Shown here: positions 1 to 64,000 of the stretch, one piece after another
Numbering within the stretch: the first letter of the stretch is position 1
Layout of the letters: every line of letters starts with the position of its first letter
Source of the DNA: Bacillota bacterium
GTDB taxonomy: Bacteria > Bacillota > Clostridia > Oscillospirales > Feifaniaceae
Length of the DNA: 64,000 nucleotides
NCBI GenBank assembly: GCA_030705925.1
Contig: JAUZPM010000001.1
Span: forward strand, 1-64,000
Direction: 5' to 3'
Position numbers and translations under genes: made by a program
Notes under the pieces: generated by a model
What the model was told of the DNA's origin: nothing
The model's database searches: none
What the model saw: the letters and a program-made list of their open reading frames with translations, nothing else

Positions 1-598
<598 letters not shown>

Positions 599-854
599 AT
601 TTAAAATATTATTTAAATCGTTTGTGACTCATAACCGAATTTTGGCTTTGTCAATTTTCGGCTTTGTCCATTAAATTACTCTCGTTTGAGTATTTAGAAA
701 TTTTCAGGGTCCTAATTTTCTGAAAATCGTTGTTTAATTTTCAAGGTTCAATGCCGTTTCGATTTGTCTCGCTTTCGCTCTTTCAAGCTCTGCTCAACGC
801 TTCTCGGCTTCCGTCACTCTCTTGTTGTCCGCGCCTCGTTTGTGGCGCTCATCT
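599..854 (-). other. rRNA operon leader (no gene)
   Basis: This is the transcribed leader between the promoter-proximal -10 box and 16S. It holds no plausible coding sequence. On the minus strand it contains CCTTGAAAATTAAACAA (about 735-751), which resembles the CTTGAAAA-type leader/boxA-like element found upstream of 16S in many Firmicutes, then AT-rich sequence leading into 16S. Its partner for the RNase III processing stem would lie beyond the window. Confidence 0.6.
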
Positions 855-883
855 ATAATACCAAACCAACGCTCTCTTGTCAA
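855..883 (-). promoter_or_regulatory. rRNA promoter P4 (gene-proximal)
   Basis: Minus strand: -35 TTGACA (878-883), 17-nt spacer, -10 TATTAT (855-860). This is a near-consensus sigma-A promoter and the closest of four to the 16S gene. A/T-rich sequence immediately upstream of the -35 could act as an UP element. Confidence 0.85.
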
Positions 884-975
884 CACCTTTTTTAAACTTT
901 TTTCGAGTTTTTTTCGTCATTCAGGCGTTTTCTCGTCGGTCCCCGTTTTTCTCACTCTCGTGAGCCGGGATCTTT

Positions 976-1004
976 AGGATACCAAACTTTCTTCTCTTTG
1001 TCAA
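976..1004 (-). promoter_or_regulatory. rRNA promoter P3
   Basis: Minus strand: -35 TTGACA (999-1004), 17-nt spacer, -10 TATCCT (976-981). It lies exactly 121 bp upstream of P4 in the equivalent position of the next repeat unit. An A-rich tract (AAAAAAAG) abuts the -35 as a potential UP element. Confidence 0.8.
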
Positions 1005-1096
1005 CACTTTTTTTAAGCGTTTTCGCAGGTTTTTTATCCCTGCTCTTTTCCGTCTTTTCGTATCCTTTGGTTTGCCCCGTTTTCAGCGGGAATCTT

Positions 1097-1125
1097 AGAA
1101 TATCAGATTTTCTTCTCCATGTCAA
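1097..1125 (-). promoter_or_regulatory. rRNA promoter P2
   Basis: Minus strand: -35 TTGACA (1120-1125), 17-nt spacer, -10 TATTCT (1097-1102). It lies 121 bp upstream of P3, in the third repeat unit, again with an A-rich tract before the -35. Confidence 0.8.
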
Positions 1126-1215
1126 CTCTTTTTTTCGCTTTTTCGCAGGTTTTTTATCCCCGCTTCTTCCGTCTCTCTGTATCCTTCGTTTTCCCCCGTT
1201 TTTCGCGGGAATCAT

Positions 1216-1244
1216 AGATTATCAGATTTCTTCCCCTTTGTCAA
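1216..1244 (-). promoter_or_regulatory. rRNA promoter P1 (most distal)
   Basis: Minus strand: -35 TTGACA (1239-1244), 17-nt spacer, -10 TAATCT (1216-1221). It lies 119 bp upstream of P2 and only 9 bp beyond the stop codon of the LCP gene. Its upstream A-tract is therefore inside the last LCP codons. Confidence 0.8.
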
Positions 1245-1252
1245 CTCCTTTT

Positions 1253-2242
1253 TTAAGACTTTTTGCTGGTTGTTTCTTCCTTTGTGTTATGAGACCAGCC
1301 TTTCGGCCATTTTGCCCCTGTCATATCAGTATACTTTTTAGACGATGGCTCTCCTGTTCCCAAGAAATAATTCTGAAATACAGGATAGCTTTCATCAAGG
1401 TAAGGTAAAAAATATGATACATCGCCAACATATGTGCCTTCTCCCGGCATTTTATGTGTTTCCAAGTCATATTGCGACATATTGTTTATTTCATTTATAT
1501 TTTTTAACAGTATATTTAAAGTGATGTTAGTCTTACAGCTCTTTGACAGCTCCTGAAACAATTCAGGAGCCTTTAAAAGATAGCTTGCGTCTTTCTTTTG
1601 TTCAAACAATGCTTTTACAAAATCCTGCTGAACACGTGTACGCTGAACGTCTCCCTCAATATATCTGCGAAATCTTACGAGCTGCTCGGCTTTGTTGCCG
1701 TCTAAGACCTGCATCCCTGGCTGCAGGTCTATCTTAAGACCTTGAACCCTATCGGTATATTTCATTCTTTGAGGCACATTGAATTCTACACCGCCAAGAG
1801 TATCTATAATATTTCTGAATCCCTCAAAGTCCATCATTATATAATAATTAACCGGCGATCCCGTCAATTCTTTTACCGCCCCAATAAGGCCATCCAGCTT
1901 ATCATGTCTGTAAACAGAGTTAAGCTTTGTGAAATAGCTCTCTACCTTAACACGCGTATCGCGCATAAGGGATATGAGATGTATTTTATGCGTCTCACTG
2001 TCAACAGATGCAAGCATCATTACATCAGTAAGAGCTTTTCCCTTATCTGTTCCTATAATTAATATATTGAACTTAAGCGGCATTTTTTCTTCCTTGGGCT
2101 GGTCAAGCACTTCTTGCGGGGAATCTTTATTAATCTCGTGAAACATGGGATTTAAAACGCCAAAATATACTCCAGCGCCGGCCGCTGTTAAAGTCATGAA
2201 CAAAAGTACTACGACACGAATAACAACTTTTCTTTTCCCCAT
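1253..2242 (-). CDS. LytR-CpsA-Psr (LCP) family cell-wall glycopolymer ligase
   Basis: 329 aa. One N-terminal transmembrane segment (about residues 7-28) anchors an extracellular LCP domain (about 55-215). LCP enzymes move glycopolymers from lipid carriers to peptidoglycan. The family's charged residues are visible: D73 in GTDKGKALTD, R94-D95-R97 in SLMRDTRV, and the cluster R190, R192, R193, R201, R203 in VRFRRYIEGDVQRTR. The ATG follows a GAGGGGA ribosome site. It lies 47 nt behind the YdbC-like gene on the same strand. Its last codons (TTSKKS) fall inside the outermost copy of the rRNA promoter repeat and no terminator separates it from that array, so read-through into rRNA is possible. 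The polymer it transfers is unknown. Confidence 0.92.
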   Translation of the reverse strand: MGKRKVVIRVVVLLFMTLTAAGAGVYFGVLNPMFHEINKDSPQEVLDQPKEEKMPLKFNILIIGTDKGKALTDVMMLASVDSETHKIHLISLMRDTRVKVESYFTKLNSVYRHDKLDGLIGAVKELTGSPVNYYIMMDFEGFRNIIDTLGGVEFNVPQRMKYTDRVQGLKIDLQPGMQVLDGNKAEQLVRFRRYIEGDVQRTRVQQDFVKALFEQKKDASYLLKAPELFQELSKSCKTNITLNILLKNINEINNMSQYDLETHKMPGEGTYVGDVSYFLPYLDESYPVFQNYFLGTGEPSSKKYTDMTGAKWPKGWSHNTKEETTSKKS

Positions 2243-2289
2243 TCGGTTATACCAGTCCCCTCAGGAATTTGACTTTATACTAAGTACTG

Positions 2290-2508
2290 TTATAGGTCAA
2301 CCTTATCTAGTAAATCTTTTAAATTTTTTATCTCATCCAAAGTTAATGTTATGCCTTTGCCCATTTTGCTTTTATCGGGCGACCAATCTCTTATATCGTA
2401 TTTAGGTTCTCTGTCATTCCAGCTTACAAGATTGAGTTCCTTAGTCCAGCCAGCTTTTTCAGAAAGAACACCGATTTCCTTTACTACATCATACTTTAGT
2501 TCTGCCAT
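2290..2508 (-). CDS. YdbC/PC4-like ssDNA-binding protein
   Basis: 72 aa. It reads like the Firmicute YdbC family, a PC4-type fold that binds single-stranded nucleic acid; MAELKYDVV, WTKELNLVSWN, YDIRDW and MGKGITLTLDE are family hallmarks. The start at 2508 is chosen because AAGGAG sits about 8 nt upstream and a good promoter (2534-2562) lies between it and the next in-frame upstream ATG. It probably shares a transcript with the LCP gene. Its role in the cell is not clear. Confidence 0.88.
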   Translation of the reverse strand: MAELKYDVVKEIGVLSEKAGWTKELNLVSWNDREPKYDIRDWSPDKSKMGKGITLTLDEIKNLKDLLDKVDL

Positions 2509-2533
2509 TGTCAATTGCTCCTTTACTTGTTTA

Positions 2534-2562
2534 GTATTAACATTAATATTAAATAAATTCAA
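2534..2562 (-). promoter_or_regulatory. Putative promoter of ydbC-LCP
   Basis: Minus strand TTGAAT (2557-2562), 17-nt spacer, TAATAC (2534-2539). It would start transcription just upstream of the AAGGAG site of the 72-aa gene, which supports the shorter start chosen there. Confidence 0.5.
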
Positions 2563-2626
2563 AAAATTATATCACTTTTTCAATATTATATGGCATGATT
2601 TAGCTATTGGCAAGAGAAATATAACT

Positions 2627-2660
2627 AAAAAATCCCGTTCACCTTTTGGTGAACGGGATT
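2627..2660 (-). terminator. Terminator of the tRNA-Thr/tRNA-Tyr transcript
   Basis: A perfect 13-bp stem (2631-2643 with 2648-2660) and a 4-nt loop, followed on the minus strand by TTTTTT. It lies directly 3' of tRNA-Tyr. Confidence 0.9.
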
Positions 2661-2662
2661 AA

Positions 2663-2748
2663 TGGTGGGGGGAGGTGGATTCGGACCACCGAAGTCGTCA
2701 GACAACAGATTTACAGTCTGCCCCCTTTGGCCGCTCGGGAATCCCCCC
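2663..2748 (-). tRNA. tRNA-Tyr (anticodon GTA)
   Basis: 86 nt on the minus strand with encoded CCA. The acceptor GGGGGGA pairs with TCCCCCC. The anticodon loop reads CTGTAAA inside the CAGA/TCTG stem, giving GTA. The long variable arm (GTCTGACGACTTCGGT) is the class II feature expected of bacterial tRNA-Tyr, and the T arm contains GGTCCGAATCC. Confidence 0.95.
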
Positions 2749-2753
2749 GTATA

Positions 2754-2829
2754 TGGAGCTGGTGGACGGATTCGAACCCCCGACCTGCTGATTACAAATC
2801 AGCTGCTCTACCGGCTGAGCTACACCAGC
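2754..2829 (-). tRNA. tRNA-Thr (anticodon TGT)
   Basis: 76 nt on the minus strand with encoded CCA. The acceptor GCTGGTG pairs with CACCAGC. The anticodon stem GCTGA/TCAGC encloses loop TTTGTAA, giving TGT. The D arm (TAGCTCAGCCGGTAGAGCA) and T arm (GGGGGTTCGAATCC) are standard. It lies 5 nt upstream of tRNA-Tyr in the same transcript. Confidence 0.96.
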
Positions 2830-2854
2830 ACATTTCTTTCAAAGTGCGTATAAC

Positions 2855-2884
2855 AATATAACATAGTTTTTGACGTATTGTCAA
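2855..2884 (-). promoter_or_regulatory. tRNA operon promoter
   Basis: Minus strand TTGACA (2879-2884), 18-nt spacer, TATATT (2855-2860), about 26 nt upstream of tRNA-Thr. Confidence 0.7.
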
Positions 2885-2992
2885 GTATTATATCGAAAAA
2901 TATTTGCCAATATTCAGTAGACCAGCAAATAAGGATTTTTTGTATCCTCAATACTATACATCTTTAATTTACTATTATCAAGTTATAAATTG

Positions 2993-3001
2993 TGTTATAA
3001 T
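2993..3001 (+). promoter_or_regulatory. Extended -10 promoter for walJ
   Basis: TGT followed by TATAAT (2996-3001), an extended -10 element with no clear -35. It sits between a distant in-frame ATG (2904) and the walJ ribosome site, so transcription would begin after that ATG. This supports the CTG start at 3033. Confidence 0.4.
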
Positions 3002-3032
3002 TATTAAAAAATACTCAAAGGGAGCGATTAAA

Positions 3033-3821
3033 CTGAATTTTTGCACTTTATTCAGTGGAAGCAGCGGAAATTGCGTTTATATACAAGATGGAAATGTTCG
3101 TTTTCTTGTTGATGCGGGTAAAAATATGAAAGCTGTTGCGTCAGCACTTCAATCGCTCGATACAAGGCTTGAAGATATAAACGGTATTTTTATAACACAT
3201 GAGCACAGCGACCATATCAGCGCGCTTGGAGTAATCGCAAAACGTTATAACATGCCTATATTCGGGCGTCGCGCAACACTTGAAGCTGTGTGCGATAAAA
3301 TTAACGATATAATGCCTGACAGGCTGACAGTTCTTGATGGGGATGGCACATTCGATATTTTTGGGATTGGCGTTACTCCATTCAAAACTCCGCACGACAC
3401 CCCGGATAGCTCCGGTTATGTATTTACCGGGTCAAGCGAAAAAACTCTTGCGATAGCAACAGATTTGGGCGTTGCAACAGATGAGGTATTCCATCATCTC
3501 TGTAAAGCAGATTTTGCGATTGTGGAATCAAATCATGATATCGAAATGCTTAAAAACGGCCCTTATCCTTGGTACTTGAAAAACAGAGTTATTTCCGATC
3601 ATGGTCACCTTTCAAATGACGCCTGCGCAGATCTCGTATGCCGGCTCACTGAACATGGTGTTTTGCATTTTCTTTTGGCACACCTCAGCGCTAATAACAA
3701 TACGGAAAAGCTTGCTTTGAATACTACTTGCTGCAAGCTTTTAGAAAAAGGCATTAAACCTGGTGAAACCACCGTCAACCTGGCACCCCGAAGTAATATC
3801 AGCACTATTTTTGATTTTTAG
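3033..3821 (+). CDS. walJ: WalJ/YycJ-type metallo-beta-lactamase-fold hydrolase
   Basis: 262 aa. The family is an MBL-fold, probable 5'-3' exonuclease-like hydrolase linked to cell division and to the WalRK genes. The metal site THEHSDH is at residues 55-61 and the N-terminus LFSGSSGNC is typical. The open frame extends to an ATG at 2904, but homologs begin just before NFCTLFSGSSGNC. A CTG at 3033, 8 nt after AAAGGGAG and downstream of the promoter, is the best start and an uncommon codon. rlmH follows after 9 nt, as in many Firmicutes, yet the walRKHI genes are 20 kb away here rather than adjacent. Confidence 0.85.
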   Translation: MNFCTLFSGSSGNCVYIQDGNVRFLVDAGKNMKAVASALQSLDTRLEDINGIFITHEHSDHISALGVIAKRYNMPIFGRRATLEAVCDKINDIMPDRLTVLDGDGTFDIFGIGVTPFKTPHDTPDSSGYVFTGSSEKTLAIATDLGVATDEVFHHLCKADFAIVESNHDIEMLKNGPYPWYLKNRVISDHGHLSNDACADLVCRLTEHGVLHFLLAHLSANNNTEKLALNTTCCKLLEKGIKPGETTVNLAPRSNISTIFDF

Positions 3822-3830
3822 GAGTATTTT

Positions 3831-4316
3831 GTGATTTCAATTAAAATTATCGCAGTCGGCAAAATAAGAGATAAAAATATAACAGCTTGTATATCAGAAT
3901 ATGAAAAAAGGCTGTCAGGTTTTTGTGATTTTGAAATAATTGAAACAAATGAGCAGCGTTTCGGAACAGACAATGCATCGCAAGCGGAGATTGAATCGGC
4001 GCTTAATAAAGAAAGTGTAGACATATTAAAAAAGATACCGCCCCGAAGCCATGTGATAGCACTTTGTGTCGAAGGCCGCCAAACAGACAGTTTGGGGTTT
4101 TCAAAACTTATAACAGACTGCGCTTTGAATGGAATAAGCTGTATAGCTTTTATTATCGGAAGTTCATATGGGCTAGCAAATGCAGTTAAATCACGCGCTG
4201 ACATGAAACTATCCTTTTCGGCCATGACCTTTCCCCATGGTTTGATGCGTTTGATTTTATGCGAACAGATTTTTCGTGCTTTTAAAATATCCACTGGTGA
4301 AACATATCATAAGTGA
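3831..4316 (+). CDS. rlmH: 23S rRNA (pseudouridine1915-N3)-methyltransferase RlmH
   Basis: 161 aa, normal length for this SPOUT methyltransferase, which methylates pseudouridine 1915 in helix 69 of 23S rRNA using SAM. The knot region is recognisable as FIIGSSYGL followed by the conserved C-terminal block LSFSAMTFPHGLMRLILCEQIFRAF and a C-terminal YHK. The start is GTG with AGGAG overlapping the walJ stop, indicating translation coupled to walJ. Confidence 0.95.
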   Translation: MISIKIIAVGKIRDKNITACISEYEKRLSGFCDFEIIETNEQRFGTDNASQAEIESALNKESVDILKKIPPRSHVIALCVEGRQTDSLGFSKLITDCALNGISCIAFIIGSSYGLANAVKSRADMKLSFSAMTFPHGLMRLILCEQIFRAFKISTGETYHK

Positions 4317-4390
4317 TGTTTCCGCTTTTTAAATCAACCCAATGCAAGATCAAGCCCCACTTGAATATGTTAATTTATCAAGGAGCGTAA

Positions 4391-4852
4391 ATGGAAAATC
4401 AAAAAGTGCTTACGAAAAAACAAAATATTACCCAAGCGGTTAAGTTCACTCTATTTTCGGCGTCTGCTGGTATTATAGAAACAGTAAGTTTTGCGCTGTT
4501 AAGCGAACTCGGAAAACTGCCTTATTGGCCATGTTACCTAGTTGCTTTGATCCTTTCTGTATTATACAATTTTACACTGAACAGGCATTTTACATTTATG
4601 TCGGTTGCGAACATCCCGGTTGCAATGCTTAAAGTTGCGGGATTCTACCTAATGTTTACTCCATTATCGACATGGTGGGGCGATGCGCTCACCAATGCCG
4701 GCTGGAATAAATATATCGTTCTGTTTGGAACAATGGTAATCAATCTAATAACCGAATTTACTTTTTACAGATTTGTTGTTTACAAAGATTCCATGTACAC
4801 GAACAAACGTGCCAAAAAGCAAATGGAGAAAGAGCTTACAAAAAATCTTTAA
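4391..4852 (+). CDS. GtrA-like membrane protein
   Basis: 153 aa with four predicted membrane segments. It belongs to the GtrA/DPMS-flippase family, suggested by YNFTLNRHFTF between the second and third helices and a C-terminal FYRFVVYKD. Family members are thought to flip lipid-linked sugars for cell-surface glycosylation, but no glycosyltransferase is nearby, so the substrate is unknown. AAGGAG precedes the ATG. It is followed 21 nt later by another membrane protein on the same strand. Confidence 0.8.
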   Translation: MENQKVLTKKQNITQAVKFTLFSASAGIIETVSFALLSELGKLPYWPCYLVALILSVLYNFTLNRHFTFMSVANIPVAMLKVAGFYLMFTPLSTWWGDALTNAGWNKYIVLFGTMVINLITEFTFYRFVVYKDSMYTNKRAKKQMEKELTKNL

Positions 4853-4873
4853 GAGAATAAGGGGGAACGCAAT

Positions 4874-5302
4874 TTGAAATTACTTTACAGAACAATGTTG
4901 ATACTTCACGCATTTATCGGAATAGGTGGCATGGCCGGAGGTCTCGGTGCAATCACCAACCCTAATTTACCTATGGGCGTATCTACTGAACTACTGAAAA
5001 ATTCGCCGTTTTCAAATTATCTGATACCTGGAATCCTGCTTTTTTCAGTTATAGGAATAGGCAATGTCATCGCCTCAGTCGGCATCCTGTGTAAATTCAA
5101 ATGGCAGGGCTATCTAAGCAGCGTATTCAGTTGGGCGCTTGTTATATGGATAATAGTACAGTGTATTATGCTTAGAATGGTGGCTACCTTACATATCGTA
5201 TTCTTTTTTATTGGAGTAATCGAAGCTGCTCTTTCAGCAGTTATGTTATTTAAAGAGCGGCTATTCCCAACCAACATAATTCTTAAACTTCTAAAAAAGT
5301 AA
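4874..5302 (+). CDS. Hypothetical four-helix membrane protein
   Basis: 142 aa, not recognised. Four hydrophobic segments are visible: residues about 5-27 (rich in Gly and Met), 48-70, 76-95 and 100-122. The N-terminal YRTMLILHAFIGIGGMAGG and a lack of charged motifs suggest a small integral membrane protein. The start is TTG after GGGGGAACG; a downstream ATG (codon 8) has no better ribosome site. It ends in a bidirectional terminator. Confidence 0.7.
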   Translation: MKLLYRTMLILHAFIGIGGMAGGLGAITNPNLPMGVSTELLKNSPFSNYLIPGILLFSVIGIGNVIASVGILCKFKWQGYLSSVFSWALVIWIIVQCIMLRMVATLHIVFFFIGVIEAALSAVMLFKERLFPTNIILKLLKK

Positions 5303-5329
5303 AAGGTAAGCTCAAAGGCTTACCTTTTT
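5301..5329. terminator. Bidirectional terminator
   Basis: An 11-bp stem (5301-5311 with 5318-5328) with A-tract and T-tract on either side, placed between two convergent genes. The stop codon of the leftward DUF2752 gene overlaps its right edge. Confidence 0.85.
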
Positions 5330-5738
5330 AATTTATAATATGTTTTAACAACCTTATAACGGGGGCATTATAGTTCATATCCATTGGCATTTTATATGGA
5401 AACATAAAAATCATCCGAACAATGTAAACTGCTACAAACAATCCAACGCAAGAATATAAAATCGCTGTTTTTCCGCGAAACCTCCAGTCAGAAAGTGCTA
5501 GAACTATTGCAGCAGGCGCAAGCCAAAACAGCGGATGCCAGTAAAAAGCATTTAAAATATCACCATGAAATAATGAAATCCAAGCTCTGGTCATTCCACA
5601 GCCGGCACACGGGATACCAATTATGTCTTTTATCAGACAGCCTATATCAAAAGCCATAAACAATGCTATTGCACAAATCAAAATAAGGCATAATTTAATA
5701 ATTCTTCTCATTGTAACCGCCAATTTATTTATTAACAC
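5328..5738 (-). CDS. DUF2752 family membrane protein
   Basis: 136 aa. It carries the DUF2752 signature GIPCAGCGMTRAW (residues about 42-54) between hydrophobic helices, followed by HPLFWLAP. The function of the family is unknown; the paired cysteines are its most conserved feature. The start is uncertain: GTG at 5738 has a weak ribosome site, and ATG at 5711 (MRRIIKL) would give 127 aa. It is monocistronic, with a terminator at 5301-5329. Confidence 0.8.
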   Translation of the reverse strand: MLINKLAVTMRRIIKLCLILICAIALFMAFDIGCLIKDIIGIPCAGCGMTRAWISLFHGDILNAFYWHPLFWLAPAAIVLALSDWRFRGKTAILYSCVGLFVAVYIVRMIFMFPYKMPMDMNYNAPVIRLLKHIIN

Positions 5739-5758
5739 CTGTATATTTCAAGAATATA

Positions 5759-5798
5759 ATACATTGATTCTATATTAAAAGGGGACGAATCAATGTAT
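5759..5798 (+). promoter_or_regulatory. 12-bp perfect inverted repeat enclosing the RBS and start codon
   Basis: ATACATTGATTC (5759-5770) is repeated as GAATCAATGTAT (5787-5798). The 16-nt loop carries AAGGGG, the ribosome site, and the ATG of the next gene (5793-5795) lies inside the right arm. In RNA this would form a hairpin with the start codon in the stem; in DNA it is a palindrome that a dimeric repressor could bind. Confidence 0.6.
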
Positions 5799-6323
5799 AG
5801 ATATAAAGACTATCACCAGGAAGTAAATATCCCTATTGCGTTATACAAATCTCTTCAAGGAAAATATTTTGCAGGTCTAAGCCGAGAGGAATTCGGCGCA
5901 GGAAAGTTTGCATGGGCTGGTTTAGTAAACCCGATTGATTCCGGCATTCTTCTTTTTGCAAATGTTTTTACAGTCGGAAATGTTACAGAAATCCCCTTTT
6001 CATTTCAAGTTTGGCTCAATCCAAAAACATCTGGCGAACCAAAACTTACAGATATGCAAAGCGCCGCAAACACCGCAATAAAACCTATTCCAAAGCCTTA
6101 TGTGCAGTTTCTATACGCTGAAAATGTTGATGGCGCCCCATCAGAAGGAACATTGATCTTTGGGCGCCGCTGCCCACCGCAGACAACAATCGTATCTGAG
6201 GAGGACGGAAAATTCATTTGTCCTCCTGGCGGCAGTTTTGTGATAAACTGTCTGCCTCCCGAACCCAGCAATGAAAAAGTATTGGCTCGCATCGCATTCG
6301 GCTGGTGGGAGGAAAGAATCTGA
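5793..6323 (+). CDS. Conserved hypothetical protein, DUF6143-like
   Basis: 176 aa, soluble, no signal peptide. Features are INPIDSG-type repeats (LVNPIDSGILLFANVFTVGN), a Pro-rich centre and an aromatic C-terminus AFGWWEERI. From memory it resembles a Firmicute family of unknown function (DUF6143) with the same VNVFTV, PPGGSF and FGWWEE blocks; that match is not verified. The ATG at 5793 follows AAAAGGGG and lies within a perfect inverted repeat, so its expression may be controlled at the RNA or operator level. It converges on the sirtuin gene with only 6 nt between them. Confidence 0.72.
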   Translation: MYRYKDYHQEVNIPIALYKSLQGKYFAGLSREEFGAGKFAWAGLVNPIDSGILLFANVFTVGNVTEIPFSFQVWLNPKTSGEPKLTDMQSAANTAIKPIPKPYVQFLYAENVDGAPSEGTLIFGRRCPPQTTIVSEEDGKFICPPGGSFVINCLPPEPSNEKVLARIAFGWWEERI

Positions 6324-6329
6324 TATCCT

Positions 6330-7058
6330 TTAATCCAAAACAGCAGCTTTTAATATCTGAGCGATATCTCCATAAATACATAATTCGGCTTTATTGTCAT
6401 AAGGTGTCTGAGTTTTATTTATAAGTATAAGTTTGTTACCCTTATAATAAGAAATCAGCCCTGCCGCTGGATAAACAGAGAGAGATGTTCCTCCAACAAT
6501 AAAAACGTCTGCATTCGATATCATCTCTATAGAAGAATAAAATACGCTTTGGTCTAAGCTTTCCTCATACAATACAACTTCAGGTTTTACTATCCCTCCG
6601 CAACTATTGCATTTCGGTATTGCTTCAGAGCGAGTTATATAATCTAGATCAAAAAATTCATTGCATTTCATACATCTGTTTCTGTGTATTGACCCATGAA
6701 GCTCTAAAACATTTTTGCTGCCAGCCATTTGGTGCAGTCCGTCTATATTTTGCGTGATGACAGCTCTCAGCTTACCTGATTTTTCGAGTTTCGCTAGTGC
6801 GTTGTGGGCATTATTTGGCTTTGCATCCTTGTAAATCATTTTCCCTTTATAAAAGTCATAAAATTCTTCCGTATGCTTCATGAAAAATGTATGCGACAGT
6901 ATTTCTTCGGGTGAAAAATGTATATTTGACTTTTCATTATATAATCCGTTCGCGCTCCTGAAATCAGGTATATTACTTGCCGTCGAAACGCCTGCTCCGC
7001 CGAAAAATACTATATTATTTGATGACGCTATAAAATTCTTCAGTTTTTCTATATCCAT
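6330..7058 (-). CDS. cobB: NAD-dependent protein deacylase (sirtuin, CobB/SIR2 class)
   Basis: 242 aa. It removes acyl groups from lysines using NAD+. The NAD-binding GAGVSTASNIPDFR is at residues about 20-33, the catalytic TQNIDGLH block near 105-112, the active-site His in LELHGS, and four zinc cysteines as CMKC and CNSC. The frame opens with GTG at 7067, but ATG at 7058 is preferred because AAGGTG lies 6 nt upstream of it. A GNAT acetyltransferase is encoded just upstream on the same strand (43-nt gap), making an acetylase/deacetylase pair plausible but unproven. Confidence 0.93.
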   Translation of the reverse strand: MDIEKLKNFIASSNNIVFFGGAGVSTASNIPDFRSANGLYNEKSNIHFSPEEILSHTFFMKHTEEFYDFYKGKMIYKDAKPNNAHNALAKLEKSGKLRAVITQNIDGLHQMAGSKNVLELHGSIHRNRCMKCNEFFDLDYITRSEAIPKCNSCGGIVKPEVVLYEESLDQSVFYSSIEMISNADVFIVGGTSLSVYPAAGLISYYKGNKLILINKTQTPYDNKAELCIYGDIAQILKAAVLD

Positions 7059-7101
7059 ATAAATCACCTTCAGCTTAATTATAGGCTTATTGTCATAATA
7101 A

Positions 7102-7569
7102 TTAAAGCTTTAAACTCATAGGTGAATAAGAAGATATTGTAAATCCCAATTTTTCATAAACCTTTTTGCCCGAATCAGTCGCAAGCAAATTCAACTGTGA
7201 AATATTAAGCTTTTTCGCCTCATCTATTAATGCCCCGATGACCTTTGTCGCTATCCCCTGTCGTCTATATTCTGGATATGTAAAAACATTAAGCAAGGTT
7301 CCCGTTTTCCCATTAATAAAAGATGTATTCGCCGGTTTATCGACAATAACGAGATACGCCGAGGATATTATCATTTTGTCCTCTTCAGCAACAAAAGCGA
7401 TAAAATCCCCCATAGCAAGATGTTTAGGAAAGTATTCTTTAAGCTGATCCTTGATTTTTTCTTCTTTATCCTTTGAAATCAAGCCCGTATTTTCATCCGA
7501 TTTTATATAAGCAAGCCTTAACTTTATTAGATTATCAATATCACTTTCTGTTGCTTTTCTAATTATCAT
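7102..7569 (-). CDS. GNAT family N-acetyltransferase
   Basis: 155 aa. It has the GNAT fold order: an N-terminal IRKATESDIDNLIKLR, then the acetyl-CoA-binding motif A around VFTYPEYRRQGIATKVIGAL and the motif B region LLATDSGKKVYEKLGF. The acceptor substrate cannot be read from sequence. ATG at 7569 is chosen over TTG at 7575 because AAAGG lies 9 nt upstream. It precedes the sirtuin on the same strand. Confidence 0.88.
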   Translation of the reverse strand: MIIRKATESDIDNLIKLRLAYIKSDENTGLISKDKEEKIKDQLKEYFPKHLAMGDFIAFVAEEDKMIISSAYLVIVDKPANTSFINGKTGTLLNVFTYPEYRRQGIATKVIGALIDEAKKLNISQLNLLATDSGKKVYEKLGFTISSYSPMSLKL

Positions 7570-7647
7570 ATTCAACTGCCTTTACTATGCAAAATCAAAT
7601 CACTATAATTAATTATATTTATTTTTACAATTATTACAATATATGTT

Positions 7648-7683
7648 CTAAAAAAGCAGACGAGCTATGCTTCGTCTGCTTTT
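7648..7683 (-). terminator. Terminator of the leftward metG-to-udp gene run
   Basis: A 13-bp stem (7651-7663 with 7672-7684 approximately) followed on the minus strand by TTTTT. The uridine phosphorylase stop codon lies inside the hairpin, so the last codons (KKADEA) form its left arm. Confidence 0.85.
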
Positions 7684-8447
7684 TTATTCCTATCTCGTCT
7701 TATTATAGTTCTAAGCGTTTCAACACCCAAACGTACAACAGCATCGGTATCATGAACCTCACTGTTTATAAGTCCCGCCTTTGCTCTTTCAGGGTTCCAA
7801 ACAGCTAAAAATGCCGCTCCCACTCTTACTTCCAAACAGCTTCCAATGACAAATAGAGCAGCGGACTCCATTTCGCTTGCAAGCACACCGCCTTTTTTCC
7901 ATGCTTCCCATTTCTGCAGCAGTTCAGCAGCAATAGGCATTCGTTCAGGCTCATGCTGTCCATAGAAAGAATCTTTACACTGCACTAATCCATAATGAAA
8001 CTTAAACTTTTTTTCTCTTGCGGTATCGATAAGCGCAGAAAGCATATCATAATTCGGCACAGCAGGAAATTCTATCGGCTCATAGTGAAGTCCCGTCCCT
8101 TCATGCCTGACTGCACCGGTCGCGATAACGATATCGCCTCCGTCCACATCAATATTGATACCTCCGCAGGTTCCGATTCGTAAAAACGTATCAGCCCCAA
8201 CGGCGTGAAGCTCTTCGAGAGCGATAGCAGCGCTTGGTCCGCCAATACCTGTCGATGTAACTGCGACCATTTCGCCATCCAAAAATCCGGAGTAAGTCAC
8301 AAATTCACGGTTTGATGCTACAAACTTAGGATTATCGAAATACTTTGCTATCTTTTCACACCGTCCAGGATCGCCTGGCAATAAAACATATCGTCCTATA
8401 TCACCGGATTTAAGTGCAATATGCATCTGCTTTCCGCCGACTTCCAT
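7665..8447 (-). CDS. udp: Uridine phosphorylase
   Basis: 260 aa, the usual length for the NP-I nucleoside phosphorylase family. It splits uridine with phosphate to uracil and ribose-1-phosphate. Visible motifs are the N-terminal LPGDPGR, the phosphate-site segment [10 protein letters not shown], and the signature [12 protein letters not shown] near residue 190. AGGGGTGG precedes the ATG. It is the last gene of a long leftward run, starting 10 nt after the deacetylase gene. Specificity for uridine over purines is inferred from overall similarity. Confidence 0.88.
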
Positions 8448-8457
8448 AATACCACCC

Positions 8458-9807
8458 CTATTCTTTTTCTTTGGCTAAATTCCATAAGATATTGATGGCA
8501 TCACCACGTTTGATTTTTCCCTGAAGGCCCGATAGTTTTCCTCCGAGCTTCGAAATAGCTGTATCGAAATCGGCATCCGTTACCTCATGGTTAGGGCAAA
8601 ATTTTCCGCCGTTTATCTGCATAAAACCTTGTTCAACGCACCACTTAGCCGCAGAAGAATAAGGATGCTTAACTTTAACATCTGAAAATTCAAGCGTTTC
8701 AGCTTTTCCTTCTTGAATTTTTATTGTTCTGTCTATTATTGCCCTATGAGGTGCAAGCATCATTGCAAGCTCACCGCGTGTAAGAACCTTGCCCGGACGA
8801 ACAGTATTATCCCTGTAAGCAACACAGCGACCTTTTGCTATTAAACCAGCAGCAGCTTTGTAATAAGGATTTTTAGAACTTATATCCTTAAACTGTCCAT
8901 AATTTAATAGTTCCGAAACAGGGACGACCTTATATCCAAATTCCTTAAGCGTCTCAAGCTGACGCCTAAGTCCATCAACCACAGGGCTTCTGCTCGCCAT
9001 ATTATAACCGTCCTTCTGGAAGATGATCTGCCCACGAAGGAAATCCGGATTTTCGGCAAGTTTCTCACGCATTGGTCCCCACATTGTTTCAACCTCGACC
9101 TCATAACTGCCCATCGGCAGCCATCCTGCCCCGTCAAAGCTTGCGGCCATATACTGGTACTTTAGAATATCATAGGCATCATATACAGTAAAATATTTAT
9201 CAATCCTGTCGACATAATGCGGCGGACGTGAAAATTTCATTTTATAACTGTGTCTATCTTCAAGCAACTTATCAAGCTTGTAAAGATCATCAAGCACTTC
9301 ACCAAGTTTACTTAAATGCACCCTTTTCTGATATACAAAGTTCTTTCTGCCAAATAAAATATGCTGGTAGGAATGATTGCTTACCTCATGACCTTCTTCT
9401 AATATGCGGTTAATAAGTTCTTTTTGAGACTGTGCTCCGCCCTGTTCATCCATCTCAAACATCGGATAGTGATCATAGCGTATGCCCCCCCATGAGGCAC
9501 TGCCTTCAATGCCAATATCATCAGGATAATTTTTACTTGTATCCCCGATAACATCGAAGGTACCGCGCGCGTCAAATTCTTTCATTATATCTAAAATAAC
9601 ACCGGTTAAACTATCGCCTTCGTTTTTCCAAGGCTGCGGAGGCAGAGCACACGGACCGTCGTCAAATGTCATTGCAACAATTTTTTCCGGTATTAATACT
9701 CGTTCTATCCGCCGTGTCAGAGACATATAATTTGACCCGGGAATCCTACTTTTGTCCCCGAAGATAATCTTTTTAACTTTTTTCCCTATCTTTACTATTG
9801 CTGACAT
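8458..9807 (-). CDS. Polysaccharide deacetylase (NodB fold) with C-terminal SLH repeats
   Basis: 449 aa. The NodB/CE4 domain (about residues 40-310) keeps its catalytic motifs: TFDDGP with the metal/base Asp pair, HSYQH as the HxxxH metal site, and RPPHY. The C-terminal 130 residues resemble S-layer homology repeats ([40 protein letters not shown]), which normally bind secondary cell-wall polymer. No signal peptide or membrane segment is visible, which is odd for an SLH protein. ATG at 9807 is favoured over 9813 by the spacing to GAGGG. It overlaps the PHP gene by 35 nt, so the two are translationally coupled. Confidence 0.85.
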
Positions 9808-10615
9808 GGGCATTTCCCTCTTTCATTGAGATGGTTCCTTTATCCTTATTTATTAAACCGGCAAATTTAAGCAAATCTATCAAGCAAAAAAATGTAAGCA
9901 CTAATATCCTTTTAAATAGAGCCGGCTCGTTTTTCAATTTATACTGTTTTATGAGCTGAGACAAAGCGCGATTCCTCATACTCGATTCTTTGCCCCACAC
10001 AATGCCATCACCTTTAAGAACAGCAGTTTTCAATTCTAATAATGAAACCTCAACCAGCTTTACCTCAAGGAAGGCGTTTCCGATTTCGTTAAGAATATGT
10101 GCATCGCTGCCAGCCGTATACGGTTTTGAAATTTTTTCGGCATATACAGCCGCGGCACTATTTGCTTTATCATTTATGCTTGCCGCACGCGCATTATAAA
10201 CTTCTATACAGTCGACCATGCTAAGATAATCTGTGCAGACATTTACCGATTCAAATGGATGCGCCGCACATACGATTCCGCCAGCTTTTTTTATAGCTGA
10301 GTGTACATCTTTATAACTATAAACATCAGTTGAAACTAATGAATCTAAATTTAACGGCTCCTTCAAAAAAAGCCCTAATATATGCCCGCGGTCAGTGGAT
10401 ATTTCGCAAGCTGGAACAACGATTATACCTTGGTATACTCCGTCTTTATCCGTGTTCTCAGAAATCCAATTAAAGCTTTCACATGTATTATGATCGCAGA
10501 GTGCGACTGCGCCGATTCCCTTTTTTTTAGCTCTTCGAACGATCTGCTCCGGCCCTTGTTTGCTGTCCGGTGAATATATTGTGTGTATATGAAGATCCGC
10601 TTTGATCGATTTCAT
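9773..10615 (-). CDS. PHP-domain metal-dependent phosphoesterase
   Basis: 280 aa. The PHP metal ligands are present in order: DLHIHT (residues 7-12), CDHNT (about 40-44), HPFE (about 119-122) and GSDAH (about 167-171). PHP proteins hydrolyse phosphoesters, but the substrate is not evident. The C-terminal 70 residues include a hydrophobic stretch (ILVLTFFCLIDLLKF) that may associate with the membrane. GGAGGAG precedes the ATG, which overlaps the stop of the ATP-grasp gene by 4 nt. Confidence 0.85.
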   Translation of the reverse strand: MKSIKADLHIHTIYSPDSKQGPEQIVRRAKKKGIGAVALCDHNTCESFNWISENTDKDGVYQGIIVVPACEISTDRGHILGLFLKEPLNLDSLVSTDVYSYKDVHSAIKKAGGIVCAAHPFESVNVCTDYLSMVDCIEVYNARAASINDKANSAAAVYAEKISKPYTAGSDAHILNEIGNAFLEVKLVEVSLLELKTAVLKGDGIVWGKESSMRNRALSQLIKQYKLKNEPALFKRILVLTFFCLIDLLKFAGLINKDKGTISMKEGNAHVSNSKDREKS

Positions 10616-11739
10616 CGATCTCCTCCGCTAACAAGTGACTTAATATAATGTAAACTTGCACTAATGTCAGAAAACTCAATTACCCCGTCACGAACCTTTG
10701 GATTTAATAAATCTTTAATTATTATCCCAGACTCTCCAATACGCTTATTTCGTATCAATTCGTTTAATAATTTAAGTTCAGAAGGGAAAAACTGCATTTT
10801 AACTCCAAGAGAGTAGTTAGGTTTTGTCAAATCAGCAGGTTTAAGTCTCTCACCAGCCGATGCATTAAACCATGACATTGAAAAGCTGCTGTTACAGGCA
10901 CGTGCAAGCGCATAACTCCCCCAGACACGAGGATTGATTTCCATCAGTCTGTAATTGTCATCCGTTCCCTTAAACTCGACCATTGCTACACCTGTAAAAC
11001 CTATTTTTTTTAACAAACGAACTGCATCGTTAACCATATTTTCGTTAAAGTATGTTTCGCAGCAGGTTGACGGTCCGCCAGACGACGGAAATTGCCTTAC
11101 ACGGCGGTGTGAAATGAAATCAACTGCGTTTTGCTCTTTATCCATTACAAGTGAAACGCCAAAACCATCGCCCTCAATATATTCCTGCAAAACCGGCTCG
11201 CTGTCAAGCTTTAAATACTCATTATATGTTTTAATTAAAGACTCTCGGTTGTTTATGATCGAATAGCGCTCATTTGCTTTCTTTCCTAGCTTTTCACCAC
11301 AGCGATACTTGATAACACATGGATATTCCGCATCATCTAGTGTATAACTTTTCGGCACGGGGACTCCGGCACTAACAGCGGCATCAATTACTGCACTTTT
11401 ATCGTTGGCATTATTCAAATTTTCTTCAGTCGGAACAAGGTGCGCAATATCTTTAAAAAGTTCAGGATATTTCGAAACAGCTGATATTGTATCTCTTCCG
11501 GGACAAAGCAGAACCGGATTTTCTATTTTTTTGCATACCTCTGACAGATGCTTTGCGTATTCCATTTCAGCTTTTTCAGTCAGGAGGATATGGTTTGAAA
11601 CATGCTTAGAATAAAACCCTACAGGTGCTCCCTGCCCTTTTCTGCACACAGCCGTTATATTTTTGATACCGCCGTCAGCGAGGTCACGTATAAGAGCTAA
11701 TGTCATTCTATATTGTACATCGGTAACAACGGCGTTCAT
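10612..11739 (-). CDS. ATP-grasp domain ligase-like protein
   Basis: 375 aa, carbamoyl-phosphate-synthase-like ATP-grasp fold. It has an N-terminal Rossmann-like preATP-grasp region (residues about 1-110), an ATP-binding region with CVIKYRCGEKLGKKA and VLQEYIEGDGFGVSL, and the metal-binding end MEINPRVWGSYALA. Such enzymes join a carboxylate to an amine or thiol through an acyl phosphate. The substrate is unknown. It is overlapped by the PHP gene and then the deacetylase gene, suggesting one pathway acting on a surface polymer or peptide. GGAGG-type ribosome site before the ATG. Confidence 0.85.
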   Translation of the reverse strand: MNAVVTDVQYRMTLALIRDLADGGIKNITAVCRKGQGAPVGFYSKHVSNHILLTEKAEMEYAKHLSEVCKKIENPVLLCPGRDTISAVSKYPELFKDIAHLVPTEENLNNANDKSAVIDAAVSAGVPVPKSYTLDDAEYPCVIKYRCGEKLGKKANERYSIINNRESLIKTYNEYLKLDSEPVLQEYIEGDGFGVSLVMDKEQNAVDFISHRRVRQFPSSGGPSTCCETYFNENMVNDAVRLLKKIGFTGVAMVEFKGTDDNYRLMEINPRVWGSYALARACNSSFSMSWFNASAGERLKPADLTKPNYSLGVKMQFFPSELKLLNELIRNKRIGESGIIIKDLLNPKVRDGVIEFSDISASLHYIKSLVSGGDR

Positions 11740-11751
11740 ACGGCCTCCAAT

Positions 11752-12512
11752 TTATCTGATGCCAAAAAGACGTTTGGCGTTTTCGGTTGTACAGTCTGCA
11801 ACCTCTTCAAATGATATGCCCCTGATTTCCGCAATCTTTTGGGCAACCAGACGCACATTACGCGAATCATTTCTTGTCCCTCTCAGCGGTTCAGGGGCAA
11901 GATAAGGCGAATCGGTTTCTATCATAAGTCTGTCAAGCGGCATGTGAGCTACAACTTCAACAGCTTTTTTTGCATTTTTAAAAGTAATAACCCCAGTAAA
12001 TGAAATGTAAAAGCCCATTTTCAAAAGTTCGTCAGCCATCTCTATACTGCCTGAAAAGCAGTGCACCACACCACGGGGTTTCGTATCCTTTAAAACAGCC
12101 AGCGTGTCTGCATGAGAATCCCTATCATGGACAATTACAGGTTTGTCAACCTCATTTGCGAGAATACACTGTTCTCTGAACCAATTTTTCTGTTTTTCGC
12201 GGGATGCGTTTTCATAATAATAATCAAGCCCTATTTCGCCTATCGCCACACATTTTGGATGCTTTGAAAGCTTTCGAATATCTTCGAGCGCAGAAATATC
12301 ATAAGGTCCGCAGTCCTGAGGATGAATCCCAACAGCGGCGTAAACATATGGATAACGTTCCGCAATCCTTAAACTTTCACGGCTTTGTTCAGGTGTTGAC
12401 GGACAAGTTACAATATAATCAACGCCAGACTTTGGCATCGATTTTAAAAGTTCGTCACCGTCAACTTCAAACTGCTCATCGTAATAATGGGCATGAGAAT
12501 CGAAAAGCCCCA

Positions 12513-12513
<1 letters not shown>
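11752..12513 (-). CDS. tatD: TatD family metal-dependent deoxyribonuclease
   Basis: 253 aa. TIM-barrel amidohydrolase-like nuclease with the family motifs FDSHAHYYD (residues 4-12), IGEIGLDYYY near 92, VIVHDRDSH near 125, HCFSG near 150 and IETDSPYLAPEP near 200. Members are 3'-5' exonucleases acting on DNA or RNA ends. Its ATG overlaps the metG stop (TGATG), the usual metG-tatD arrangement in Firmicutes. Confidence 0.94.
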
Positions 12514-14438
<1,925 letters not shown>

Positions 14439-14460
14439 TTAACCTCCAAAGAGTAATTAA

Positions 14461-14494
14461 CTGTTCCCCGTCAGGATCACCAGACGGGGAACAG
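14461..14494 (-). other. 12-bp stem-loop between DUF975 and metG
   Basis: CTGTTCCCCGTC (14461-14472) pairs perfectly with GACGGGGAACAG (14483-14494). On the minus strand only a weak T-rich tract (TTAATTACTCTTT) follows; on the plus strand it is followed by GTTTTTTATT. It may terminate part of the DUF975 transcript upstream of metG or stabilise the processed ends. Confidence 0.6.
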
Positions 14495-14503
14495 CGTTTT
14501 TTA

Positions 14504-15532
14504 TTATAAACTTTCAGGTCTGTCATCGTCTTGTTTCTGTTCTTGCTGACCTTGATCTGAAGCTTGGTTAAAATCATCCTGAGTATCCTGTGACGGCTGA
14601 CTGGGTTCATTATTTGTTTCGGGAGCGGATGGAGTATACATCTGTGAACTGCCGTTAAAGTTGTTATTAGCGTTCGGATTTTGATCATACCCGTTTTCGA
14701 AATCAGGCTGAGTTCCGACATCATACACATAATTGCAAAATATGATGCTTGCACCGCTCATATATGGAAGTACCCATAATAATGCTAGTCCGCATGTAAG
14801 AAAGCCAAGCAACATCCATAAAATAAAAGATAACGAGAAAACGAAAAATTCCCATTTGTGCCCCTTCATAAGCCGTACACTGTCTTTAATAATTTCATTT
14901 ATCTTCTTTTCCGGAAATCTTACACACAAATATGTTACAAGGGAATAACGAAGTAAGAATATATTTAAGGCAAAAGCAGCCGCAAAATACAGAATATCCA
15001 AAGGCGCCATAATTGCAACATAATTGAAATTCACATAGTTTGGTCCAAGGTATTCTAATGCAGCCATCCCCCCGAATAAAATCATGACCGGCAATGAATA
15101 AATTAAATAACGAACAAATACATTAAGCATCAACAATACGCTTTTAATAAAATGATCAAAACTTGAAAACCAATCGAAAATTGTCCCCAGGCTCTTTTTC
15201 TTGCCCTCGCTTAGCGAAACAAACCAGCTTGTAATACCAAAAATAAGAGGTATGAAAATAAGAAGGCAAATAAGAGTAAGTAAAACGGCCGCGATTATAG
15301 CTGGAACCTCTGTTCCGTCGCCAAAAACATAGTTGTGGTTGTTAAACGTGTTGAAATTTAAGTCATTACTTTGTACCCCAAAAACTGCAGTTAGAATCCC
15401 CTGTATAAACATGCTCAGTCCTAAATATACAAGCATTGGGATAAATAACACTAAAATTGCTGTTCCTAAATTATTTTTCAACATAAGTTTGGCATTAGCT
15501 TTTATATTTCTGCGGATGGTGCTTTTGTCCAT
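14504..15532 (-). CDS. DUF975 family integral membrane protein
   Basis: 342 aa. The N-terminal MDKSTIRRNIKANAKLMLKNN and the multi-helix body (about six segments between residues 20 and 265) match the DUF975 family, of unknown function. The last ~65 residues are a hydrophilic tail rich in Gln, Asn, Asp and Ser with no predicted fold, probably cytoplasmic. It lies upstream of metG on the same strand with a stem-loop between them. Confidence 0.8.
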   Translation of the reverse strand: MDKSTIRRNIKANAKLMLKNNLGTAILVLFIPMLVYLGLSMFIQGILTAVFGVQSNDLNFNTFNNHNYVFGDGTEVPAIIAAVLLTLICLLIFIPLIFGITSWFVSLSEGKKKSLGTIFDWFSSFDHFIKSVLLMLNVFVRYLIYSLPVMILFGGMAALEYLGPNYVNFNYVAIMAPLDILYFAAAFALNIFLLRYSLVTYLCVRFPEKKINEIIKDSVRLMKGHKWEFFVFSLSFILWMLLGFLTCGLALLWVLPYMSGASIIFCNYVYDVGTQPDFENGYDQNPNANNNFNGSSQMYTPSAPETNNEPSQPSQDTQDDFNQASDQGQQEQKQDDDRPESL

Positions 15533-15642
15533 TTAAACACGCCCCTTTATGTTTTTCATAAAAATTTCCTATTATATATTTTACTAAATATTATGAAATA
15601 TATCAATCCTGAGATTAAAAAAGCTTTCTAATTTATTTTTTC

Positions 15643-18534
15643 TTACTTATTTAAATAATCTTTTACGCCATTTGCTATCCCCTGAGCCTGAAGTTTAATT
15701 ATATCAGTATTTGAAAGATCCTCAAACTCGTATGGATTTGAAATATAGCCCATCTCTATCAATATTGATGGACATTCAGTCACCCGGCAAACAGCAAGTC
15801 CCTGAAAACGAACCCCGCCATCTTTTCGTCCAACTGTATCAATCAAACTTTTTTGCATAATATCAGCAAAAGCTTTTGAAAAATCTTCACTATAAAGAGT
15901 AATTATCCCTGAATAATTCTTGATATCTACACTGCTGTCGAGAGAATTATGGTGTATCGAAACGAATAAATCAGGATTTGTCTTACGTGTAAGTGCAACA
16001 CGTTCATTTAAAGTCACATCATCATCTCCCGATCGAGTCATAATTACCTTTGCGCCAAGTGATTCAAGTTGACTCTTAACTTCATCCGCAACGGAATAAT
16101 TGAGATTTTTCTCATTCCTTCCAAGTTCCCCTTCCGGCCCTAAAGCGCCGCAGTCAGAGCCACCGTGTCCCGCATCAATGACAACAGTTTTGCCCAAAAG
16201 CGGTTTTAATCCGTTTTTAAGTTTAGGCGGATTCTTAAATGCTATTATAGTTTTTCCTGATGCGCAGTTTATCTTATATCCATATAACCCATCTGCATTT
16301 TTGAGGTCCAATGTATAAATAGCGTTATTTCCGCTCTGTGAATAGGTTATACTTGAAAACAACTCATTTTCTTTTGATATATTAAATGCTTTTTTGCCCG
16401 TAGTATTATAAAATGTAATCTTAAAATAACTGCTTCCGGTTTCTATTTTATAAGGGGCATGAACCGGCATCTTCCATATGATTTCAGTTGAATTGGCTTT
16501 TCTTTTTTCATAAATACTAGAAATGCTGTTATCCTTAAGCTTTTTGTCATGCACTTTAACGTTTTCCTTCAAAGTCCAGCCACCATAGCGTAACTTATAA
16601 AAGTCCGGTGACTCATCCACGATATAATCCGTAACATTCTTAGCAAGTGGAGTGATTCTGTCAGCAGAGCCAGAATTCGTGGTTCTCATGATGGTGTCAT
16701 TTTTTAGTATAGTTCCATGTAGCGTTTGCGAAAGATTAACTGCGAAAACTTCGCCATCCGCTTGTTCTGAGAAGGATCCTGCATCATTTGACACCATAAA
16801 TACGGGTTTACCCAGGCTCTTTGTGCCGGCAATGCTTGTCCGTGGTATCTTAAAAGAAGAAGAATACCTTGCAAGCGCCATGCCTCCGGACGGCACTGCA
16901 TCTCCCTCTTTTAGGATAGAAATTGTCTCCGAAAGCTTTGCCGCGACAATTGCCCCTTTAGGCGCGATACAACTTAAGGTAAGATATTCCCCAACGTTCA
17001 GATATTGATTAGAAGAAGGAGACAGCGAACCAGGTTTAAATCCAAGGGTGCTCATCTGGTAGCTATCCGCTTGTTTTGCGCCATTTCGCTTTAAACAGTA
17101 ACTATATTGCTTCCCGTTATAAGTAAACTGGTAGGTATTATTTCCCGTTTTTAGATCCAAATAAGCTTCAAAATATCCGCTTTTTGTCCTTTGAACTTCC
17201 TTTCCATTTAAATAAAGAGGTGCTCTAGGATCGGAAGAACCGATTACATAACTTTTTGAAGATGAAACTGACGACCCACTTTTGGGATAACTAAAAGCGA
17301 GGTCACGGATAGGACTTGAATCTCTAAACAAGCTCTCTAAGCTATCCTTTATCCCCAATACGTTATCAGATATACTTGAATAGCCGTAAAATACACTGCC
17401 CTTAACTTCAGGGCGTGTTTTATTTACTGATATTTCTTTAGAAAGTTCATCTGCATCCTTCCACTGCGGGGCGGTATCCCCTCCAACCTTATAAGCCGCA
17501 TGCCCTATGTAAAGGTCGACGCCGGTATCCTTAACCGTATCGCTCCACCAGTTAACGAGTTTTTGATAGTCACAGTTTTTATCACCGATTGGCCAGTATA
17601 TTTGCGGTATTATATAATCGACGCTGTGATCTTTGACCCATTTTCTTGAATCTGCAAAACTCTGATTATAACTTTCATATCCGCTTGTATCGCTTCCAAG
17701 TGGATTATCCTTTTTATTTGCCCAAACACCCGGAGGTGACACTCCAAACTTAACAGACGGCTTGATTCTTTTGATTTCTCTATTAGTTCTCTCAATTAAC
17801 TCATTAATATTCTTGCGCCGCCAGTCCGCTTTTGACAGCCCGCCGCCATATTTCTGGTATGTGTCCGAATCATTAAAATCGCTCTTCGAAGAATACGGGT
17901 AAAAGTAATCATCGAAATGTATTCCGGCTACGTCATAGTTTTTAACAATTTCTCTTACGCCATCAATAACAAGCTGCGTAGAAGCTGGATCGCCTGGGTC
18001 AAAATAGAGCTTCCCATCTGCAAATTCGCGGACAAGATTCGGATTTTTACGTGCAGGACTAGTCTCACACAGATCAGACAGTTTCATACCTGAGGCAGAG
18101 GTCACGCGGTAAGGATTTATCCACGCATGAATCTCAATATCTCTTTTTTTAGCTTCATCACAAGCATATTTGAGTGGGTCGAAACCGTTGTCAGGCGCTT
18201 CTCCCTGTTTTCCTGTCAAATATACAGACCATGGAAAAATATCCGATTTATAAAGTGCGTCGGCAGATGGCCTAACCTGAAAAAATACGGCATTAATCCC
18301 TGTATCTTTAGCGGTATCAAGGATATGTATTATTTCCTTTTTCATTTCATCTACAGATAAACCTTGTTTTGAAGGAAAGTTTATATTCTGAACTGTCGCC
18401 ACCCAAACGCCGGTAAAATATGATTTTGACGCTTGTGCCTCCTGTTTCATAATAGGAAGACTCGTTAATATCCCCGTCAGCAGTAATACTGACAATGTTA
18501 AAGCCAAAAGTGCCCTTGCCTTCTCGCTCAACAT
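15643..18534 (-). CDS. Secreted GHL10 glycosidase-like protein fused to N-acetylmuramoyl-L-alanine amidase
   Basis: 963 aa. An N-terminal signal peptide (hydrophobic residues about 8-30, cleavage near QAS). Residues about 40-400 form a GHL10/DUF187 TIM-barrel glycosidase-like domain (GVWVATVQNINFP, HAWINPYRV, GIHFDDYFYP). A linker of about 370 residues follows. Residues about 775-963 are an Amidase_3 zinc amidase with VIDAGHGG, the Glu of GRNEKNLN, the His of SIHHN and the catalytic Glu of LIEMGYISN. It would cut peptidoglycan peptide stems and perhaps a glycan. AAAGGAG precedes the ATG. The union of both activities in one chain is noteworthy. Confidence 0.9.
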   Translation of the reverse strand: MLSEKARALLALTLSVLLLTGILTSLPIMKQEAQASKSYFTGVWVATVQNINFPSKQGLSVDEMKKEIIHILDTAKDTGINAVFFQVRPSADALYKSDIFPWSVYLTGKQGEAPDNGFDPLKYACDEAKKRDIEIHAWINPYRVTSASGMKLSDLCETSPARKNPNLVREFADGKLYFDPGDPASTQLVIDGVREIVKNYDVAGIHFDDYFYPYSSKSDFNDSDTYQKYGGGLSKADWRRKNINELIERTNREIKRIKPSVKFGVSPPGVWANKKDNPLGSDTSGYESYNQSFADSRKWVKDHSVDYIIPQIYWPIGDKNCDYQKLVNWWSDTVKDTGVDLYIGHAAYKVGGDTAPQWKDADELSKEISVNKTRPEVKGSVFYGYSSISDNVLGIKDSLESLFRDSSPIRDLAFSYPKSGSSVSSSKSYVIGSSDPRAPLYLNGKEVQRTKSGYFEAYLDLKTGNNTYQFTYNGKQYSYCLKRNGAKQADSYQMSTLGFKPGSLSPSSNQYLNVGEYLTLSCIAPKGAIVAAKLSETISILKEGDAVPSGGMALARYSSSFKIPRTSIAGTKSLGKPVFMVSNDAGSFSEQADGEVFAVNLSQTLHGTILKNDTIMRTTNSGSADRITPLAKNVTDYIVDESPDFYKLRYGGWTLKENVKVHDKKLKDNSISSIYEKRKANSTEIIWKMPVHAPYKIETGSSYFKITFYNTTGKKAFNISKENELFSSITYSQSGNNAIYTLDLKNADGLYGYKINCASGKTIIAFKNPPKLKNGLKPLLGKTVVIDAGHGGSDCGALGPEGELGRNEKNLNYSVADEVKSQLESLGAKVIMTRSGDDDVTLNERVALTRKTNPDLFVSIHHNSLDSSVDIKNYSGIITLYSEDFSKAFADIMQKSLIDTVGRKDGGVRFQGLAVCRVTECPSILIEMGYISNPYEFEDLSNTDIIKLQAQGIANGVKDYLNK

Positions 18535-18609
18535 TTTAATCTCCTTTAATAATTTGATATTTACGCTGCCTTACTATTTATATGCTTGTGAAATTAATAA
18601 TATTATCAG

Positions 18610-18641
18610 TAAAAAAGCGGCATTTCAAACGAAATACCGCT
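18610..18641 (-). terminator. Terminator at the end of the pyrG transcript
   Basis: Stem AGCGG-x-ATTTC (18616-18626) with GAAAT-x-CCGCT (18631-18641), loop AAAC, followed on the minus strand by TTTTTT. It lies about 45 nt beyond repeat copy A, so that element is transcribed as part of the pyrG 3' UTR. The remaining sequence up to the GHL10-amidase start shows only that gene's ribosome site. Confidence 0.8.
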
Positions 18642-18684
18642 ATAGACTGCCGAAAATTACATATAGTTGATAAGACAAAATTGA

Positions 18685-18825
18685 TGTATCAGATTTTTAA
18701 ACGCGGTCTTCAGGTTACAATTGTAAACGCAAAATGGCTAGTCGTCCCATACCGGGGCACTTTTGCTTACTTCAGAACAGGCGCCCTGCTGTATTTGCAT
18801 ACAGCGACGAGCGCCTGTCCTTTTC
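18685..18825 (-). repeat. Dispersed structured repeat, copy A
   Basis: Minus-strand copy starting 12 nt after the pyrG stop. It shares long blocks with the copies at 31293 and 63935: GAAAAGGACAGGC, GCTCGTCGCTGTATGCA, ATACAGCAGGGCG, CTGAAGTAAGCAAAAGTGCC, GCGTTTACAA. It lacks a 15-bp piece present in the other two, consistent with deletion between two ACAGGC direct repeats. It folds as ACAGGCGC/GCGCCTGT outside GCTGTAT/ATACAGC. Confidence 0.85.
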
Positions 18826-18836
18826 ATGCGTCTTTA

Positions 18837-20529
<1,693 letters not shown>

Positions 20530-20563
20530 CGTGTTTATAACAAATTATTTACAATACATATTA

Positions 20564-20591
20564 ATTATACGGCATTTTTTAACGATTTCAA
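20564..20591 (-). promoter_or_regulatory. pyrG promoter
   Basis: Minus strand TTGAAA (20586-20591), 16-nt spacer, TATAAT (20564-20569). It gives a leader of about 110 nt that contains the hairpin at 20482-20529. Confidence 0.7.
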
Positions 20592-20635
20592 CCCTTAATA
20601 AGAAAAAATAGTAATTTAAAATCTTAAAATTGGGG

Positions 20636-20664
20636 TTGCGTTTTTCGTGAAAACAGTGTATAAT
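20636..20664 (+). promoter_or_regulatory. tRNA-Val promoter
   Basis: TTGCGT (20636-20641), 17-nt spacer, TATAAT (20659-20664), 12 nt upstream of the tRNA. It is divergent from the pyrG promoter. Confidence 0.7.
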
Positions 20665-20676
20665 GTCATCCACGAC

Positions 20677-20752
20677 GGACACTTAGCTCAGCTGGTAGAG
20701 CACTCGCTTGACGTGCGAGTGGTCAGGGGTTCGAGTCCCTTAGTGTCCACCA
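20677..20752 (+). tRNA. tRNA-Val (anticodon GAC)
   Basis: 76 nt with encoded CCA. The acceptor GGACACT pairs with AGTGTCC. The anticodon stem CTCGC/GCGAG encloses loop TTGACGT, giving GAC. The D arm TAGCTCAGCTGGTAGAGCA and T arm AGGGGTTCGAGTCCCT are standard. It stands alone between its own promoter and terminator. Confidence 0.96.
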
Positions 20753-20756
20753 TTGT

Positions 20757-20799
20757 AAAAAGCCTTGTAAGCCTGAAGAGCGGGATACAGGGCTTTTTT
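20757..20799 (+). terminator. Terminator after tRNA-Val
   Basis: AAAAGCCTTGTA pairs with TACAGGGCTTTT (one G-T pair), a 12-bp stem with a 16-nt loop, followed by a T-run. Confidence 0.8.
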
Positions 20800-20923
20800 A
20801 TTTACAATTACAATAATTTCGTGTGTGAGACACTTGTACGACATTTTCTTTTCAATTCTGTTTACAAAAAATGCAATAATAACCCTGTCAGCTAAAAAGC
20901 ATATACTATACAGGGGTGATCAT

Positions 20924-21091
20924 ACGAATAATTGTTTAGATGAAATTCCTTTAATTTCGGCTTCTATCGCGATAGCATTGGCAAAAAGCATGACTGCCGA
21001 TCAGCTTAATCTATACGGTAACTTAATTGCCGCCATCGGCGCAGAAATGATGACAATAGCTGCAGCTCGGCAAACAGCTTCAAAAGAATAA
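20924..21091 (+). CDS. Small DUF6774-like protein with apparent ACG start
   Basis: 55 aa. The pattern N-N-C near the N-terminus, then ALAKSMTADQLNLYGNLIAAIG and TIAAARQT, resembles a small Clostridia family of unknown function (DUF6774, from memory and unverified). Homologs would begin M-N-N-C. The codon at that position here is ACG (20924-20926), preceded by AGGGGTG with good spacing, and no ATG, GTG or TTG lies nearby in frame. The next upstream in-frame start (GTG 20825) has no ribosome site and the next downstream ATG (20990) would remove 22 residues. ACG initiation or a point mutation/sequencing error are the alternatives. Confidence 0.6.
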   Translation, partial: TNNCLDEIPLISASIAIALAKSMTADQLNLYGNLIAAIGAEMMTIAAARQTASKE

Positions 21092-21149
21092 TAACTTATT
21101 TCTATATATTGTGGGTAAATATAAGTAATTTTGGCATATATGCTTTAAT

Positions 21150-21166
21150 TGTTAGTAAAATGTTAA
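21150..21166 (+). promoter_or_regulatory. Candidate WalR-binding site
   Basis: TGTTAG (21150-21155), 5 nt, TGTTAA (21161-21166). This is the WalR box pattern TGTWAH-N5-TGTWAH with one mismatch (the final G of the first half). It lies 16 nt upstream of the -35 of the LysM-G5-M23 peptidase gene, which immediately precedes walRK. Confidence 0.45.
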
Positions 21167-21182
21167 CATTCTTTAGGCAAAG

Positions 21183-21211
21183 TTGACATTTTTACCGTTT
21201 TGGAGTATCAT
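21183..21211 (+). promoter_or_regulatory. Promoter of the M23 peptidase gene
   Basis: TTGACA (21183-21188), 17-nt spacer, TATCAT (21206-21211), about 48 nt upstream of the GTG start. Confidence 0.7.
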
Positions 21212-21259
21212 AAATGGTAGTTTTTTTTAAATAAATCCTACGCGAAAGGAGTTGAATTC

Positions 21260-22912
21260 GTGGAGGAACGCAAATTAAAACGTTTATTTTTAATAATAAT
21301 ACAATTTATTTATCATATCGGAGATTTCGTACGTACATCGTTTGAGCTTCTTTTTGAGGAAATACTTCATATTTTGCATAAGTCTTATGATTTTACCTCG
21401 AAAACAAGTTTACCCTATATTAGAAAAGTAAAACCCGTATTTTTCAGTTTATTATTAAAAGTCAACAGTTTTCGCAAGCGATTCTCAGCCTTTGCCTTTA
21501 AGGTAATGACAGGTCACGAAATTACACAGTTTACTTTTCCGCTGACAAATGACGAGAAAAGCAAAATTAAAAAGTATATAATTGCCCACGCTGTATATTA
21601 TACAGCACCAGTTATTGCATCTGTTGTTTTCTTCACACTTATTACATCTGCAAAAGACTATACAATGGGTCTGAAAGTATTAATCGACAATAAAGAGGTC
21701 GCAGCGGTAAAAGACCAAAACCAGTATCAGGAAGTCCTGAGGAAAGTCGAAAATTATGTTTCATCTGTTAGCGGCGAAACATATAAATGCGACGTTCAGC
21801 CCGTTTTCCAAGTCTCCTTAACTAATAAAGAGCAGTTTAAAAATGAATCGAACCTTGAGAATACATTACTTTCCAAGGCAAGCGATATAATTACGGATGC
21901 TTATGGTCTATATGTAGATGGTCAGCTTATTGCAGCTAATAATGATGAAAAAGTATTAAATGACCAGCTTCAGGCTGTGGTTGAGCAATATAAAAATAAA
22001 GACGCTGTTGAAGAAAATATTGAATTTATTCAGGATGTAAAAGTTGAAAAGAGCACTGTTCCTGTAAAAATGATTAAAACAGCCAATGAGATAAGCGGAA
22101 TATTGAATTCACAGGTCGTAAGAGCTCAGACGTATACCGTAAAAAAAGGGGACATGCTCCTTTCAATTGCAAAACAGGTTGGTATGACTGTTAACGATTT
22201 GCAGGCTCTGAATCCAAACGTTAATCCAAATGTTATGCGTGAAGGAACAGAACTTAAAGTTTCAAAATCTGTTCCGTTATTATCGGTGAAAATCGTCCGA
22301 AAGCTTCAACACGACGAGTCCATTCCCTATACAGTCGAAAAGAAAAAAACCAATGAACTTTATACGTCTCAGTCGAAAGTTTCTGTTTCAGGTCAGGAAG
22401 GCACAGCAAGGGTTACAGAGGAACTGTTTATCGTTGATGGAGTTGAAGTGACCCGCCAGAGATTAAGCCGCGAGGTCATATCTAATCCTGTTAATCAAGT
22501 TGAGCTATGGGGATCGAAAGAATTGCCCAAAAAAACTGCCACTGGTTCTCTTCGGTATCCTGTAGGCGGTTACGTAAGCTCCAGGTTTGGGGTAAGCCGC
22601 GGGGCATCTTTCCACACTGGTCTTGACCTTGCTTGTTCAAGAGGAACTCCGATTGCGGCAGCAGACGGCGGAACGGTTGTATTTGCTGGGCGCAGCGGGG
22701 GGTACGGACTGTTAGTTAAAATATCACACGGAAATGGTTATGAAACTTACTACGCACATTGTAGTGTTCTTCTTGTTCAGGAGGGACAAAAAGTTGCAAA
22801 GGGTGAAATTATCGCAAAGGTTGGGACAACAGGAAACAGTACCGGGCCACATCTGCATTTTGAGGTTCGTGTCAACGGACAGCCTCAAAATCCATTAAAT
22901 TATCTTAACTAA
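21260..22912 (+). CDS. Membrane-anchored LysM-G5-M23 peptidoglycan endopeptidase
   Basis: 550 aa. A membrane segment near residues 110-130 (APVIASVVFFTLITSA) follows a long basic N-terminus. A LysM domain (about 290-335, TYTVKKGDMLLSIAKQVGM) binds peptidoglycan, a G5 domain follows (about 337-415), and an M23 zinc endopeptidase closes the protein (about 435-550) with HTGLDLA, YAHC and HLHFEV metal-site motifs. It would cleave cross-links outside the membrane. The start is GTG with AAAGGAG. It has its own promoter with a WalR-box-like site and ends in a terminator, so the adjacent WalRK system may regulate it. Confidence 0.93.
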   Translation: MEERKLKRLFLIIIQFIYHIGDFVRTSFELLFEEILHILHKSYDFTSKTSLPYIRKVKPVFFSLLLKVNSFRKRFSAFAFKVMTGHEITQFTFPLTNDEKSKIKKYIIAHAVYYTAPVIASVVFFTLITSAKDYTMGLKVLIDNKEVAAVKDQNQYQEVLRKVENYVSSVSGETYKCDVQPVFQVSLTNKEQFKNESNLENTLLSKASDIITDAYGLYVDGQLIAANNDEKVLNDQLQAVVEQYKNKDAVEENIEFIQDVKVEKSTVPVKMIKTANEISGILNSQVVRAQTYTVKKGDMLLSIAKQVGMTVNDLQALNPNVNPNVMREGTELKVSKSVPLLSVKIVRKLQHDESIPYTVEKKKTNELYTSQSKVSVSGQEGTARVTEELFIVDGVEVTRQRLSREVISNPVNQVELWGSKELPKKTATGSLRYPVGGYVSSRFGVSRGASFHTGLDLACSRGTPIAAADGGTVVFAGRSGGYGLLVKISHGNGYETYYAHCSVLLVQEGQKVAKGEIIAKVGTTGNSTGPHLHFEVRVNGQPQNPLNYLN

Positions 22913-22917
22913 ATATG

Positions 22918-22946
22918 GAGGACTTATTTTAAGTCCTCTTTTATTT
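22918..22946 (+). terminator. Terminator after the M23 peptidase gene
   Basis: Stem GAGGACTTA (22918-22926) with TAAGTCCTC (22930-22938), followed by TTTTATTTT. It separates the peptidase gene from walR. Confidence 0.85.
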
Positions 22947-22995
22947 TAAATTGAATTTGTGTATAATAATATAATGCAGGGTTTTGAGGTGAAAT

Positions 22996-23691
22996 ATGGA
23001 AAAAAGATTTAAAATATTAATCATAGAAGATGAAAAAACCATTGCAGATATTTTGGAATTTAATCTTAATAAAGAAGGATTCGATACGCTCATATCTTAC
23101 GACGGTGAAGATGGATTTGACAAAGCAATTGACAGTGGGTGCGACTTAATCCTTCTTGACGTAATGCTTCCAAAACTTGATGGATGGGAAGTCCTGCGAC
23201 GTGTCCGCCAAAAACTGACTACGCCTGTTATTATGCTTACAGCGCGCGAAGAGGAAATGGATAAAATCACAGGTCTTGAACTCGGGGCGGATGATTATAT
23301 AACCAAACCATTCAGCATGAAGGAGCTTATAGCACGCGTGAGAGCCAATCTTCGCCGCAGTTCGTTTATGAAAGCGGATAGTAATGAGGGTATGCTGACT
23401 TTCCGCAACCTTCGCATAGATAAAAGCCATTTCACAGTATTTAAGAACAACGAACAGGTGGAACTTTCAAATAAAGAATTCGCACTTCTTTTATTCCTTG
23501 CAGAACACTTGGGCAAAGTATATTCAAGAGAACAGCTTATGGAACAAGTCTGGGGATATGAAGGATTCTATGGTGATTTACGTGCAGTTGACGTAATGGT
23601 AAGAAGGATCCGAGAGAAGATTGAAAGAGACAGTTCAGATCCTGACTTTATAAAAACCAAAAGAGGCGTTGGATACTATTTCGATTTTTAA
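22996..23691 (+). CDS. walR: Response regulator WalR (YycF), OmpR family
   Basis: 231 aa. Receiver domain (1-120) with acidic pair EDE (11-13), phospho-acceptor D55 in LLDVMLP and the Lys of ITKPFS near 107. The C-terminal winged helix includes SNKEFALLLFLAEHLGKVYSREQLMEQVWGYE, as in WalR proteins. WalR controls peptidoglycan hydrolase genes and is essential in many Firmicutes. It starts with ATG after GAGGTGA and is followed by its kinase after 12 nt. Identification as WalR rests on the kinase, YycH-like and YycI-like neighbours. Confidence 0.93.
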   Translation: MEKRFKILIIEDEKTIADILEFNLNKEGFDTLISYDGEDGFDKAIDSGCDLILLDVMLPKLDGWEVLRRVRQKLTTPVIMLTAREEEMDKITGLELGADDYITKPFSMKELIARVRANLRRSSFMKADSNEGMLTFRNLRIDKSHFTVFKNNEQVELSNKEFALLLFLAEHLGKVYSREQLMEQVWGYEGFYGDLRAVDVMVRRIREKIERDSSDPDFIKTKRGVGYYFDF

Positions 23692-23703
23692 GGAGTATTA
23701 AAG

Positions 23704-25482
23704 ATGACAAGAGGATTGCAGCGCAAACTGGTGCTTATCCTGGTGCTTCTTATAATATCTTCTATGGCAGTGGTGGGCATTGTTCTCGTAAATTCCGTTA
23801 CATCCTTTTTTCACACGGACTTTCTAAAACAACTGGATACATTTTTCAGCAGTTCAATGACAGCTTCTTTACAGGAGACTGCTTCCGGTGATTCTCCGGT
23901 TGACAGCCTCGAAAAAAAACTGTCACTATATTCTTCACGCCTTGGAATAGATACATATCGTAATTTTTATATTTTATCAGCAGACGGCCGCTTTTTGGCT
24001 GGCTCAAATTCAGAACTTGGTCAAAGCCTTGAGATTACCCCAAACCTTGCCGCGGCAATCAGCGGCAATCCTCATAATACGATTTCAGTGGCTGCCAATA
24101 TGATGGACTATGCAATGCCGATAGTCGCCAAGGACGGTACTAAATATATTATTTACATTAAGGATTCAAAACAGGAAACTCGTGAACTTACCTGGGTCAT
24201 TGTGGTTATTATAGTCGAAACCGTATTCCTAGCCATGCTGATTGCCGTCATCTTAAGCTTTTTCCTCGCAAGAACAATTACTAATCCTATACGAAGCATA
24301 ACTCGGGGCGCATCAAAAATCGCTGATGGTGATTTTTCGTATAAAATAGAGGTGTCTTCATCAGACGAAATAGGGACTCTTGCGTCTACCTTCAATGATA
24401 TGGCTAAAGTTCTTGAAGATACACTTCATAATATTGAGGAGGAACGAGGAAAGCTCCAGACAATATTCCTTTATATGACAGACGGGGTTGCCGCATTTGA
24501 TGGTGATGGATTATTGCTTCATATTAATAATTCGTGCTTGCAAATGCTTGGCGGAGAATATATAGAAAATCAAAGTACGTTTGATCAGATGTTTACTCCC
24601 CTTTCAGGTGAAAATTATGAAAGAGTTCAAAAATTAGCATCTAAAGGAACAATCGTCAAAGAAATTTCAGCTAACGATAAAACTTTTAAGTGTGATTTCG
24701 CACGCTTTTCAATGGGCAGTGATAAGCAGGGTATCATCGTCGTCATGCACGATATTACCGAGCAACAAAAGATAGAATCATCACGGCGTGAATTTATAGC
24801 AAATGTATCGCATGAGCTTAGGACCCCACTTACTAATGTAAAAAGCTATACGGAAACTGTGATGGAAAATGAAGACCTGCCCATAGAATCAAAACAGAAA
24901 TTTCTCGGTGTTGTTATAAATGAAGCTGATCGTATGATCCGCATAGTTAAAGATTTGCTTGTTTTATCTAAACTCGACAACAAGAAAATGGATTTGAGAT
25001 TCGACGAGCTGGACATTAAAGATATCGCAAACGCAGCTTATGAGGCAATGCTTATCGAAGCGCATAAAAGGTCTCAAAAGCTTACATTTTCTTATGAGGA
25101 AAACATATTGCCTGTTTTCGGCGACAAACAGCGAATCGAGCAGGTAATAATCAATATATTATCTAATGCAATCAAATATACTCCGGATGGCGGATTAATT
25201 GATATGTCAATTAGGTCAGAAGACCATTTTGCAGTACTTGATATAAAAGATAACGGCATAGGGATTCCAGCAGAAGACCTGCCGCGAATTTTTGAGCGTT
25301 TTTACCGTGTAGATAAGGCACGTTCCCGCGAAATGGGCGGAACAGGGCTGGGACTTGCTATTGCAAAAGATATTATAACTGAGCACGGCGGAACCATATC
25401 TATTGACAGCAAGTTTGGAAGCGGAACGACAGTAACGATAAAAATGCCGTTTAAAGAACAGGTACAGTATGCGGAAGATTAA
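23704..25482 (+). CDS. walK: Sensor histidine kinase WalK (YycG)
   Basis: 592 aa. Two membrane segments (about 10-32 and 160-185) flank an extracytoplasmic sensor domain, followed by HAMP (about 185-240), a PAS domain (about 245-355), HisKA with the phosphorylated His in NVSHELRTP (residue about 370) and an HATPase domain with N, G1 (DNGIGIP) and G2 (GGTGLGLAI) boxes. It phosphorylates WalR. AAGGAG precedes the ATG, and the 3' end overlaps walH by 14 nt. Confidence 0.95.
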   Translation: MTRGLQRKLVLILVLLIISSMAVVGIVLVNSVTSFFHTDFLKQLDTFFSSSMTASLQETASGDSPVDSLEKKLSLYSSRLGIDTYRNFYILSADGRFLAGSNSELGQSLEITPNLAAAISGNPHNTISVAANMMDYAMPIVAKDGTKYIIYIKDSKQETRELTWVIVVIIVETVFLAMLIAVILSFFLARTITNPIRSITRGASKIADGDFSYKIEVSSSDEIGTLASTFNDMAKVLEDTLHNIEEERGKLQTIFLYMTDGVAAFDGDGLLLHINNSCLQMLGGEYIENQSTFDQMFTPLSGENYERVQKLASKGTIVKEISANDKTFKCDFARFSMGSDKQGIIVVMHDITEQQKIESSRREFIANVSHELRTPLTNVKSYTETVMENEDLPIESKQKFLGVVINEADRMIRIVKDLLVLSKLDNKKMDLRFDELDIKDIANAAYEAMLIEAHKRSQKLTFSYEENILPVFGDKQRIEQVIINILSNAIKYTPDGGLIDMSIRSEDHFAVLDIKDNGIGIPAEDLPRIFERFYRVDKARSREMGGTGLGLAIAKDIITEHGGTISIDSKFGSGTTVTIKMPFKEQVQYAED

Positions 25483-26881
25483 AGAGTTCATAAAAAGTAT
25501 AATATTAACTTTCCTTGTCCTGTCTATGCTTACAATGTCACTTCGAATAATGATTGTGGACAGAATGGTGCAGGAAGGCACTTTTAAAAGTTCCGTCCGT
25601 GCCCTTCTGCAAAGCATCGGGCTTCCGGGTATTGCTGATTTTTTTAAAGAAGAATCAATTACATCTGATATTACCTATTCGACAGAACGCTTTATTTATC
25701 CGTCATTTATTGTAGTAAGAAATAATGAAGGCGTTTTTGCAGCCGCTTACAATAGGGATAACATAATAAACGCGTTCAGCGGAATAAAAAACGTTATTAC
25801 AAAAGTAATTAAGAGTAACCCTGCACAGGATTACAAAAAACCTTTTTCCACCCTTATTACTGAAAAAGGTATTCTGATAGATACCGGCCGCTCTTTATCT
25901 CTGGATATCGTGATGAGAGTATCTGAAAACAGCCGTTCAACTGTAAAAAGATTATTTTTCAGGTATTGCTTTATAACTGAAACCAATAATAAATTATCTG
26001 TCTATGTAAAAAATGAAGAAACCAACTCCGTTTATGTTTTCTCTTCAAAAAACTCAGAACTACTTACGGAGTATAATAAATATCTAACCAATGCATCATC
26101 GTCACAAGTATTTTCACCTGCTATGATCAGCAGCGACATGCAATTCAATGGAATCAACACTCCGCCATGGCTGCTTTCGTATAAAGCAGGAACTTTATCA
26201 CTCTCTCCTTCAACTCCTTCAAACATAATTTACAATAAAACTGACAAAGCATTCAACGCGCAGTATCTTAGCAGTGTGCTCAAAATTTTTGGGTTTAATT
26301 ACAATTCTGTAAGACGTGATACCGAAAAAAACGGGTCTGTAATTTATGTTGAAAATCTTAGCAGCATAACCATTACTCCACAAGGAAGAGCATTATTTTC
26401 AACTTCTCAGCCTGAGGGTGGTCTATCATTATCTACTTTTGGCGAGGAAGTGAGCGAAAATGGATACAGCCTGCAGAATATAATTGTAGCGGCACATAAG
26501 CTTATAGATTCATTTGATAAACGGCTTACCGGCGGCTCAGATGCAGATCTGCGGTTCTCAAACGCTTACTTTGAGGATGAAAGCGGCACCTGTGTTATCG
26601 ATTTTGATTATGTTATAAACGGTATGCCGGTTAAATTGTCGGGTGACCATCCTTACGCTGCCCGCATAAAATACTCTGATGGTTATTTCACTGAGGCGGA
26701 CATCACATTCCGAACCTATGCGAAATCAGGGACGGCATTCTCACCAATGCAGATTGATAATGCTATTATACTGGCGGGATTGTCGCATCCTAATAAGGAT
26801 GTATTAACTGCTGACATCGAATACAATGATACCGGCGATAAAGAGATGATCCCAGACTATAGAGTTTATTTTAAAAAGTAA
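25469..26881 (+). CDS. walH: YycH-like WalK regulator (WalH)
   Basis: 470 aa. A single N-terminal membrane segment (about 9-31, SIILTFLVLSMLTMSLRI) and a large extracytoplasmic part with low sequence conservation. The position directly after walK and before a YycI-like gene, and the topology, identify it as the YycH/WalH-type protein, which binds WalK at the membrane to tune its activity. The ATG lies inside the walK frame (14-nt overlap). Sequence-level identification is moderate; synteny carries most of the weight. Confidence 0.8.
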   Translation: MRKIKEFIKSIILTFLVLSMLTMSLRIMIVDRMVQEGTFKSSVRALLQSIGLPGIADFFKEESITSDITYSTERFIYPSFIVVRNNEGVFAAAYNRDNIINAFSGIKNVITKVIKSNPAQDYKKPFSTLITEKGILIDTGRSLSLDIVMRVSENSRSTVKRLFFRYCFITETNNKLSVYVKNEETNSVYVFSSKNSELLTEYNKYLTNASSSQVFSPAMISSDMQFNGINTPPWLLSYKAGTLSLSPSTPSNIIYNKTDKAFNAQYLSSVLKIFGFNYNSVRRDTEKNGSVIYVENLSSITITPQGRALFSTSQPEGGLSLSTFGEEVSENGYSLQNIIVAAHKLIDSFDKRLTGGSDADLRFSNAYFEDESGTCVIDFDYVINGMPVKLSGDHPYAARIKYSDGYFTEADITFRTYAKSGTAFSPMQIDNAIILAGLSHPNKDVLTADIEYNDTGDKEMIPDYRVYFKK

Positions 26882-26915
26882 ATTTACCTAACTTACGTTA
26901 AAGGTAGGACTTTAT

Positions 26916-27695
26916 ATGCAATGGTCAAGGATAAAAACAATCTTAATAATATTCTTAGCAGTAATAAATATACTGCTTTTTTTAGAGCTTCAAAGGATAT
27001 CCCATGAGCAAAATTATATTACAGAACAATACGCTGTCGACTCATCTTCAGCTCTCTCAAAGTTGGGTATTTCTGTAGACCCATCTGTAATTCCCTTAAA
27101 AAAGCCTAACGTTCCAGTTGTAATTTATAACGCAGATGAAACACTTCAAAAAATGGGGAATAACGTTTGTGCCGCTTACCAAAACAGCAGTTTTACAGTA
27201 TCAGGGTTAAATTTTCAATACAAGAATAATGGGCAGGGCACTGCTGCAAAATCGCCATCTAGTTCAATACAAACTTTTTTTAAATTGTTTGGAGTTAAAG
27301 AAAATGAATTTAAGATAAAAAATATTTCCAGTGATGGAACGCAGGCAGAAGCCGAACAGCTTATTAACGGAATACCTGTATATGGAGGTGTAAAATTTAA
27401 AATCTCGGGTAATATTGTATTAGAGGCACAAGGAACATGGATTGTTTCACAGCAAATGTCTGAAAAAAAGCAATCGCTTCCGGATGCAATTAATGTATTA
27501 TTTAGCATTGCGCGCGGCGATTCTTTAGATAAACAGGAAATAAGTAATATACAATCAATCGAGCTCGTTTACATGCCTTCAGGAAGCTCAGCTTTTAAGA
27601 ATGCTCAGCTCGCTCCTTCTTATCTGTTTGTATTAAAAAACGGGACAAAATGTTACTATGATTTATCATCTTCAGTTTTCCATACAATCGATTAA
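26916..27695 (+). CDS. walI: YycI-like WalK regulator (WalI)
   Basis: 259 aa. The N-terminus MQWSRIKTILIIFLAVINILLF with a single membrane helix is typical of YycI/WalI, followed by an extracytoplasmic domain containing the family-like segments VVIYNADETLQKMG and INGIPVYGGVKFKISG. WalI partners WalH in controlling WalK. It follows walH by 34 nt with an AAAGGTAGG ribosome site. In Bacillus the next gene is walJ, but here murA follows and walJ is at 3033. Confidence 0.85.
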   Translation: MQWSRIKTILIIFLAVINILLFLELQRISHEQNYITEQYAVDSSSALSKLGISVDPSVIPLKKPNVPVVIYNADETLQKMGNNVCAAYQNSSFTVSGLNFQYKNNGQGTAAKSPSSSIQTFFKLFGVKENEFKIKNISSDGTQAEAEQLINGIPVYGGVKFKISGNIVLEAQGTWIVSQQMSEKKQSLPDAINVLFSIARGDSLDKQEISNIQSIELVYMPSGSSAFKNAQLAPSYLFVLKNGTKCYYDLSSSVFHTID

Positions 27696-27783
27696 AAGGA
27701 ATAAAAACACTGTACAGGAATACAATTTCGTGTTAAAATAGTCAAAGCGACTTTAAATTGATTTTTTTCGGATGGTGAACATA

Positions 27784-29079
27784 TTGGATAAGTATGTAAT
27801 TCACGGCGGCAAAAAGCTTTACGGTGAAATAAACATCAGCGGCGCTAAAAATGCTGCTGTCGCAATATTACCTGCTACCGTTTTGATTGAAGGCCCTGTT
27901 CGCATTGATAACATACCTAATATAAGTGATGTACAGTATATAACGGAAATGCTCTACAAAATGGGTGCTTCTGTTAAAATGATTAATAAAAATTCTATTG
28001 AGATAGACACTACACATATTCGGAATACACCGCCTCCCTATGATATGGTTCGTAAAATGAGAGCATCATATTATTTTATTGGTTCTATGCTTGGTCGGTT
28101 TAATGAAGCACAGGTGGCAATGCCTGGCGGATGCAACTTTGGGGTTCGCCCGATTGACCAGCATATTAAGGGATTCGAGGCGCTCGGAGCTAAGGTGACC
28201 GTTGAACCCGGCGGAATAATAACCGCAAAAGCCGATAACGGACTTACGGGCAGCATGATTTATATGGATCTTGTTTCTGTTGGCGCAACTATGAATATTA
28301 TGCTTGCTGCTGTACGCGCCAAGGGAACAACAATAATTGACAATGCCGCTAAGGAACCGCATATCGTTGATCTTGCAAACTTTCTGAATGCTTGCGGCGC
28401 TAACATTATGGGTGCTGGAACTGATACTATCAAAATCCGCGGCGTTGAATATTTACATGGCGGGCAGTATTCTATAATTCCTGATCAGATTGAGGCGGGA
28501 ACATACATGGCTCTCGTTGCTGCAACAGGCGGTAATGTTGAAATTAAAAATGTAATTCCTAAACATCTTGAATCAATTACTGCAAAGCTTATTGAAATGG
28601 GCGTCGAGGTAATCGAAAAAGACGAAAGTGTCGTCGTTATAAAGGGCGATAATAGACTCAATCGTATTAATATTAAAACAATGCCTTACCCTGGCTTTCC
28701 AACAGATATGCAGCCGCAATTTGGTGTCTTGCTTTCGCTTGCAACAGGGACAAGTATACTAACAGAAAACGTTTTTGATAATAGATATAAGTATGTTGAC
28801 GAGTTAAAAAGAATGGGCGCAATGATTTCCGTTGATGGAAAACTTGCCGTATTCGAGGGAGTCGCTCATTTTAGTCCTGCTCCTGTCAAAGCTTGCGATC
28901 TTCGAGCGGGTGCTGCTCTTGTAATGGCAGCTCTTACAGCCGAAGGTGTAACTGAGGTTGAAGACATATATCATATTGAACGTGGCTACGAGGAGTTCAT
29001 TGAAAAACTTCGTGATATCGGCGCTGACATACGAAAAATTAGTATCCCTGATGGCGCATTATTCGGTCAAGCTAATTAA
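27784..29079 (+). CDS. murA: UDP-N-acetylglucosamine 1-carboxyvinyltransferase
   Basis: 431 aa. It transfers enolpyruvate from PEP to UDP-GlcNAc, the first committed step of peptidoglycan synthesis and the fosfomycin target. The N-terminal SGAKNAAVAILPA and the active-site cysteine loop PGGCNFGVRPID (Cys equivalent to Cys115 of E. coli) are intact, as is the late RAGAALVMAAL block. TTG at 27784 is chosen: it gives the usual (M)DKYVIHGGKKLYGE start and lies 7 nt after GGTGA; an in-frame ATG at 27772 overlaps that ribosome site. It ends in a terminator. Confidence 0.95.
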   Translation: MDKYVIHGGKKLYGEINISGAKNAAVAILPATVLIEGPVRIDNIPNISDVQYITEMLYKMGASVKMINKNSIEIDTTHIRNTPPPYDMVRKMRASYYFIGSMLGRFNEAQVAMPGGCNFGVRPIDQHIKGFEALGAKVTVEPGGIITAKADNGLTGSMIYMDLVSVGATMNIMLAAVRAKGTTIIDNAAKEPHIVDLANFLNACGANIMGAGTDTIKIRGVEYLHGGQYSIIPDQIEAGTYMALVAATGGNVEIKNVIPKHLESITAKLIEMGVEVIEKDESVVVIKGDNRLNRINIKTMPYPGFPTDMQPQFGVLLSLATGTSILTENVFDNRYKYVDELKRMGAMISVDGKLAVFEGVAHFSPAPVKACDLRAGAALVMAALTAEGVTEVEDIYHIERGYEEFIEKLRDIGADIRKISIPDGALFGQAN

Positions 29080-29094
29080 ATAAATCAAAATTAT

Positions 29095-29128
29095 AAGCAC
29101 TCTGCTTTTTTCAAGCTGAGTGCTTTTT
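29095..29128 (+). terminator. Terminator after murA
   Basis: AAGCACTC-T-GCTT pairs with AAGC-T-GAGTGCTT, then TTTTTGCTTT. Confidence 0.8.
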
Positions 29129-29161
29129 GCTTTATATACTAGGCTTTTCATTTTATCCATA

Positions 29162-29827
29162 TCAATATTTTTCTATAAATAAGCTCCCATCAGTTTGAAT
29201 CTCGGCATAGAATACTTCTTTTGCTGAATTAATGTTCTGCTGTTTAAGCTGATCATTCAGCCAAGCCTCATTTAGATTTAGCTCTTTTAGGTTTCTGTGT
29301 ATGATATTGCCGTCGGTAATTATCTCACATGGGATGCAATTAATAGCCGAAGTAGGCACCTTCATATCTTCCTTGGTAATTTGCTGTTTTTGAGGCTTTT
29401 TCATTACACTAAGTTTTCCGTCTGGCTCTAATATCGCATACTCAACTTCAGTGATTGAAAATATGTTATTTTCTCTAAGCATCATTGTAAGATCGTCCAT
29501 ATTGAGCCTGTTTTTTTGAAGTGCTTTTCTTAATACCTTGCCTTTACCCACTACGATAGTGGGTTTCCCATCAACGAAAGTCCTAAATTTACCGGATTTT
29601 AAATTAATCAGGCCGGTAATTAAAGTTAAGAAACTCCAAAAAACCAAAATAAGAAAATTGGCAATTTTATTATTTTGGACTCTCATAACATCGGCGGCAA
29701 TAGTGCCCATTGTTATCCCAGTTATATAATTGAAGTAGGTTAATTGATTCAGCTGTTTTTTTCCTAAAATTCTTGTCAGTATTAGTAAAGTAATATATAC
29801 AATTATTACATTTAGAATTAATTTCAT
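29162..29827 (-). CDS. DUF421 (YetF-like) membrane protein
   Basis: 221 aa. Three N-terminal membrane helices (about 3-20, 35-50, 58-75) with the family motif LTRILGKKQLNQLTYFNYITGITMG, followed by the cytoplasmic DUF421 part (GKPTIVVGKGKVL and MMLREN). Relatives (YetF, YkjA, YrbG) are linked to spores in Bacillus; the biochemical role is not established. It converges on murA with the murA terminator between them. Confidence 0.88.
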   Translation of the reverse strand: MKLILNVIIVYITLLILTRILGKKQLNQLTYFNYITGITMGTIAADVMRVQNNKIANFLILVFWSFLTLITGLINLKSGKFRTFVDGKPTIVVGKGKVLRKALQKNRLNMDDLTMMLRENNIFSITEVEYAILEPDGKLSVMKKPQKQQITKEDMKVPTSAINCIPCEIITDGNIIHRNLKELNLNEAWLNDQLKQQNINSAKEVFYAEIQTDGSLFIEKY

Positions 29828-30031
29828 ACATTCTCTCCGTTTAACTCATTAATTATAGTATCTAAAAAATTTTTTTCTATATGTAATGAAATATGTGGTC
29901 TTTCAAAATCTCCCGCTTTCTAAAAATAAAAACGACCCGCCGTTTTGGGCTGGCGAATCGTCTTACTAATATATTAACTACTATGGTAAAATGTGATATA
30001 CTTTAACAAATAAGTAAAACTAGGTGATGTA

Positions 30032-30328
30032 ATGACAAAGCTCCAATATCCGCTCAAGGTTGTTATGTTCTTATTTGTTTCGGCACTTATCGGCATTTTT
30101 ACGAGTTGGCTGCAGTTCTCAAATATTAAGCCAAGTATCATACTTATAATTATTTTTTTGATTTCCGGCGGCTGTTTATGGTATTTCCTTAATCATAAAA
30201 AACCAATAGCCACAATAAGTGTAATAATAAATGTTGTTATTTTTATTATATGCGGAATAATCGCCTATAAAGTTATGACTTATACTTCGGCTTATCTTTA
30301 TTTGGAAAGCCATACTTCCATATATTAA
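30032..30328 (+). CDS. Hypothetical small membrane protein
   Basis: 98 aa, not recognised. Three or four hydrophobic segments (about 8-27, 34-53, 60-82) with almost no charged residues in the core. The ATG follows AGGTGATGTA. It has a candidate terminator (30380-30414). Between it and the DUF421 gene lies an imperfect hairpin near 29930-29962. Confidence 0.6.
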   Translation: MTKLQYPLKVVMFLFVSALIGIFTSWLQFSNIKPSIILIIIFLISGGCLWYFLNHKKPIATISVIINVVIFIICGIIAYKVMTYTSAYLYLESHTSIY

Positions 30329-30379
30329 CACAAATATATAATCATAAAATCTAAGAGCTATAATGCTGACATGAGAAAA

Positions 30380-30414
30380 CCTTCAATTGCAGTCATGCAA
30401 CTGAAGGCTTTTTT
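30380..30414. terminator. Terminator, usable from both directions
   Basis: CCTTCA-x-TTGCA (30380-30391) pairs with TGCAA-x-TGAAGG (30396-30407), loop GTCA, with TTTTTT on the plus side and a shorter TTTTC on the minus side. It lies between the rightward membrane gene and the leftward CotF-type gene. Confidence 0.75.
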
Positions 30415-30437
30415 CGTATCCGTTTTTTACAATTGGT

Positions 30438-30737
30438 TTATTTTTTGATCTGCTCCATCACATATTGTGACTGGGTCAAATCAGCATTTATCTGAGCATT
30501 CATATCGTAAGCATTATACCAGCCCTTTTTCATCATATATGAACTTAGCTGCTCCTGATAAGAGATTGCTTCATCAAGCTGTTTCTTTAAAACATTTCTG
30601 ACAGCAGGAGTTGCGGCTTCTGTAATAGCTTTTGCATATGTCGTTACTCCTGTTTTAGCAAATATCAGCATATCCGATGCAATTACCTGATCGGTCAGTT
30701 TATCTACGCCGGTTAAATTTTCAAGTACTTTGTTCAT
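30438..30737 (-). CDS. CotF-type spore coat protein
   Basis: 99 aa. An almost all-helical four-helix-bundle pattern with the Coat F hallmarks DQVIASDMLIFAKTGVTTYAKAI and GWYNAYDMNAQINADL. Coat F proteins form part of the spore coat and are expressed late in the mother cell. It follows, after 16 nt, a second short coat-like gene on the same strand. The spore-surface gene divergent from the pair supports a small sporulation locus. Confidence 0.88.
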   Translation of the reverse strand: MNKVLENLTGVDKLTDQVIASDMLIFAKTGVTTYAKAITEAATPAVRNVLKKQLDEAISYQEQLSSYMMKKGWYNAYDMNAQINADLTQSQYVMEQIKK

Positions 30738-30753
30738 TATTTAACTCCTTTCA

Positions 30754-30963
30754 TTATAATGTTGTTGAAGTTGACTTTATTACACCTATTATTTCCTGCA
30801 TTTGTCTTGCTGTTGTTGTAACGTCTTGGTTTGCAAGTCCTTTAAGCTCCTGATCGTTTATAAGTGACTGCATTGTTGACGACTTTACTGCGCATGTGTT
30901 CTTAAAAGATAAAATTTCGTGAAGGTTAACAGTCTCATGTGGAGTAATTTTAGTTGTATCCAA
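30754..30963 (-). CDS. Small CotF-associated spore protein
   Basis: 69 aa. Sequence such as ITPHETVNLHEILSFKNTCAVKSSTMQSLINDQELKGL resembles the short companions encoded next to Coat F genes in Clostridia. The start is TTG at 30963, 8 nt after a perfect AAAGGAGG; the in-frame GTG at 30972 overlaps that ribosome site and is rejected. Probably cotranscribed with the CotF-type gene. Confidence 0.75.
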   Translation of the reverse strand: MDTTKITPHETVNLHEILSFKNTCAVKSSTMQSLINDQELKGLANQDVTTTARQMQEIIGVIKSTSTTL

Positions 30964-31066
30964 AATAAACACCTCCTTTAATGGATTAACGTAACTTTTT
31001 TGTCATTTATACCTTTAATATTATTTACTTTAAAGAAGAAAATATAAATAAAAGGGGTATGATTTT

Positions 31067-31225
31067 ATGAGAAATATTTTTAGAAAATCAAAAAAACCGA
31101 TAGAGAATCAAAAGACTGCCGCATGGTCAAATATTGAGGAAAGCAAACCAGTTTCTAACGTTGCGGAACCAAACAACATACAGGCAGTAAACGCAAAAGA
31201 ATATGTCGACGAAAACGAAAAATAA
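31067..31225 (+). CDS. Small spore surface protein, CDIF630_02480-like
   Basis: 52 aa, start ATG with AAAGGGG upstream. A basic N-terminus (MRNIFRKSKKP) is followed by NQKTAAWSNIEE, VSNVAEPN and a C-terminal AVNAKEYVDENEK. This pattern (AWSNIE, V-N-AKE-VDxNE) matches, from memory, the short Clostridia spore-surface family named after CDIF630_02480. Its location next to two CotF-type genes supports a sporulation role. The stop overlaps a hairpin (31224-31247). Confidence 0.7.
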   Translation: MRNIFRKSKKPIENQKTAAWSNIEESKPVSNVAEPNNIQAVNAKEYVDENEK

Positions 31226-31247
31226 AACAGGGCGTATTCCCTGTTTT
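31224..31247 (+). terminator. Hairpin at the stop codon of the small spore gene
   Basis: AAAACAGGG (31224-31232) pairs with CCCTGTTTT (31239-31247). The T-run is short, so it is a weak terminator or a 3'-end stabiliser. Confidence 0.6.
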
Positions 31248-31248
31248 A

Positions 31249-31283
31249 CAGCTTATCGAAAAACTATGCTTTCCGATAAGCTG
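31249..31283 (+). other. Second hairpin ahead of repeat copy B
   Basis: CAGCTTATCG (31249-31258) pairs perfectly with CGATAAGCTG (31274-31283) around a 15-nt loop. There is no T-run. It lies just upstream of repeat B. Confidence 0.6.
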
Positions 31284-31292
31284 ACAGACGCT

Positions 31293-31453
31293 CGAAAAGG
31301 ACAGGCAGACGAAGAACAGGCGCTCGTCGCTGTATGCAGATACAGCAGGGCGGCTGCTCTGAAGTAAGCAAAAGTGCCCCGGTACGGGGGCACTCACGCC
31401 ATTTGCGTTTACAAACCTTAACCTTACGATCACGTTTAAAGACCCGGTACTCA
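31293..31453 (+). repeat. Dispersed structured repeat, copy B (longest copy)
   Basis: Plus-strand copy, about 160 bp. It matches copy A over its whole length except for a 15-bp piece, and matches copy C over all of C that is in the window. Two hairpins are visible: ACAGGCGC...GCGGCTGC around GCTGTAT/ATACAGC, and GTGCCCCG/CGGGGGCAC with loop GTA. No reading frame is conserved between copies. The rest of this gene-free stretch (31226-31539) holds the hairpins on each side. Confidence 0.85.
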
Positions 31454-31513
31454 TTTTGCCTTACCACATAAATATAATCGCTTTTGCGGTGCGCGTACTT
31501 TTTCGAACGTCTG

Positions 31514-31538
31514 AAAAACAGGGCAAATGCCCTGTTTT
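31514..31538. terminator. Terminator of nifJ (bidirectional)
   Basis: AAAACAGGGC (31515-31524) pairs with GCCCTGTTTT (31529-31538) around AAAT. It follows the nifJ stop on the minus strand and could also stop rightward transcription coming through repeat B. Confidence 0.8.
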
Positions 31539-31539
31539 A

Positions 31540-34500
31540 TTACTTATCATTTGAAAGTCTCTTATAAGTCTGATAACGCTCTTTAGCCTGCTCTTCTGAG
31601 ATATTGAAAAGCATATCTGCCTTATCAGGGAATGTGTTAATTAACTGAGCATAGCGGATTTCGCCGTTTAAAAAGTCTCTATACGGCATTATGGGATCTT
31701 TAGAATCAAGGTGGAACGGTTTGTCTTTAAAGCGCGGGTCAAAGCGGTATAAATGCCAATAGCCGGCATCCACAGCTTTTTTCTCTTCATGCATGCTTGA
31801 CGCCATTCCCGTCTTGATACCATGGCTGATGCACGGTGAATAAGCAATAATAAGTGACGGCCCGTTATAGCTCTCAGCATCAATTATCGCTTTTATTGTT
31901 TGATTCATATTTGCTCCCATTGCAATCTGAGCTACATATACATTTCCGTAGGTCATTGCCATCATACCCAAATCTTTTTTCCTCGCAAGTTTACCATTGA
32001 AGGCAAATTTAGCAACAGCTCCTGCAGGCGTAGATTTTGACGCCTGACCTCCTGTATTTGAATAGACCTCAGTATCCATGACAAATATATTTACGTCGTC
32101 GCCTGTTGATAAGACTTGGTCAACGCCTCCATAACCGATATCATATGCCCAGCCGTCGCCTCCGACCATCCATACCGATCTCTTTTCGAGATAATCTCTT
32201 TTCTCATAAATTTCCGAAAGTATCGGGTTTTCAGATAAATCCATTTTTTCTAAAGCATAGCTGATTTCCCTTGCATAATGCGCGGACTCGTCACCGTCAT
32301 TACTGTTTATAAGCCAGCCGTCAAAAAGATTCTTGATACTCTCGTCTATATTATCCTGTTCAACTGCCTGCCTTATAAGTTCTCCAAGTCTTTCTCTTAT
32401 CTGTTTTACTCCGATATACATGCCGTAACCATATTCAGCATTATCCTCAAACAGCGAATTTGCCCATGCGGGTCCTCTTCCGTTTGCATTGGTAGTGTAT
32501 GCGATAGAAGGTGCGCTAGCGCCCCATATCGATGAACAACCCGTGGCATTCGCAATCATCATACGTTCACCGAAAAGCTGGGTAAGAAGCTTAATATATG
32601 GCGTTTCACCGCAGCCCGGACAGGCTCCGTTAAACTCCAAAAGCGGACGGCGGAATTGGCTTCCCTTTACTGTGTCTTTTTCCATCAAACTCGGTTTTTC
32701 TGATAGAGTCATTGCAAATTCCCAGTTTTTATATTCATTTTTCATTTCCTGAATAGCTGGTTTCATGATAAGAGCCTTGTCTTTTGCCGGACAAATGTCA
32801 GCACAGTTTCCACAGCCTGTGCAGTCATATGGGCTGACTTGGATTCTGAATCCGTAAAACTCAAGCCCCTTTCCTGACGCGTTTTTAGTTTTGAAAGTTT
32901 CGGGCGCTCTGTCCAGTTCATCCTCATTAAGCAAAAATGGACGTATAGTGGCATGCGGACAAATATAAGAGCATCTTCCGCACTGAATACACTTGTCAAT
33001 CTGCCATTCGGGGATTGTTGGTGCAATCCCTCTTTTCTCATAAGCGGTGGTGCCCAGAGGAAATGCGCCGTCTTCCATTCCATTAAACGCACTAACAGGC
33101 AGACTGTCGCCTTCGTTTCTTGCCATAACCGTCTGTATTATTTTTACAAAGTCCGGCTCATCCTTTGGTTCCTCCGGCTTTTCTTTTGCATTTTTCCAGT
33201 CCTTCGGAACGTCTATTTTAACTAAAGCATCGATACCCTGATCGATTGCCTTATTGTTCATATCGACTATATTCTGACCTTTGCGACCATACTGCTTTTG
33301 AACAGAATCTTTAAGAAATCTAACGGCATCATCAAGCGGTATGATTTTGGCAAGCTTAAAAAATGCCGACTGCATGATCATATTGATTCTATTGCCAAGC
33401 CCAATTTCAGAGGCTATCTTTTCCGCATCAATTATATAAAACTCTATATTGTTTTTTGCAATATACTTTTTAAGGTCAGCCGGTATTTTAAAATCTAAAG
33501 CATCGACTGGAAAATCACAGTTTAAAACAAATGTGCCGCCCGGTCTAAGTCCCTGTAATAAATCATAGTGATTTAAAAAGGACTTATTATGACATGCGAT
33601 GTAGTCAGCATCATGAACAAGATAAGGGGATCTTATCGGGCTTTTTCCAAATCTCAAATGTGAAATCGTCGTTCCGCCGGATTTCTTGCTATCATATGAG
33701 AAATATGCCTGCACATTTAGATCGGTATGCTCACCGATTATTTTACAGGCAAGCTTATTCGCTCCTACAGTTCCATCAGATCCGAGCCCCCAGAATTTGC
33801 ACCTGACAGTTCCGTTATCAGGCGACTTATAAGAGTCGTCATCCGGAAGCGATGTGTTTGTCACATCATCCACAATTCCAATGGTAAAACCGTTTTTAGG
33901 CTTTTCGTCCATCAAATTATTGAATACGGCTAAAATCTGATTTGGTGTCGTATCCTTAGATCCGAGCCCATACCTGCCCCCGATTATTACAGGCGGATTT
34001 TGGGCACCGTTATAAATATTGCATACGTCAAGATACAACGGTTCACCGGGCGCTCCTGGTTCTTTAGTTCTGTCCAGCACAGCTATCTTTTTAACTGACG
34101 GAGGTAAAACTTTAAAGAAATATTCAGAAGAAAATGGTCTGTAAAGCCTTACTTGAAGAAGTCCTGTTTTTTCACCCTTTTTCGTTAAAAAATCTACACT
34201 TTCCTTTATTGTGTCGCATACCGAACCCATTGCAACGATCACATACTCTGCATTTATATCTCCGTAAAAATCGAACGGCTTATACTTCCTGCCTGTGATT
34301 TTTCCTATCTTAGACATATAGTCGGAAACTATCTTTGGCACTTTATCAAAATACTTGTTCTGAGCCTCTCTCCCCTGAAAATATATATCAGGGTTCTGCG
34401 CGGTACCTTTAACTAACGGGTGCGCCGGATTTAAAGCCCTGTTTCTGAATTCTTTTATTGCTTCTTTGTCAATTATTTTAGCAAGATCGCTATATTCTAT

Positions 34501-35052
34501 CTGCTCTATATTGTGGTATTCATGCGACGTCCTGAATCCATCGAAAAAATGTATAAAAGGAAGCTTTGAAGTAATTGCTGAAAGGTGAGCTACACACGCG
34601 AGATCCATGACCTCCTGAACACTTGACGACGCAAGCATAGGCGCCCCCGTTTGCCTGCAAGCCATTACGTCTTGATGATCCCCGAAAATAGATAATGCAT
34701 GCGTTGCTAAAGCTCTTGCCGATACATGAAGCACTCCCGGCAAAAGTTCGCCAACCATTTTATAAATATTCGGTATCATAAGAAGCAGTCCCTGTGAAGC
34801 AGTATACGTCGTTGTAAGTGCCCCAGCTTCAAGCGACCCATGCATTGCACCAGCAGCTCCGGCTTCTGATTGCATTTCAACAACCCTTACCCTCTGCCCG
34901 AACAAATTTGTTTTACCTTTTGCTGACCACTCGTCTGTTATTTCCGCCATCGGCGATGATGGCGTTATCGGATAAATTGCGGCAACCTCAGTAAAAGCAT
35001 AAGCGGCCTCAGCTGCCGCCTGATTTCCATCTACGGTAACTTTTTTAGACAA
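31540..35052 (-). CDS. nifJ: Pyruvate:ferredoxin (flavodoxin) oxidoreductase
   Basis: 1170 aa, the single-chain homodimeric form. It oxidises pyruvate to acetyl-CoA and CO2, reducing ferredoxin. The domain order is intact: N-terminal PFOR domain (AAAEAAYAFTEVAAIYPITPSSPMAE), CoA-binding/EKR regions, two [4Fe-4S] motifs (CIQCGRCSYICP and CTGCGNCADICP, about residues 690-760), a proximal cluster in ACPGCGE and the thiamine-diphosphate motif GGDGWAYDIGYGG. TTG at 35052 is chosen: GGGGGG lies 6 nt upstream and homologs start (M)SKKVTVDGN; the ATG at 35130 has no ribosome site. Monocistronic. Confidence 0.96.
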   Translation of the reverse strand: MSKKVTVDGNQAAAEAAYAFTEVAAIYPITPSSPMAEITDEWSAKGKTNLFGQRVRVVEMQSEAGAAGAMHGSLEAGALTTTYTASQGLLLMIPNIYKMVGELLPGVLHVSARALATHALSIFGDHQDVMACRQTGAPMLASSSVQEVMDLACVAHLSAITSKLPFIHFFDGFRTSHEYHNIEQIEYSDLAKIIDKEAIKEFRNRALNPAHPLVKGTAQNPDIYFQGREAQNKYFDKVPKIVSDYMSKIGKITGRKYKPFDFYGDINAEYVIVAMGSVCDTIKESVDFLTKKGEKTGLLQVRLYRPFSSEYFFKVLPPSVKKIAVLDRTKEPGAPGEPLYLDVCNIYNGAQNPPVIIGGRYGLGSKDTTPNQILAVFNNLMDEKPKNGFTIGIVDDVTNTSLPDDDSYKSPDNGTVRCKFWGLGSDGTVGANKLACKIIGEHTDLNVQAYFSYDSKKSGGTTISHLRFGKSPIRSPYLVHDADYIACHNKSFLNHYDLLQGLRPGGTFVLNCDFPVDALDFKIPADLKKYIAKNNIEFYIIDAEKIASEIGLGNRINMIMQSAFFKLAKIIPLDDAVRFLKDSVQKQYGRKGQNIVDMNNKAIDQGIDALVKIDVPKDWKNAKEKPEEPKDEPDFVKIIQTVMARNEGDSLPVSAFNGMEDGAFPLGTTAYEKRGIAPTIPEWQIDKCIQCGRCSYICPHATIRPFLLNEDELDRAPETFKTKNASGKGLEFYGFRIQVSPYDCTGCGNCADICPAKDKALIMKPAIQEMKNEYKNWEFAMTLSEKPSLMEKDTVKGSQFRRPLLEFNGACPGCGETPYIKLLTQLFGERMMIANATGCSSIWGASAPSIAYTTNANGRGPAWANSLFEDNAEYGYGMYIGVKQIRERLGELIRQAVEQDNIDESIKNLFDGWLINSNDGDESAHYAREISYALEKMDLSENPILSEIYEKRDYLEKRSVWMVGGDGWAYDIGYGGVDQVLSTGDDVNIFVMDTEVYSNTGGQASKSTPAGAVAKFAFNGKLARKKDLGMMAMTYGNVYVAQIAMGANMNQTIKAIIDAESYNGPSLIIAYSPCISHGIKTGMASSMHEEKKAVDAGYWHLYRFDPRFKDKPFHLDSKDPIMPYRDFLNGEIRYAQLINTFPDKADMLFNISEEQAKERYQTYKRLSNDK

Positions 35053-35166
35053 TATTAACCCCCCTGAATTATATGTTCCTTTTCTATTATTTGTATATTT
35101 AATATAATTTATAAAAAACCATCGTTTCATAACATTTATTGCTTATTTTTTTAGTAGTCCAAGCAA

Positions 35167-35195
35167 TTGTGTGTGCCCGGTGATTATGTTATAAT
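35167..35195 (+). promoter_or_regulatory. MATE exporter promoter
   Basis: TTGTGT (35167-35172), 17-nt spacer ending in TGT, TATAAT (35190-35195): an extended -10 promoter about 35 nt upstream of the ATG. Confidence 0.6.
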
Positions 35196-35229
35196 TTAAA
35201 GAACTTTAATTTCAAAGAGTTGTGAATAA

Positions 35230-36621
35230 ATGATAGAAACTGAACAGCCCTCTCTATTTAAGGGCTTTCTTGATAAGCACCTTTCAGGTGAATCCATTGA
35301 ATACCAAAAAATATTTTCCATCTTTCTTCCCATTTTGGTCGATCAGGCATTTATATTCGGGCTGAACATTTTAAACACTGCAATGATAAGTTCTTCCGGA
35401 GTTGCCGCAATCAGTGCGGTAAGTATGGTCGATTCCCTTAATATTTTTCTTGTAAGTATTTTTGTTGCACTCTCAACGGGCGGAACCGTTGTAGTCGCTC
35501 AGTATAAGGGAACTGAGAATAACAAAATGGTCTCGAAAGCCGCTGCCGGAAGTATATCATCAGTATTTATACTTGCGTTTACTTTATCAGTAGTTGCAAT
35601 TGTATTTCATGGTTCTGTATTGACTATGCTTTTTGGGCGTGCGGAAGCAGATGTATTCAGCAATGCAAGGATTTACTTAATCGGATGCAGCCTTTCTTAT
35701 TGCGGAATCGCAACTGAAGAAGCAGTATGCGGAGCGCTTAGAGGAGTTGGAGAAACAAAATCCTCACTTATCCTATCCTTGTATATGAATTTTGCTTATA
35801 TGCTGCTTAATGTCTTATTTATAAATACGTTTCATATGGGCGTTCTTGGAATGGTGATATCTCTTAATATTGCAAGATATACAGGAGGAATATTAGCGCT
35901 TTTATATATTTCGCTTTTAAAAACTCAGGTTAACTTTCATATACAAGATGCTCTGCATTTCAACTGGACCATGCTTAAAAGAATTTATTATGTGGGTATT
36001 CCTTTTGCAGCGGAACAATTATTTTTCAACGGCGGTAAAATTCTAACTCAGACTTTTGTTGTAAGGCTAGGTACATATGCACTCGCTGCCAATGCTATAA
36101 GTGGATCGATCTCCAGCCTATACCAAATCACCGGAAATTCTTTCTCACTTACTTTAATCACGGTTGTCGGACAATGCATGGGACGTCGTAATATCCGTGA
36201 TTCCAAAAAATTTACACATTCATTTATATTTTTATCTTCTGCATCATTTGTTTTAACGGCAGCGATCATATTCAGTCTTTTTAAACCTCTAGTTTCGCTT
36301 TACAACCCTCCAGAGCAGATCGTTCATACGATTTTTATTATCGTATTAATCCTTTCGATTTTTCAAATCACAATATGGTCCTTCAGTTTTATCACCCCTT
36401 CAGCGTTGCGAGCCGCAGGAGATTCAAGATTTACGTCAATTGCATCAATGCTTTCTATGTGGTTTGTTCGTGTTGTGCTTGGATATATACTTGGAATTAT
36501 GACGCCGCTTGGTATCATAGGTATATGGCTTGCCATGAACTTAGAATGGTGCGTCCGTGCAGTAATTTTTAATTTGCGTTTGCATGGCGATAAGTGGTAC
36601 AAACATCATGTTATTGATTAA
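35230..36621 (+). CDS. MATE family efflux transporter
   Basis: 463 aa, 12 membrane helices in two similar halves, the normal MATE size. Typical segments include a first-helix FLPILVDQAFIFGLNILNTAMIS and GALRGVGETKSSL near the end of the first half. MATE proteins export cationic drugs or metabolites using Na+ or H+ gradients; the substrate cannot be assigned. It has its own promoter and terminator. Confidence 0.9.
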   Translation: MIETEQPSLFKGFLDKHLSGESIEYQKIFSIFLPILVDQAFIFGLNILNTAMISSSGVAAISAVSMVDSLNIFLVSIFVALSTGGTVVVAQYKGTENNKMVSKAAAGSISSVFILAFTLSVVAIVFHGSVLTMLFGRAEADVFSNARIYLIGCSLSYCGIATEEAVCGALRGVGETKSSLILSLYMNFAYMLLNVLFINTFHMGVLGMVISLNIARYTGGILALLYISLLKTQVNFHIQDALHFNWTMLKRIYYVGIPFAAEQLFFNGGKILTQTFVVRLGTYALAANAISGSISSLYQITGNSFSLTLITVVGQCMGRRNIRDSKKFTHSFIFLSSASFVLTAAIIFSLFKPLVSLYNPPEQIVHTIFIIVLILSIFQITIWSFSFITPSALRAAGDSRFTSIASMLSMWFVRVVLGYILGIMTPLGIIGIWLAMNLEWCVRAVIFNLRLHGDKWYKHHVID

Positions 36622-36622
36622 T

Positions 36623-36657
36623 AAAAAGTGCGTTTCCACTCGGAAACGCACTTTTTT
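36623..36657. terminator. Bidirectional terminator after the MATE gene
   Basis: AAAAGTGCGTTTCC pairs with GGAAACGCACTTTT with a 4-nt loop, followed by TTTTTT. It also serves the leftward gerW gene, which ends at 36673. Confidence 0.88.
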
Positions 36658-36672
36658 ACTTCTAGTGATTTA

Positions 36673-37107
36673 CTACATTGATGCGGAAGATGTTGAAGAT
36701 GTTGAACCCTGCTGACCCTTGTTCTGCAAACCTGATACTATCTGTGGGAGTTTATCAATTATTTGAGTAGCTCCGGCACCTGCTCCTGACATCGGCAAAA
36801 CTGATACATTATCTTTATCTATTAGGATAATAGCCTCTGTGTTTAATTTAGCGCCAAGACCAAGCGCACCTGAACCGTTTCCTGTAGATCCAGTGGTTCC
36901 TGAAGTGTAGGAAGTTGTAGAAGATGTGTTTGACTGACCTTTCATAGAAGCATTTCCACCACCATAGCCAACTGTCACAGATACTACAGGAAGAAATGTT
37001 TTATCACTCTGTGATACGGGTTTACCTATTACTCCCTCTTTTTGCGTGAAGTTTTCAAGGCTTTGGAATAGGGTGTTAACATTATCGGCTAAATTGAACT
37101 GATCCAT
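36673..37107 (-). CDS. gerW: Sporulation protein GerW (YtfJ)
   Basis: 144 aa. Family features are the N-terminal VNTLFQSLENF, the VIGKPV and FLPVVSVTVGYGGG core, a flexible Ser/Thr/Gly-rich middle, and GLGAKLNTEAIILIDKDNVSVLPM. GerW is a forespore protein needed for normal germination. AAAGGAG precedes the ATG, which lies 26 nt inside the end of the upstream DUF2953 gene; the ytfI-ytfJ pairing of these two families is conserved. Confidence 0.92.
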   Translation of the reverse strand: MDQFNLADNVNTLFQSLENFTQKEGVIGKPVSQSDKTFLPVVSVTVGYGGGNASMKGQSNTSSTTSYTSGTTGSTGNGSGALGLGAKLNTEAIILIDKDNVSVLPMSGAGAGATQIIDKLPQIVSGLQNKGQQGSTSSTSSASM

Positions 37108-37636
37108 ATTCTTCTCTCCTTTTTACTTTTTGATTTTCTTTCGCATGATTGTACCTGATCCAAGATTTTACCAGATCAATTTCAGTTCCGCCCTCAAAAT
37201 AAATATAAGCATGGTCTGGATAAAAATCTGGAATTTGGTTTATTTCCATTTTGCTCAAATAAGTCCCGGAAATAAGAAGCGCACCATCCGTCACAGCTGT
37301 CAAAAACGGGTCACCTAGATTGTAATACATGTTTGCATAAGAGTCTTGAAGATACAAAGAGCGAATTATACTTATGCCTTTACCTTTGCTCTTGCCTTGT
37401 TTTTTTCGGGACTTTACAGCCTTTGAATACACCTTTAATTTAAAGATATATATCGACAGAAAAGGTCTATAATTCACCATTTTGACTCTGGCATTAAAAA
37501 AAGGGTCAAGCCATTTAATTAAAACTCGTGCATCTTCATTATCAGTATCGATCAAAAATGTTACTGTCAAAGGTTCTTCCAATAAGAGAACAATAAAAAT
37601 TACTGCAAGAAGTAAGAAAAATAAAATTAGATACAT
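37082..37636 (-). CDS. DUF2953 domain protein (YtfI-like)
   Basis: 184 aa. An N-terminal membrane segment (about 2-20) is followed by a DUF2953 region with WLDPFFNARVKM and the Tyr/Pro-rich LSKMEINQIPDFYPDHAYIYFEGG. A basic linker (KSRKKQGKSKGKG) lies in the middle. The family is found with gerW in sporulating Firmicutes; its function is unknown. It overlaps gerW by 26 nt. Confidence 0.82.
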   Translation of the reverse strand: MYLILFFLLLAVIFIVLLLEEPLTVTFLIDTDNEDARVLIKWLDPFFNARVKMVNYRPFLSIYIFKLKVYSKAVKSRKKQGKSKGKGISIIRSLYLQDSYANMYYNLGDPFLTAVTDGALLISGTYLSKMEINQIPDFYPDHAYIYFEGGTEIDLVKSWIRYNHAKENQKVKRREEYGSVQFSR

Positions 37637-37728
37637 AGGAGTTTACCTCCGTATTTTATTTTCTCCTACATGTTTTTTATTACACTGAACAAATATTTCT
37701 GAGAAATAACGATATTAACCGAAAATGT

Positions 37729-40359
37729 TTATATTAGCACTGGCATCATAAATGATTTAACTTTTGTCGCTCCTCTGTCAAGCAATAATTTCTGAAGCGG
37801 TTCTAATTTTTCATAATAACAAACGATTAAGTCGTTTTTATTAGCATCATCAAGCGCTTGTTTAAGAGCGTCAACTTCGCCTTCTATAATTATTACATTA
37901 TCTTTTGAATATCCGATTTCGATTATGGAATCATAGAATATTTTTGCAACTTCGCCATTTTGTCTGCCTCTTAAATCAAGATCTTCCTTAATATATATTT
38001 TGTCAAAGCACTCGGCACACATTTTCCCAACCTGCTGCATCGCTGAGTTCATACGGTCTCCCGGCATTCCTATTATGCCGATCAAGTTATTGTGATCCAG
38101 TTTTTTACATGTTTTTAATACCTGTTCATAGCCTGCCGGATTGTGTCCATAATCCAGCATTACCCGGACATTATCAAGATCGAACATATTAAATCGTCCT
38201 GAGTTTTCTACGAAGGTATTTAACCCTTTTTTAATTATCTCTACCGGAATTTTAAGTGCATAAAGAGCAGAAACCGCCGTCAATGTGTTTTCAACGTTGC
38301 AATCGATCAAGCCTCCGAGAGTTATCGGAACATTTTGTATATTTGTAACTGCAATTATTTTTTTGCCGTCTTCGATGGTTATATTATTTTTATCCAGATA
38401 AACAAATGTGTAGTTTTTACCTATATATTGCTTTGCATCCTGTTTGTTTTTGGAAAATAAAATTACTTTTGTTTTTACTCTTTCTAATATTTTCGGGGTC
38501 ATTGGATCAGCGGCATTTAAAACAGCGGCACCGTCTTCCTTGATTGCCTCGATAACGAGGGATTTGACAAACGCCAAGTCTTCAATCGTATCAATACCAT
38601 CAAGACCCAGATGGTCTTCTGCAATGTTTGTAATTACTCCGACATCGGCTAAATCATATCCAAGTCCCTCTCTGACTAGCCCCCCTCGTGCAGTCTCTAA
38701 AACTGCTGCATCTATATTTTTATTTGCAAGCAGAGAACGGGCACTTCTTGGTCCGGAATTATCGCCTTTGCAAATACATTTCCGATTTATATAAGTCCCG
38801 CTTGTACTGGTAAGACCGACGGACAATCCTGCAATGGACAAAACATGCTGTATCAACCGCGATACCGTTGTTTTGCCGTTGGTACCTGTTACCGATACAA
38901 TCGGAAACCTTGTCGTATTTTCATCAGGAAATAATAAATTAATTATTTCTTTTGCAACATTACGAGGTTTTCCTTTGCTTGGATACAGATGCATCCTTAT
39001 TCCTGGGGCCGTATTCACCTCAACGACCACTCCGCCTGTTTCAAATATCGATTTTGAAATGTCATCTGTAACTATATCGATACCAGCAATGTCTATTCCG
39101 ATTGCGTTCGCGGCTCGCACCGCGATATCCGCGTTGTCAGGATGGATTATATCGGTACAGTCGATAGCGATGCCGCCAGTGCTTAAGTTTCCGTTCTCCC
39201 TCAAAGCAACAAACTGCGCGTTTTCTGGAACTGAATCAACGGTAAGACCATTTTTCTTAAGAACATTGACCGATACATTGTCTAACTTGATTTTAGTCAG
39301 CGGCTTTTCATGCTGTTCCCCCCTGCTGGGGTCATCATTTACTAATTCGACCAGTTCTGCAACAGTATGCTTCCCGTCCCCGATAACTCCGGCAGGAATC
39401 CGCTCTGCAGCTGCACAAACTTTGTCTCCGACAACAAGGATCCTAAAATCTTTTCCTTTAACGTATTTCTCTACAATGATCCCCTTACTGAATTTACTTG
39501 CTTCACGGAAAGCCGCTTTTATTTCATCTTTGTTTTTTAAGTTTAGATGAACGCCCTTACCTTGGTTCCCGTCAAACGGTTTTACAACTACAGGCATCCC
39601 TATTTTTGATGCTGCGTCTAATGCCGATATTTCTGAGTAAACAACTTTCCCTATTGGAACTGGTATTTGATTTTCACTTAAAATAAACTTTGTAAGCTGT
39701 TTGTTGCAGGAAATATCAGCCGATATGCAGGAAGTCGCGTCTGTAAGTGTAGATTCTACAATTCTGCTATGCCTGCCATATCCTAGTCTAACAAGGCTTT
39801 CATTTCCAATGCGCGTTACCGGTATTCCTCTATTTTTTGCCTCATCTACGATAGCAGAAGTACTAGGTCCGAGTTCCGCGTCTTGAGACACCTTTCTTAA
39901 ATAATATAAAAAATCCTCGATGTCTATTTTTTCATTAGTCAGCAGACAGTTCAAAATATATACGCATGCTTTGCCGCATTCGATACCGCAAACTTCATTC
40001 TGAAACTCATATACAAGATAGTATAACGAAGGTTCTTCAATCACCCTTGTTTTACCGTAGTGAACATCATAACCGACCATATACTGCATTTCAAGCACCA
40101 TATGCTCAAGCACATGGGCAATATAAGTGCCTTCATTAAGCCTGTCAAGAAAACCTCCTTCATAGCCGAGCCCGCAGAAATTTGTCTTAAGGCCGGGCAT
40201 TATTTCAAGAAGCCTTTCATTAAAACCGGGAATTTTATTAGTAGGAATATCATGGTATTTACCAATATCCACAACCATTTTCATAACCGGTCTGTGGCTA
40301 TATATATTTCTTGTATTATAAATAGTAAAATCGCAAATTTCTATTTGTTCAGTCGCCAT
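37729..40359 (-). CDS. cphA: Cyanophycin synthetase
   Basis: 876 aa, the normal CphA1 length. It polymerises Asp and Arg into multi-L-arginyl-poly-L-aspartate with two ATP-dependent active sites. The N-domain (1-160), an ATP-grasp domain (about 215-475; MPVVVKPFDGNQGKGVHLNL, EVNTAPGIRMHLYPS) for Arg or Asp addition, and a Mur-ligase-like domain (about 485-870; VSVTGTNGKTTVSRLI, LDYGHNPAGY) are all intact. Last gene of the iadA-cphB-cphA operon; its start overlaps cphB by 11 nt. Confidence 0.95.
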   Translation of the reverse strand: MATEQIEICDFTIYNTRNIYSHRPVMKMVVDIGKYHDIPTNKIPGFNERLLEIMPGLKTNFCGLGYEGGFLDRLNEGTYIAHVLEHMVLEMQYMVGYDVHYGKTRVIEEPSLYYLVYEFQNEVCGIECGKACVYILNCLLTNEKIDIEDFLYYLRKVSQDAELGPSTSAIVDEAKNRGIPVTRIGNESLVRLGYGRHSRIVESTLTDATSCISADISCNKQLTKFILSENQIPVPIGKVVYSEISALDAASKIGMPVVVKPFDGNQGKGVHLNLKNKDEIKAAFREASKFSKGIIVEKYVKGKDFRILVVGDKVCAAAERIPAGVIGDGKHTVAELVELVNDDPSRGEQHEKPLTKIKLDNVSVNVLKKNGLTVDSVPENAQFVALRENGNLSTGGIAIDCTDIIHPDNADIAVRAANAIGIDIAGIDIVTDDISKSIFETGGVVVEVNTAPGIRMHLYPSKGKPRNVAKEIINLLFPDENTTRFPIVSVTGTNGKTTVSRLIQHVLSIAGLSVGLTSTSGTYINRKCICKGDNSGPRSARSLLANKNIDAAVLETARGGLVREGLGYDLADVGVITNIAEDHLGLDGIDTIEDLAFVKSLVIEAIKEDGAAVLNAADPMTPKILERVKTKVILFSKNKQDAKQYIGKNYTFVYLDKNNITIEDGKKIIAVTNIQNVPITLGGLIDCNVENTLTAVSALYALKIPVEIIKKGLNTFVENSGRFNMFDLDNVRVMLDYGHNPAGYEQVLKTCKKLDHNNLIGIIGMPGDRMNSAMQQVGKMCAECFDKIYIKEDLDLRGRQNGEVAKIFYDSIIEIGYSKDNVIIIEGEVDALKQALDDANKNDLIVCYYEKLEPLQKLLLDRGATKVKSFMMPVLI

Positions 40360-41164
40360 TTTTTAATCGCAAAACCTTTCTATTATTAAGATCAAATCCA
40401 AACCCCTGCGGAAGTACATGAACCGTAACACCCATAATTGCAAGGATTTCATCTTGTTTAAGTTCAGAAACATTAGAACATTGAATTGATTTTCCGTCTA
40501 TTATTGTAACTGCATTTGAACCGATTATTTCAAAATGCATATCAGGAAAAAGTTTAATTGACGTATCTTCATCAATACCAATTCCGATTACATCAGGATT
40601 TTCAGCAACTCCGCACAAAAGCCTGCCAAACCTTCCCCGCTGGTCAAAATGCTGATCTATTATAACGCCGCCTATAAGCCCAAGCCCCGGGGCCATTTTA
40701 AGCGTGCATTTTCTTGCCGGCTCATTGTCGTTTCCCTGAACAATCATAGTGGAACTCATAACTGAAGCTCCCGCGCTTGTCCCCATTATGATTCCTTCAT
40801 TTTCATATATTTTTTTGAGCTCCGTCCAGGCAAGCGTGCCACCTAAAATACTCGTTATTCTAAGCTGATCACCGCCCGTCATAAATACGCATTTTGAATT
40901 TCTAAGTTTTTCACAATATTCTTCACTGTCTGCGTCATCACGTGAATTAATATTTAAAATCTGAATATTTTTAACGCCCAGCCTTTGAAAAACCTCATGA
41001 TAATTTTGACCTGTTTCTTTAGGCTTTTCAGTTGCAGTTGTTAAAACCGTCAACACATCATTTTCTGAAAGCATAGAGGGCGCTTGTTTTAATATTACGC
41101 TGTCTCCCTTTTTATCTTCAGCACCACCAATAATAACAAGATAGCCTCTCGTTTTTTCCTCCAT
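40349..41164 (-). CDS. cphB: Cyanophycinase
   Basis: 271 aa, S51-type serine exopeptidase. It cuts cyanophycin to beta-Asp-Arg dipeptides. The nucleophile Ser is in GTSAGASVMSS (about residue 132), a conserved GGDQLRI precedes it, and DQHFDQRGRFGRL supplies the His of the active site. It starts 3 nt after iadA and overlaps cphA, so synthesis and breakdown are co-expressed or controlled after transcription. Confidence 0.95.
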   Translation of the reverse strand: MEEKTRGYLVIIGGAEDKKGDSVILKQAPSMLSENDVLTVLTTATEKPKETGQNYHEVFQRLGVKNIQILNINSRDDADSEEYCEKLRNSKCVFMTGGDQLRITSILGGTLAWTELKKIYENEGIIMGTSAGASVMSSTMIVQGNDNEPARKCTLKMAPGLGLIGGVIIDQHFDQRGRFGRLLCGVAENPDVIGIGIDEDTSIKLFPDMHFEIIGSNAVTIIDGKSIQCSNVSELKQDEILAIMGVTVHVLPQGFGFDLNNRKVLRLKNGD

Positions 41165-41167
41165 TTA

Positions 41168-42292
41168 CTATCCTCCCGAAATACTTTCTGTCACACAGCC
41201 ATTCTCAATTAATAATTTACCCATACTGAATAGCATTTTAACATTAAAATTGCTGTCAATAATAAGGATATCAGCGTCGCTGTTTTCTTTAAGTACGCCT
41301 TTTCTAGGATAAAGCTTTAAAATTTTGGCAACATTTTCAGTTGAAACAGCAAATATTTCAGGATTTATTTTTTTGTTAACAACACAATCTTTTAAATCAT
41401 CAAATAAAACATTTATTTTCGCCGCAACACCCTGAGGCGACCCTCCGTTGGCATCAGAACTAACTGTAACTCTTGAGATATCAACATTTTGATCTATTAA
41501 TGTCTTTATTGCCTCTGGCACAGGTATACCCACTTTTTCGCCGGCAGTAAGATCGATATTGCCGCCTGACCTGCAATACTCTATTGCCTCACGGAATAAT
41601 TCAGGGTTTCTGTTTACGTGCGTTGGAACAAACATTTCAATCGGAAGATCAGAATTATTTAAAATATCCTTTAAAATTTTCAAACCGCTCTTTCCGTCTC
41701 CAACGTGCAGATGTACTACCCCCGCCTTGCCGCCAATCATTCCTCCTAGGTGTGTTTGAGATGACAGTTCAAGCATTTTATTCAAATCCTGCTGAGACGA
41801 GCGATGGTCGGAAATAGCTATTTCCCCTGCCCCCAAAACTTTATCTATAAAGATCAAATCTTTTGCGATATTACCCGTTAAAGTTACTGCAGGAACTTCA
41901 TAGCTGCCGGAATAAATGAATGTCGTAATTCCCTCAAGCTCCAGAGCTTTCGCTTTGGCATACAAAACCTCAAGGCTTCGTGTATATCCGTCAGCTCCAA
42001 GAAGTCCAACGACTGTCGTAACACCGGTCATTAATATTTCACCAATATCTATCTCTTTAATCCTGGTGCCAAACCCCTGTTCACCGCCGCCTCCTGTAAT
42101 ATGAACATGCTGGTCTATAAGCCCGGGGAAAGCGGTTAATCCTTCGCAGTCTATAATCCTGTCGCAAATATTTATTTCACATTTATCTTGGGCAGGTAAA
42201 ATTTTATAAATTTTATCAAATGATATTAAAAAATTCTTTTTGCCTGCATACTTAGGATAGTAACACTCTATATTTTTTAGTAAGGTAAACAT
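41168..42292 (-). CDS. iadA: Isoaspartyl dipeptidase (beta-aspartyl peptidase)
   Basis: 374 aa, M38 amidohydrolase. It hydrolyses beta-aspartyl dipeptides, here most likely the beta-Asp-Arg released by cyanophycinase. The metal site HVH is in IDQHVHITGGGGE (about 60-72), and ISDHRSSQ, VVHLHVGDG, VPTHVNRN and VSSDANGG match the IadA subgroup. Its promoter region contains a 20-bp palindrome (42327-42346). First gene of the cyanophycin operon. Confidence 0.93.
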   Translation of the reverse strand: MFTLLKNIECYYPKYAGKKNFLISFDKIYKILPAQDKCEINICDRIIDCEGLTAFPGLIDQHVHITGGGGEQGFGTRIKEIDIGEILMTGVTTVVGLLGADGYTRSLEVLYAKAKALELEGITTFIYSGSYEVPAVTLTGNIAKDLIFIDKVLGAGEIAISDHRSSQQDLNKMLELSSQTHLGGMIGGKAGVVHLHVGDGKSGLKILKDILNNSDLPIEMFVPTHVNRNPELFREAIEYCRSGGNIDLTAGEKVGIPVPEAIKTLIDQNVDISRVTVSSDANGGSPQGVAAKINVLFDDLKDCVVNKKINPEIFAVSTENVAKILKLYPRKGVLKENSDADILIIDSNFNVKMLFSMGKLLIENGCVTESISGG

Positions 42293-42326
42293 AAATACTT
42301 CCTGTAGTTAAAATTAATAAAACTAT

Positions 42327-42346
42327 TTTAAGTATTAATACTTAAA
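42327..42346. promoter_or_regulatory. 20-bp perfect palindrome upstream of iadA-cphBA
   Basis: TTTAAGTATT (42327-42336) is followed directly by its reverse complement AATACTTAAA (42337-42346). It lies 35 nt upstream of the iadA ATG and 53 nt upstream of the lemA promoter. It looks like an operator for a dimeric regulator. Confidence 0.5.
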
Positions 42347-42398
42347 TTATGCTTTTTTTAAATTTAAACTACTGCAAAAACTATTTACAAAGAAAAAT

Positions 42399-42427
42399 TT
42401 GAATATATAATTTTTATATGTTATAAT
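42399..42427 (+). promoter_or_regulatory. lemA promoter
   Basis: TTGAAT (42399-42404), 17-nt spacer ending TGT, TATAAT (42422-42427). The leader from there to the ATG contains two small hairpins (CGCAT/ATGCG and TCAAG/CTTGA). Confidence 0.65.
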
Positions 42428-42506
42428 CTTAGATATTTTACTAAAATTCGGCTTTTCGCATGCCGTAAATGCGATACTCAAGCTTATAACTTGAAGCGGA
42501 GTCTAT

Positions 42507-43070
42507 ATGAAAAGTAAAACAAAAGTATTGATCGCGGTTATTGCTGTAATTGTACTTATAGTTGTAATTTTCGCCGGGGAATATAATAGTATGGTAAGCC
42601 AGAAAACAAATGTTGAAAATTCGTTTTCAAATATCAGCGTTCAGCTTCAAAGACGTGCTGATTTAATCCCTAATTTAGTTAACACTGTTAAAGGCTATGC
42701 GGCTCACGAAACATCAGCAATTAATTCGGTAACCTCTGCACGGGCTAAACTTGCCGGTGCTAAGACTGTCCAGGATATGGATAACGCTGACAATGAGCTT
42801 TCCGGTGCCCTGTCCAGACTTTTAGTCGTAGTTGAAAATTATCCTAATTTAAAAGCTGACACGCAGTTTACTTCTTTGATGGATGAACTTTCAGGAACAG
42901 AAAACAGGATAAGCGTTGCAAGAAAAGATTATAATAATGCAGCTACAAATTATAATAGATCAATACGTTCATTTCCAAAAAACATCTTCGCCGGGATGTT
43001 CGGTTTTAAAGAAGTCGCATATTTTCAGGCGAACGGCAATGCTAACACAGTGCCCAACGTGCAGTTTTAA
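42507..43070 (+). CDS. lemA: LemA family protein
   Basis: 187 aa. An N-terminal membrane anchor (about 7-25) is followed by the LemA helical bundle: YNSMVSQKTNVENSFSNISVQLQRRADLIPNLVNTVKGYAAHE and ENYPNLKADTQF are near-consensus. Function is not settled; lemA is commonly next to TPM/YgcG genes, as here, and linked to membrane-protein quality control in some bacteria. The TPM gene follows after 13 nt. Confidence 0.94.
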   Translation: MKSKTKVLIAVIAVIVLIVVIFAGEYNSMVSQKTNVENSFSNISVQLQRRADLIPNLVNTVKGYAAHETSAINSVTSARAKLAGAKTVQDMDNADNELSGALSRLLVVVENYPNLKADTQFTSLMDELSGTENRISVARKDYNNAATNYNRSIRSFPKNIFAGMFGFKEVAYFQANGNANTVPNVQF

Positions 43071-43083
43071 GGACTGGTGATTC

Positions 43084-43842
43084 TTGAAAAAAATAATAGC
43101 TTGTTTAACAGCAGTTTTAATATTCAGTTGTAACGTTTTTGCTGCAGTGCCGTCTCATACCTATGAATTTTATGTAAATGACTTTGCAAATGTATTAAGC
43201 AGTGAAACCAAAAATTATATAGTAGATACAGGCAGCAAAACCTTTCAAGACAGCGGCCTACAGATTGTAGTTACAACTGTAAAAAGTCTAGAAGGTGCGG
43301 ATATAGACAGTTATTCCCTTGACATGCTAAGATCATGGGGAATAGGCTCAAAAGGCAAGGATAACGGCATTCTTATTCTTTTTTCCCTTGAAGACAGAAA
43401 AATTAAAGTTGAAGTCGGATATGGCCTTGAAGGAGTTCTCAATGATGCAAAAGTCGGCAGATTACTCGATAATTATGCAATTGCATCATTTAAAGCTAAT
43501 GACTATGATTCTGGCATACTAAATCTTTATAATGCTATATTAAAAGAACTTGGAGTTGACGCCGGGAAACTGCCAAAAACAAAAAATGAAAAAAATGCAT
43601 TCCCCGGATCATTAGTTACAATTATAGGACTGCTTATACTCTTAAGTATTGTAAGAGGCGGCAGAGGGGGCGGCTTTTTCGGTCCGTTCTGGTGGGGCGG
43701 CTTTGGCGGCGGTTTCAGAGGAGGCGGTTTCGGCGGTGGCGGCTTTGGTGGAGGCGGCTTCGGCGGCGGCGGCTTCGGCGGCGGTGGCTTCAGCGGCGGT
43801 GGCGGCAGTGGCGGCGGCGGCGGAGCCTCAAGAGGATTTTAA
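43084..43842 (+). CDS. TPM domain (YgcG-like) membrane protein with Gly-rich tail
   Basis: 252 aa. Signal peptide (1-20), then a TPM domain (about 25-150; YVNDFANVLSSETKNYI, SWGIGSKGKDNGILILFSLEDRKIKVEVGYGLEG). A membrane helix (about 177-192) and a Gly/Phe-rich tail follow. TTG start at 43084 after AAGGACTGGTG. It forms a pair with lemA. The function of TPM proteins is unclear; some have acid phosphatase activity or aid photosystem repair in plants. Confidence 0.88.
   Translation: MKKIIACLTAVLIFSCNVFAAVPSHTYEFYVNDFANVLSSETKNYIVDTGSKTFQDSGLQIVVTTVKSLEGADIDSYSLDMLRSWGIGSKGKDNGILILFSLEDRKIKVEVGYGLEGVLNDAKVGRLLDNYAIASFKANDYDSGILNLYNAILKELGVDAGKLPKTKNEKNAFPGSLVTIIGLLILLSIVRGGRGGGFFGPFWWGGFGGGFRGGGFGGGGFGGGGFGGGGFGGGGFSGGGGSGGGGGASRGF
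43663..43836 (+). repeat. GGC/GGN glycine-codon repeat tract
   Basis: An in-frame tandem tract of GGCTTCGGCGGC-like units encodes GGGGFGGGGFGGG. It is much richer in GC than its surroundings and could expand or contract by slippage, changing only the length of the tail. Confidence 0.8.
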
Positions 43843-43850
43843 AGAAATTA

Positions 43851-43886
43851 AAACGGACTGTCTTATTCGACAGTCCGTTACTTTTT
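43851..43886. terminator. Bidirectional terminator
   Basis: AACGGACTGTC (43852-43862) pairs with GACAGTCCGTT (43869-43879), then ACTTTTT. It lies between the convergent TPM and thiN genes. Confidence 0.85.
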
Positions 43887-43891
43887 GCTCT

Positions 43892-44515
43892 TTATTCTTT
43901 TGAAATTATTATTAAAAGTTTTCCGGTTTTATTACTTATAACAGCCTTATCATTGGTGAACTCATTGCTTACCCCTATCGGAAACGTATTCTCTAATGTA
44001 AAGTCGGAAAGAGGATATTTTAATCCGGTAGATGTGACACCTGTACACTTATCCGAAAACGAAAAAAGTGATAATTTACAGCCCTCGGTTTTATTTACGG
44101 TTATTTTGCTTCCCTCTATCATAGTGATTATATTTTCAGAGTCTGTCATATAAGCCTGCATTTTCTTTTCGCATAAGAACGCCAGTGTCTGCAAGTTTGC
44201 ATAGGTATGGTCAAATCTCCCTCCTATGCCTCCTATAATAGTAAAGTCGCTGAAACCCTTCTCGATTCCATATTTGATACAAAGAAGCGTATCGGTATCG
44301 TCTTTCTCAGCCGGAACCTTTATAACCGTTATATCATCCGGCATTTCGCCAAAATATGAATCAAAATCACCAATTAAAACATTTGGCACAATGTTCTCAG
44401 CTTCGGCAAGCTCATATCCGCCGTCAGCGCAAATTATAAAATCATCATTTTTAATATCAATCACATCTCGAATTTTACCTATTATATACGACGTGATTAT
44501 AATGCATCTGCTCAA
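43892..44515 (-). CDS. thiN: Thiamine pyrophosphokinase
   Basis: 207 aa. It pyrophosphorylates thiamine to thiamine diphosphate. Family motifs are FIICADGGYELAE, VLIGDFDSY, PAEKDDTDTLLCIKYGIEKG and IGGIGGRFDHTYANL. It is the last gene of the thi operon, overlapping the HAD gene by 4 nt. ThiN uses free thiamine, not thiamine monophosphate, which requires a phosphatase step in this pathway. Confidence 0.95.
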   Translation of the reverse strand: MSRCIIITSYIIGKIRDVIDIKNDDFIICADGGYELAEAENIVPNVLIGDFDSYFGEMPDDITVIKVPAEKDDTDTLLCIKYGIEKGFSDFTIIGGIGGRFDHTYANLQTLAFLCEKKMQAYMTDSENIITMIEGSKITVNKTEGCKLSLFSFSDKCTGVTSTGLKYPLSDFTLENTFPIGVSNEFTNDKAVISNKTGKLLIIISKE

Positions 44516-45165
44516 AATTTACCTCTTAAACATTCACCAAAATTAAGAATATAGCCATCCGCAATCTTGATTATAGCATCTTTTTCATGTTCTGAATACT
44601 TGTCATATACACCATATGCCTTTATCCCGGCAATTTTCATTCCCTTTATTGCAGAACAAACATCATCAAATCCTATACAGTTTTGGGGAGAAACTCCGAG
44701 TTTTCGGCATGCATATAAATATAAATCAGGGCAATTCTTCTCTCTTTTAATATCATCTGTTGAGGTAAATACGTCAAACATATCATAAATACCATTGTTT
44801 TTAAGCACTGGCTCATACAAGTTTTGGGAAAGAGCAGTTGTCACCGCAAGCTTTATACCATTCCCTTTTAAATAGGCTAAAAATTCTTTAGCATAAGGCT
44901 TGAGTTTAATGTTATGCCCATATTCATAAATAGCCATACCGTTCCACTCGTCTATTATTTCAGCCGGGCTTTCGGTAAAGTTAAATAATTCGATTGAATA
45001 CTCTGCCGCCCTTTGAAAGCTAAGCCCCGCAAGTTCCGCCGCATAATTTTTTGGGACTTTTTGCCCTCTCTTAGCTAAAAAATCGATATCGATCTTTTCC
45101 CATACGCCCATAGAATCGATAACTGTGCCGTCAAGATCGAATAACGCTGCCTTAAAATCAGGCAT
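44512..45165 (-). CDS. HAD-family phosphatase, candidate thiamine monophosphate phosphatase
   Basis: 217 aa, HAD subfamily IA. The nucleophile motif is [10 protein letters not shown] (about residues 8-17), motif II is TTALS near 112, and motif IV is [11 protein letters not shown] near 165. It resembles phosphoglycolate-phosphatase-like enzymes, whose specificity cannot be read directly. It overlaps thiE by 8 nt and thiN by 4 nt, so it is embedded between the gene that makes thiamine monophosphate and the gene that needs thiamine. Assignment as TMP phosphatase is inferred from context. Confidence 0.8.
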
Positions 45166-45811
45166 TTCCCGACTCCTTTGTTTTCAAAAATAGATTTTTT
45201 AAACTTGCCGATGCTGCTGTAATATCATTACTTGCTATTATAGCAGAAACAACGGCTACTCCGTCAATATCCGTTCCATTAAACATAGGTATGGTTCTTT
45301 CATTAATTCCGCCAATCACAACAAGCGGAATCGCGACGGCCTTTCTTATTTTGTTAAGTTCATCGATTGTTACAATGCTGGCGTCCGTCTTTGTGCCTGT
45401 CTTAAACATCGCGCCAATGCCAAGATAATCGGCTCCATCCATTTGAGCATTTAATGCTTCATTTAGACTTGAGGCAGAAACGCCAAGGATTTTATCTGCG
45501 CCAATTATTTTTCTAACGGATTTTGCGGGAAGATCACCCTGACCTATATGTATGCCGGCGGCATCCATAGCAAGCGCAATATCAACTCTGTCGTTTATAA
45601 TAAGCGGAACATTGAAATGATCCGTAACACGCTTTATATTCATTGCAATATCATAAAATTCTCTCGATGAAGCATCTTTCTCGCGCAGCTGTACAACGGT
45701 GCAGCCGCCCTTTATAGAATTTTCAACAGCCTCTTCAAGCGTGGCGGTACTCATTAAGCCACGGTCCGTTACAAGATAAAGAGTATAATCTACATCTGCT
45801 TTATTAATCAT
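45158..45811 (-). CDS. thiE: Thiamine-phosphate synthase
   Basis: 217 aa. It joins HMP-diphosphate and thiazole phosphate to thiamine monophosphate. TIM-barrel motifs are intact: [61 protein letters not shown] and VVIGGINE. It starts 14 nt after thiM and overlaps the HAD gene. Confidence 0.96.
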
Positions 45812-45825
45812 TTTAAATCCTTTGC

Positions 45826-46662
45826 TTATATTTCATCAATTTTCGATCTTGATTCAAAATATCTCGAGTCAAGTTTGCTTATGCTGTCAATAAGCGCCGT
45901 CCTAAAACTGCTTGTTCCCATATCTCCGGCTTTTTCAAAGGCGGTCTCTCCTGCTATACCCATTGATGATATGCCTGAAACCGCGCCTAAGAAATAATCC
46001 CTTGTGGCTCCGCAAAAAGAACCGATAAGAGATGTGCACATACAGCCAGTCCCCGTTACGGAGGAAAGCATTGGATGGCCGTTTTTTATGCTTACTGTTC
46101 TAATACCATCAGATACATAATCAACAGCGCCGGTAATAGCGACAACGCATTTAAGTTTTTCTGCAAGTTCTTCTGCAACTTGGATGCCGCTTTCTGTTCC
46201 TTTCACATCGGCTTCAGATGCGTCAACACCTCTTGTGCTTGCGTGGAGTCCACTGATAAAACGTATCTCAGACATATTCCCGCGTATAACGCTGAATTTT
46301 ATTTCACTAATTAGCTTGTTAACAGTATCATTTCTAAGCGGCGAAGCACCAGCTCCGACTGGATCAAGCACAACAGGGATCTTTAATTCATTTGCCTTTT
46401 TGCCGGCTGCGATCATCGAATTTATCGTACGGCTGTTAAGCGTTCCGATATTTATAACCAAAACTGAGGAAATAGAAACGATATCTTCCACCTCTCCTAT
46501 ATCGTCAGCCATAATTGGCGATGCTCCGATGGCAAGCACAATGTTGGCGCAGTCGTTCACTGTAACATAATTAGTAATATGGTGAACTAACGGTTTTTTA
46601 CTGCGCACCTCACTAATGAGTTCAGCACATTTTAAAGTAGTATTATTTCCCACTTTGTTCAC
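45826..46662 (-). CDS. thiM: Hydroxyethylthiazole kinase
   Basis: 278 aa. It phosphorylates the thiazole alcohol to feed ThiE, a salvage reaction. Recognisable blocks are [49 protein letters not shown] and the anion-hole [15 protein letters not shown]. It overlaps thiC by 20 nt. No thiazole-synthesis genes (thiG, thiS, thiH) are in this operon. Confidence 0.96.
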
Positions 46663-47971
46663 ATTCCTTTCCTAGTATCTCAACGGATTCCCCGTTTAAA
46701 ATTCTATTTACCGTACGCATGGCGCACATTTTTCCGCACATTGAACAGCTGTGACGGTCAGCCGGCGGAACACTCTCAAAATAAGACCTCGCTTTTTCGC
46801 CGTCTATAGCGGTCGCAAACATTGTATCCCAGTCAAAGCTGCGGCGCGCCTCACTCATTTTATTATCGATTTCACGCGCCCCCTTCACACCTTTTGCAAT
46901 ATCTGCCGCGTGTGCGGCAATCTTAGAGGCAATAATCCCTTCTTTTACATCTGAAAGGTCAGGCAGACGCAGGTGCTCAGCCGGAGTTACATAGCAAAGA
47001 AAGTCTGCGCCGTTAGCTGCTGCAATTGCACCGCCGATAGCGGAGGTTATATGGTCATAGCCCGGGGCAATGTCAGTCACAAGCGGCCCCAGGACATAAA
47101 ACGGCGCGCCGTGGCAAAGCTTCTTTTCAAGTTTCATATTTGCGGCGATTTCGTCAATAGCCATATGTCCCGGCCCTTCAACAAGCACCTGAACATCTTT
47201 ATCCCATGCGCGTTTAGTCAGATTTCCTATTTCTATTAGTTCAGATATTTGCGCTGCGTCGGTCGCATCATGAATACTGCCTGGTCTTAACGCGTCGCCG
47301 AGACTTATCGTTACATCATGCTCACGAAGAATATCTAAAAGCTCGTCATAATATTCATAAAACGGATTTTCATTTCCCGTCATTTTCATCCATGCGAAGA
47401 GCAGCGAGCCCCCGCGTGAAACTATATTAGTAATTCTTTTCTGTCTCGAGAAAGCTTCAACTGCGCGGCGGTTTATCCCGGCATGTATTGTCATAAAATC
47501 GACGCCTTCTTCAGCGTGAACGCGGACAACATCCAAAAAATCCTTTGCGGTAATATCCATTAAGTCCTTTTCAAGATACCCGATGGCATCATACATAGGA
47601 ACCGTGCCAATCATCGCTGTCGATCTTTCGATCAGCTTTTTTCTGAATTCTCGGGTCTTGCCGTAATTGCTGAGATCCATTATCGCTTCCGCCCCATATT
47701 TGAGCGAGAGTTCAACCTTGTCCATTTCCAAGCTGTAATCAGCGCAGTCACCTGAAATACCGAGATTTACGTTGATTTTCGTCTTGAGTCCTTCACCGAC
47801 TCCATATGGGTGTAAAGATTTATGGTTTTTATTTGCCGGAATTGCAACAGTTCCGGCCGCAACTTTGGATAACAGAACCTTTTCATCTATCAGTTCTTCC
47901 TTTGCCACCGTTGCAATCTCTTTTGTAACAAAACCGTTTTTTGCGGCTTCCATTTGGGTTTTATAGATCAT
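46643..47971 (-). CDS. thiC: Phosphomethylpyrimidine synthase
   Basis: 442 aa. Radical-SAM enzyme turning aminoimidazole ribotide into HMP phosphate. The core [26 protein letters not shown] and [21 protein letters not shown] are intact. The C-terminal cluster motif reads CSMCGKMC, a C-x2-C-x3-C spacing one residue shorter than the classical C-x2-C-x4-C. The protein is also shorter than the ~630-aa enterobacterial form, like other clostridial versions. Overlaps thiD by 11 nt. Confidence 0.95.
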
Positions 47972-48770
47972 AATCTATTTCTCCTTTTTTATATAAATCA
48001 TAAAAATGATTTGTAGGACCAAATCCCTTTCCAATAACAAGTGAATGTTTTATAGCCGTCGTCATATATGTCTTTGCCTTTTCAACAGATGCCTGAACAG
48101 CCATGCCCAGCGCAAGATTTGAAGCAATCGCAGAAGAGTATGTGCATCCTGTCCCGTGTGTGTTTTTTGTATTTATTCTTGCAGTGCTGAAACAGTAAAA
48201 CTGCTCCCCGTCAAACAAAACGTCTGTTGCATCTCCTGACGCATGTCCTCCTTTTACAAGAACGGCTTTACAGCCTTTTTGGCAAATTATTTTGGCAGCT
48301 TTTTTCATGCTTTCAATATTATCTATTATTATTCCCGAAATCCTTTCAGCTTCAGGGATATTGGGAGTGAGAACATCCGCCAGCGGCAGAATTTCATTTA
48401 TAAAAATATCAACAGACTGCGGGTCCATTAAAGCGCTGCCATCTTTTGAGTACATCACCGGGTCGATAACAATATTCTTTGGCCTGTAAAACCTGAGTTT
48501 TTTTGCAACAACCGCCATGCAGTCGGCAGTCGGAAGCATCCCGATTTTTACGGCGTCCGTTTCAATGTCCTCGAATATTGCATCTATCTGACTGCCCACA
48601 ATATCGGGTGAGATATTTTCAATTTCATAGACTTTGCATGTATTTTCAGCGACAACTGAAGTTATCACACTCATGCCATAAACGCCATGCGCCGAAAATG
48701 TTTTCAAATCTGCCTGGATCCCAGCTCCGCCGCTGCAGTCAGAGCCTGCGATACTTAATGCTTTTTTCAT
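47961..48770 (-). CDS. thiD: Hydroxymethylpyrimidine/phosphomethylpyrimidine kinase
   Basis: 269 aa. It phosphorylates HMP phosphate to the diphosphate used by ThiE. The start [22 protein letters not shown] and [15 protein letters not shown] near residue 210 are signature blocks. First gene of the operon, with GGGAG 7 nt upstream of the ATG, directly after the terminator of the second TPP riboswitch. Confidence 0.95.
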
Positions 48771-48783
48771 CTTGATCTCCCTA

Positions 48784-48816
48784 AATAAAAATCAGCGCTT
48801 TCCATCAGGAAAGCGC
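48784..48816 (-). terminator. Expression-platform terminator of TPP riboswitch 2
   Basis: GCGCTTTCC pairs with GGAAAGCGC (48795-48803 with 48808-48816), followed on the minus strand by TTTTTATTT and then the thiD ribosome site. Confidence 0.85.
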
Positions 48817-48836
48817 CCCTAAAATTAAAGGCATTT

Positions 48837-48912
48837 GCTTCCCTACGATAGTCTTGACTAACAGGTTCAAAGGGTCAGGTTTTAACCTTCTCAACCAAAA
48901 TGGTTCCCCCGC
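48837..48912 (-). ncRNA. TPP riboswitch 2 (thiD-proximal aptamer)
   Basis: The THI-box core reads, on the minus strand, GCGGGGGAACC, TTGAGAAGG, ACCTGACCCTTTGAACCTG and CGTAGGGAAGC. These are the pyrimidine- and pyrophosphate-sensing elements of the TPP aptamer. It is followed by its own terminator (48784-48816). The helix between them differs from the other copy at a few positions. Confidence 0.95.
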
Positions 48913-48923
48913 AAACGATATAA

Positions 48924-48959
48924 TATTAAAATTAAAAAGGCACCTAAGCAGGTGCCTTT
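48924..48959 (-). terminator. Expression-platform terminator of TPP riboswitch 1
   Basis: AAAGGCACC pairs with GGTGCCTTT (48936-48944 with 48951-48959), followed on the minus strand by TTAATTTTAAT. It separates the two aptamers. Confidence 0.85.
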
Positions 48960-48980
48960 CAAATACCAAAGTATATGACA

Positions 48981-49055
48981 GCTTCCCTACGTTAGTCTTA
49001 ACTAACAGGTTCAAAGGGTCAGGTTTTAACCTTCTCAACCAATCGGTTCCCCCGC
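48981..49055 (-). ncRNA. TPP riboswitch 1 (promoter-proximal aptamer)
   Basis: The same THI-box blocks as the thiD-proximal copy, beginning GCGGGGGAACCGATTGG and ending AACGTAGGGAAGC on the minus strand. It starts 12 nt after the -10 box of the operon promoter and is followed by its own terminator. Confidence 0.95.
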
Positions 49056-49066
49056 GATCTAATTTA

Positions 49067-49094
49067 ATTATAGTGATTTATATTACTTTGTCAA
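49067..49094 (-). promoter_or_regulatory. thi operon promoter
   Basis: Minus strand TTGACA (49089-49094), 16-nt spacer, TATAAT (49067-49072). The TTGACA lies 8 nt beyond the alpha-galactosidase stop codon. Confidence 0.8.
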
Positions 49095-49101
49095 CATCAG
49101 A

Positions 49102-51282
49102 TCATAAGACTTTTATTTCAAAAAACCTTGCCTGACAGCAATTTTTAAAATGAACTGTCAGTGCGCCTTTGTCTTCATTATAATAAAATTCAGTTTCAAA
49201 TCCGCTTGACGGATAGAGCTGTTTTACTGCTGCTTTTTTGCCTGCCCATTTGTGAATTGGAAGTTCTATATATTCCTCACCGCTCTGAAGTCTCCATACC
49301 GCCAGCAGCACTCTGCTGTTTTCATCATTCACAAGTCCGACACTCGCCCATGAATTTCTGTTATTTATATCTGTAAAACCAATCGGCCAGACCGGGTGTG
49401 AATTGTGGATATGACTGCGTTCCGATTTATAAAGCGAAATCCCCTCTTTTATTAGGGACATATTGAATTCGTCAGCAGCATCAGGATTGCCGGAAAGATA
49501 CATGTTTCCGCACAATCCAGTTACCATATTAAAAATAGTCTTTTCCCCATCAGCAAACATATCTAGATATTTCTGGTCTTTTAATATATCCGGATTATCT
49601 TTGTTTGCAAACACAAGCGGATAAGGATAAGCCCATATTCCCAGCTGCTCCGGCAGAATGGACGCTAGGCTCCCAACAGCAATAGACGGGAAATTATAGC
49701 AGTCTTCCTGATCACTGGAGCTTTGAATATGGAAATGCGATAAAACGCCATAATCTTCTCTCATTCCGCCCGAGCCGCAGTTTTCTATTATCAAAGTCGG
49801 ATGTTTTTTTCTGACTTCATCAATAAATGAATAAAATGCCTCAAAGTGTTTTATTAGTCCATAAGATGAAGCAATGCCACCCTTATCGCACCCTGAGCCT
49901 ATGCATGCGTTATAATCATTTTTAATAAAACCTACGCCCATCGAAACCAAGCTGTCAATTATATTATGTAAATATCCTCTTACTTCAGGATTTTCAAAGT
50001 TTAAGAACCAGCGTGCTCCCCCTCCGACACGAACTCCATTTCGCATCAAAAACCACGAATCCGGCTTTTTTCCGAGATTCGATTCATCTCCGCAAACCTC
50101 CATCTCAAGCCATACGCCTGGTATCATATTTTTTGACTTGATATAATCAAGCACGCTTTCAAGGCCTTTGTCAAATCTGTCCTTACTCGGTATCCAGTCG
50201 CCAAGCATCCTTCCCCAGGATTTGTCCCTGTCTCCAAACCATCCGGCATCTATGCAGAAACATTCAGCCCCCTCTTCCGCGGCGGCGTCTATCTTCGGAG
50301 TAAGCTTTTCTATTGTCGGATTGCCCCAAAGACAGTTCATATAATCATTGAACACAACAGGGAATTCATTGTCCCATGCCTTCCGTGGTTTAAGCACGTT
50401 TCTTCTGTAAGATGTCAGCTCTTTTACTGCATCGTCAAAGTTTCCTTTGCAGCATCCGACAGCAACCGGAACAGAAGTAAAGCTTTCACCCGGCTTAAGC
50501 GTAAGATTGAATCCGCCAAATCTTTCATCTGCCGCATCGGCATGAATACATAAGGCGCCGTCATCATTCTTCCATGAGCCCATGTATCCAATCTCCATGT
50601 GCCAATTTGAAGACGTTTCGATCTGAAAATACCAAACTTTATTTGACTCTATGTCTTCAATTACCGCCATCGGAAGAAGTCTCCCAGTACTCCAGCTTCC
50701 TTGTGACGAAAAGTGAACAGCCGATGCCCCGGGGTGAGTCGTGCATTTATAAAGTCCCAGATCGGAAAGGCTTGAATTTCTCCACTGACCTTCCCCATTC
50801 CAAGCCTGTCTGCAATAATGAACTTTCACTTTCTTCTCATCATACCATGGTCTAATTCCGTCTGTTGCAATACCATTCATAAACATTGAAGATACATGGG
50901 TCAAGATAACCGGCGAATCCCCGTCATTTCTGACAGCTGTCGTCTGTCTGATTACATTTGCACCTTTAATAAGCTGCATATCAACTTTAACGGATAGTCC
51001 CAATTTTTCATGTTTATATGTAATAATGATCTCTTCATCGTTACTTTTTATGTCTTCCATATTCATTTCGGTTGGCAAAGCCGAGTATATTTCAGTAAGG
51101 GCATTATTTCCACCATACGGTATACCTGCAACAGAAAGCTGAAAGCAGGGGTAAGGAACACTTTTATTTAATTTAGAAACTTCCCCGCAGTTAAATGCCT
51201 TAAGCCACAGACCTTTTTTTGTGTTTTCAAACTCCATTGCTATATCGTTATGTTTAAGCGTTACGTTTTCTTTGGTCTCCAT
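49102..51282 (-). CDS. Alpha-galactosidase (GH36-like)
   Basis: 726 aa. GH36-type fold: an N-terminal beta-sandwich (about 1-310), then a catalytic barrel with GVWLEMEV, the nucleophile Asp in FIKNDYNA and the acid/base Asp in SSDQED, preceded by ENCGSGGMREDYG. No signal peptide, so it is intracellular and would act on imported raffinose-type sugars or other alpha-galactosides. ATG at 51282 is chosen (GGGAG 7 nt upstream); a strong promoter at 51311-51339 would start transcription after the longer-frame ATG at 51342. It has no sugar-transporter neighbour. Confidence 0.9.
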   Translation of the reverse strand: METKENVTLKHNDIAMEFENTKKGLWLKAFNCGEVSKLNKSVPYPCFQLSVAGIPYGGNNALTEIYSALPTEMNMEDIKSNDEEIIITYKHEKLGLSVKVDMQLIKGANVIRQTTAVRNDGDSPVILTHVSSMFMNGIATDGIRPWYDEKKVKVHYCRQAWNGEGQWRNSSLSDLGLYKCTTHPGASAVHFSSQGSWSTGRLLPMAVIEDIESNKVWYFQIETSSNWHMEIGYMGSWKNDDGALCIHADAADERFGGFNLTLKPGESFTSVPVAVGCCKGNFDDAVKELTSYRRNVLKPRKAWDNEFPVVFNDYMNCLWGNPTIEKLTPKIDAAAEEGAECFCIDAGWFGDRDKSWGRMLGDWIPSKDRFDKGLESVLDYIKSKNMIPGVWLEMEVCGDESNLGKKPDSWFLMRNGVRVGGGARWFLNFENPEVRGYLHNIIDSLVSMGVGFIKNDYNACIGSGCDKGGIASSYGLIKHFEAFYSFIDEVRKKHPTLIIENCGSGGMREDYGVLSHFHIQSSSDQEDCYNFPSIAVGSLASILPEQLGIWAYPYPLVFANKDNPDILKDQKYLDMFADGEKTIFNMVTGLCGNMYLSGNPDAADEFNMSLIKEGISLYKSERSHIHNSHPVWPIGFTDINNRNSWASVGLVNDENSRVLLAVWRLQSGEEYIELPIHKWAGKKAAVKQLYPSSGFETEFYYNEDKGALTVHFKNCCQARFFEIKVL

Positions 51283-51310
51283 TACAATTCTCCCAATCAA
51301 CTTGTTTTGT

Positions 51311-51339
51311 TTTATACTATAATAATTTATCTGCAGCAA
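51311..51339 (-). promoter_or_regulatory. Alpha-galactosidase promoter
   Basis: Minus strand TTGCTG (51334-51339), 17-nt spacer, TATAAA (51311-51316). The rest of the gene-free stretch up to the ech promoter is AT-rich and nothing else was recognised there. Confidence 0.65.
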
Positions 51340-51485
51340 CAATATGTATTTTCTTAATAAGCTATTTTATAAGACAATTGTTAATGAATATTTGATAAAT
51401 ATGCCTTGTTTATTCCAACTAGTATACGATTTTACAATATATTTTTGCAAATAAAAATATTACTAAAATAAACGGCAAAAAAATA

Positions 51486-51513
51486 TTGTAATTTGTCGTA
51501 TTTTATTTATAAT
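51486..51513 (+). promoter_or_regulatory. ech-hyp operon promoter
   Basis: TTGTAA (51486-51491), 16-nt spacer, TATAAT (51508-51513), about 70 nt upstream of the echA start. Confidence 0.55.
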
Positions 51514-51586
51514 ATTATATTTGGGTCAAAGTTTAAATTTACAATTGCCTATATTTATAAAATATATTATAAAAAGGAAAATGATA

Positions 51587-53500
51587 ATGCAGATTGTAAT
51601 GTTTTTAATGCTCTTCTTAATACTTTTTCCATTATTAATAATGCTTGCAATGGCAGTAATCAATAATCAAGCCTTGCGTAGTGCTATTATAAAAATATCT
51701 GTGTTTCTTATAGCGGCAGCGTCGATATGGTTATTCGTTCTGAATATTAATAACTCAGAACCTTTGATGTTCGCAGTAAATATTGATTTTATAAACACAC
51801 TAATGACGTCGATTTCAGTATTGATTTCTATATACATTATTTATGCAGGTTTTCGCGATAAAAAATATTGGGCTTCTGTTTTAGCTGTTTTACAGATAAT
51901 ATCCTCACTCGCTTTTGAACTGGCTTACAGCGGAAAAATACATTCGGAATACGATCTAATGCTGGATAATCTTTCACTGATTATGGTGCTGCTAGTAGGC
52001 ATAATCGGCGGATTGATCTGCATTTTTGCTATAGGCTACATGGCTAAATATCACCACCATAAACTGATGAAAGATAAGTCAAAACTGTTTTTCACAACTG
52101 TCTATGCTTTTATTTCGGCAATGTTCGGGCTCGTTTTGTCAAATAACCTCATGTGGCTATTGTTCTTTTGGGAAATAACCACCTTCTGCTCTTTTGTACT
52201 TATCGGTTATACTCGCCGTGAAGATTCAATACGTAACTCCTATCGTGCATTAATCATGAATATGGCAGGAGGGCTTGCCTTTTTAGCCGGTATAGCCTGG
52301 CTGTTTAAAACTCAGGGAATTATTGAGCTTGATAAATTGATGGCCTTAGCTCCTGCGGCTGCAATGGTGCCGGCAATTCTGATTAGCTTATCTGGTGTTG
52401 TAAAGTCAGCCCAGATGCCTTTTTCGTCATGGCTTTTAGGTGCAATGGTTGCCCCAACTCCTACCTCAGCGCTTCTGCATTCAAGTACAATGGTAAAGGC
52501 GGGGGTTTATATTATCATCCGTCTGTCGCCGTTACTTAAGAATACCCCAGCCGGTTTTGCGCTTACGCTTATCGGTGCAATAACATTCTTACTCGCATCA
52601 TTTATTGCAATCTCAATGCATAACGTCAAGAGACTGCTGGCCTATTCGACAATTTCAACCTTAGGTCTGATCGTTGCATGCGCGGGCGTCGGGACATATC
52701 AGGCTATTTGGACCGCAATTTTGCTTATGATTTTCCATGCAGTTGCAAAATCGCTCTTGTTCTTAAGCGTCGGAACAGTAGAACACGGCATAGACAGCCT
52801 TAACATAGAGGATATGGACGGGCTTATCCTTCGTATGCCTAAAGTTACAGTTTGTCTTTTGATTGGTATTTCAGGCATGTTCCTAGCTCCGTTTGGCATG
52901 CTGATAAGTAAATGGGCGGCACTGGAGGCGTTGATCGTTGCAAATCCATTTATCGCGTTCTTTGTTGTGTTCGGAAGTTCCGCAACGCTGTTCTTCTATA
53001 CAAAATGGATGGGTAAATTAATCATGATCATTCACCCGTCTGAAAACCAGGAAAAAGTAGTGTCATCCGCTGAATGGTTCACAATGGGCACCCTTTCTGC
53101 ATTGACTGTCCTTGTCTGCATAGCTTTCCCAAGCATTTCTACCCATATAATTGATCCTTATATACGTCATTTATATCAGCAGGATGTTTCGATGAATACG
53201 GGAAACATTGTTATAATGCTTATTATGATGGCTCTTATATTGACCCTTCCGTTCCAGATATTATTGCAGCATAAAGACAAGAAACACGTCATTGCCTATT
53301 TATGCGGTGCAAATATCACAGAAAACAATCTTTTATATGAAGCTAACACACGTTTTCATACAACTAAAATGGACGTTGAAGAACTTAAACTTAGAAATTA
53401 CTATTTTGAAAATTATTTTGGGGAGGATAAACTGGGCAAAATAGGCGTAGTAACAACAACTTTACTGATAGCCGTATTGTTTGGTATAATACTAATATGA
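51587..53500 (+). CDS. echA: Ech hydrogenase subunit EchA (NuoL/antiporter-like)
   Basis: 637 aa with about 14-16 membrane helices. Proton-conducting antiporter-like subunit of the energy-conserving NiFe hydrogenase, homologous to NuoL/HycC. Typical core blocks are FFWEITTFCSFVLIGY, SAQMPFSSWLLGAMVAPTPTSALLHSSTMVKAG and FHAVAKSLLFLSVG with their conserved Lys and His. ATG at 51587 is favoured by AAGGA 8 nt upstream over TTG 51521 or ATG 51581. It overlaps echB by 4 nt. Confidence 0.93.
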   Translation: MQIVMFLMLFLILFPLLIMLAMAVINNQALRSAIIKISVFLIAAASIWLFVLNINNSEPLMFAVNIDFINTLMTSISVLISIYIIYAGFRDKKYWASVLAVLQIISSLAFELAYSGKIHSEYDLMLDNLSLIMVLLVGIIGGLICIFAIGYMAKYHHHKLMKDKSKLFFTTVYAFISAMFGLVLSNNLMWLLFFWEITTFCSFVLIGYTRREDSIRNSYRALIMNMAGGLAFLAGIAWLFKTQGIIELDKLMALAPAAAMVPAILISLSGVVKSAQMPFSSWLLGAMVAPTPTSALLHSSTMVKAGVYIIIRLSPLLKNTPAGFALTLIGAITFLLASFIAISMHNVKRLLAYSTISTLGLIVACAGVGTYQAIWTAILLMIFHAVAKSLLFLSVGTVEHGIDSLNIEDMDGLILRMPKVTVCLLIGISGMFLAPFGMLISKWAALEALIVANPFIAFFVVFGSSATLFFYTKWMGKLIMIIHPSENQEKVVSSAEWFTMGTLSALTVLVCIAFPSISTHIIDPYIRHLYQQDVSMNTGNIVIMLIMMALILTLPFQILLQHKDKKHVIAYLCGANITENNLLYEANTRFHTTKMDVEELKLRNYYFENYFGEDKLGKIGVVTTTLLIAVLFGIILI

Positions 53501-54348
53501 AAATAATATTGATTTCAATCGCTTTTATTATATTTGCCCCTATTTTAGGCGGACTATTGTCGGGTCTCGACAGAATCATTTCGGCAAGGATGCAAAAAAG
53601 GGTTGGGCCAAGCATTTTCCAGCCTTTTTATGATGTATTCAAACTTTTCCAAAAGGAAAACGTTGTCGTAAACAGCTCTCAGAATTTCTATATGATCTGT
53701 TTTCTCATCTTCACAGTATTTACAGGCGCAATGCTTTTTACGGGAGAAGATATACTTCTAACTGTATTTTCGTCAACACTTGCCGGAATCTTTTTTGTTC
53801 TCGGCGGTTATTCGACATATTCACCCTATAGCTTTATAGGTTCAGAAAGAGAACTTATCTCTATGATGTCAGACGAGCCAATGGTTATACTTATGGCGAT
53901 AGGCATGTACATGGTGACACACAGCTTTTTTATTCACGATATTGTCGCATTTGATAAACCCGCAATTATTTACTTGCCGGGTGTATTTATCGGCTATTTA
54001 TTCGTTCTTACAATAAAGATGAAGAAATCACCTTTTGATCTCTCTATGTCTCATCACGCTCATCAGGAAGTAGTAAGCGGAATAAAAACAGAATTTTCAG
54101 GTAAATCCCTTGCAATGATAGAAATTGCACATTGGTATGAAAATATATTTTTACTCGGAACGGTTTACCTGTTCTTTGCCGTATCGCCTATAATCGGTAT
54201 TCTAGTTTCACTTTTAGTTTATTTTATTGAGACATTCATTGATAACACAAATGCTAGAGTAAAATGGCAGTGGTTATTAAAATCATCGTGGATTGTGGCG
54301 TTAGTATTCGGAGCTACAAACATATTGATTTTATATTTTGTAAAATAA
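53497..54348 (+). CDS. echB: Ech hydrogenase subunit EchB (NuoH-like)
   Basis: 283 aa, about eight membrane helices. Membrane subunit homologous to NuoH/HycD that couples electron flow to ion transport. The start PILGGLLSGLDRIISARMQKRVGPSIFQPFYDVFKLFQKE is a near-consensus NuoH/HycD block, and KKSPFDLSMSHHAHQE follows in the middle. Overlaps echA (ATGA), followed by echC after 12 nt with GGAGAGAG. Confidence 0.94.
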   Translation: MKIILISIAFIIFAPILGGLLSGLDRIISARMQKRVGPSIFQPFYDVFKLFQKENVVVNSSQNFYMICFLIFTVFTGAMLFTGEDILLTVFSSTLAGIFFVLGGYSTYSPYSFIGSERELISMMSDEPMVILMAIGMYMVTHSFFIHDIVAFDKPAIIYLPGVFIGYLFVLTIKMKKSPFDLSMSHHAHQEVVSGIKTEFSGKSLAMIEIAHWYENIFLLGTVYLFFAVSPIIGILVSLLVYFIETFIDNTNARVKWQWLLKSSWIVALVFGATNILILYFVK

Positions 54349-54360
54349 GGAGAGAGAGCA

Positions 54361-54810
54361 ATGTCATATTTTAAAAAATCTCCATGGCTTATACATTATG
54401 ACGGTTCCAGCTGTAACGGCTGCGATATCGAAGTCCTCGCTTGTCTGACCCCTCTGTATGACATTGAACGATTCGGAATAATCAATACAGGGAACCCTAA
54501 GCACGCTGATATCTTTTTAATAACAGGTTCTGTCAATGAACAAAATAAAGAGGTAATACAAAATATTTATTCCCAAATGCCCGACCCAAAGGTGGTTATC
54601 GCAGTGGGAATATGTGCAGCGTCAGGCGGAGTTTTTGCAGATTGCTATAATGTCATGGGCGGAGTAGACAAACTTATCCCTGTCGATGTCTATGTCCCGG
54701 GCTGTGCCGCCCGCCCCGAAGCAATAATAGACGGCGTTGTTAAAGGTCTTGATGTTCTCGAACAGAAATACAGCCAGAAAAATAATACGGATAAGAAGGA
54801 AAACGCATGA
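54361..54810 (+). CDS. echC: Ech hydrogenase small subunit EchC (NuoB-like)
   Basis: 149 aa. It holds the proximal [4Fe-4S] cluster next to the NiFe site: CNGCD (residues about 19-23), GICAASGG and VPGCAARPEA provide four Cys ligands. It belongs to the short NuoB-like small subunits of group 4 hydrogenases rather than the large twin-cluster type. Overlaps echD by 4 nt. Confidence 0.95.
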   Translation: MSYFKKSPWLIHYDGSSCNGCDIEVLACLTPLYDIERFGIINTGNPKHADIFLITGSVNEQNKEVIQNIYSQMPDPKVVIAVGICAASGGVFADCYNVMGGVDKLIPVDVYVPGCAARPEAIIDGVVKGLDVLEQKYSQKNNTDKKENA

Positions 54811-55175
54811 CAGAGGAGCAAAAAACCGAAATAATAGATCTGGACACGCTCTTATCAAAGTGTGCGACGCTTAAGGAGAAAGGTTATCGCCTTGTGCAGA
54901 TTGGCTGCACAGAAACCGAAACCGAAATACAGATAAATTATACTTTCGATAAAAATTATGAATTCATAAATCTAAGATTGTTGTCCAAACGCGGCGAGTC
55001 TGTCCCCAGCATTCAATCAGTATATGACTGTGCATTTATTTATGAAAATGAAATTGCCGAACTTTTTGGAATAAATGTCACAGATATGCCTATTGATTTT
55101 AAAGGAAAATTATATAAAACCGCAGTTTCAGCACCCTTTGCTTTAAATCCCGAGAAACAGGAGGAAATACTCTAA
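54807..55175 (+). CDS. echD: Ech hydrogenase subunit EchD (NuoC-like)
   Basis: 122 aa, homologous to the 30-kDa NuoC subunit. Recognisable late blocks are SVYDCAFIYENEIAELFGINVTDMP, where NuoC has its E-R-E-x-x-D-x-F-G region, and ending FALNPEKQEEIL. The N-terminal part is poorly conserved. It is wedged between echC (4-nt overlap) and echE (1-nt overlap). Confidence 0.88.
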   Translation: MTEEQKTEIIDLDTLLSKCATLKEKGYRLVQIGCTETETEIQINYTFDKNYEFINLRLLSKRGESVPSIQSVYDCAFIYENEIAELFGINVTDMPIDFKGKLYKTAVSAPFALNPEKQEEIL

Positions 55176-56254
55176 TGTCCGAAAGAATGGTCATTCCCTT
55201 TGGTCCTCAGCATCCTGTTTTGCCGGAACCTATACATTTAAACCTTGTAATGGAAGATGAAAAAGTCGTTGACGTCCTTCCTTCAATCGGCTTTGTACAC
55301 CGCGGGCTTGAGATGCTTGTCAAAAAGAAAGATTTCAATGCCTATACTTACGTTGCCGAACGCGTCTGCGGAATATGCAGTTACATGCATGGTATGGGAT
55401 ATTGCCAGGCAATTGAAAATATCATGGGTATAGAGGTTCCTGAAAGGGCCCTTTATCTAAGAGTAATCGGCGCTGAATTTTCAAGGATTCACAGTCACCT
55501 GCTTTGGTTAGGTCTTTGCGCAGACGCTTTTGGATTTGAAAGCCTGTTTATGCACACCTGGAAACTCCGTGAACAGATTCTTGACATCATGGAGGAAATC
55601 ACAGGCGGTCGCGTAATCTTTTCAGCAGTTAAAATAGGCGGAGTGAAGAGAGATCTTGACGAGGCAATGTTAACTAAAATCCTTGATATTCTTAATGATT
55701 TAGAGCCGCAGATCAAGGAAATATCCTCTGTGTTCATTGAAAGTGTCACCGTTCGCCACCGTTTGGAGGGCGTAGGGGTTTTGTCAACTGAAGACGCAAT
55801 CTCAACTGGTGCCGTCGGTCCTATGCTGCGTGCAAGCGGTGTTAGTCAGGATATGCGCAAGCTTAATTACGCCGCGTATGGTCAGCTTGATTTTGATCCT
55901 ATCGTTGAAAAAAACGGCGATAGTATGGCCCGGTGCAAAGTCCGTATAAGAGAGATTTTCCAGTCTATAGACCTGATAAGACAAGCTGTTAAGAAATTGC
56001 CGCAGGGCACAATAGATACGCCGTTCAAAGGAAATCCTGACGGAGAGTATTTCGCTCGTCTTGAGCAGCCGCGCGGAGAAGTTATATATTATGTCAAAGC
56101 AAACGGCACTAAATTCTTAGATCGTGTTCGTGTTCGAACCCCAACGCTTGCAAATCTGCCTGCTTTAGTTAAAGTATTAAAAGGCTGTGATCTTGCTGAC
56201 GTTCCGATTTTGGTGTTAACAATTGATCCTTGTATTAGCTGTACAGAAAGGTGA
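55175..56254 (+). CDS. echE: Ech hydrogenase large subunit EchE (NuoD-like, NiFe site)
   Basis: 359 aa. Catalytic subunit. The NiFe ligands are both present: RVCGICSYMH (residues about 64-73) and the C-terminal DPCISC (about 351-356), so it is a hydrogenase and not a Complex I NuoD. The chain stops at DPCISCTER, without the C-terminal extension that maturation endopeptidases remove. Consistently, no such endopeptidase gene is in the operon. Start ATG after GGAGG. Confidence 0.96.
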   Translation: MSERMVIPFGPQHPVLPEPIHLNLVMEDEKVVDVLPSIGFVHRGLEMLVKKKDFNAYTYVAERVCGICSYMHGMGYCQAIENIMGIEVPERALYLRVIGAEFSRIHSHLLWLGLCADAFGFESLFMHTWKLREQILDIMEEITGGRVIFSAVKIGGVKRDLDEAMLTKILDILNDLEPQIKEISSVFIESVTVRHRLEGVGVLSTEDAISTGAVGPMLRASGVSQDMRKLNYAAYGQLDFDPIVEKNGDSMARCKVRIREIFQSIDLIRQAVKKLPQGTIDTPFKGNPDGEYFARLEQPRGEVIYYVKANGTKFLDRVRVRTPTLANLPALVKVLKGCDLADVPILVLTIDPCISCTER

Positions 56255-56258
56255 TCCC

Positions 56259-56612
56259 ATGTCAGTTTTTCATATTGCAAAAATTGTATTAAGAAGTTTA
56301 TTCTCCAAGCCTGCCACCGGCATGTATCCTTTTAAGAAGCGCGAGTATTATTTAAGCACTCGCGGCTCTATACAAAATGATATTGAAAGCTGCATTTTCT
56401 GCGGACTATGCTCTAAAAAATGCCCCGCAAATGCAATCGAGGTTTCGAGAAATGATAAACAGTGGTCTATTGACCGTTTTCGCTGTGTGACCTGTAATGC
56501 CTGTGTCGAGGCATGCCCTAAAAAGTGCCTTGTTATGAAAAACACATACACAGCACCTGCGACGATCAAGTCAGTAGACAAATTCACTAAGTCGGCTGAA
56601 AGTCAGCAGTAA
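56259..56612 (+). CDS. echF: Ech hydrogenase subunit EchF (2[4Fe-4S] ferredoxin-like, NuoI-like)
   Basis: 117 aa. Two cubane motifs, CIFCGLCSKKCP and CVTCNACVEACP, carry electrons from soluble ferredoxin to EchC. ATG at 56259 is chosen because AGAAAGGTGA lies 6 nt upstream and it gives the usual (M)SVFHIAK-type start; the in-frame ATT/ATG region further upstream overlaps echE. hypA follows after 2 nt. Confidence 0.93.
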   Translation: MSVFHIAKIVLRSLFSKPATGMYPFKKREYYLSTRGSIQNDIESCIFCGLCSKKCPANAIEVSRNDKQWSIDRFRCVTCNACVEACPKKCLVMKNTYTAPATIKSVDKFTKSAESQQ

Positions 56613-56614
56613 AT

Positions 56615-56959
56615 ATGCATGAATACTCCCTAACCGAGCGGATAGTAACAATAGCATCGGATACAGCAAGGAAAAATAATGCTAAAAACGTTTCTAAAGT
56701 AATTATCGTTGTGGGCGAATCGTCCGGGATAATAACGGAATCCGTCCAAATGTATTTTGATTTAATTGCTTTAGGGACGCCTGCCGAAGGTGCAGAACTT
56801 GAAGTAAAATCAATCAAACCTGAGATGTACTGCCCAAACTGCGGGAAGAATTTCATCCGCCCGCGGTTTTCTTTTGAATGCCCGGCATGCGGCGCTCTTG
56901 GGAATCCAACTGAAATAGGAAAAGAATTTTACGTTGAAAGCGTAGAACTTGAATTATAA
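56615..56959 (+). CDS. hypA: Hydrogenase nickel-insertion protein HypA
   Basis: 114 aa. The N-terminal MHEYSL places the nickel-binding His at residue 2. A structural zinc site is formed by CPNCG and CPACG near 72 and 90. With HypB it delivers Ni to the large subunit after HypCDEF make the Fe(CN)2CO group. Position between echF and hypB. Confidence 0.95.
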   Translation: MHEYSLTERIVTIASDTARKNNAKNVSKVIIVVGESSGIITESVQMYFDLIALGTPAEGAELEVKSIKPEMYCPNCGKNFIRPRFSFECPACGALGNPTEIGKEFYVESVELEL

Positions 56960-56970
56960 AGGAATATATA

Positions 56971-57618
56971 ATGGCTAAAAAAAATGTCGAAGTGTTGGAA
57001 AGCATATATTCTGAAAACGATCGAATTGCAGATGGTATTTTTAAAAAGCTTTCGGAAAATAACGTTTATACCGTAAATATCATGGGTGCCCCCGGAATAG
57101 GCAAAACTTCAAGCTTGATACAAATTATTAAAGAGCTTGAAGGCGTTAAAACATATGTCATCGAGGGTGACATAGAATCTGACATCGATACTGCAAAGTT
57201 GAAATCTCTTGGAATAACAAGCGTACAAATCAATACCGGCGGCGCTTGTCATCTTGATGCTAATGTAATTGATAATACAATAAAAAAGCTTGAGCCTCTT
57301 CAAAAAGGCATGCTTTTTATAGAAAACATAGGCAATCTTGTGTGTCCTGCTGAATTCAATATAGGTGAAAATATAAAAATGCTTATTTCATCAGTGACCG
57401 AAGGCGCGGATAAACCGTACAAATATCCTCTTGCCTTTGAAAAAGCAGGTATTATCCTATTAAATAAGATAGATTTGCTTCCTTACGTAGATTTCGATGT
57501 TGAATACTATAAACGGGGTATAAGGGCTCTAAATAAAGAGGTTCCTATCTTTGAGGTCTCATGCAAAACTGGAGAAGGTTTTAACGAGGTCTGTTCATGG
57601 CTGAAAAAAAGGATTTAA
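56971..57618 (+). CDS. hypB: Hydrogenase maturation GTPase HypB
   Basis: 215 aa. SIMIBI-class GTPase. P-loop GAPGIGKTS (about 34-42), metal-site INTGGACHLDANVI with Cys and His, and base-specifying NKID near 165. It lacks an N-terminal His-rich nickel-storage stretch. It hands Ni to the large subunit with HypA. Overlaps hypF by 22 nt. Confidence 0.95.
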   Translation: MAKKNVEVLESIYSENDRIADGIFKKLSENNVYTVNIMGAPGIGKTSSLIQIIKELEGVKTYVIEGDIESDIDTAKLKSLGITSVQINTGGACHLDANVIDNTIKKLEPLQKGMLFIENIGNLVCPAEFNIGENIKMLISSVTEGADKPYKYPLAFEKAGIILLNKIDLLPYVDFDVEYYKRGIRALNKEVPIFEVSCKTGEGFNEVCSWLKKRI

Positions 57619-59885
57619 ACTATTTTGTTACAGCTCGGATCGAGGGCGTGGTTCAAGGCGTTGGATTCCGCCCTTTTACAGCAAGACTTGCCAGCTTTTA
57701 TAATATTAAAGGTTTTGTAAAAAACGAAAGCGACAATGTTTATATTGAGGCAGCTGGTAGTAAAGAAGACCTGCTGCTATTTTTAAATAATATAAGAAAC
57801 AGCCCCCCGGCAGGATCAAAAATAATTATATTTGACATTAGTCCAATAGAACAAGATGAAGTTTGCTTTGAAGATTTTAAGATAATTAAGAGCACAGAGG
57901 GCAAATTTAACTTGGCAATGCCCTCACCTGATATATCAATTTGTGGTGACTGCCTGAGAGAGCTTTTTGCAAAAGACGATCCGCGTTACTTAAACCCTTT
58001 TATAAGCTGCACAAACTGCGGCCCACGATTTACTATCATTAACAAACTGCCTTATGACAGAGGCAATACCACTATGGGTGAATTTCCGCTTTGCGGCCTT
58101 TGCGACTTTCAGTATAAAGATACCGCCGATAGAAGATGCCATGCGCAAACTGTCTGCTGCAATAAATGCGGTCCAGTTTTGACCTTTTTTGATAGAGCAT
58201 TAACTGTCGAAGGCTATGATGCTTTAGAACGTGCAGTAAAAACTATTATGAACGGCGGCATAATCGCTGTTAAGGGTATAGGCGGCTATCATCTGGCGTG
58301 CAGCCCCTATGAGGATAAGACTGTAAACAATCTCAGGCTTCTTAAAGGTCGGGAAGAGAAGCCTTTTGCTATAATGTTCCCTTCAATTGAAGAAATAGAA
58401 AAACTCTGCTTTATAAACAAAGCAGAGTCAGCCCTTTTGTTATCGCGTGAAAAACCTATAGTTCTATTAGAAAGAAAAGATACAGATTTTTCTGAAAGAG
58501 TGTATGGCAGCAGCAGATTTTTAGGCGCTTTTTTGCCTTATACCCCCCTTCATCACCTTATCCTATCAAAAACCGGCCCTCTTATAATGACCAGCGCAAA
58601 CAGCACAACTTTACCGATAATAAAAGATGATGATGAAATAAAGAAATTCTTTATTGATAATAACCTTTTAGACGGGGTTATAAGCCATGACCGCTGCATT
58701 CTTCGCCGTGTCGATGATTCAGTCGCTGCCGTTATTGACGGGCACACACAGTTAATCCGCAGAGCCAGAGGCTATGTTCCTCTTCCTATAAAAACTTCTT
58801 TAAATAATCGGATTTCAATACTCGCCTGCGGGTCACAGCAAAAAAATACAACCTCTCTTTCTTTTGGCTCGTTAATCTATCCAAGCACTGAAATTGGTGA
58901 TCTAGACAGCCGCGAAACGATTTCAGTTTATAAAGATACCATTGACGACATGCAAAAACTGCTTGGCATTTCTCCAACGCTAGCTGTATGTGATCTGCAT
59001 CCACTATATGAATCAACAAAATACGCGCTAACTGCTGGCTTACCGGTTATAAAAGTGCAGCATCACTTCGCTCACATAGCTTCAGTAATGGCAGAAAATA
59101 ATATTACAAGCAGTATAATCGGTGTGGCTTTTGACGGAACCGGATATGGAACTGACGGAACTATCTGGGGCGGCGAATTTCTTATTGCATCCCCTGCGAG
59201 CTTTACAAGGGTAGGACATCTTAAGTCTGTTAAATTTATTGGCTCAGACGATTCAATAAAACAGGGCTGGAAATCAGCCTTGTGCCTTTTGAGCGACGCA
59301 GGACTTGCCCCGCAGTCCGATAATGCCCGGGAAAAACTTGTGCGAGCCGCTTTGAACAGCGATATTAACACTATTATGTCGTCAAGCATGGGGCGCGTAT
59401 TCGATGCCGTAAGTTCAATCCTCGGCATATGTCATGAATCAGGCTATGAAGGTCAGTGTGCAATCGAGCTTGAAAATGCAGCAGCAAAGTGTATGAATAT
59501 AAGTTCTGAACCTACACCATATCCTTTTAATATAAACAGTGAAAACGAAATGTTTATTGCTGACCTGTCCCCATGCCTGCGTTCTATAATGAAAGCTAAA
59601 GAAGAGGGTGAGGAAGCTGGTTTTATTGCGTTACGCTTCCACTCTACTGTTTGTCAGCTCATTCTTGACATGTGTAAAATACTTAGAGAAAAATACGACA
59701 TAAATACTGTTGCATTAAGCGGCGGCGTATTTCAAAATCGTATCATTTTGTCAGGTTCCTTCTCACTATTACAAAAAGACGGCTTTAAAGTATATACAAA
59801 TGCCATCGTGCCACCTGGGGACGGCGGTATATCTCTCGGTCAGGCTTATATAGGTCTGGCGACAGCATCAGCAAAGGAGAAATAA
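57597..59885 (+). CDS. hypF: Carbamoyltransferase HypF
   Basis: 762 aa. It turns carbamoyl phosphate into the thiocarboxamide precursor of cyanide on HypE. Order: acylphosphatase domain (1-95; EGVVQGVGFRPF), two zinc-finger segments (CGDCLREL, CTNCGPRFT, CGLCDFQY, CNKCGP), a YrdC-like domain (ADRRCHAQ, GIGGYHLACSP), and a Kae1-like domain (VQHHFAHIASVMAEN, GVAFDGTGYGTDGTIWGGEF, ALSGGVFQNRIL). ATG inside the end of hypB. Confidence 0.96.
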   Translation: MAEKKDLNYFVTARIEGVVQGVGFRPFTARLASFYNIKGFVKNESDNVYIEAAGSKEDLLLFLNNIRNSPPAGSKIIIFDISPIEQDEVCFEDFKIIKSTEGKFNLAMPSPDISICGDCLRELFAKDDPRYLNPFISCTNCGPRFTIINKLPYDRGNTTMGEFPLCGLCDFQYKDTADRRCHAQTVCCNKCGPVLTFFDRALTVEGYDALERAVKTIMNGGIIAVKGIGGYHLACSPYEDKTVNNLRLLKGREEKPFAIMFPSIEEIEKLCFINKAESALLLSREKPIVLLERKDTDFSERVYGSSRFLGAFLPYTPLHHLILSKTGPLIMTSANSTTLPIIKDDDEIKKFFIDNNLLDGVISHDRCILRRVDDSVAAVIDGHTQLIRRARGYVPLPIKTSLNNRISILACGSQQKNTTSLSFGSLIYPSTEIGDLDSRETISVYKDTIDDMQKLLGISPTLAVCDLHPLYESTKYALTAGLPVIKVQHHFAHIASVMAENNITSSIIGVAFDGTGYGTDGTIWGGEFLIASPASFTRVGHLKSVKFIGSDDSIKQGWKSALCLLSDAGLAPQSDNAREKLVRAALNSDINTIMSSSMGRVFDAVSSILGICHESGYEGQCAIELENAAAKCMNISSEPTPYPFNINSENEMFIADLSPCLRSIMKAKEEGEEAGFIALRFHSTVCQLILDMCKILREKYDINTVALSGGVFQNRIILSGSFSLLQKDGFKVYTNAIVPPGDGGISLGQAYIGLATASAKEK

Positions 59886-59887
59886 TT

Positions 59888-60115
59888 ATGTGCATTGCAG
59901 TGCCAGGTAAACTTATTGAAATAGACGGAAAACACGGAAAAGTTGACGTCAACGGCAATATCCTGCCCGTAGAACTTGGCGTAGTAAACGCAAAATTAGG
60001 CGACTTTTTGCTTATCCATGCCGGATGTGCAATTTCAGTTCTAAGAAATGACGAAAAAGACGAGTTGACTGAGCTTTTTTCTTTATTAGACGAGGTCGTA
60101 AATGAAAACAATTGA
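59888..60115 (+). CDS. hypC: Hydrogenase maturation chaperone HypC
   Basis: 75 aa. The essential N-terminal Cys is MCIAVPGK (C2). Small OB-fold chaperone that binds HypD and the large subunit while the Fe(CN)2CO unit is assembled. It overlaps hypD by 14 nt and starts 2 nt after hypF, with AAAGGAG at the end of hypF. Confidence 0.95.
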   Translation: MCIAVPGKLIEIDGKHGKVDVNGNILPVELGVVNAKLGDFLLIHAGCAISVLRNDEKDELTELFSLLDEVVNENN

Positions 60116-61154
60116 TGATTATATCAATGAAATTAAAAGTTATAACGGTCCGCCTCTAACTTTTATGGAGGTTTGCGGCACACATACAAGAAGTATTTTC
60201 GAATACGGTATACACGAAATTCTGCCTCCGAACATTAAATTAATATCAGGCCCCGGCTGCCCTGTATGCGTCACCCCATCCGGCTATATAGATTATGCGG
60301 CACAGCTTTCGTTACGGGAAAACAATATATTATGTACCTTTGGAGATATGGTACGTGTGCCGGGAAGCAAAACTTCTCTGTCAAGAGTCAAAGCATCAGG
60401 CGGAAAAATTAATATTATGTATTCTCCGATGGACGTAATATATTGGGCAGAATCAAACCCCGAAAAGACATATATAGTTGCAGCAGTCGGATTTGAGACC
60501 ACCCTTCCCATATACGCTCTGATGCTAGACCAAATAGTTGAAAAGAATCTTATGAACGTAAAATTTTTAACTTCAATAAAGGCTCTTATGCCGGCTTTAT
60601 ATTGGATTTGTGATAACAGTCAAAAAATCAACGGATTTATAGGGCCCGGGCATGTAAGCACTATTATCGGTGCCGATGTCTATAAGCCTCTCTGCGAAAA
60701 ATACCATATTCCCCTTGCTGTCAGTGGTTTTAGCTTTGAACATATCGTTGCCGCCATCTATGATTTAATTATGCAGTCTAACAATAAAACTAATGAAGTG
60801 CATAATCTTTATACCAATGCCGTCTCCAAGAATGGCAATACTGATGCTAAACAAAAGATTTCAAAATATTTTGAGTTAAGTGAATCTTTATGGCGAGGAC
60901 TCGGTAATATAAACGATTCGGGATATTTCTTATCTGAAGAATATCGAGAATTTGATGCAGGCAGCAAAAATGATTACTTAGCTGCCGAACCTGCAAACTG
61001 CTTATGCGGCAAAGTAATAATAGGACAGGCCAGCCCCCATGACTGTCCGCTTTTTAAAACCAATTGCACACCGCTTACTCCTGTAGGTCCCTGCATGGTA
61101 TCAAGCGAAGGAACCTGCGGTATATGGTTTCATAATCAATCAAAAAACAGGTGA
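60102..61154 (+). CDS. hypD: Fe-S scaffold protein HypD
   Basis: 350 aa. It assembles the Fe(CN)2CO group with HypC. Conserved blocks FMEVCGTHT, GPGCPVCVTP, FGDMVRVPGS and GFETT are present, as are the late cluster cysteines in CLCGKV and GTCGIWF. Followed by hypE after 4 nt. Confidence 0.95.
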   Translation: MKTIDDYINEIKSYNGPPLTFMEVCGTHTRSIFEYGIHEILPPNIKLISGPGCPVCVTPSGYIDYAAQLSLRENNILCTFGDMVRVPGSKTSLSRVKASGGKINIMYSPMDVIYWAESNPEKTYIVAAVGFETTLPIYALMLDQIVEKNLMNVKFLTSIKALMPALYWICDNSQKINGFIGPGHVSTIIGADVYKPLCEKYHIPLAVSGFSFEHIVAAIYDLIMQSNNKTNEVHNLYTNAVSKNGNTDAKQKISKYFELSESLWRGLGNINDSGYFLSEEYREFDAGSKNDYLAAEPANCLCGKVIIGQASPHDCPLFKTNCTPLTPVGPCMVSSEGTCGIWFHNQSKNR

Positions 61155-61158
61155 TAAA

Positions 61159-62145
61159 ATGAAAATTACAACCGCACATGGCGGCGGCGGCAAACTTTCT
61201 GCCGAGCTAATCCATGATATATTTGAAAGATATTTTTCTAATAGCATATTAAATGAAATGCAGGATTCTGCGGTATTACCAATCCCATCTGATAAAATCG
61301 CATTCACCACAGATTCATTCGTGGTAAACCCGCTGTTTTTTTCCGGTGGAGATATTGGACGCCTAGCTGTCTGCGGGACGGTAAACGATCTTCTTATGCG
61401 CGGCGCCATTCCTAAATATCTGTCGGCAGGCTTTATTTTAGAAGAAGGACTAGATACTGATCTTCTTCTAAAAGTTGTAAGATCGATGCAGCTTACAGCC
61501 AAAGAAGCCGGCGTTATTGTTGTCGCGGGCGATACAAAAGTAATAGAAGGTAAAGGCGGCTTATATATCAATACTTCCGGAATAGGATTAATAAATGACG
61601 AAGTTGATGTAAGCGCCAAAAATGTTGTTCCCAATGATACGGTGATAATAAGCGGATACCTTGGAAATCATCATGCCTGTATCATGTCGAAGCGTATGGG
61701 AATTGAAAATACAATAGAAAGTGATTGCGCCCCGTTATGCGATATGGTTAACGGGCTAATAGAAAATAAAATCCATATTCACGCTATGCGTGATATAACC
61801 CGCGGCGGGCTTGCCACAGTATTAAACGAAATCGCATTGTCGTCTTGCGTTAATATAGATTTATTTCCCGACTTGAAAATAGCAGATGAACAGGTCGAAG
61901 GGTTTTGCAATATTCTTGGGTTAGATCCTCTGTATATGGGAAACGAGGGAAAAATGGTCGTATTCGTACCCACCTACGATGCGGATAAAGCTTTGAATAT
62001 AATAAAAGCATCAAAATACGGCAAAAATGCGAAGATGATCGGAACTGTTAAATCTGCACCCCCGGAAGTCACTATAAAGACTCGTTCAGGCGGCACAAGA
62101 ATAATTGAGCCACTGATGGGTGAAGGTCTGCCCAGGATTTGCTAG
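61159..62145 (+). CDS. hypE: Hydrogenase maturation protein HypE
   Basis: 328 aa, AIR-synthase-like ATPase. It dehydrates the carbamoylated C-terminal Cys to cyanide. AHGGGGKLSAELI at the start, GDTKVIEGKGGLYINTSGIG in the ATP region, and the essential terminal Cys (GLPRIC) at the very end are intact. Last gene of the ech-hyp operon; no clear hairpin terminator follows. Confidence 0.96.
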   Translation: MKITTAHGGGGKLSAELIHDIFERYFSNSILNEMQDSAVLPIPSDKIAFTTDSFVVNPLFFSGGDIGRLAVCGTVNDLLMRGAIPKYLSAGFILEEGLDTDLLLKVVRSMQLTAKEAGVIVVAGDTKVIEGKGGLYINTSGIGLINDEVDVSAKNVVPNDTVIISGYLGNHHACIMSKRMGIENTIESDCAPLCDMVNGLIENKIHIHAMRDITRGGLATVLNEIALSSCVNIDLFPDLKIADEQVEGFCNILGLDPLYMGNEGKMVVFVPTYDADKALNIIKASKYGKNAKMIGTVKSAPPEVTIKTRSGGTRIIEPLMGEGLPRIC

Positions 62146-62324
62146 CCCAAAAAAATATATAAAATTACAAAAAAGACTTAATTTTTACATTATTCTTTTC
62201 GACTTATATATTGCAGAGTATACTATATGATAAAATATATGACAGCAAGTTATAGCAATTTTGATTGCAGTAAGCTGCCGCCTGCTTGTAAATTAATAAA
62301 AGCGACGGAAGGAATTGATATTAA
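62146..62324 (+). other. AT-rich intergenic region before motA with small hairpins
   Basis: No gene. At 62243-62293 the sequence could fold as CAGC...GCTG enclosing GCAAT/ATTGC. A TATACT at 62220-62225 may be a -10 box, without a good -35. The motA ribosome site GGAAGGA is at about 62308-62314. Confidence 0.4.
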
Positions 62325-63113
62325 GTGGATATTTCTAGTATCATAGGTTTAATTACAGGACTTGGAGCATTGATAATTGCTTTTTTGATGGAAGGCGGAA
62401 ATCTGTCATCTTTAGTACTCCCAAGTCCTTTTATCACTGTTTTTGGCGGAACGCTTGGCGCGGTATTTTTATCATACAGGATCGACGATATAAAAAAGAT
62501 ACCAAAATTATTTATGCAAGCCATGAAAAAAAGTACTCTTAACACCGAACAGGAGATAAATACTCTTGTTGCCATGTCTGAACAGGCACGAAGAGAAGGT
62601 CTTTTAAGCCTTGAGCCAATGATTAGTGATAATCAGCAGGAACCAATTGACCCCCTCCTAAAAAGAGGAATCACAATGGTTATTGATGGTGTCGGCGCTC
62701 AGGAAATACATAACATGCTTGAAACTGAAATATATGTTGCCGAGCAAAGCAAAAGAAATGATGCATCCATTTTTGAATCCGCAGGTGGTTTTTCCCCAAC
62801 GATGGGTGTTATCGGTACAGTTATGGGGCTAATACACGTCCTGTCTAACATGGGGGCAGCAGATGAACTTGCCGCCTCTATAGCTACTGCTTTCATAGCT
62901 ACGTTTTACGGCGTATCTTTTGCTAACCTCATCTATATTCCAATCGCCTCAAAGCTAAAATTACAGATAAAATCATATAAAATGGAGAAGGAAATGATAA
63001 TTGAGGGTATTCTTGGAATCCGTAACGGAGAAAACCCGAAAATTTTGCGTGAAAGACTTGAGGCATACGTTATTAAAAACTCAACAAAACCAAAGGGGGA
63101 AGTTGAGAAATGA
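62325..63113 (+). CDS. motA: Flagellar motor stator protein MotA
   Basis: 262 aa, four membrane helices (about 3-23, 33-52, 150-170, 182-203). The cytoplasmic loop carries the charged residues that touch FliG (TEQEINTLVAMSEQARREGLL; PLLKRGITMVIDG), and ESAGGFSPTMGVIGTVMGLIHVL is the MotA signature. With MotB it forms the ion-conducting stator. GTG start at 62325. Overlaps motB by 4 nt. Confidence 0.95.
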   Translation: MDISSIIGLITGLGALIIAFLMEGGNLSSLVLPSPFITVFGGTLGAVFLSYRIDDIKKIPKLFMQAMKKSTLNTEQEINTLVAMSEQARREGLLSLEPMISDNQQEPIDPLLKRGITMVIDGVGAQEIHNMLETEIYVAEQSKRNDASIFESAGGFSPTMGVIGTVMGLIHVLSNMGAADELAASIATAFIATFYGVSFANLIYIPIASKLKLQIKSYKMEKEMIIEGILGIRNGENPKILRERLEAYVIKNSTKPKGEVEK

Positions 63114-63904
63114 CAGATCCAAACCAGGAGGTCGAAAAGGAAAATAGCGAAAGATGGCTTCTTACCTATTCAGATATGATCACGCTTCTACTTGCACTGT
63201 TTATTGTATTATATTCAATGAGTAACCTTGATGCCGGAAAATACAGTACAATGGCTGAGGAACTGGGTAGGGTTCTTGGTGGCGGAATGCCGTTTACGGG
63301 CACTGCCTACATAGAGCGAAACGGAATGTTTGCAACTTCCAACACGAGCGATAAGACAAAAAGCAACGATGAAGGTCTGGGTAAAAACGGGCAGCAGAAC
63401 CAAGCAGGAACAGGTCAGAATGGGAATTCGCAGACCCCCTCAGATAAATTCGATCAGACATATAACGAATTAAAGGAAAAAGTGGGACAAAGCGGCGTTG
63501 ATCTTGAAAAAACAGAAAGCAGTATCAACATGCGTTTTAAGGATAGTGTTTTATTTTACGGTGACAGTTCGAGAATGAAACCTGCTGCTTTGCCTGTTCT
63601 TCAAAAACTCGGCAGTACTTTACAAAGCATCAAACCAATAATCGACCACATAGAAGTTGACGGTCATACAGCTGATGTTTTTATAAAAGATGATAATTAT
63701 TTTTCATGGCAGTTATCCGCCGATCGTGCGATAGCGGTTTTAAAATATTTATCTGAAAGTTGTAATCTTCCGGTAGAAAAAATGTCAATAGGCGGATTTT
63801 CTCATTATGTACCCATAAAAAGTAATAATACCGAAGAAGGCCGCTCAGCTAACAGGCGTGTCGAAATTAAAATAACCAGAATACAAGAAAATACAAGTAA
63901 TTAA
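63110..63904 (+). CDS. motB: Flagellar motor stator protein MotB
   Basis: 264 aa. The single membrane helix (about 22-40) contains the ion-binding Asp in TYSDMITLLLALFIVLYS. A linker rich in Gln, Gly and Asn (about 75-115) precedes the OmpA-like peptidoglycan-binding domain (about 130-258; VDGHTADV, SADRAIAVLKYL, GRSANRRVEIKI). It anchors the stator to the wall. Full length, followed by a hairpin and repeat C. Confidence 0.95.
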   Translation: MTDPNQEVEKENSERWLLTYSDMITLLLALFIVLYSMSNLDAGKYSTMAEELGRVLGGGMPFTGTAYIERNGMFATSNTSDKTKSNDEGLGKNGQQNQAGTGQNGNSQTPSDKFDQTYNELKEKVGQSGVDLEKTESSINMRFKDSVLFYGDSSRMKPAALPVLQKLGSTLQSIKPIIDHIEVDGHTADVFIKDDNYFSWQLSADRAIAVLKYLSESCNLPVEKMSIGGFSHYVPIKSNNTEEGRSANRRVEIKITRIQENTSN

Positions 63905-63926
63905 ATACCAGCTTCGGCTGGTATTT
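63903..63926 (+). terminator. Hairpin after motB
   Basis: AAATACCAGC (63903-63912) pairs with GCTGGTATTT (63917-63926) around a TTCG tetraloop. The following T-run is short, so termination may be incomplete. Confidence 0.65.
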
Positions 63927-63934
63927 AAACTTAC

Positions 63935-64000
63935 CGAAAAAGGACACGCAGACGAAGAACAGGCGCTCGTCGCTGTATGCAGATACAGCAGGGCGCTTGT
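63935..64000 (+). repeat. Dispersed structured repeat, copy C (cut by window end)
   Basis: Plus-strand copy starting 31 nt after the motB stop. Its 66 bases match copy B almost exactly, including the 15-bp piece missing from copy A. In the outer stem GCGCTTGT replaces GCGCCTGT, a change that keeps pairing with ACAGGCGC through a G-T pair. Confidence 0.85.

Follow-up and report, generated by a model that had tools for sequence, protein, structure and literature searches.

The dispersed repeat that lies after pyrG, a small gene and motB in the window (here the whole stretch of DNA analysed, 64,000 nt) is very probably a MITE that is moved in trans by a DDE transposase of the IS1182 family, takes the hairpin fold of an intrinsic terminator as its target and duplicates that hairpin on insertion. 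A preliminary description of this DNA had offered two readings, a family of 3′-UTR RNA elements or a non-autonomous intergenic repeat; the second is supported here and can be specified as a terminator-targeting MITE with IS1182-type ends.

Extent and ends of the repeat

When complete, the repeat is about 268 bp long, and it is present in about 20 copies in the 2.25-Mb assembly: the whole-genome search proposed in the preliminary description, run by BLAST with copy B as the query, returned 22 matches at about 20 distinct places. The three similar window copies are all present as first described, on the strands and in the positions given (3′ of pyrG, the small gene and motB) and with the central hairpin, including its G-U change in copy C and its mismatch in copy B. 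The coordinates first quoted, taken as the full repeat, cover its middle only, and the inverted terminal repeats said to be lacking lie outside them, imperfect in sequence, with TCAGCTTGTCGAAAAAC on the left and GTACTTTTTCGACAGTCTGA on the right. No reading frame of note occurs in the copies of this short, multi-copy element, as had been claimed. The window features are as follows:

31224–31247, plus strand: left copy of the terminator hairpin at copy B, AAAACAGGGCGTATTCCCTGTTTT, without a long T-run
31247–31514, plus strand: copy B, a complete MITE of 268 bp with its right end against the terminator
31250–31282, plus strand: left terminal hairpin of copy B, containing the left terminal inverted repeat (sequence reading)
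31315–31358, plus strand: central hairpin of copy B, the one noted in the preliminary description
31515–31538, plus strand: right copy of the terminator hairpin at copy B, AAAACAGGGCAAATGCCCTGTTTT, followed by T-rich sequence
18643–18834, minus strand: copy A, a MITE after pyrG, eroded, with the left terminal hairpin lost and the right part shortened
18610–18641, minus strand: pyrG terminator directly after copy A, hairpin at 18616–18641 plus T-run
63905–63924, plus strand: left copy of the motB terminator hairpin, ATACCAGCTTCGGCTGGTAT
63931–64000 and on to contig position 64157, plus strand: copy C, the start of a MITE after motB, without the left terminal hairpin

Copies B and C have the terminator hairpin of their own gene on each side. 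The two hairpin copies at B are identical in 21 of 24 positions, right versus left, base 31247 being shared by the left hairpin copy, which ends there, and the element, which is taken to begin there; the right copy of the motB hairpin is found just past the window, after contig position 64157. At the start of the MITE, TCAGCTTGTCGAAAAAC folds into the small terminal hairpin, and a second, inner copy of the left-end repeat, CAGACGCTCGAAAAAGGAC, is located near the left end. About half of the copies in this genome have neither the left hairpin nor the left end, a common break falling between AGCTGA and CAGACG, a loss that would fit the deletion of adjacent palindromes. The central part is better conserved (90% versus 76% identity).

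Two further observations concern layout. At one locus (L005, G000:C105) a MITE copy stands immediately after the right end of another, as a tandem pair. Elsewhere in the window, on the minus strand, two tandem TPP riboswitch aptamers are found at 48822–48920 and 48966–49063, 45 bp apart.

Terminator hairpins at the flanks

A hairpin directly follows the MITE in all 19 right flanks examined in this genome, with at least four T within the next eight bases in 18 of them. On the other side, just before the MITE, a left hairpin repeats the right terminator hairpin minus its T-run, and the two match in all eight copies whose left junction survives (L001, which is copy B, L003, L006, which is copy C, L007, L008, L010, L013 and L014); the roughly half of the copies that have no left hairpin are outside this count. 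Flank pairs belonging to the same copy gave alignment scores of 11.5–21.5, while mismatched pairs taken from different copies reached at most 9, so these duplications are not due to chance. Target-site duplications, which the preliminary description took as the sign of a simple mobile element, thus do exist, and they are of an unusual kind, comprising an entire hairpin. In this genome many of the hairpin pairs have drifted apart in sequence, hence the insertions look old.

Related elements in the order and class

No MITE matches were found among 39 relatives, and a search of 393 genomes of the order yielded one convincing distant relative, in G385. The right-end motif, usually followed by a terminator-like hairpin, turned up in 18 of the 147 genomes searched from the order, one of the 18 being the host. 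Two genomes of one genus in the same order, G143 and G026, harbor many MITEs of about 264–389 bp with the same ends. Among their 28 end pairs with flanks, the hairpin is directly duplicated in 25, in many of them without any difference, as with GCAAAATAAGAGGCAGAATGCCTCTTATTTTGC, identical at 33 of 33 positions; of the other three, L243 has a reversed loop, L227 is mismatched and L248 has neither the core nor any duplication. Class-wide, the 18 loci at which both ends were found comprise 15 direct, two reversed and one mismatched case, the ends at the remaining loci not being placed by the search patterns. Taken together, whole-hairpin target-site duplication is seen at 40 direct and three loop-reversed sites, 43 of the 46 MITEs with both ends (45 if L248 is excluded), in addition to the eight of eight testable copies of the present genome.

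In three MITEs (L243, L329 and L339) and in one IS1182 element (L209), one loop is the reverse complement of that in the other copy, and such reversed loops hint that the hairpin is copied, or that one copy converts the other. Complete but different hairpins stand on the two sides of the MITEs L227 and L333 and of three IS1182 elements (L291, L292 and L297); these mismatched sides indicate that recombination or another route also occurs. An IS1182 remnant of the present genome on C13 (L125) likewise has a complete but different hairpin on each side, and all these loci look as if copies had recombined or as if a hairpin had travelled with the element.

A comparison at typA illustrates the insertion: the G143 locus has a MITE with an identical hairpin on either side, while five congeners have a single terminator and no MITE, their terminator sequences differing between species so that none is a clean empty site. 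This bears on whether the repeat could instead be a fixed part of the terminator, such as an attenuator or compound terminator, with an origin at the site itself. In favor of such an origin, the repeat regularly stands after the stop codon and before the terminator, yet we consider it extremely improbable given the inverted-repeat ends, the exact duplication of many unrelated hairpins, the orthologous typA sites without the MITE and the patchy distribution.

Candidate transposases

The ends of the MITE are very similar to those of IS1182 elements in the same order. G041 contains a complete insertion sequence whose ends are TCAGTCTGTCGAAAAAGT and GGTTTCTCGACAGGCTGA; it is flanked on both sides by an exact 28-bp hairpin, GCGGCAGAAAGGAACACCTTTCTGCCGC, and encodes a transposase with Pfam DDE domains that scores 403 bits against the NCBIfam IS1182 cut-off of 270. 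Surveying the order, we found whole-hairpin duplications at six further IS1182 elements, in G116, G163, G039, G020, G154 and G202. Autonomous IS1182 elements (L158/L208 in G041, L295, L300, L302, L317 and L301) share with the MITE their similar terminal inverted repeats, their insertion at terminator hairpins and the duplication of the whole hairpin, and differ from it in encoding a transposase, in a gene some 480 codons long; the folded core of the MITE was absent from the six IS1182 elements searched for it (L208, L209, L293, L295, L302 and L317). Considering both the ends and the type of duplication, we infer that an IS1182 enzyme mobilises the window MITE.

An intact IS1182 transposase gene was not found in this genome, which holds remnants only, nor was one found in G143 and G026 with the single protein query used. 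The remnant on C13 ends in ...GCAGTCTGA, against a terminator. That no intact gene was detected, and that L051 has a similar end motif beside an IS256-like reading frame, would suit a MITE of the same kind served by a transposase other than IS1182. IS256 elements usually duplicate 8–9 bp of target. IS1182 elements of the same order match the MITE in both ends and whole-hairpin duplication, and we regard another enzyme as improbable.

Two particular origins were examined and rejected. The right end of the MITE occurs in one IS3-type element (C2:433), but IS3 elements have TGAAC...GGTTCA ends, enter the loop and make short duplications; in C2:433 a MITE end has merely replaced the IS3 tail. At L130, where an IS256 origin was considered, the end motif is adjoined by the start of an IS1182-type transposase, and by eye the IS256 gene resembles an insertion nested within it.

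Insertion model and published precedent

In our model the target would be a fold with no sequence requirement, namely the hairpin of an intrinsic terminator, probably recognised as an extruded cruciform or as a single strand. The transposase would join the ends of the MITE to the base of the hairpin, at its two opposite feet and on different strands, and repair would then copy the hairpin, giving the order stop codon, hairpin, MITE, hairpin, T-run. A whole hairpin would thereby be rebuilt beside the T-run, leaving the gene with a terminator. The MITE would come to lie in the 3′ untranslated region because the terminator hairpin is its target, and would be transcribed with the gene. Where convergent genes share one two-way terminator each would keep a copy, which would make the insertion nearly harmless.

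Members of the IS1182 family, IS1272 and TnSha1, are known to seek hairpins and terminators (PMC4923244, PMC5678879). Like the MITE, these Staphylococcus elements enter hairpins without sequence preference, often terminators, and in both orientations, and their transposase is of the IS1182 family (PMC5678879, PMC4923244). The window element differs in having no transposase gene, and IS1272 in replacing or partly deleting its target hairpin with no duplication (PMC4923244, PMC5678879); replacement of this type, with the hairpin gone, was not seen here or in the relatives, where the hairpin is duplicated. In the scheme of Wan et al., a second, hypothetical pathway, with duplication of the whole stem-loop after the ends are joined to its 5′ feet, is distinguished from a third in which the loop alone is duplicated (PMC4923244, PMC5678879). 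The insertions described here correspond to the second pathway. Three other IS1182-family loci (L299, L319 and L303) resemble the third, being apparently inserted in hairpin loops with loop duplications of 3–7 bp, identified by eye.

Terminator hairpins are the apparent targets of unrelated elements as well. IS3-family elements with TGAAC...GGTTCA ends in Pseudoflavonifractor (L069–L077) and CCNA10 (L100–L104) apparently enter terminator loops; unlike the MITE, they split the hairpin, make a short duplication and have unrelated ends and transposase. The pneumococcal BOX, RUP and SPRITE repeats, named in PMC10969869, are likewise small, dispersed, intergenic and RNA-foldable, and differ in that the literature consulted describes no terminator-hairpin duplication for them.

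Orientation and neighbouring genes

From the ORF table, 12 of the 21 copies scored in this genome lie in sense after a gene, one is antisense (L014), eight lie between convergent genes and none between divergent ones. The claim that the repeat is always sense thus nearly applies genome-wide (12:1). Of 27 sites in G143 and G026, 18 are convergent, nine follow one gene (four sense and five antisense) and none is divergent; class-wide there are 11 sense and 6 antisense cases, with 0 of 27 divergent. As both orientations occur in relatives, insertion goes both ways. The sense bias of this genome differs from that in G143 and G026 (Fisher p=0.023) and could be due to selection, to chance in a burst or to a lineage-specific bias.

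Such a bias is a point for a functional 3′-UTR RNA family, one retained because its RNA influences the mRNA of the preceding gene or is released from the 3′ UTR as a small RNA, with mobility as no more than its means of spreading. We hold this to be rather unlikely. Against it, the relatives face both ways and the genes upstream of the copies in this genome have no evident common theme; the higher conservation of the central part of the copies speaks in its favor, and further evidence on both sides comes from the folded core.

The folded core

The central hairpin is conserved among the copies of this genome, with no significant covariation, a point against an RNA family. In the relatives, which share a core of several hairpins, covariation is massive, a point in favor of such a family. 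Across 18 distinct cores from G143 and G026, 17 of 36 pairs show two-sided changes, against a shuffle mean of 10.8 with none of 500 shuffles reaching 17, and slid controls gave two to five such pairs. When 391 genomes of the class were searched with a covariance model built from these cores, 26 of them, belonging to 20 genera, proved to have the core, many with several copies. The resulting 44-sequence alignment has two-sided changes in 33 of 36 pairs, a result given by 0 of 500 shuffles, a covariation score of 0.772 versus 0.188 and 97.6% of its cells pairing, with the limitation that, unlike the 18-core alignment, it was fitted to the covariance model, a step that raises the pairing artificially. 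Almost no variation is seen in the internal loop, UCGUCGGCGUAC...GUACGGUAGAG, and the outer stems vary freely.

In the 18-core alignment, in which no RNA model had selected the sequences, G-U outnumbers A-C mismatches by 50 to 7 cells. This excess suggests that the molecule that folds is single-stranded, either RNA or DNA, and counts in favor of an RNA family. Many of the G-U cells reflect shared ancestry, with 10 versus 3 pair columns, making the statistic weaker than the raw count. Covariation may also have a non-selective source in arm-to-arm correction of palindromic DNA. We conclude that what is maintained in the wider family's core is its fold, and this may serve either its own mobilisation or a role as RNA.

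How closely the window copies belong to this wider family is a separate matter. The wider-family model matches one copy of this genome, weakly (L010, 19.7 bits, E=0.03), which also counts against an RNA family, and it matches the G385 MITEs weakly too (24.3 bits, E=0.003). Scanning individual sequences for the core with a custom pattern was uninformative for relatives. The window copies appear tied to the wider family more by ends, layout and insertion mode than by the covariance model.

Likeness to a Streptococcus small RNA

No Rfam family scored above its cut-off for the window loci or the related elements, and a 6S match in the search of relatives proved to be a neighbouring gene. The best match, of a G143 MITE to RF02616 (SSRC8_2, Streptococcus sRNA 8), is full length with E=1e-8 and scores 37.5 bits, below the gathering score of 72; the matched region is L225:379–696. 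RF02616 has in common with the MITE a terminator hairpin on each side, IS1182-like end motifs and a 3′ U-run, and one loop is apparently reversed in its consensus. SSRC8 has been detected as RNA, on Northern blots and with its ends mapped by RACE in S. pyogenes (PMC3675131). This likeness suggests that SSRC8, an annotated small RNA, may be an element of the same kind and that such elements may be transcribed; its detection as RNA is also a point for an RNA family. The first reading of the preliminary description, 3′-UTR RNA elements, thus holds for the location, which the choice of target explains. It is to some degree strengthened by the covariation of relatives and the likeness to SSRC8, and weakened by the mixed orientation of relatives and the lack of significant covariation in the host's own copies.

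Implications

The terminator-targeting MITEs and IS1182 elements described here provide dozens of examples of such duplication (about 18–34 bp), which in published work on the IS1182 family is a hypothetical pathway (PMC4923244, PMC5678879), and with defined ends and targets they make structure-directed transposition testable. Rebuilding of the hairpin is a possible reason why mobile elements can accumulate in 3′ untranslated regions at little cost to the host.

A strongly covarying fold is spread over a bacterial class with no Rfam family above threshold, and this structured core makes the wider family more than an ordinary repeat. We tentatively raise the possibility, which we would not call probable, that it represents a widespread, undescribed class of mobile structured RNA: gene-less, about 250 nt long, using a borrowed IS1182 transposase to enter terminators, transcribed within host mRNAs, with a fold (UCGUCGGCGUAC...GUACGGUAGAG) that acts as RNA and with SSRC8 as a member. 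If so, the fold would serve its own mobilisation or a small-RNA role in the 3′ UTR. The comparison with SSRC8 suggests, more broadly, that some repeats annotated as small RNAs may be mobile elements.

Follow-up and report, generated by a model that had tools for sequence, protein, structure and literature searches.

The presence of multiple aptamers has been reported for fewer than 1% of the UTRs of the TPP and AdoCbl riboswitch classes (PMC2258182), so that, considered as a proportion, the series arrangement analyzed here is rare for TPP, as the original prediction had stated. It is nevertheless well documented, with 213 published tandem TPP representatives of a type named pseudo-cooperative (PMC9481103), and in the Bacillota the genes enriched for TPP-TPP control include thiD, thiC, thiM and thiE (PMC12452182). 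The tandem of Bacillus anthracis (Welz and Breaker 2007), to the extent that it is described in PMC9481103, where it is cited, shares with the present leader two complete same-class riboswitches which act on transcription in series before thiamin-related genes; relative to the case as described there, the present leader belongs to another organism, precedes a thiD-thiC-thiM-thiE-HAD-thiN operon and has aptamers of the short J4/5-P5 subtype. The TPP/HMP-PP tandems (PMC6478431) likewise place a TPP switch first and provide the second switch with its own terminator, but in those systems the second switch responds to HMP-PP (the thiS motif), whereas here it belongs to the TPP class and no two-ligand logic gate is formed. 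The present leader is one clear added example of same-class riboswitches in series, and it leaves the understanding of TPP riboswitches unchanged.

The leader lies on the minus strand of the window (the whole stretch of 64,000 nucleotides that was analyzed), a strand assignment which the original prediction had left unstated, and its elements (Table 1) are transcribed in the order promoter, aptamer 1, terminator 1, aptamer 2, terminator 2, thiD. It is very probable that the two complete TPP riboswitches in this leader form a series of two OFF switches which act independently on the thiamin operon by terminating transcription. The prediction that two complete aptamers precede thiD, each with its own terminator, is borne out by full-length Rfam matches and by two terminator hairpins. 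The predicted 68-nt gap between the aptamers does contain terminator 1, although its length is approximately 60 nt when taken from P1 to P1 and 45 nt when taken between the Rfam edges. The promoter identified by the scan stands directly upstream of aptamer 1, and its 5' end coincides with the upper end (49094) of the interval first singled out; no second promoter was found between the aptamers by the same scan. At the other end of the leader, the U-run of terminator 2 continues into the thiD Shine-Dalgarno sequence, in agreement with the prediction that this terminator ends at the ribosome site, and a gap of 6 nt separates AGGGAG from the thiD ATG (48770). Because the Shine-Dalgarno sequence falls outside the terminator 2 stem, control is likely to be transcriptional rather than translational.

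Table 1. Positions in the window of the tandem TPP leader elements and of the genes of the thiamin operon.
Feature	Positions	Strand	Evidence and remarks
Sigma-70-type promoter, TTGACA-16-TATAAT	49067..49094	(-)	promoter scan, 12/12 consensus matches
TPP aptamer 1, first transcribed	48966..49063	(-)	Rfam RF00059; one C-U mismatch in P1
Intrinsic terminator 1	48935..48960	(-)	11-pair stem, tail TAATTTTAAT; 5' arm can pair with GUAGG of aptamer 1
TPP aptamer 2	48822..48920	(-)	Rfam RF00059; full 6-pair P1, first P5 pair U-U
Intrinsic terminator 2	48794..48817	(-)	10-pair stem, tail GATTTTTATT; 5' arm GCUUUCC pairs with GGGAAGC of aptamer 2
thiD Shine-Dalgarno, AGGGAG	48777..48782	(-)	read from sequence; outside terminator 2 stem
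thiD, HMP/HMP-P kinase	47961..48770	(-)	TIGR00097, 348 bits
thiC, HMP-P synthase	46643..47971	(-)	
thiM, hydroxyethylthiazole kinase	45826..46662	(-)	
thiE, thiamin phosphate synthase	45158..45811	(-)	
HAD-superfamily phosphatase, candidate thiamin monophosphate phosphatase (inferred)	44512..45165	(-)	
thiN/TPK, thiamin pyrophosphokinase	43892..44515	(-)	

Both aptamers align to the complete RF00059 model (TPP, THI element; positions 1-105) with scores above its gathering score of 54.3 bits, aptamer 1 at 63.2 bits (E = 4.8e-10 over the window) and aptamer 2 at 62.2 bits (E = 8.1e-10 over the window). No further Rfam family was matched in the leader at E values up to 1, which rules out a hidden RNA of a different class at that threshold. 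The motifs UGAGA (J2/3), GAACCUG, CG (J4/5) and UAGGGA are retained in both copies, which is consistent with the predicted functionality of both cores. A possible decay of aptamer 2, suggested by the U-U at the base of its P5, was considered and rejected, because this feature is common in the short aptamer subtype to which it belongs: among the matches listed, 52 of the 118 short-form TPP-like sequences leave the outermost P5 pair open, and the remaining three pairs of P5 are almost always kept. Judged by conservation, neither aptamer looks decayed.

Two terminator-like hairpins were found in the leader where 0.4 would be expected, and in comparison with shuffled sequences the terminator regions have fold z-scores of -3.5 (terminator 1) and -3.3 (terminator 2), with U-tracts that are imperfect in both cases. 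Alternative pairings were evaluated by folding partial transcripts cut in the terminator loop as well as full-length transcripts. In the cut transcripts, GUAGG of aptamer 1 pairs with CCUGC of terminator 1, and the heptamers of aptamer 2 and terminator 2 listed in Table 1 likewise pair, each as an antiterminator, while the terminators prevail when the transcripts are full length. The promoter, the aptamers, the terminators and these alternative pairings are thus all present in the sequence. Each antiterminator would be mutually exclusive with the corresponding ligand-bound aptamer, because the same residues are needed for P4 or P1. The antiterminator duplex of switch 2 is stronger than 99.9% of random windows from the same strand and 99.4% of shuffled arms; that of switch 1 (-9.4 kcal/mol) is marginal with respect to chance, being equalled or exceeded in 6% of the random windows and in 9% of the shuffled arms.

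This near-chance strength, together with the interrupted P1 of aptamer 1, makes switch 1 slightly less supported than switch 2 despite its marginally higher aptamer score, and it raises the question of whether regulation rests on one of the switches, the other (more likely switch 1) being a duplicate which still folds but contributes little. Such an account would also fit with the P1 of aptamer 2, which has the form found in another family where a single aptamer precedes thiC, and with the distribution of the pair, which is absent from the other seven genomes of the source family. It is nonetheless unlikely, since the core motifs of aptamer 1 are intact and its score lies slightly above that of aptamer 2, terminator 1 is strong, and the sole promoter found by the scan precedes aptamer 1.

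If both switches are active, as we consider very probable, RNA polymerase would initiate at this promoter and would first encounter aptamer 1. With TPP bound, P1 and P4 would retain the 3' strand of the aptamer, no antiterminator would form, and transcription would stop at terminator 1; transcripts that escaped would reach aptamer 2 and be subjected to the same decision at terminator 2. Without TPP, the 3' strand of each aptamer would be free to pair with the 5' arm of its own terminator, permitting read-through into thiD. We infer that the aptamers would bind their ligand, that the two switches would be independent and that switching would take place in vivo. Placing two such switches in series would be expected mainly to square the leak, and in addition to lower the effective TPP threshold and slightly steepen the response. 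For ideal series switches with equal constants, calculation gives a reduction of the 10-90% span from 81-fold to 40-fold, equivalent to an apparent Hill coefficient of 1.19, and a midpoint that falls to 0.41 K; a tenfold difference between the constants lowers the apparent Hill coefficient to 1.10. A leak of 10% per terminator becomes 1% for a pair of ideal independent switches. Of the steeper and more complete shut-off originally predicted, the completeness is therefore upheld by this ideal arithmetic, but the steepening is modest at best, and the likely benefit of the pair is tighter shut-off more than steepness.

The operon downstream, in the order thiD-thiC-thiM-thiE-HAD phosphatase-thiN, is what a TPP OFF switch would be expected to control. 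No ThiL match in the genome exceeded the cutoff, and ThiG is represented by a weak partial match only, which suggests that thiazole may be salvaged by ThiM and that thiamin monophosphate may be converted to thiamin and then to TPP, with the HAD enzyme as the putative phosphatase. A ThiL-family match below the cutoff (61204-62079) may be a HypE-type protein belonging to one cluster with a series of membrane subunits, resembling the membrane arm of complex I-like enzymes or hydrogenases, which begins at 51521-54348 (+).

Upstream of the leader, a gene for a GH36/melibiase-like glycosidase (49102-51342, minus strand), whose best NCBIfam match is a beta-L-arabinopyranosidase model at a score below the cutoff, ends just before the thiamin promoter. 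Since this gene is on the same strand and no terminator was found by the scan between its end (49102) and the promoter, the doubled terminators might serve mainly to shield the thiamin operon from GH36 read-through, but one switch would already suffice for that purpose and the identical two-terminator layout recurs in other tandem TPP leaders, so that such a role is very unlikely to be the principal one.

The J4/5-P5 segment comprises 14 nt in both aptamers compared to the usual 16. This is not a new J4/5 variant: a pattern scan recovered the short form in at least 119 stretches across Bacillota, Bifidobacterium, spirochaetes and other groups, and within the order it is present in 9 of 295 genomes. 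In G015 and G072 it stands upstream of thiC, and in a genome of the same family as the source (G006) a closely related form with 15 nt precedes thiD as a single aptamer. Reading by eye, a clear terminator-like hairpin follows the aptamer in G072 and G006, while the hairpin in G015 has a poorer U-run. The third TPP riboswitch of the genome (G000:C13:17043-17153) is located on another contig as a single copy, and the gene that follows it, read by eye, encodes an apparent ThiT-like thiamin transporter; the J4/5 of this riboswitch is of ordinary length, so the genome holds both aptamer subtypes.

The two missing nucleotides lie near the pyrophosphate site in both copies, and the Breaker laboratory has mentioned unpublished variants of the TPP class with thiamin or thiamin monophosphate as ligand (PMC9481103), which together could be taken to indicate that the two aptamers differ in their ligands, or that both sense thiamin or thiamin monophosphate and not TPP. 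This is highly improbable, given that nearly all core residues are common to both aptamers, which makes a difference between them unlikely, that J4/5 still has its CG and J2/3 its UGAGA, and that the widespread short form stands before thiC or thiD where it was inspected. There is an equally small chance that the short subtype as a whole, these two aptamers included, prefers thiamin monophosphate or thiamin; in that event the molecule sensed by the leader would be an intermediate of the operon's own HAD-phosphatase/ThiN route rather than TPP.

Tandem same-strand TPP matches within 200 nt were found in at least 7 of the 295 sampled genomes of the order, a lower bound because genomes that gave a single match under the stricter filter were counted as non-tandem. 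The seven, from five families, are the source genome, G009, G040, G076, G162, G169 and G252, the last with both matches below the Rfam cutoff. Among the short-subtype loci, 8 of the 119 matches listed have a second same-strand TPP aptamer over the cutoff nearby; two of ten tandem candidates from a regular-expression search (L102 and L108) had one aptamer over the cutoff each and were dropped. The layout aptamer-terminator-aptamer-terminator is present in all eight other tandem leaders inspected, namely those of the six other genomes above and two short-subtype leaders, from Psychrobacillus vulpis (L130) and a Bacillota MAG (L138). The six share the layout and have a start-to-start spacing of approximately 150-175 nt, but their aptamers are of the ordinary J4/5 subtype, with approximately 30-44% identity to the source pair in the aptamer alignment. 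L130 and L138 match the source leader in subtype and have 66-74% aptamer identity, although they come from different taxa and are non-orthologous to it as far as tested.

No leader match spanning both aptamers was found in 394 genomes of the order, in which all matches hit single aptamers or short stretches; these relatives thus yielded no homologous tandem leader, and, with no orthologous tandem leader in the sampled genomes, there is no sign of selection retaining both copies. Within the pair, the aptamers share 77% identity; the single aptamer before thiC in G072 shares 86% with aptamer 2, and its counterpart in G015 shares 82-83% with either copy. As the simplest account of these sequences, the pair is likely to have arisen by local duplication within a short-subtype leader; because the similarity between the copies does not surpass that to aptamers from another family, sequences of approximately 100 nt neither date such a duplication nor exclude separate acquisition. 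The single aptamer before thiD in G006, from the same family, in which no other genome has a tandem, speaks for duplication and could help in studying how such pairs arise. A different paired arrangement occurs elsewhere in the order, where two divergent TPP riboswitches stand head to head 67 nt apart (L188, G293:C4:40395-40495 on the minus strand and 40563-40673 on the plus strand).
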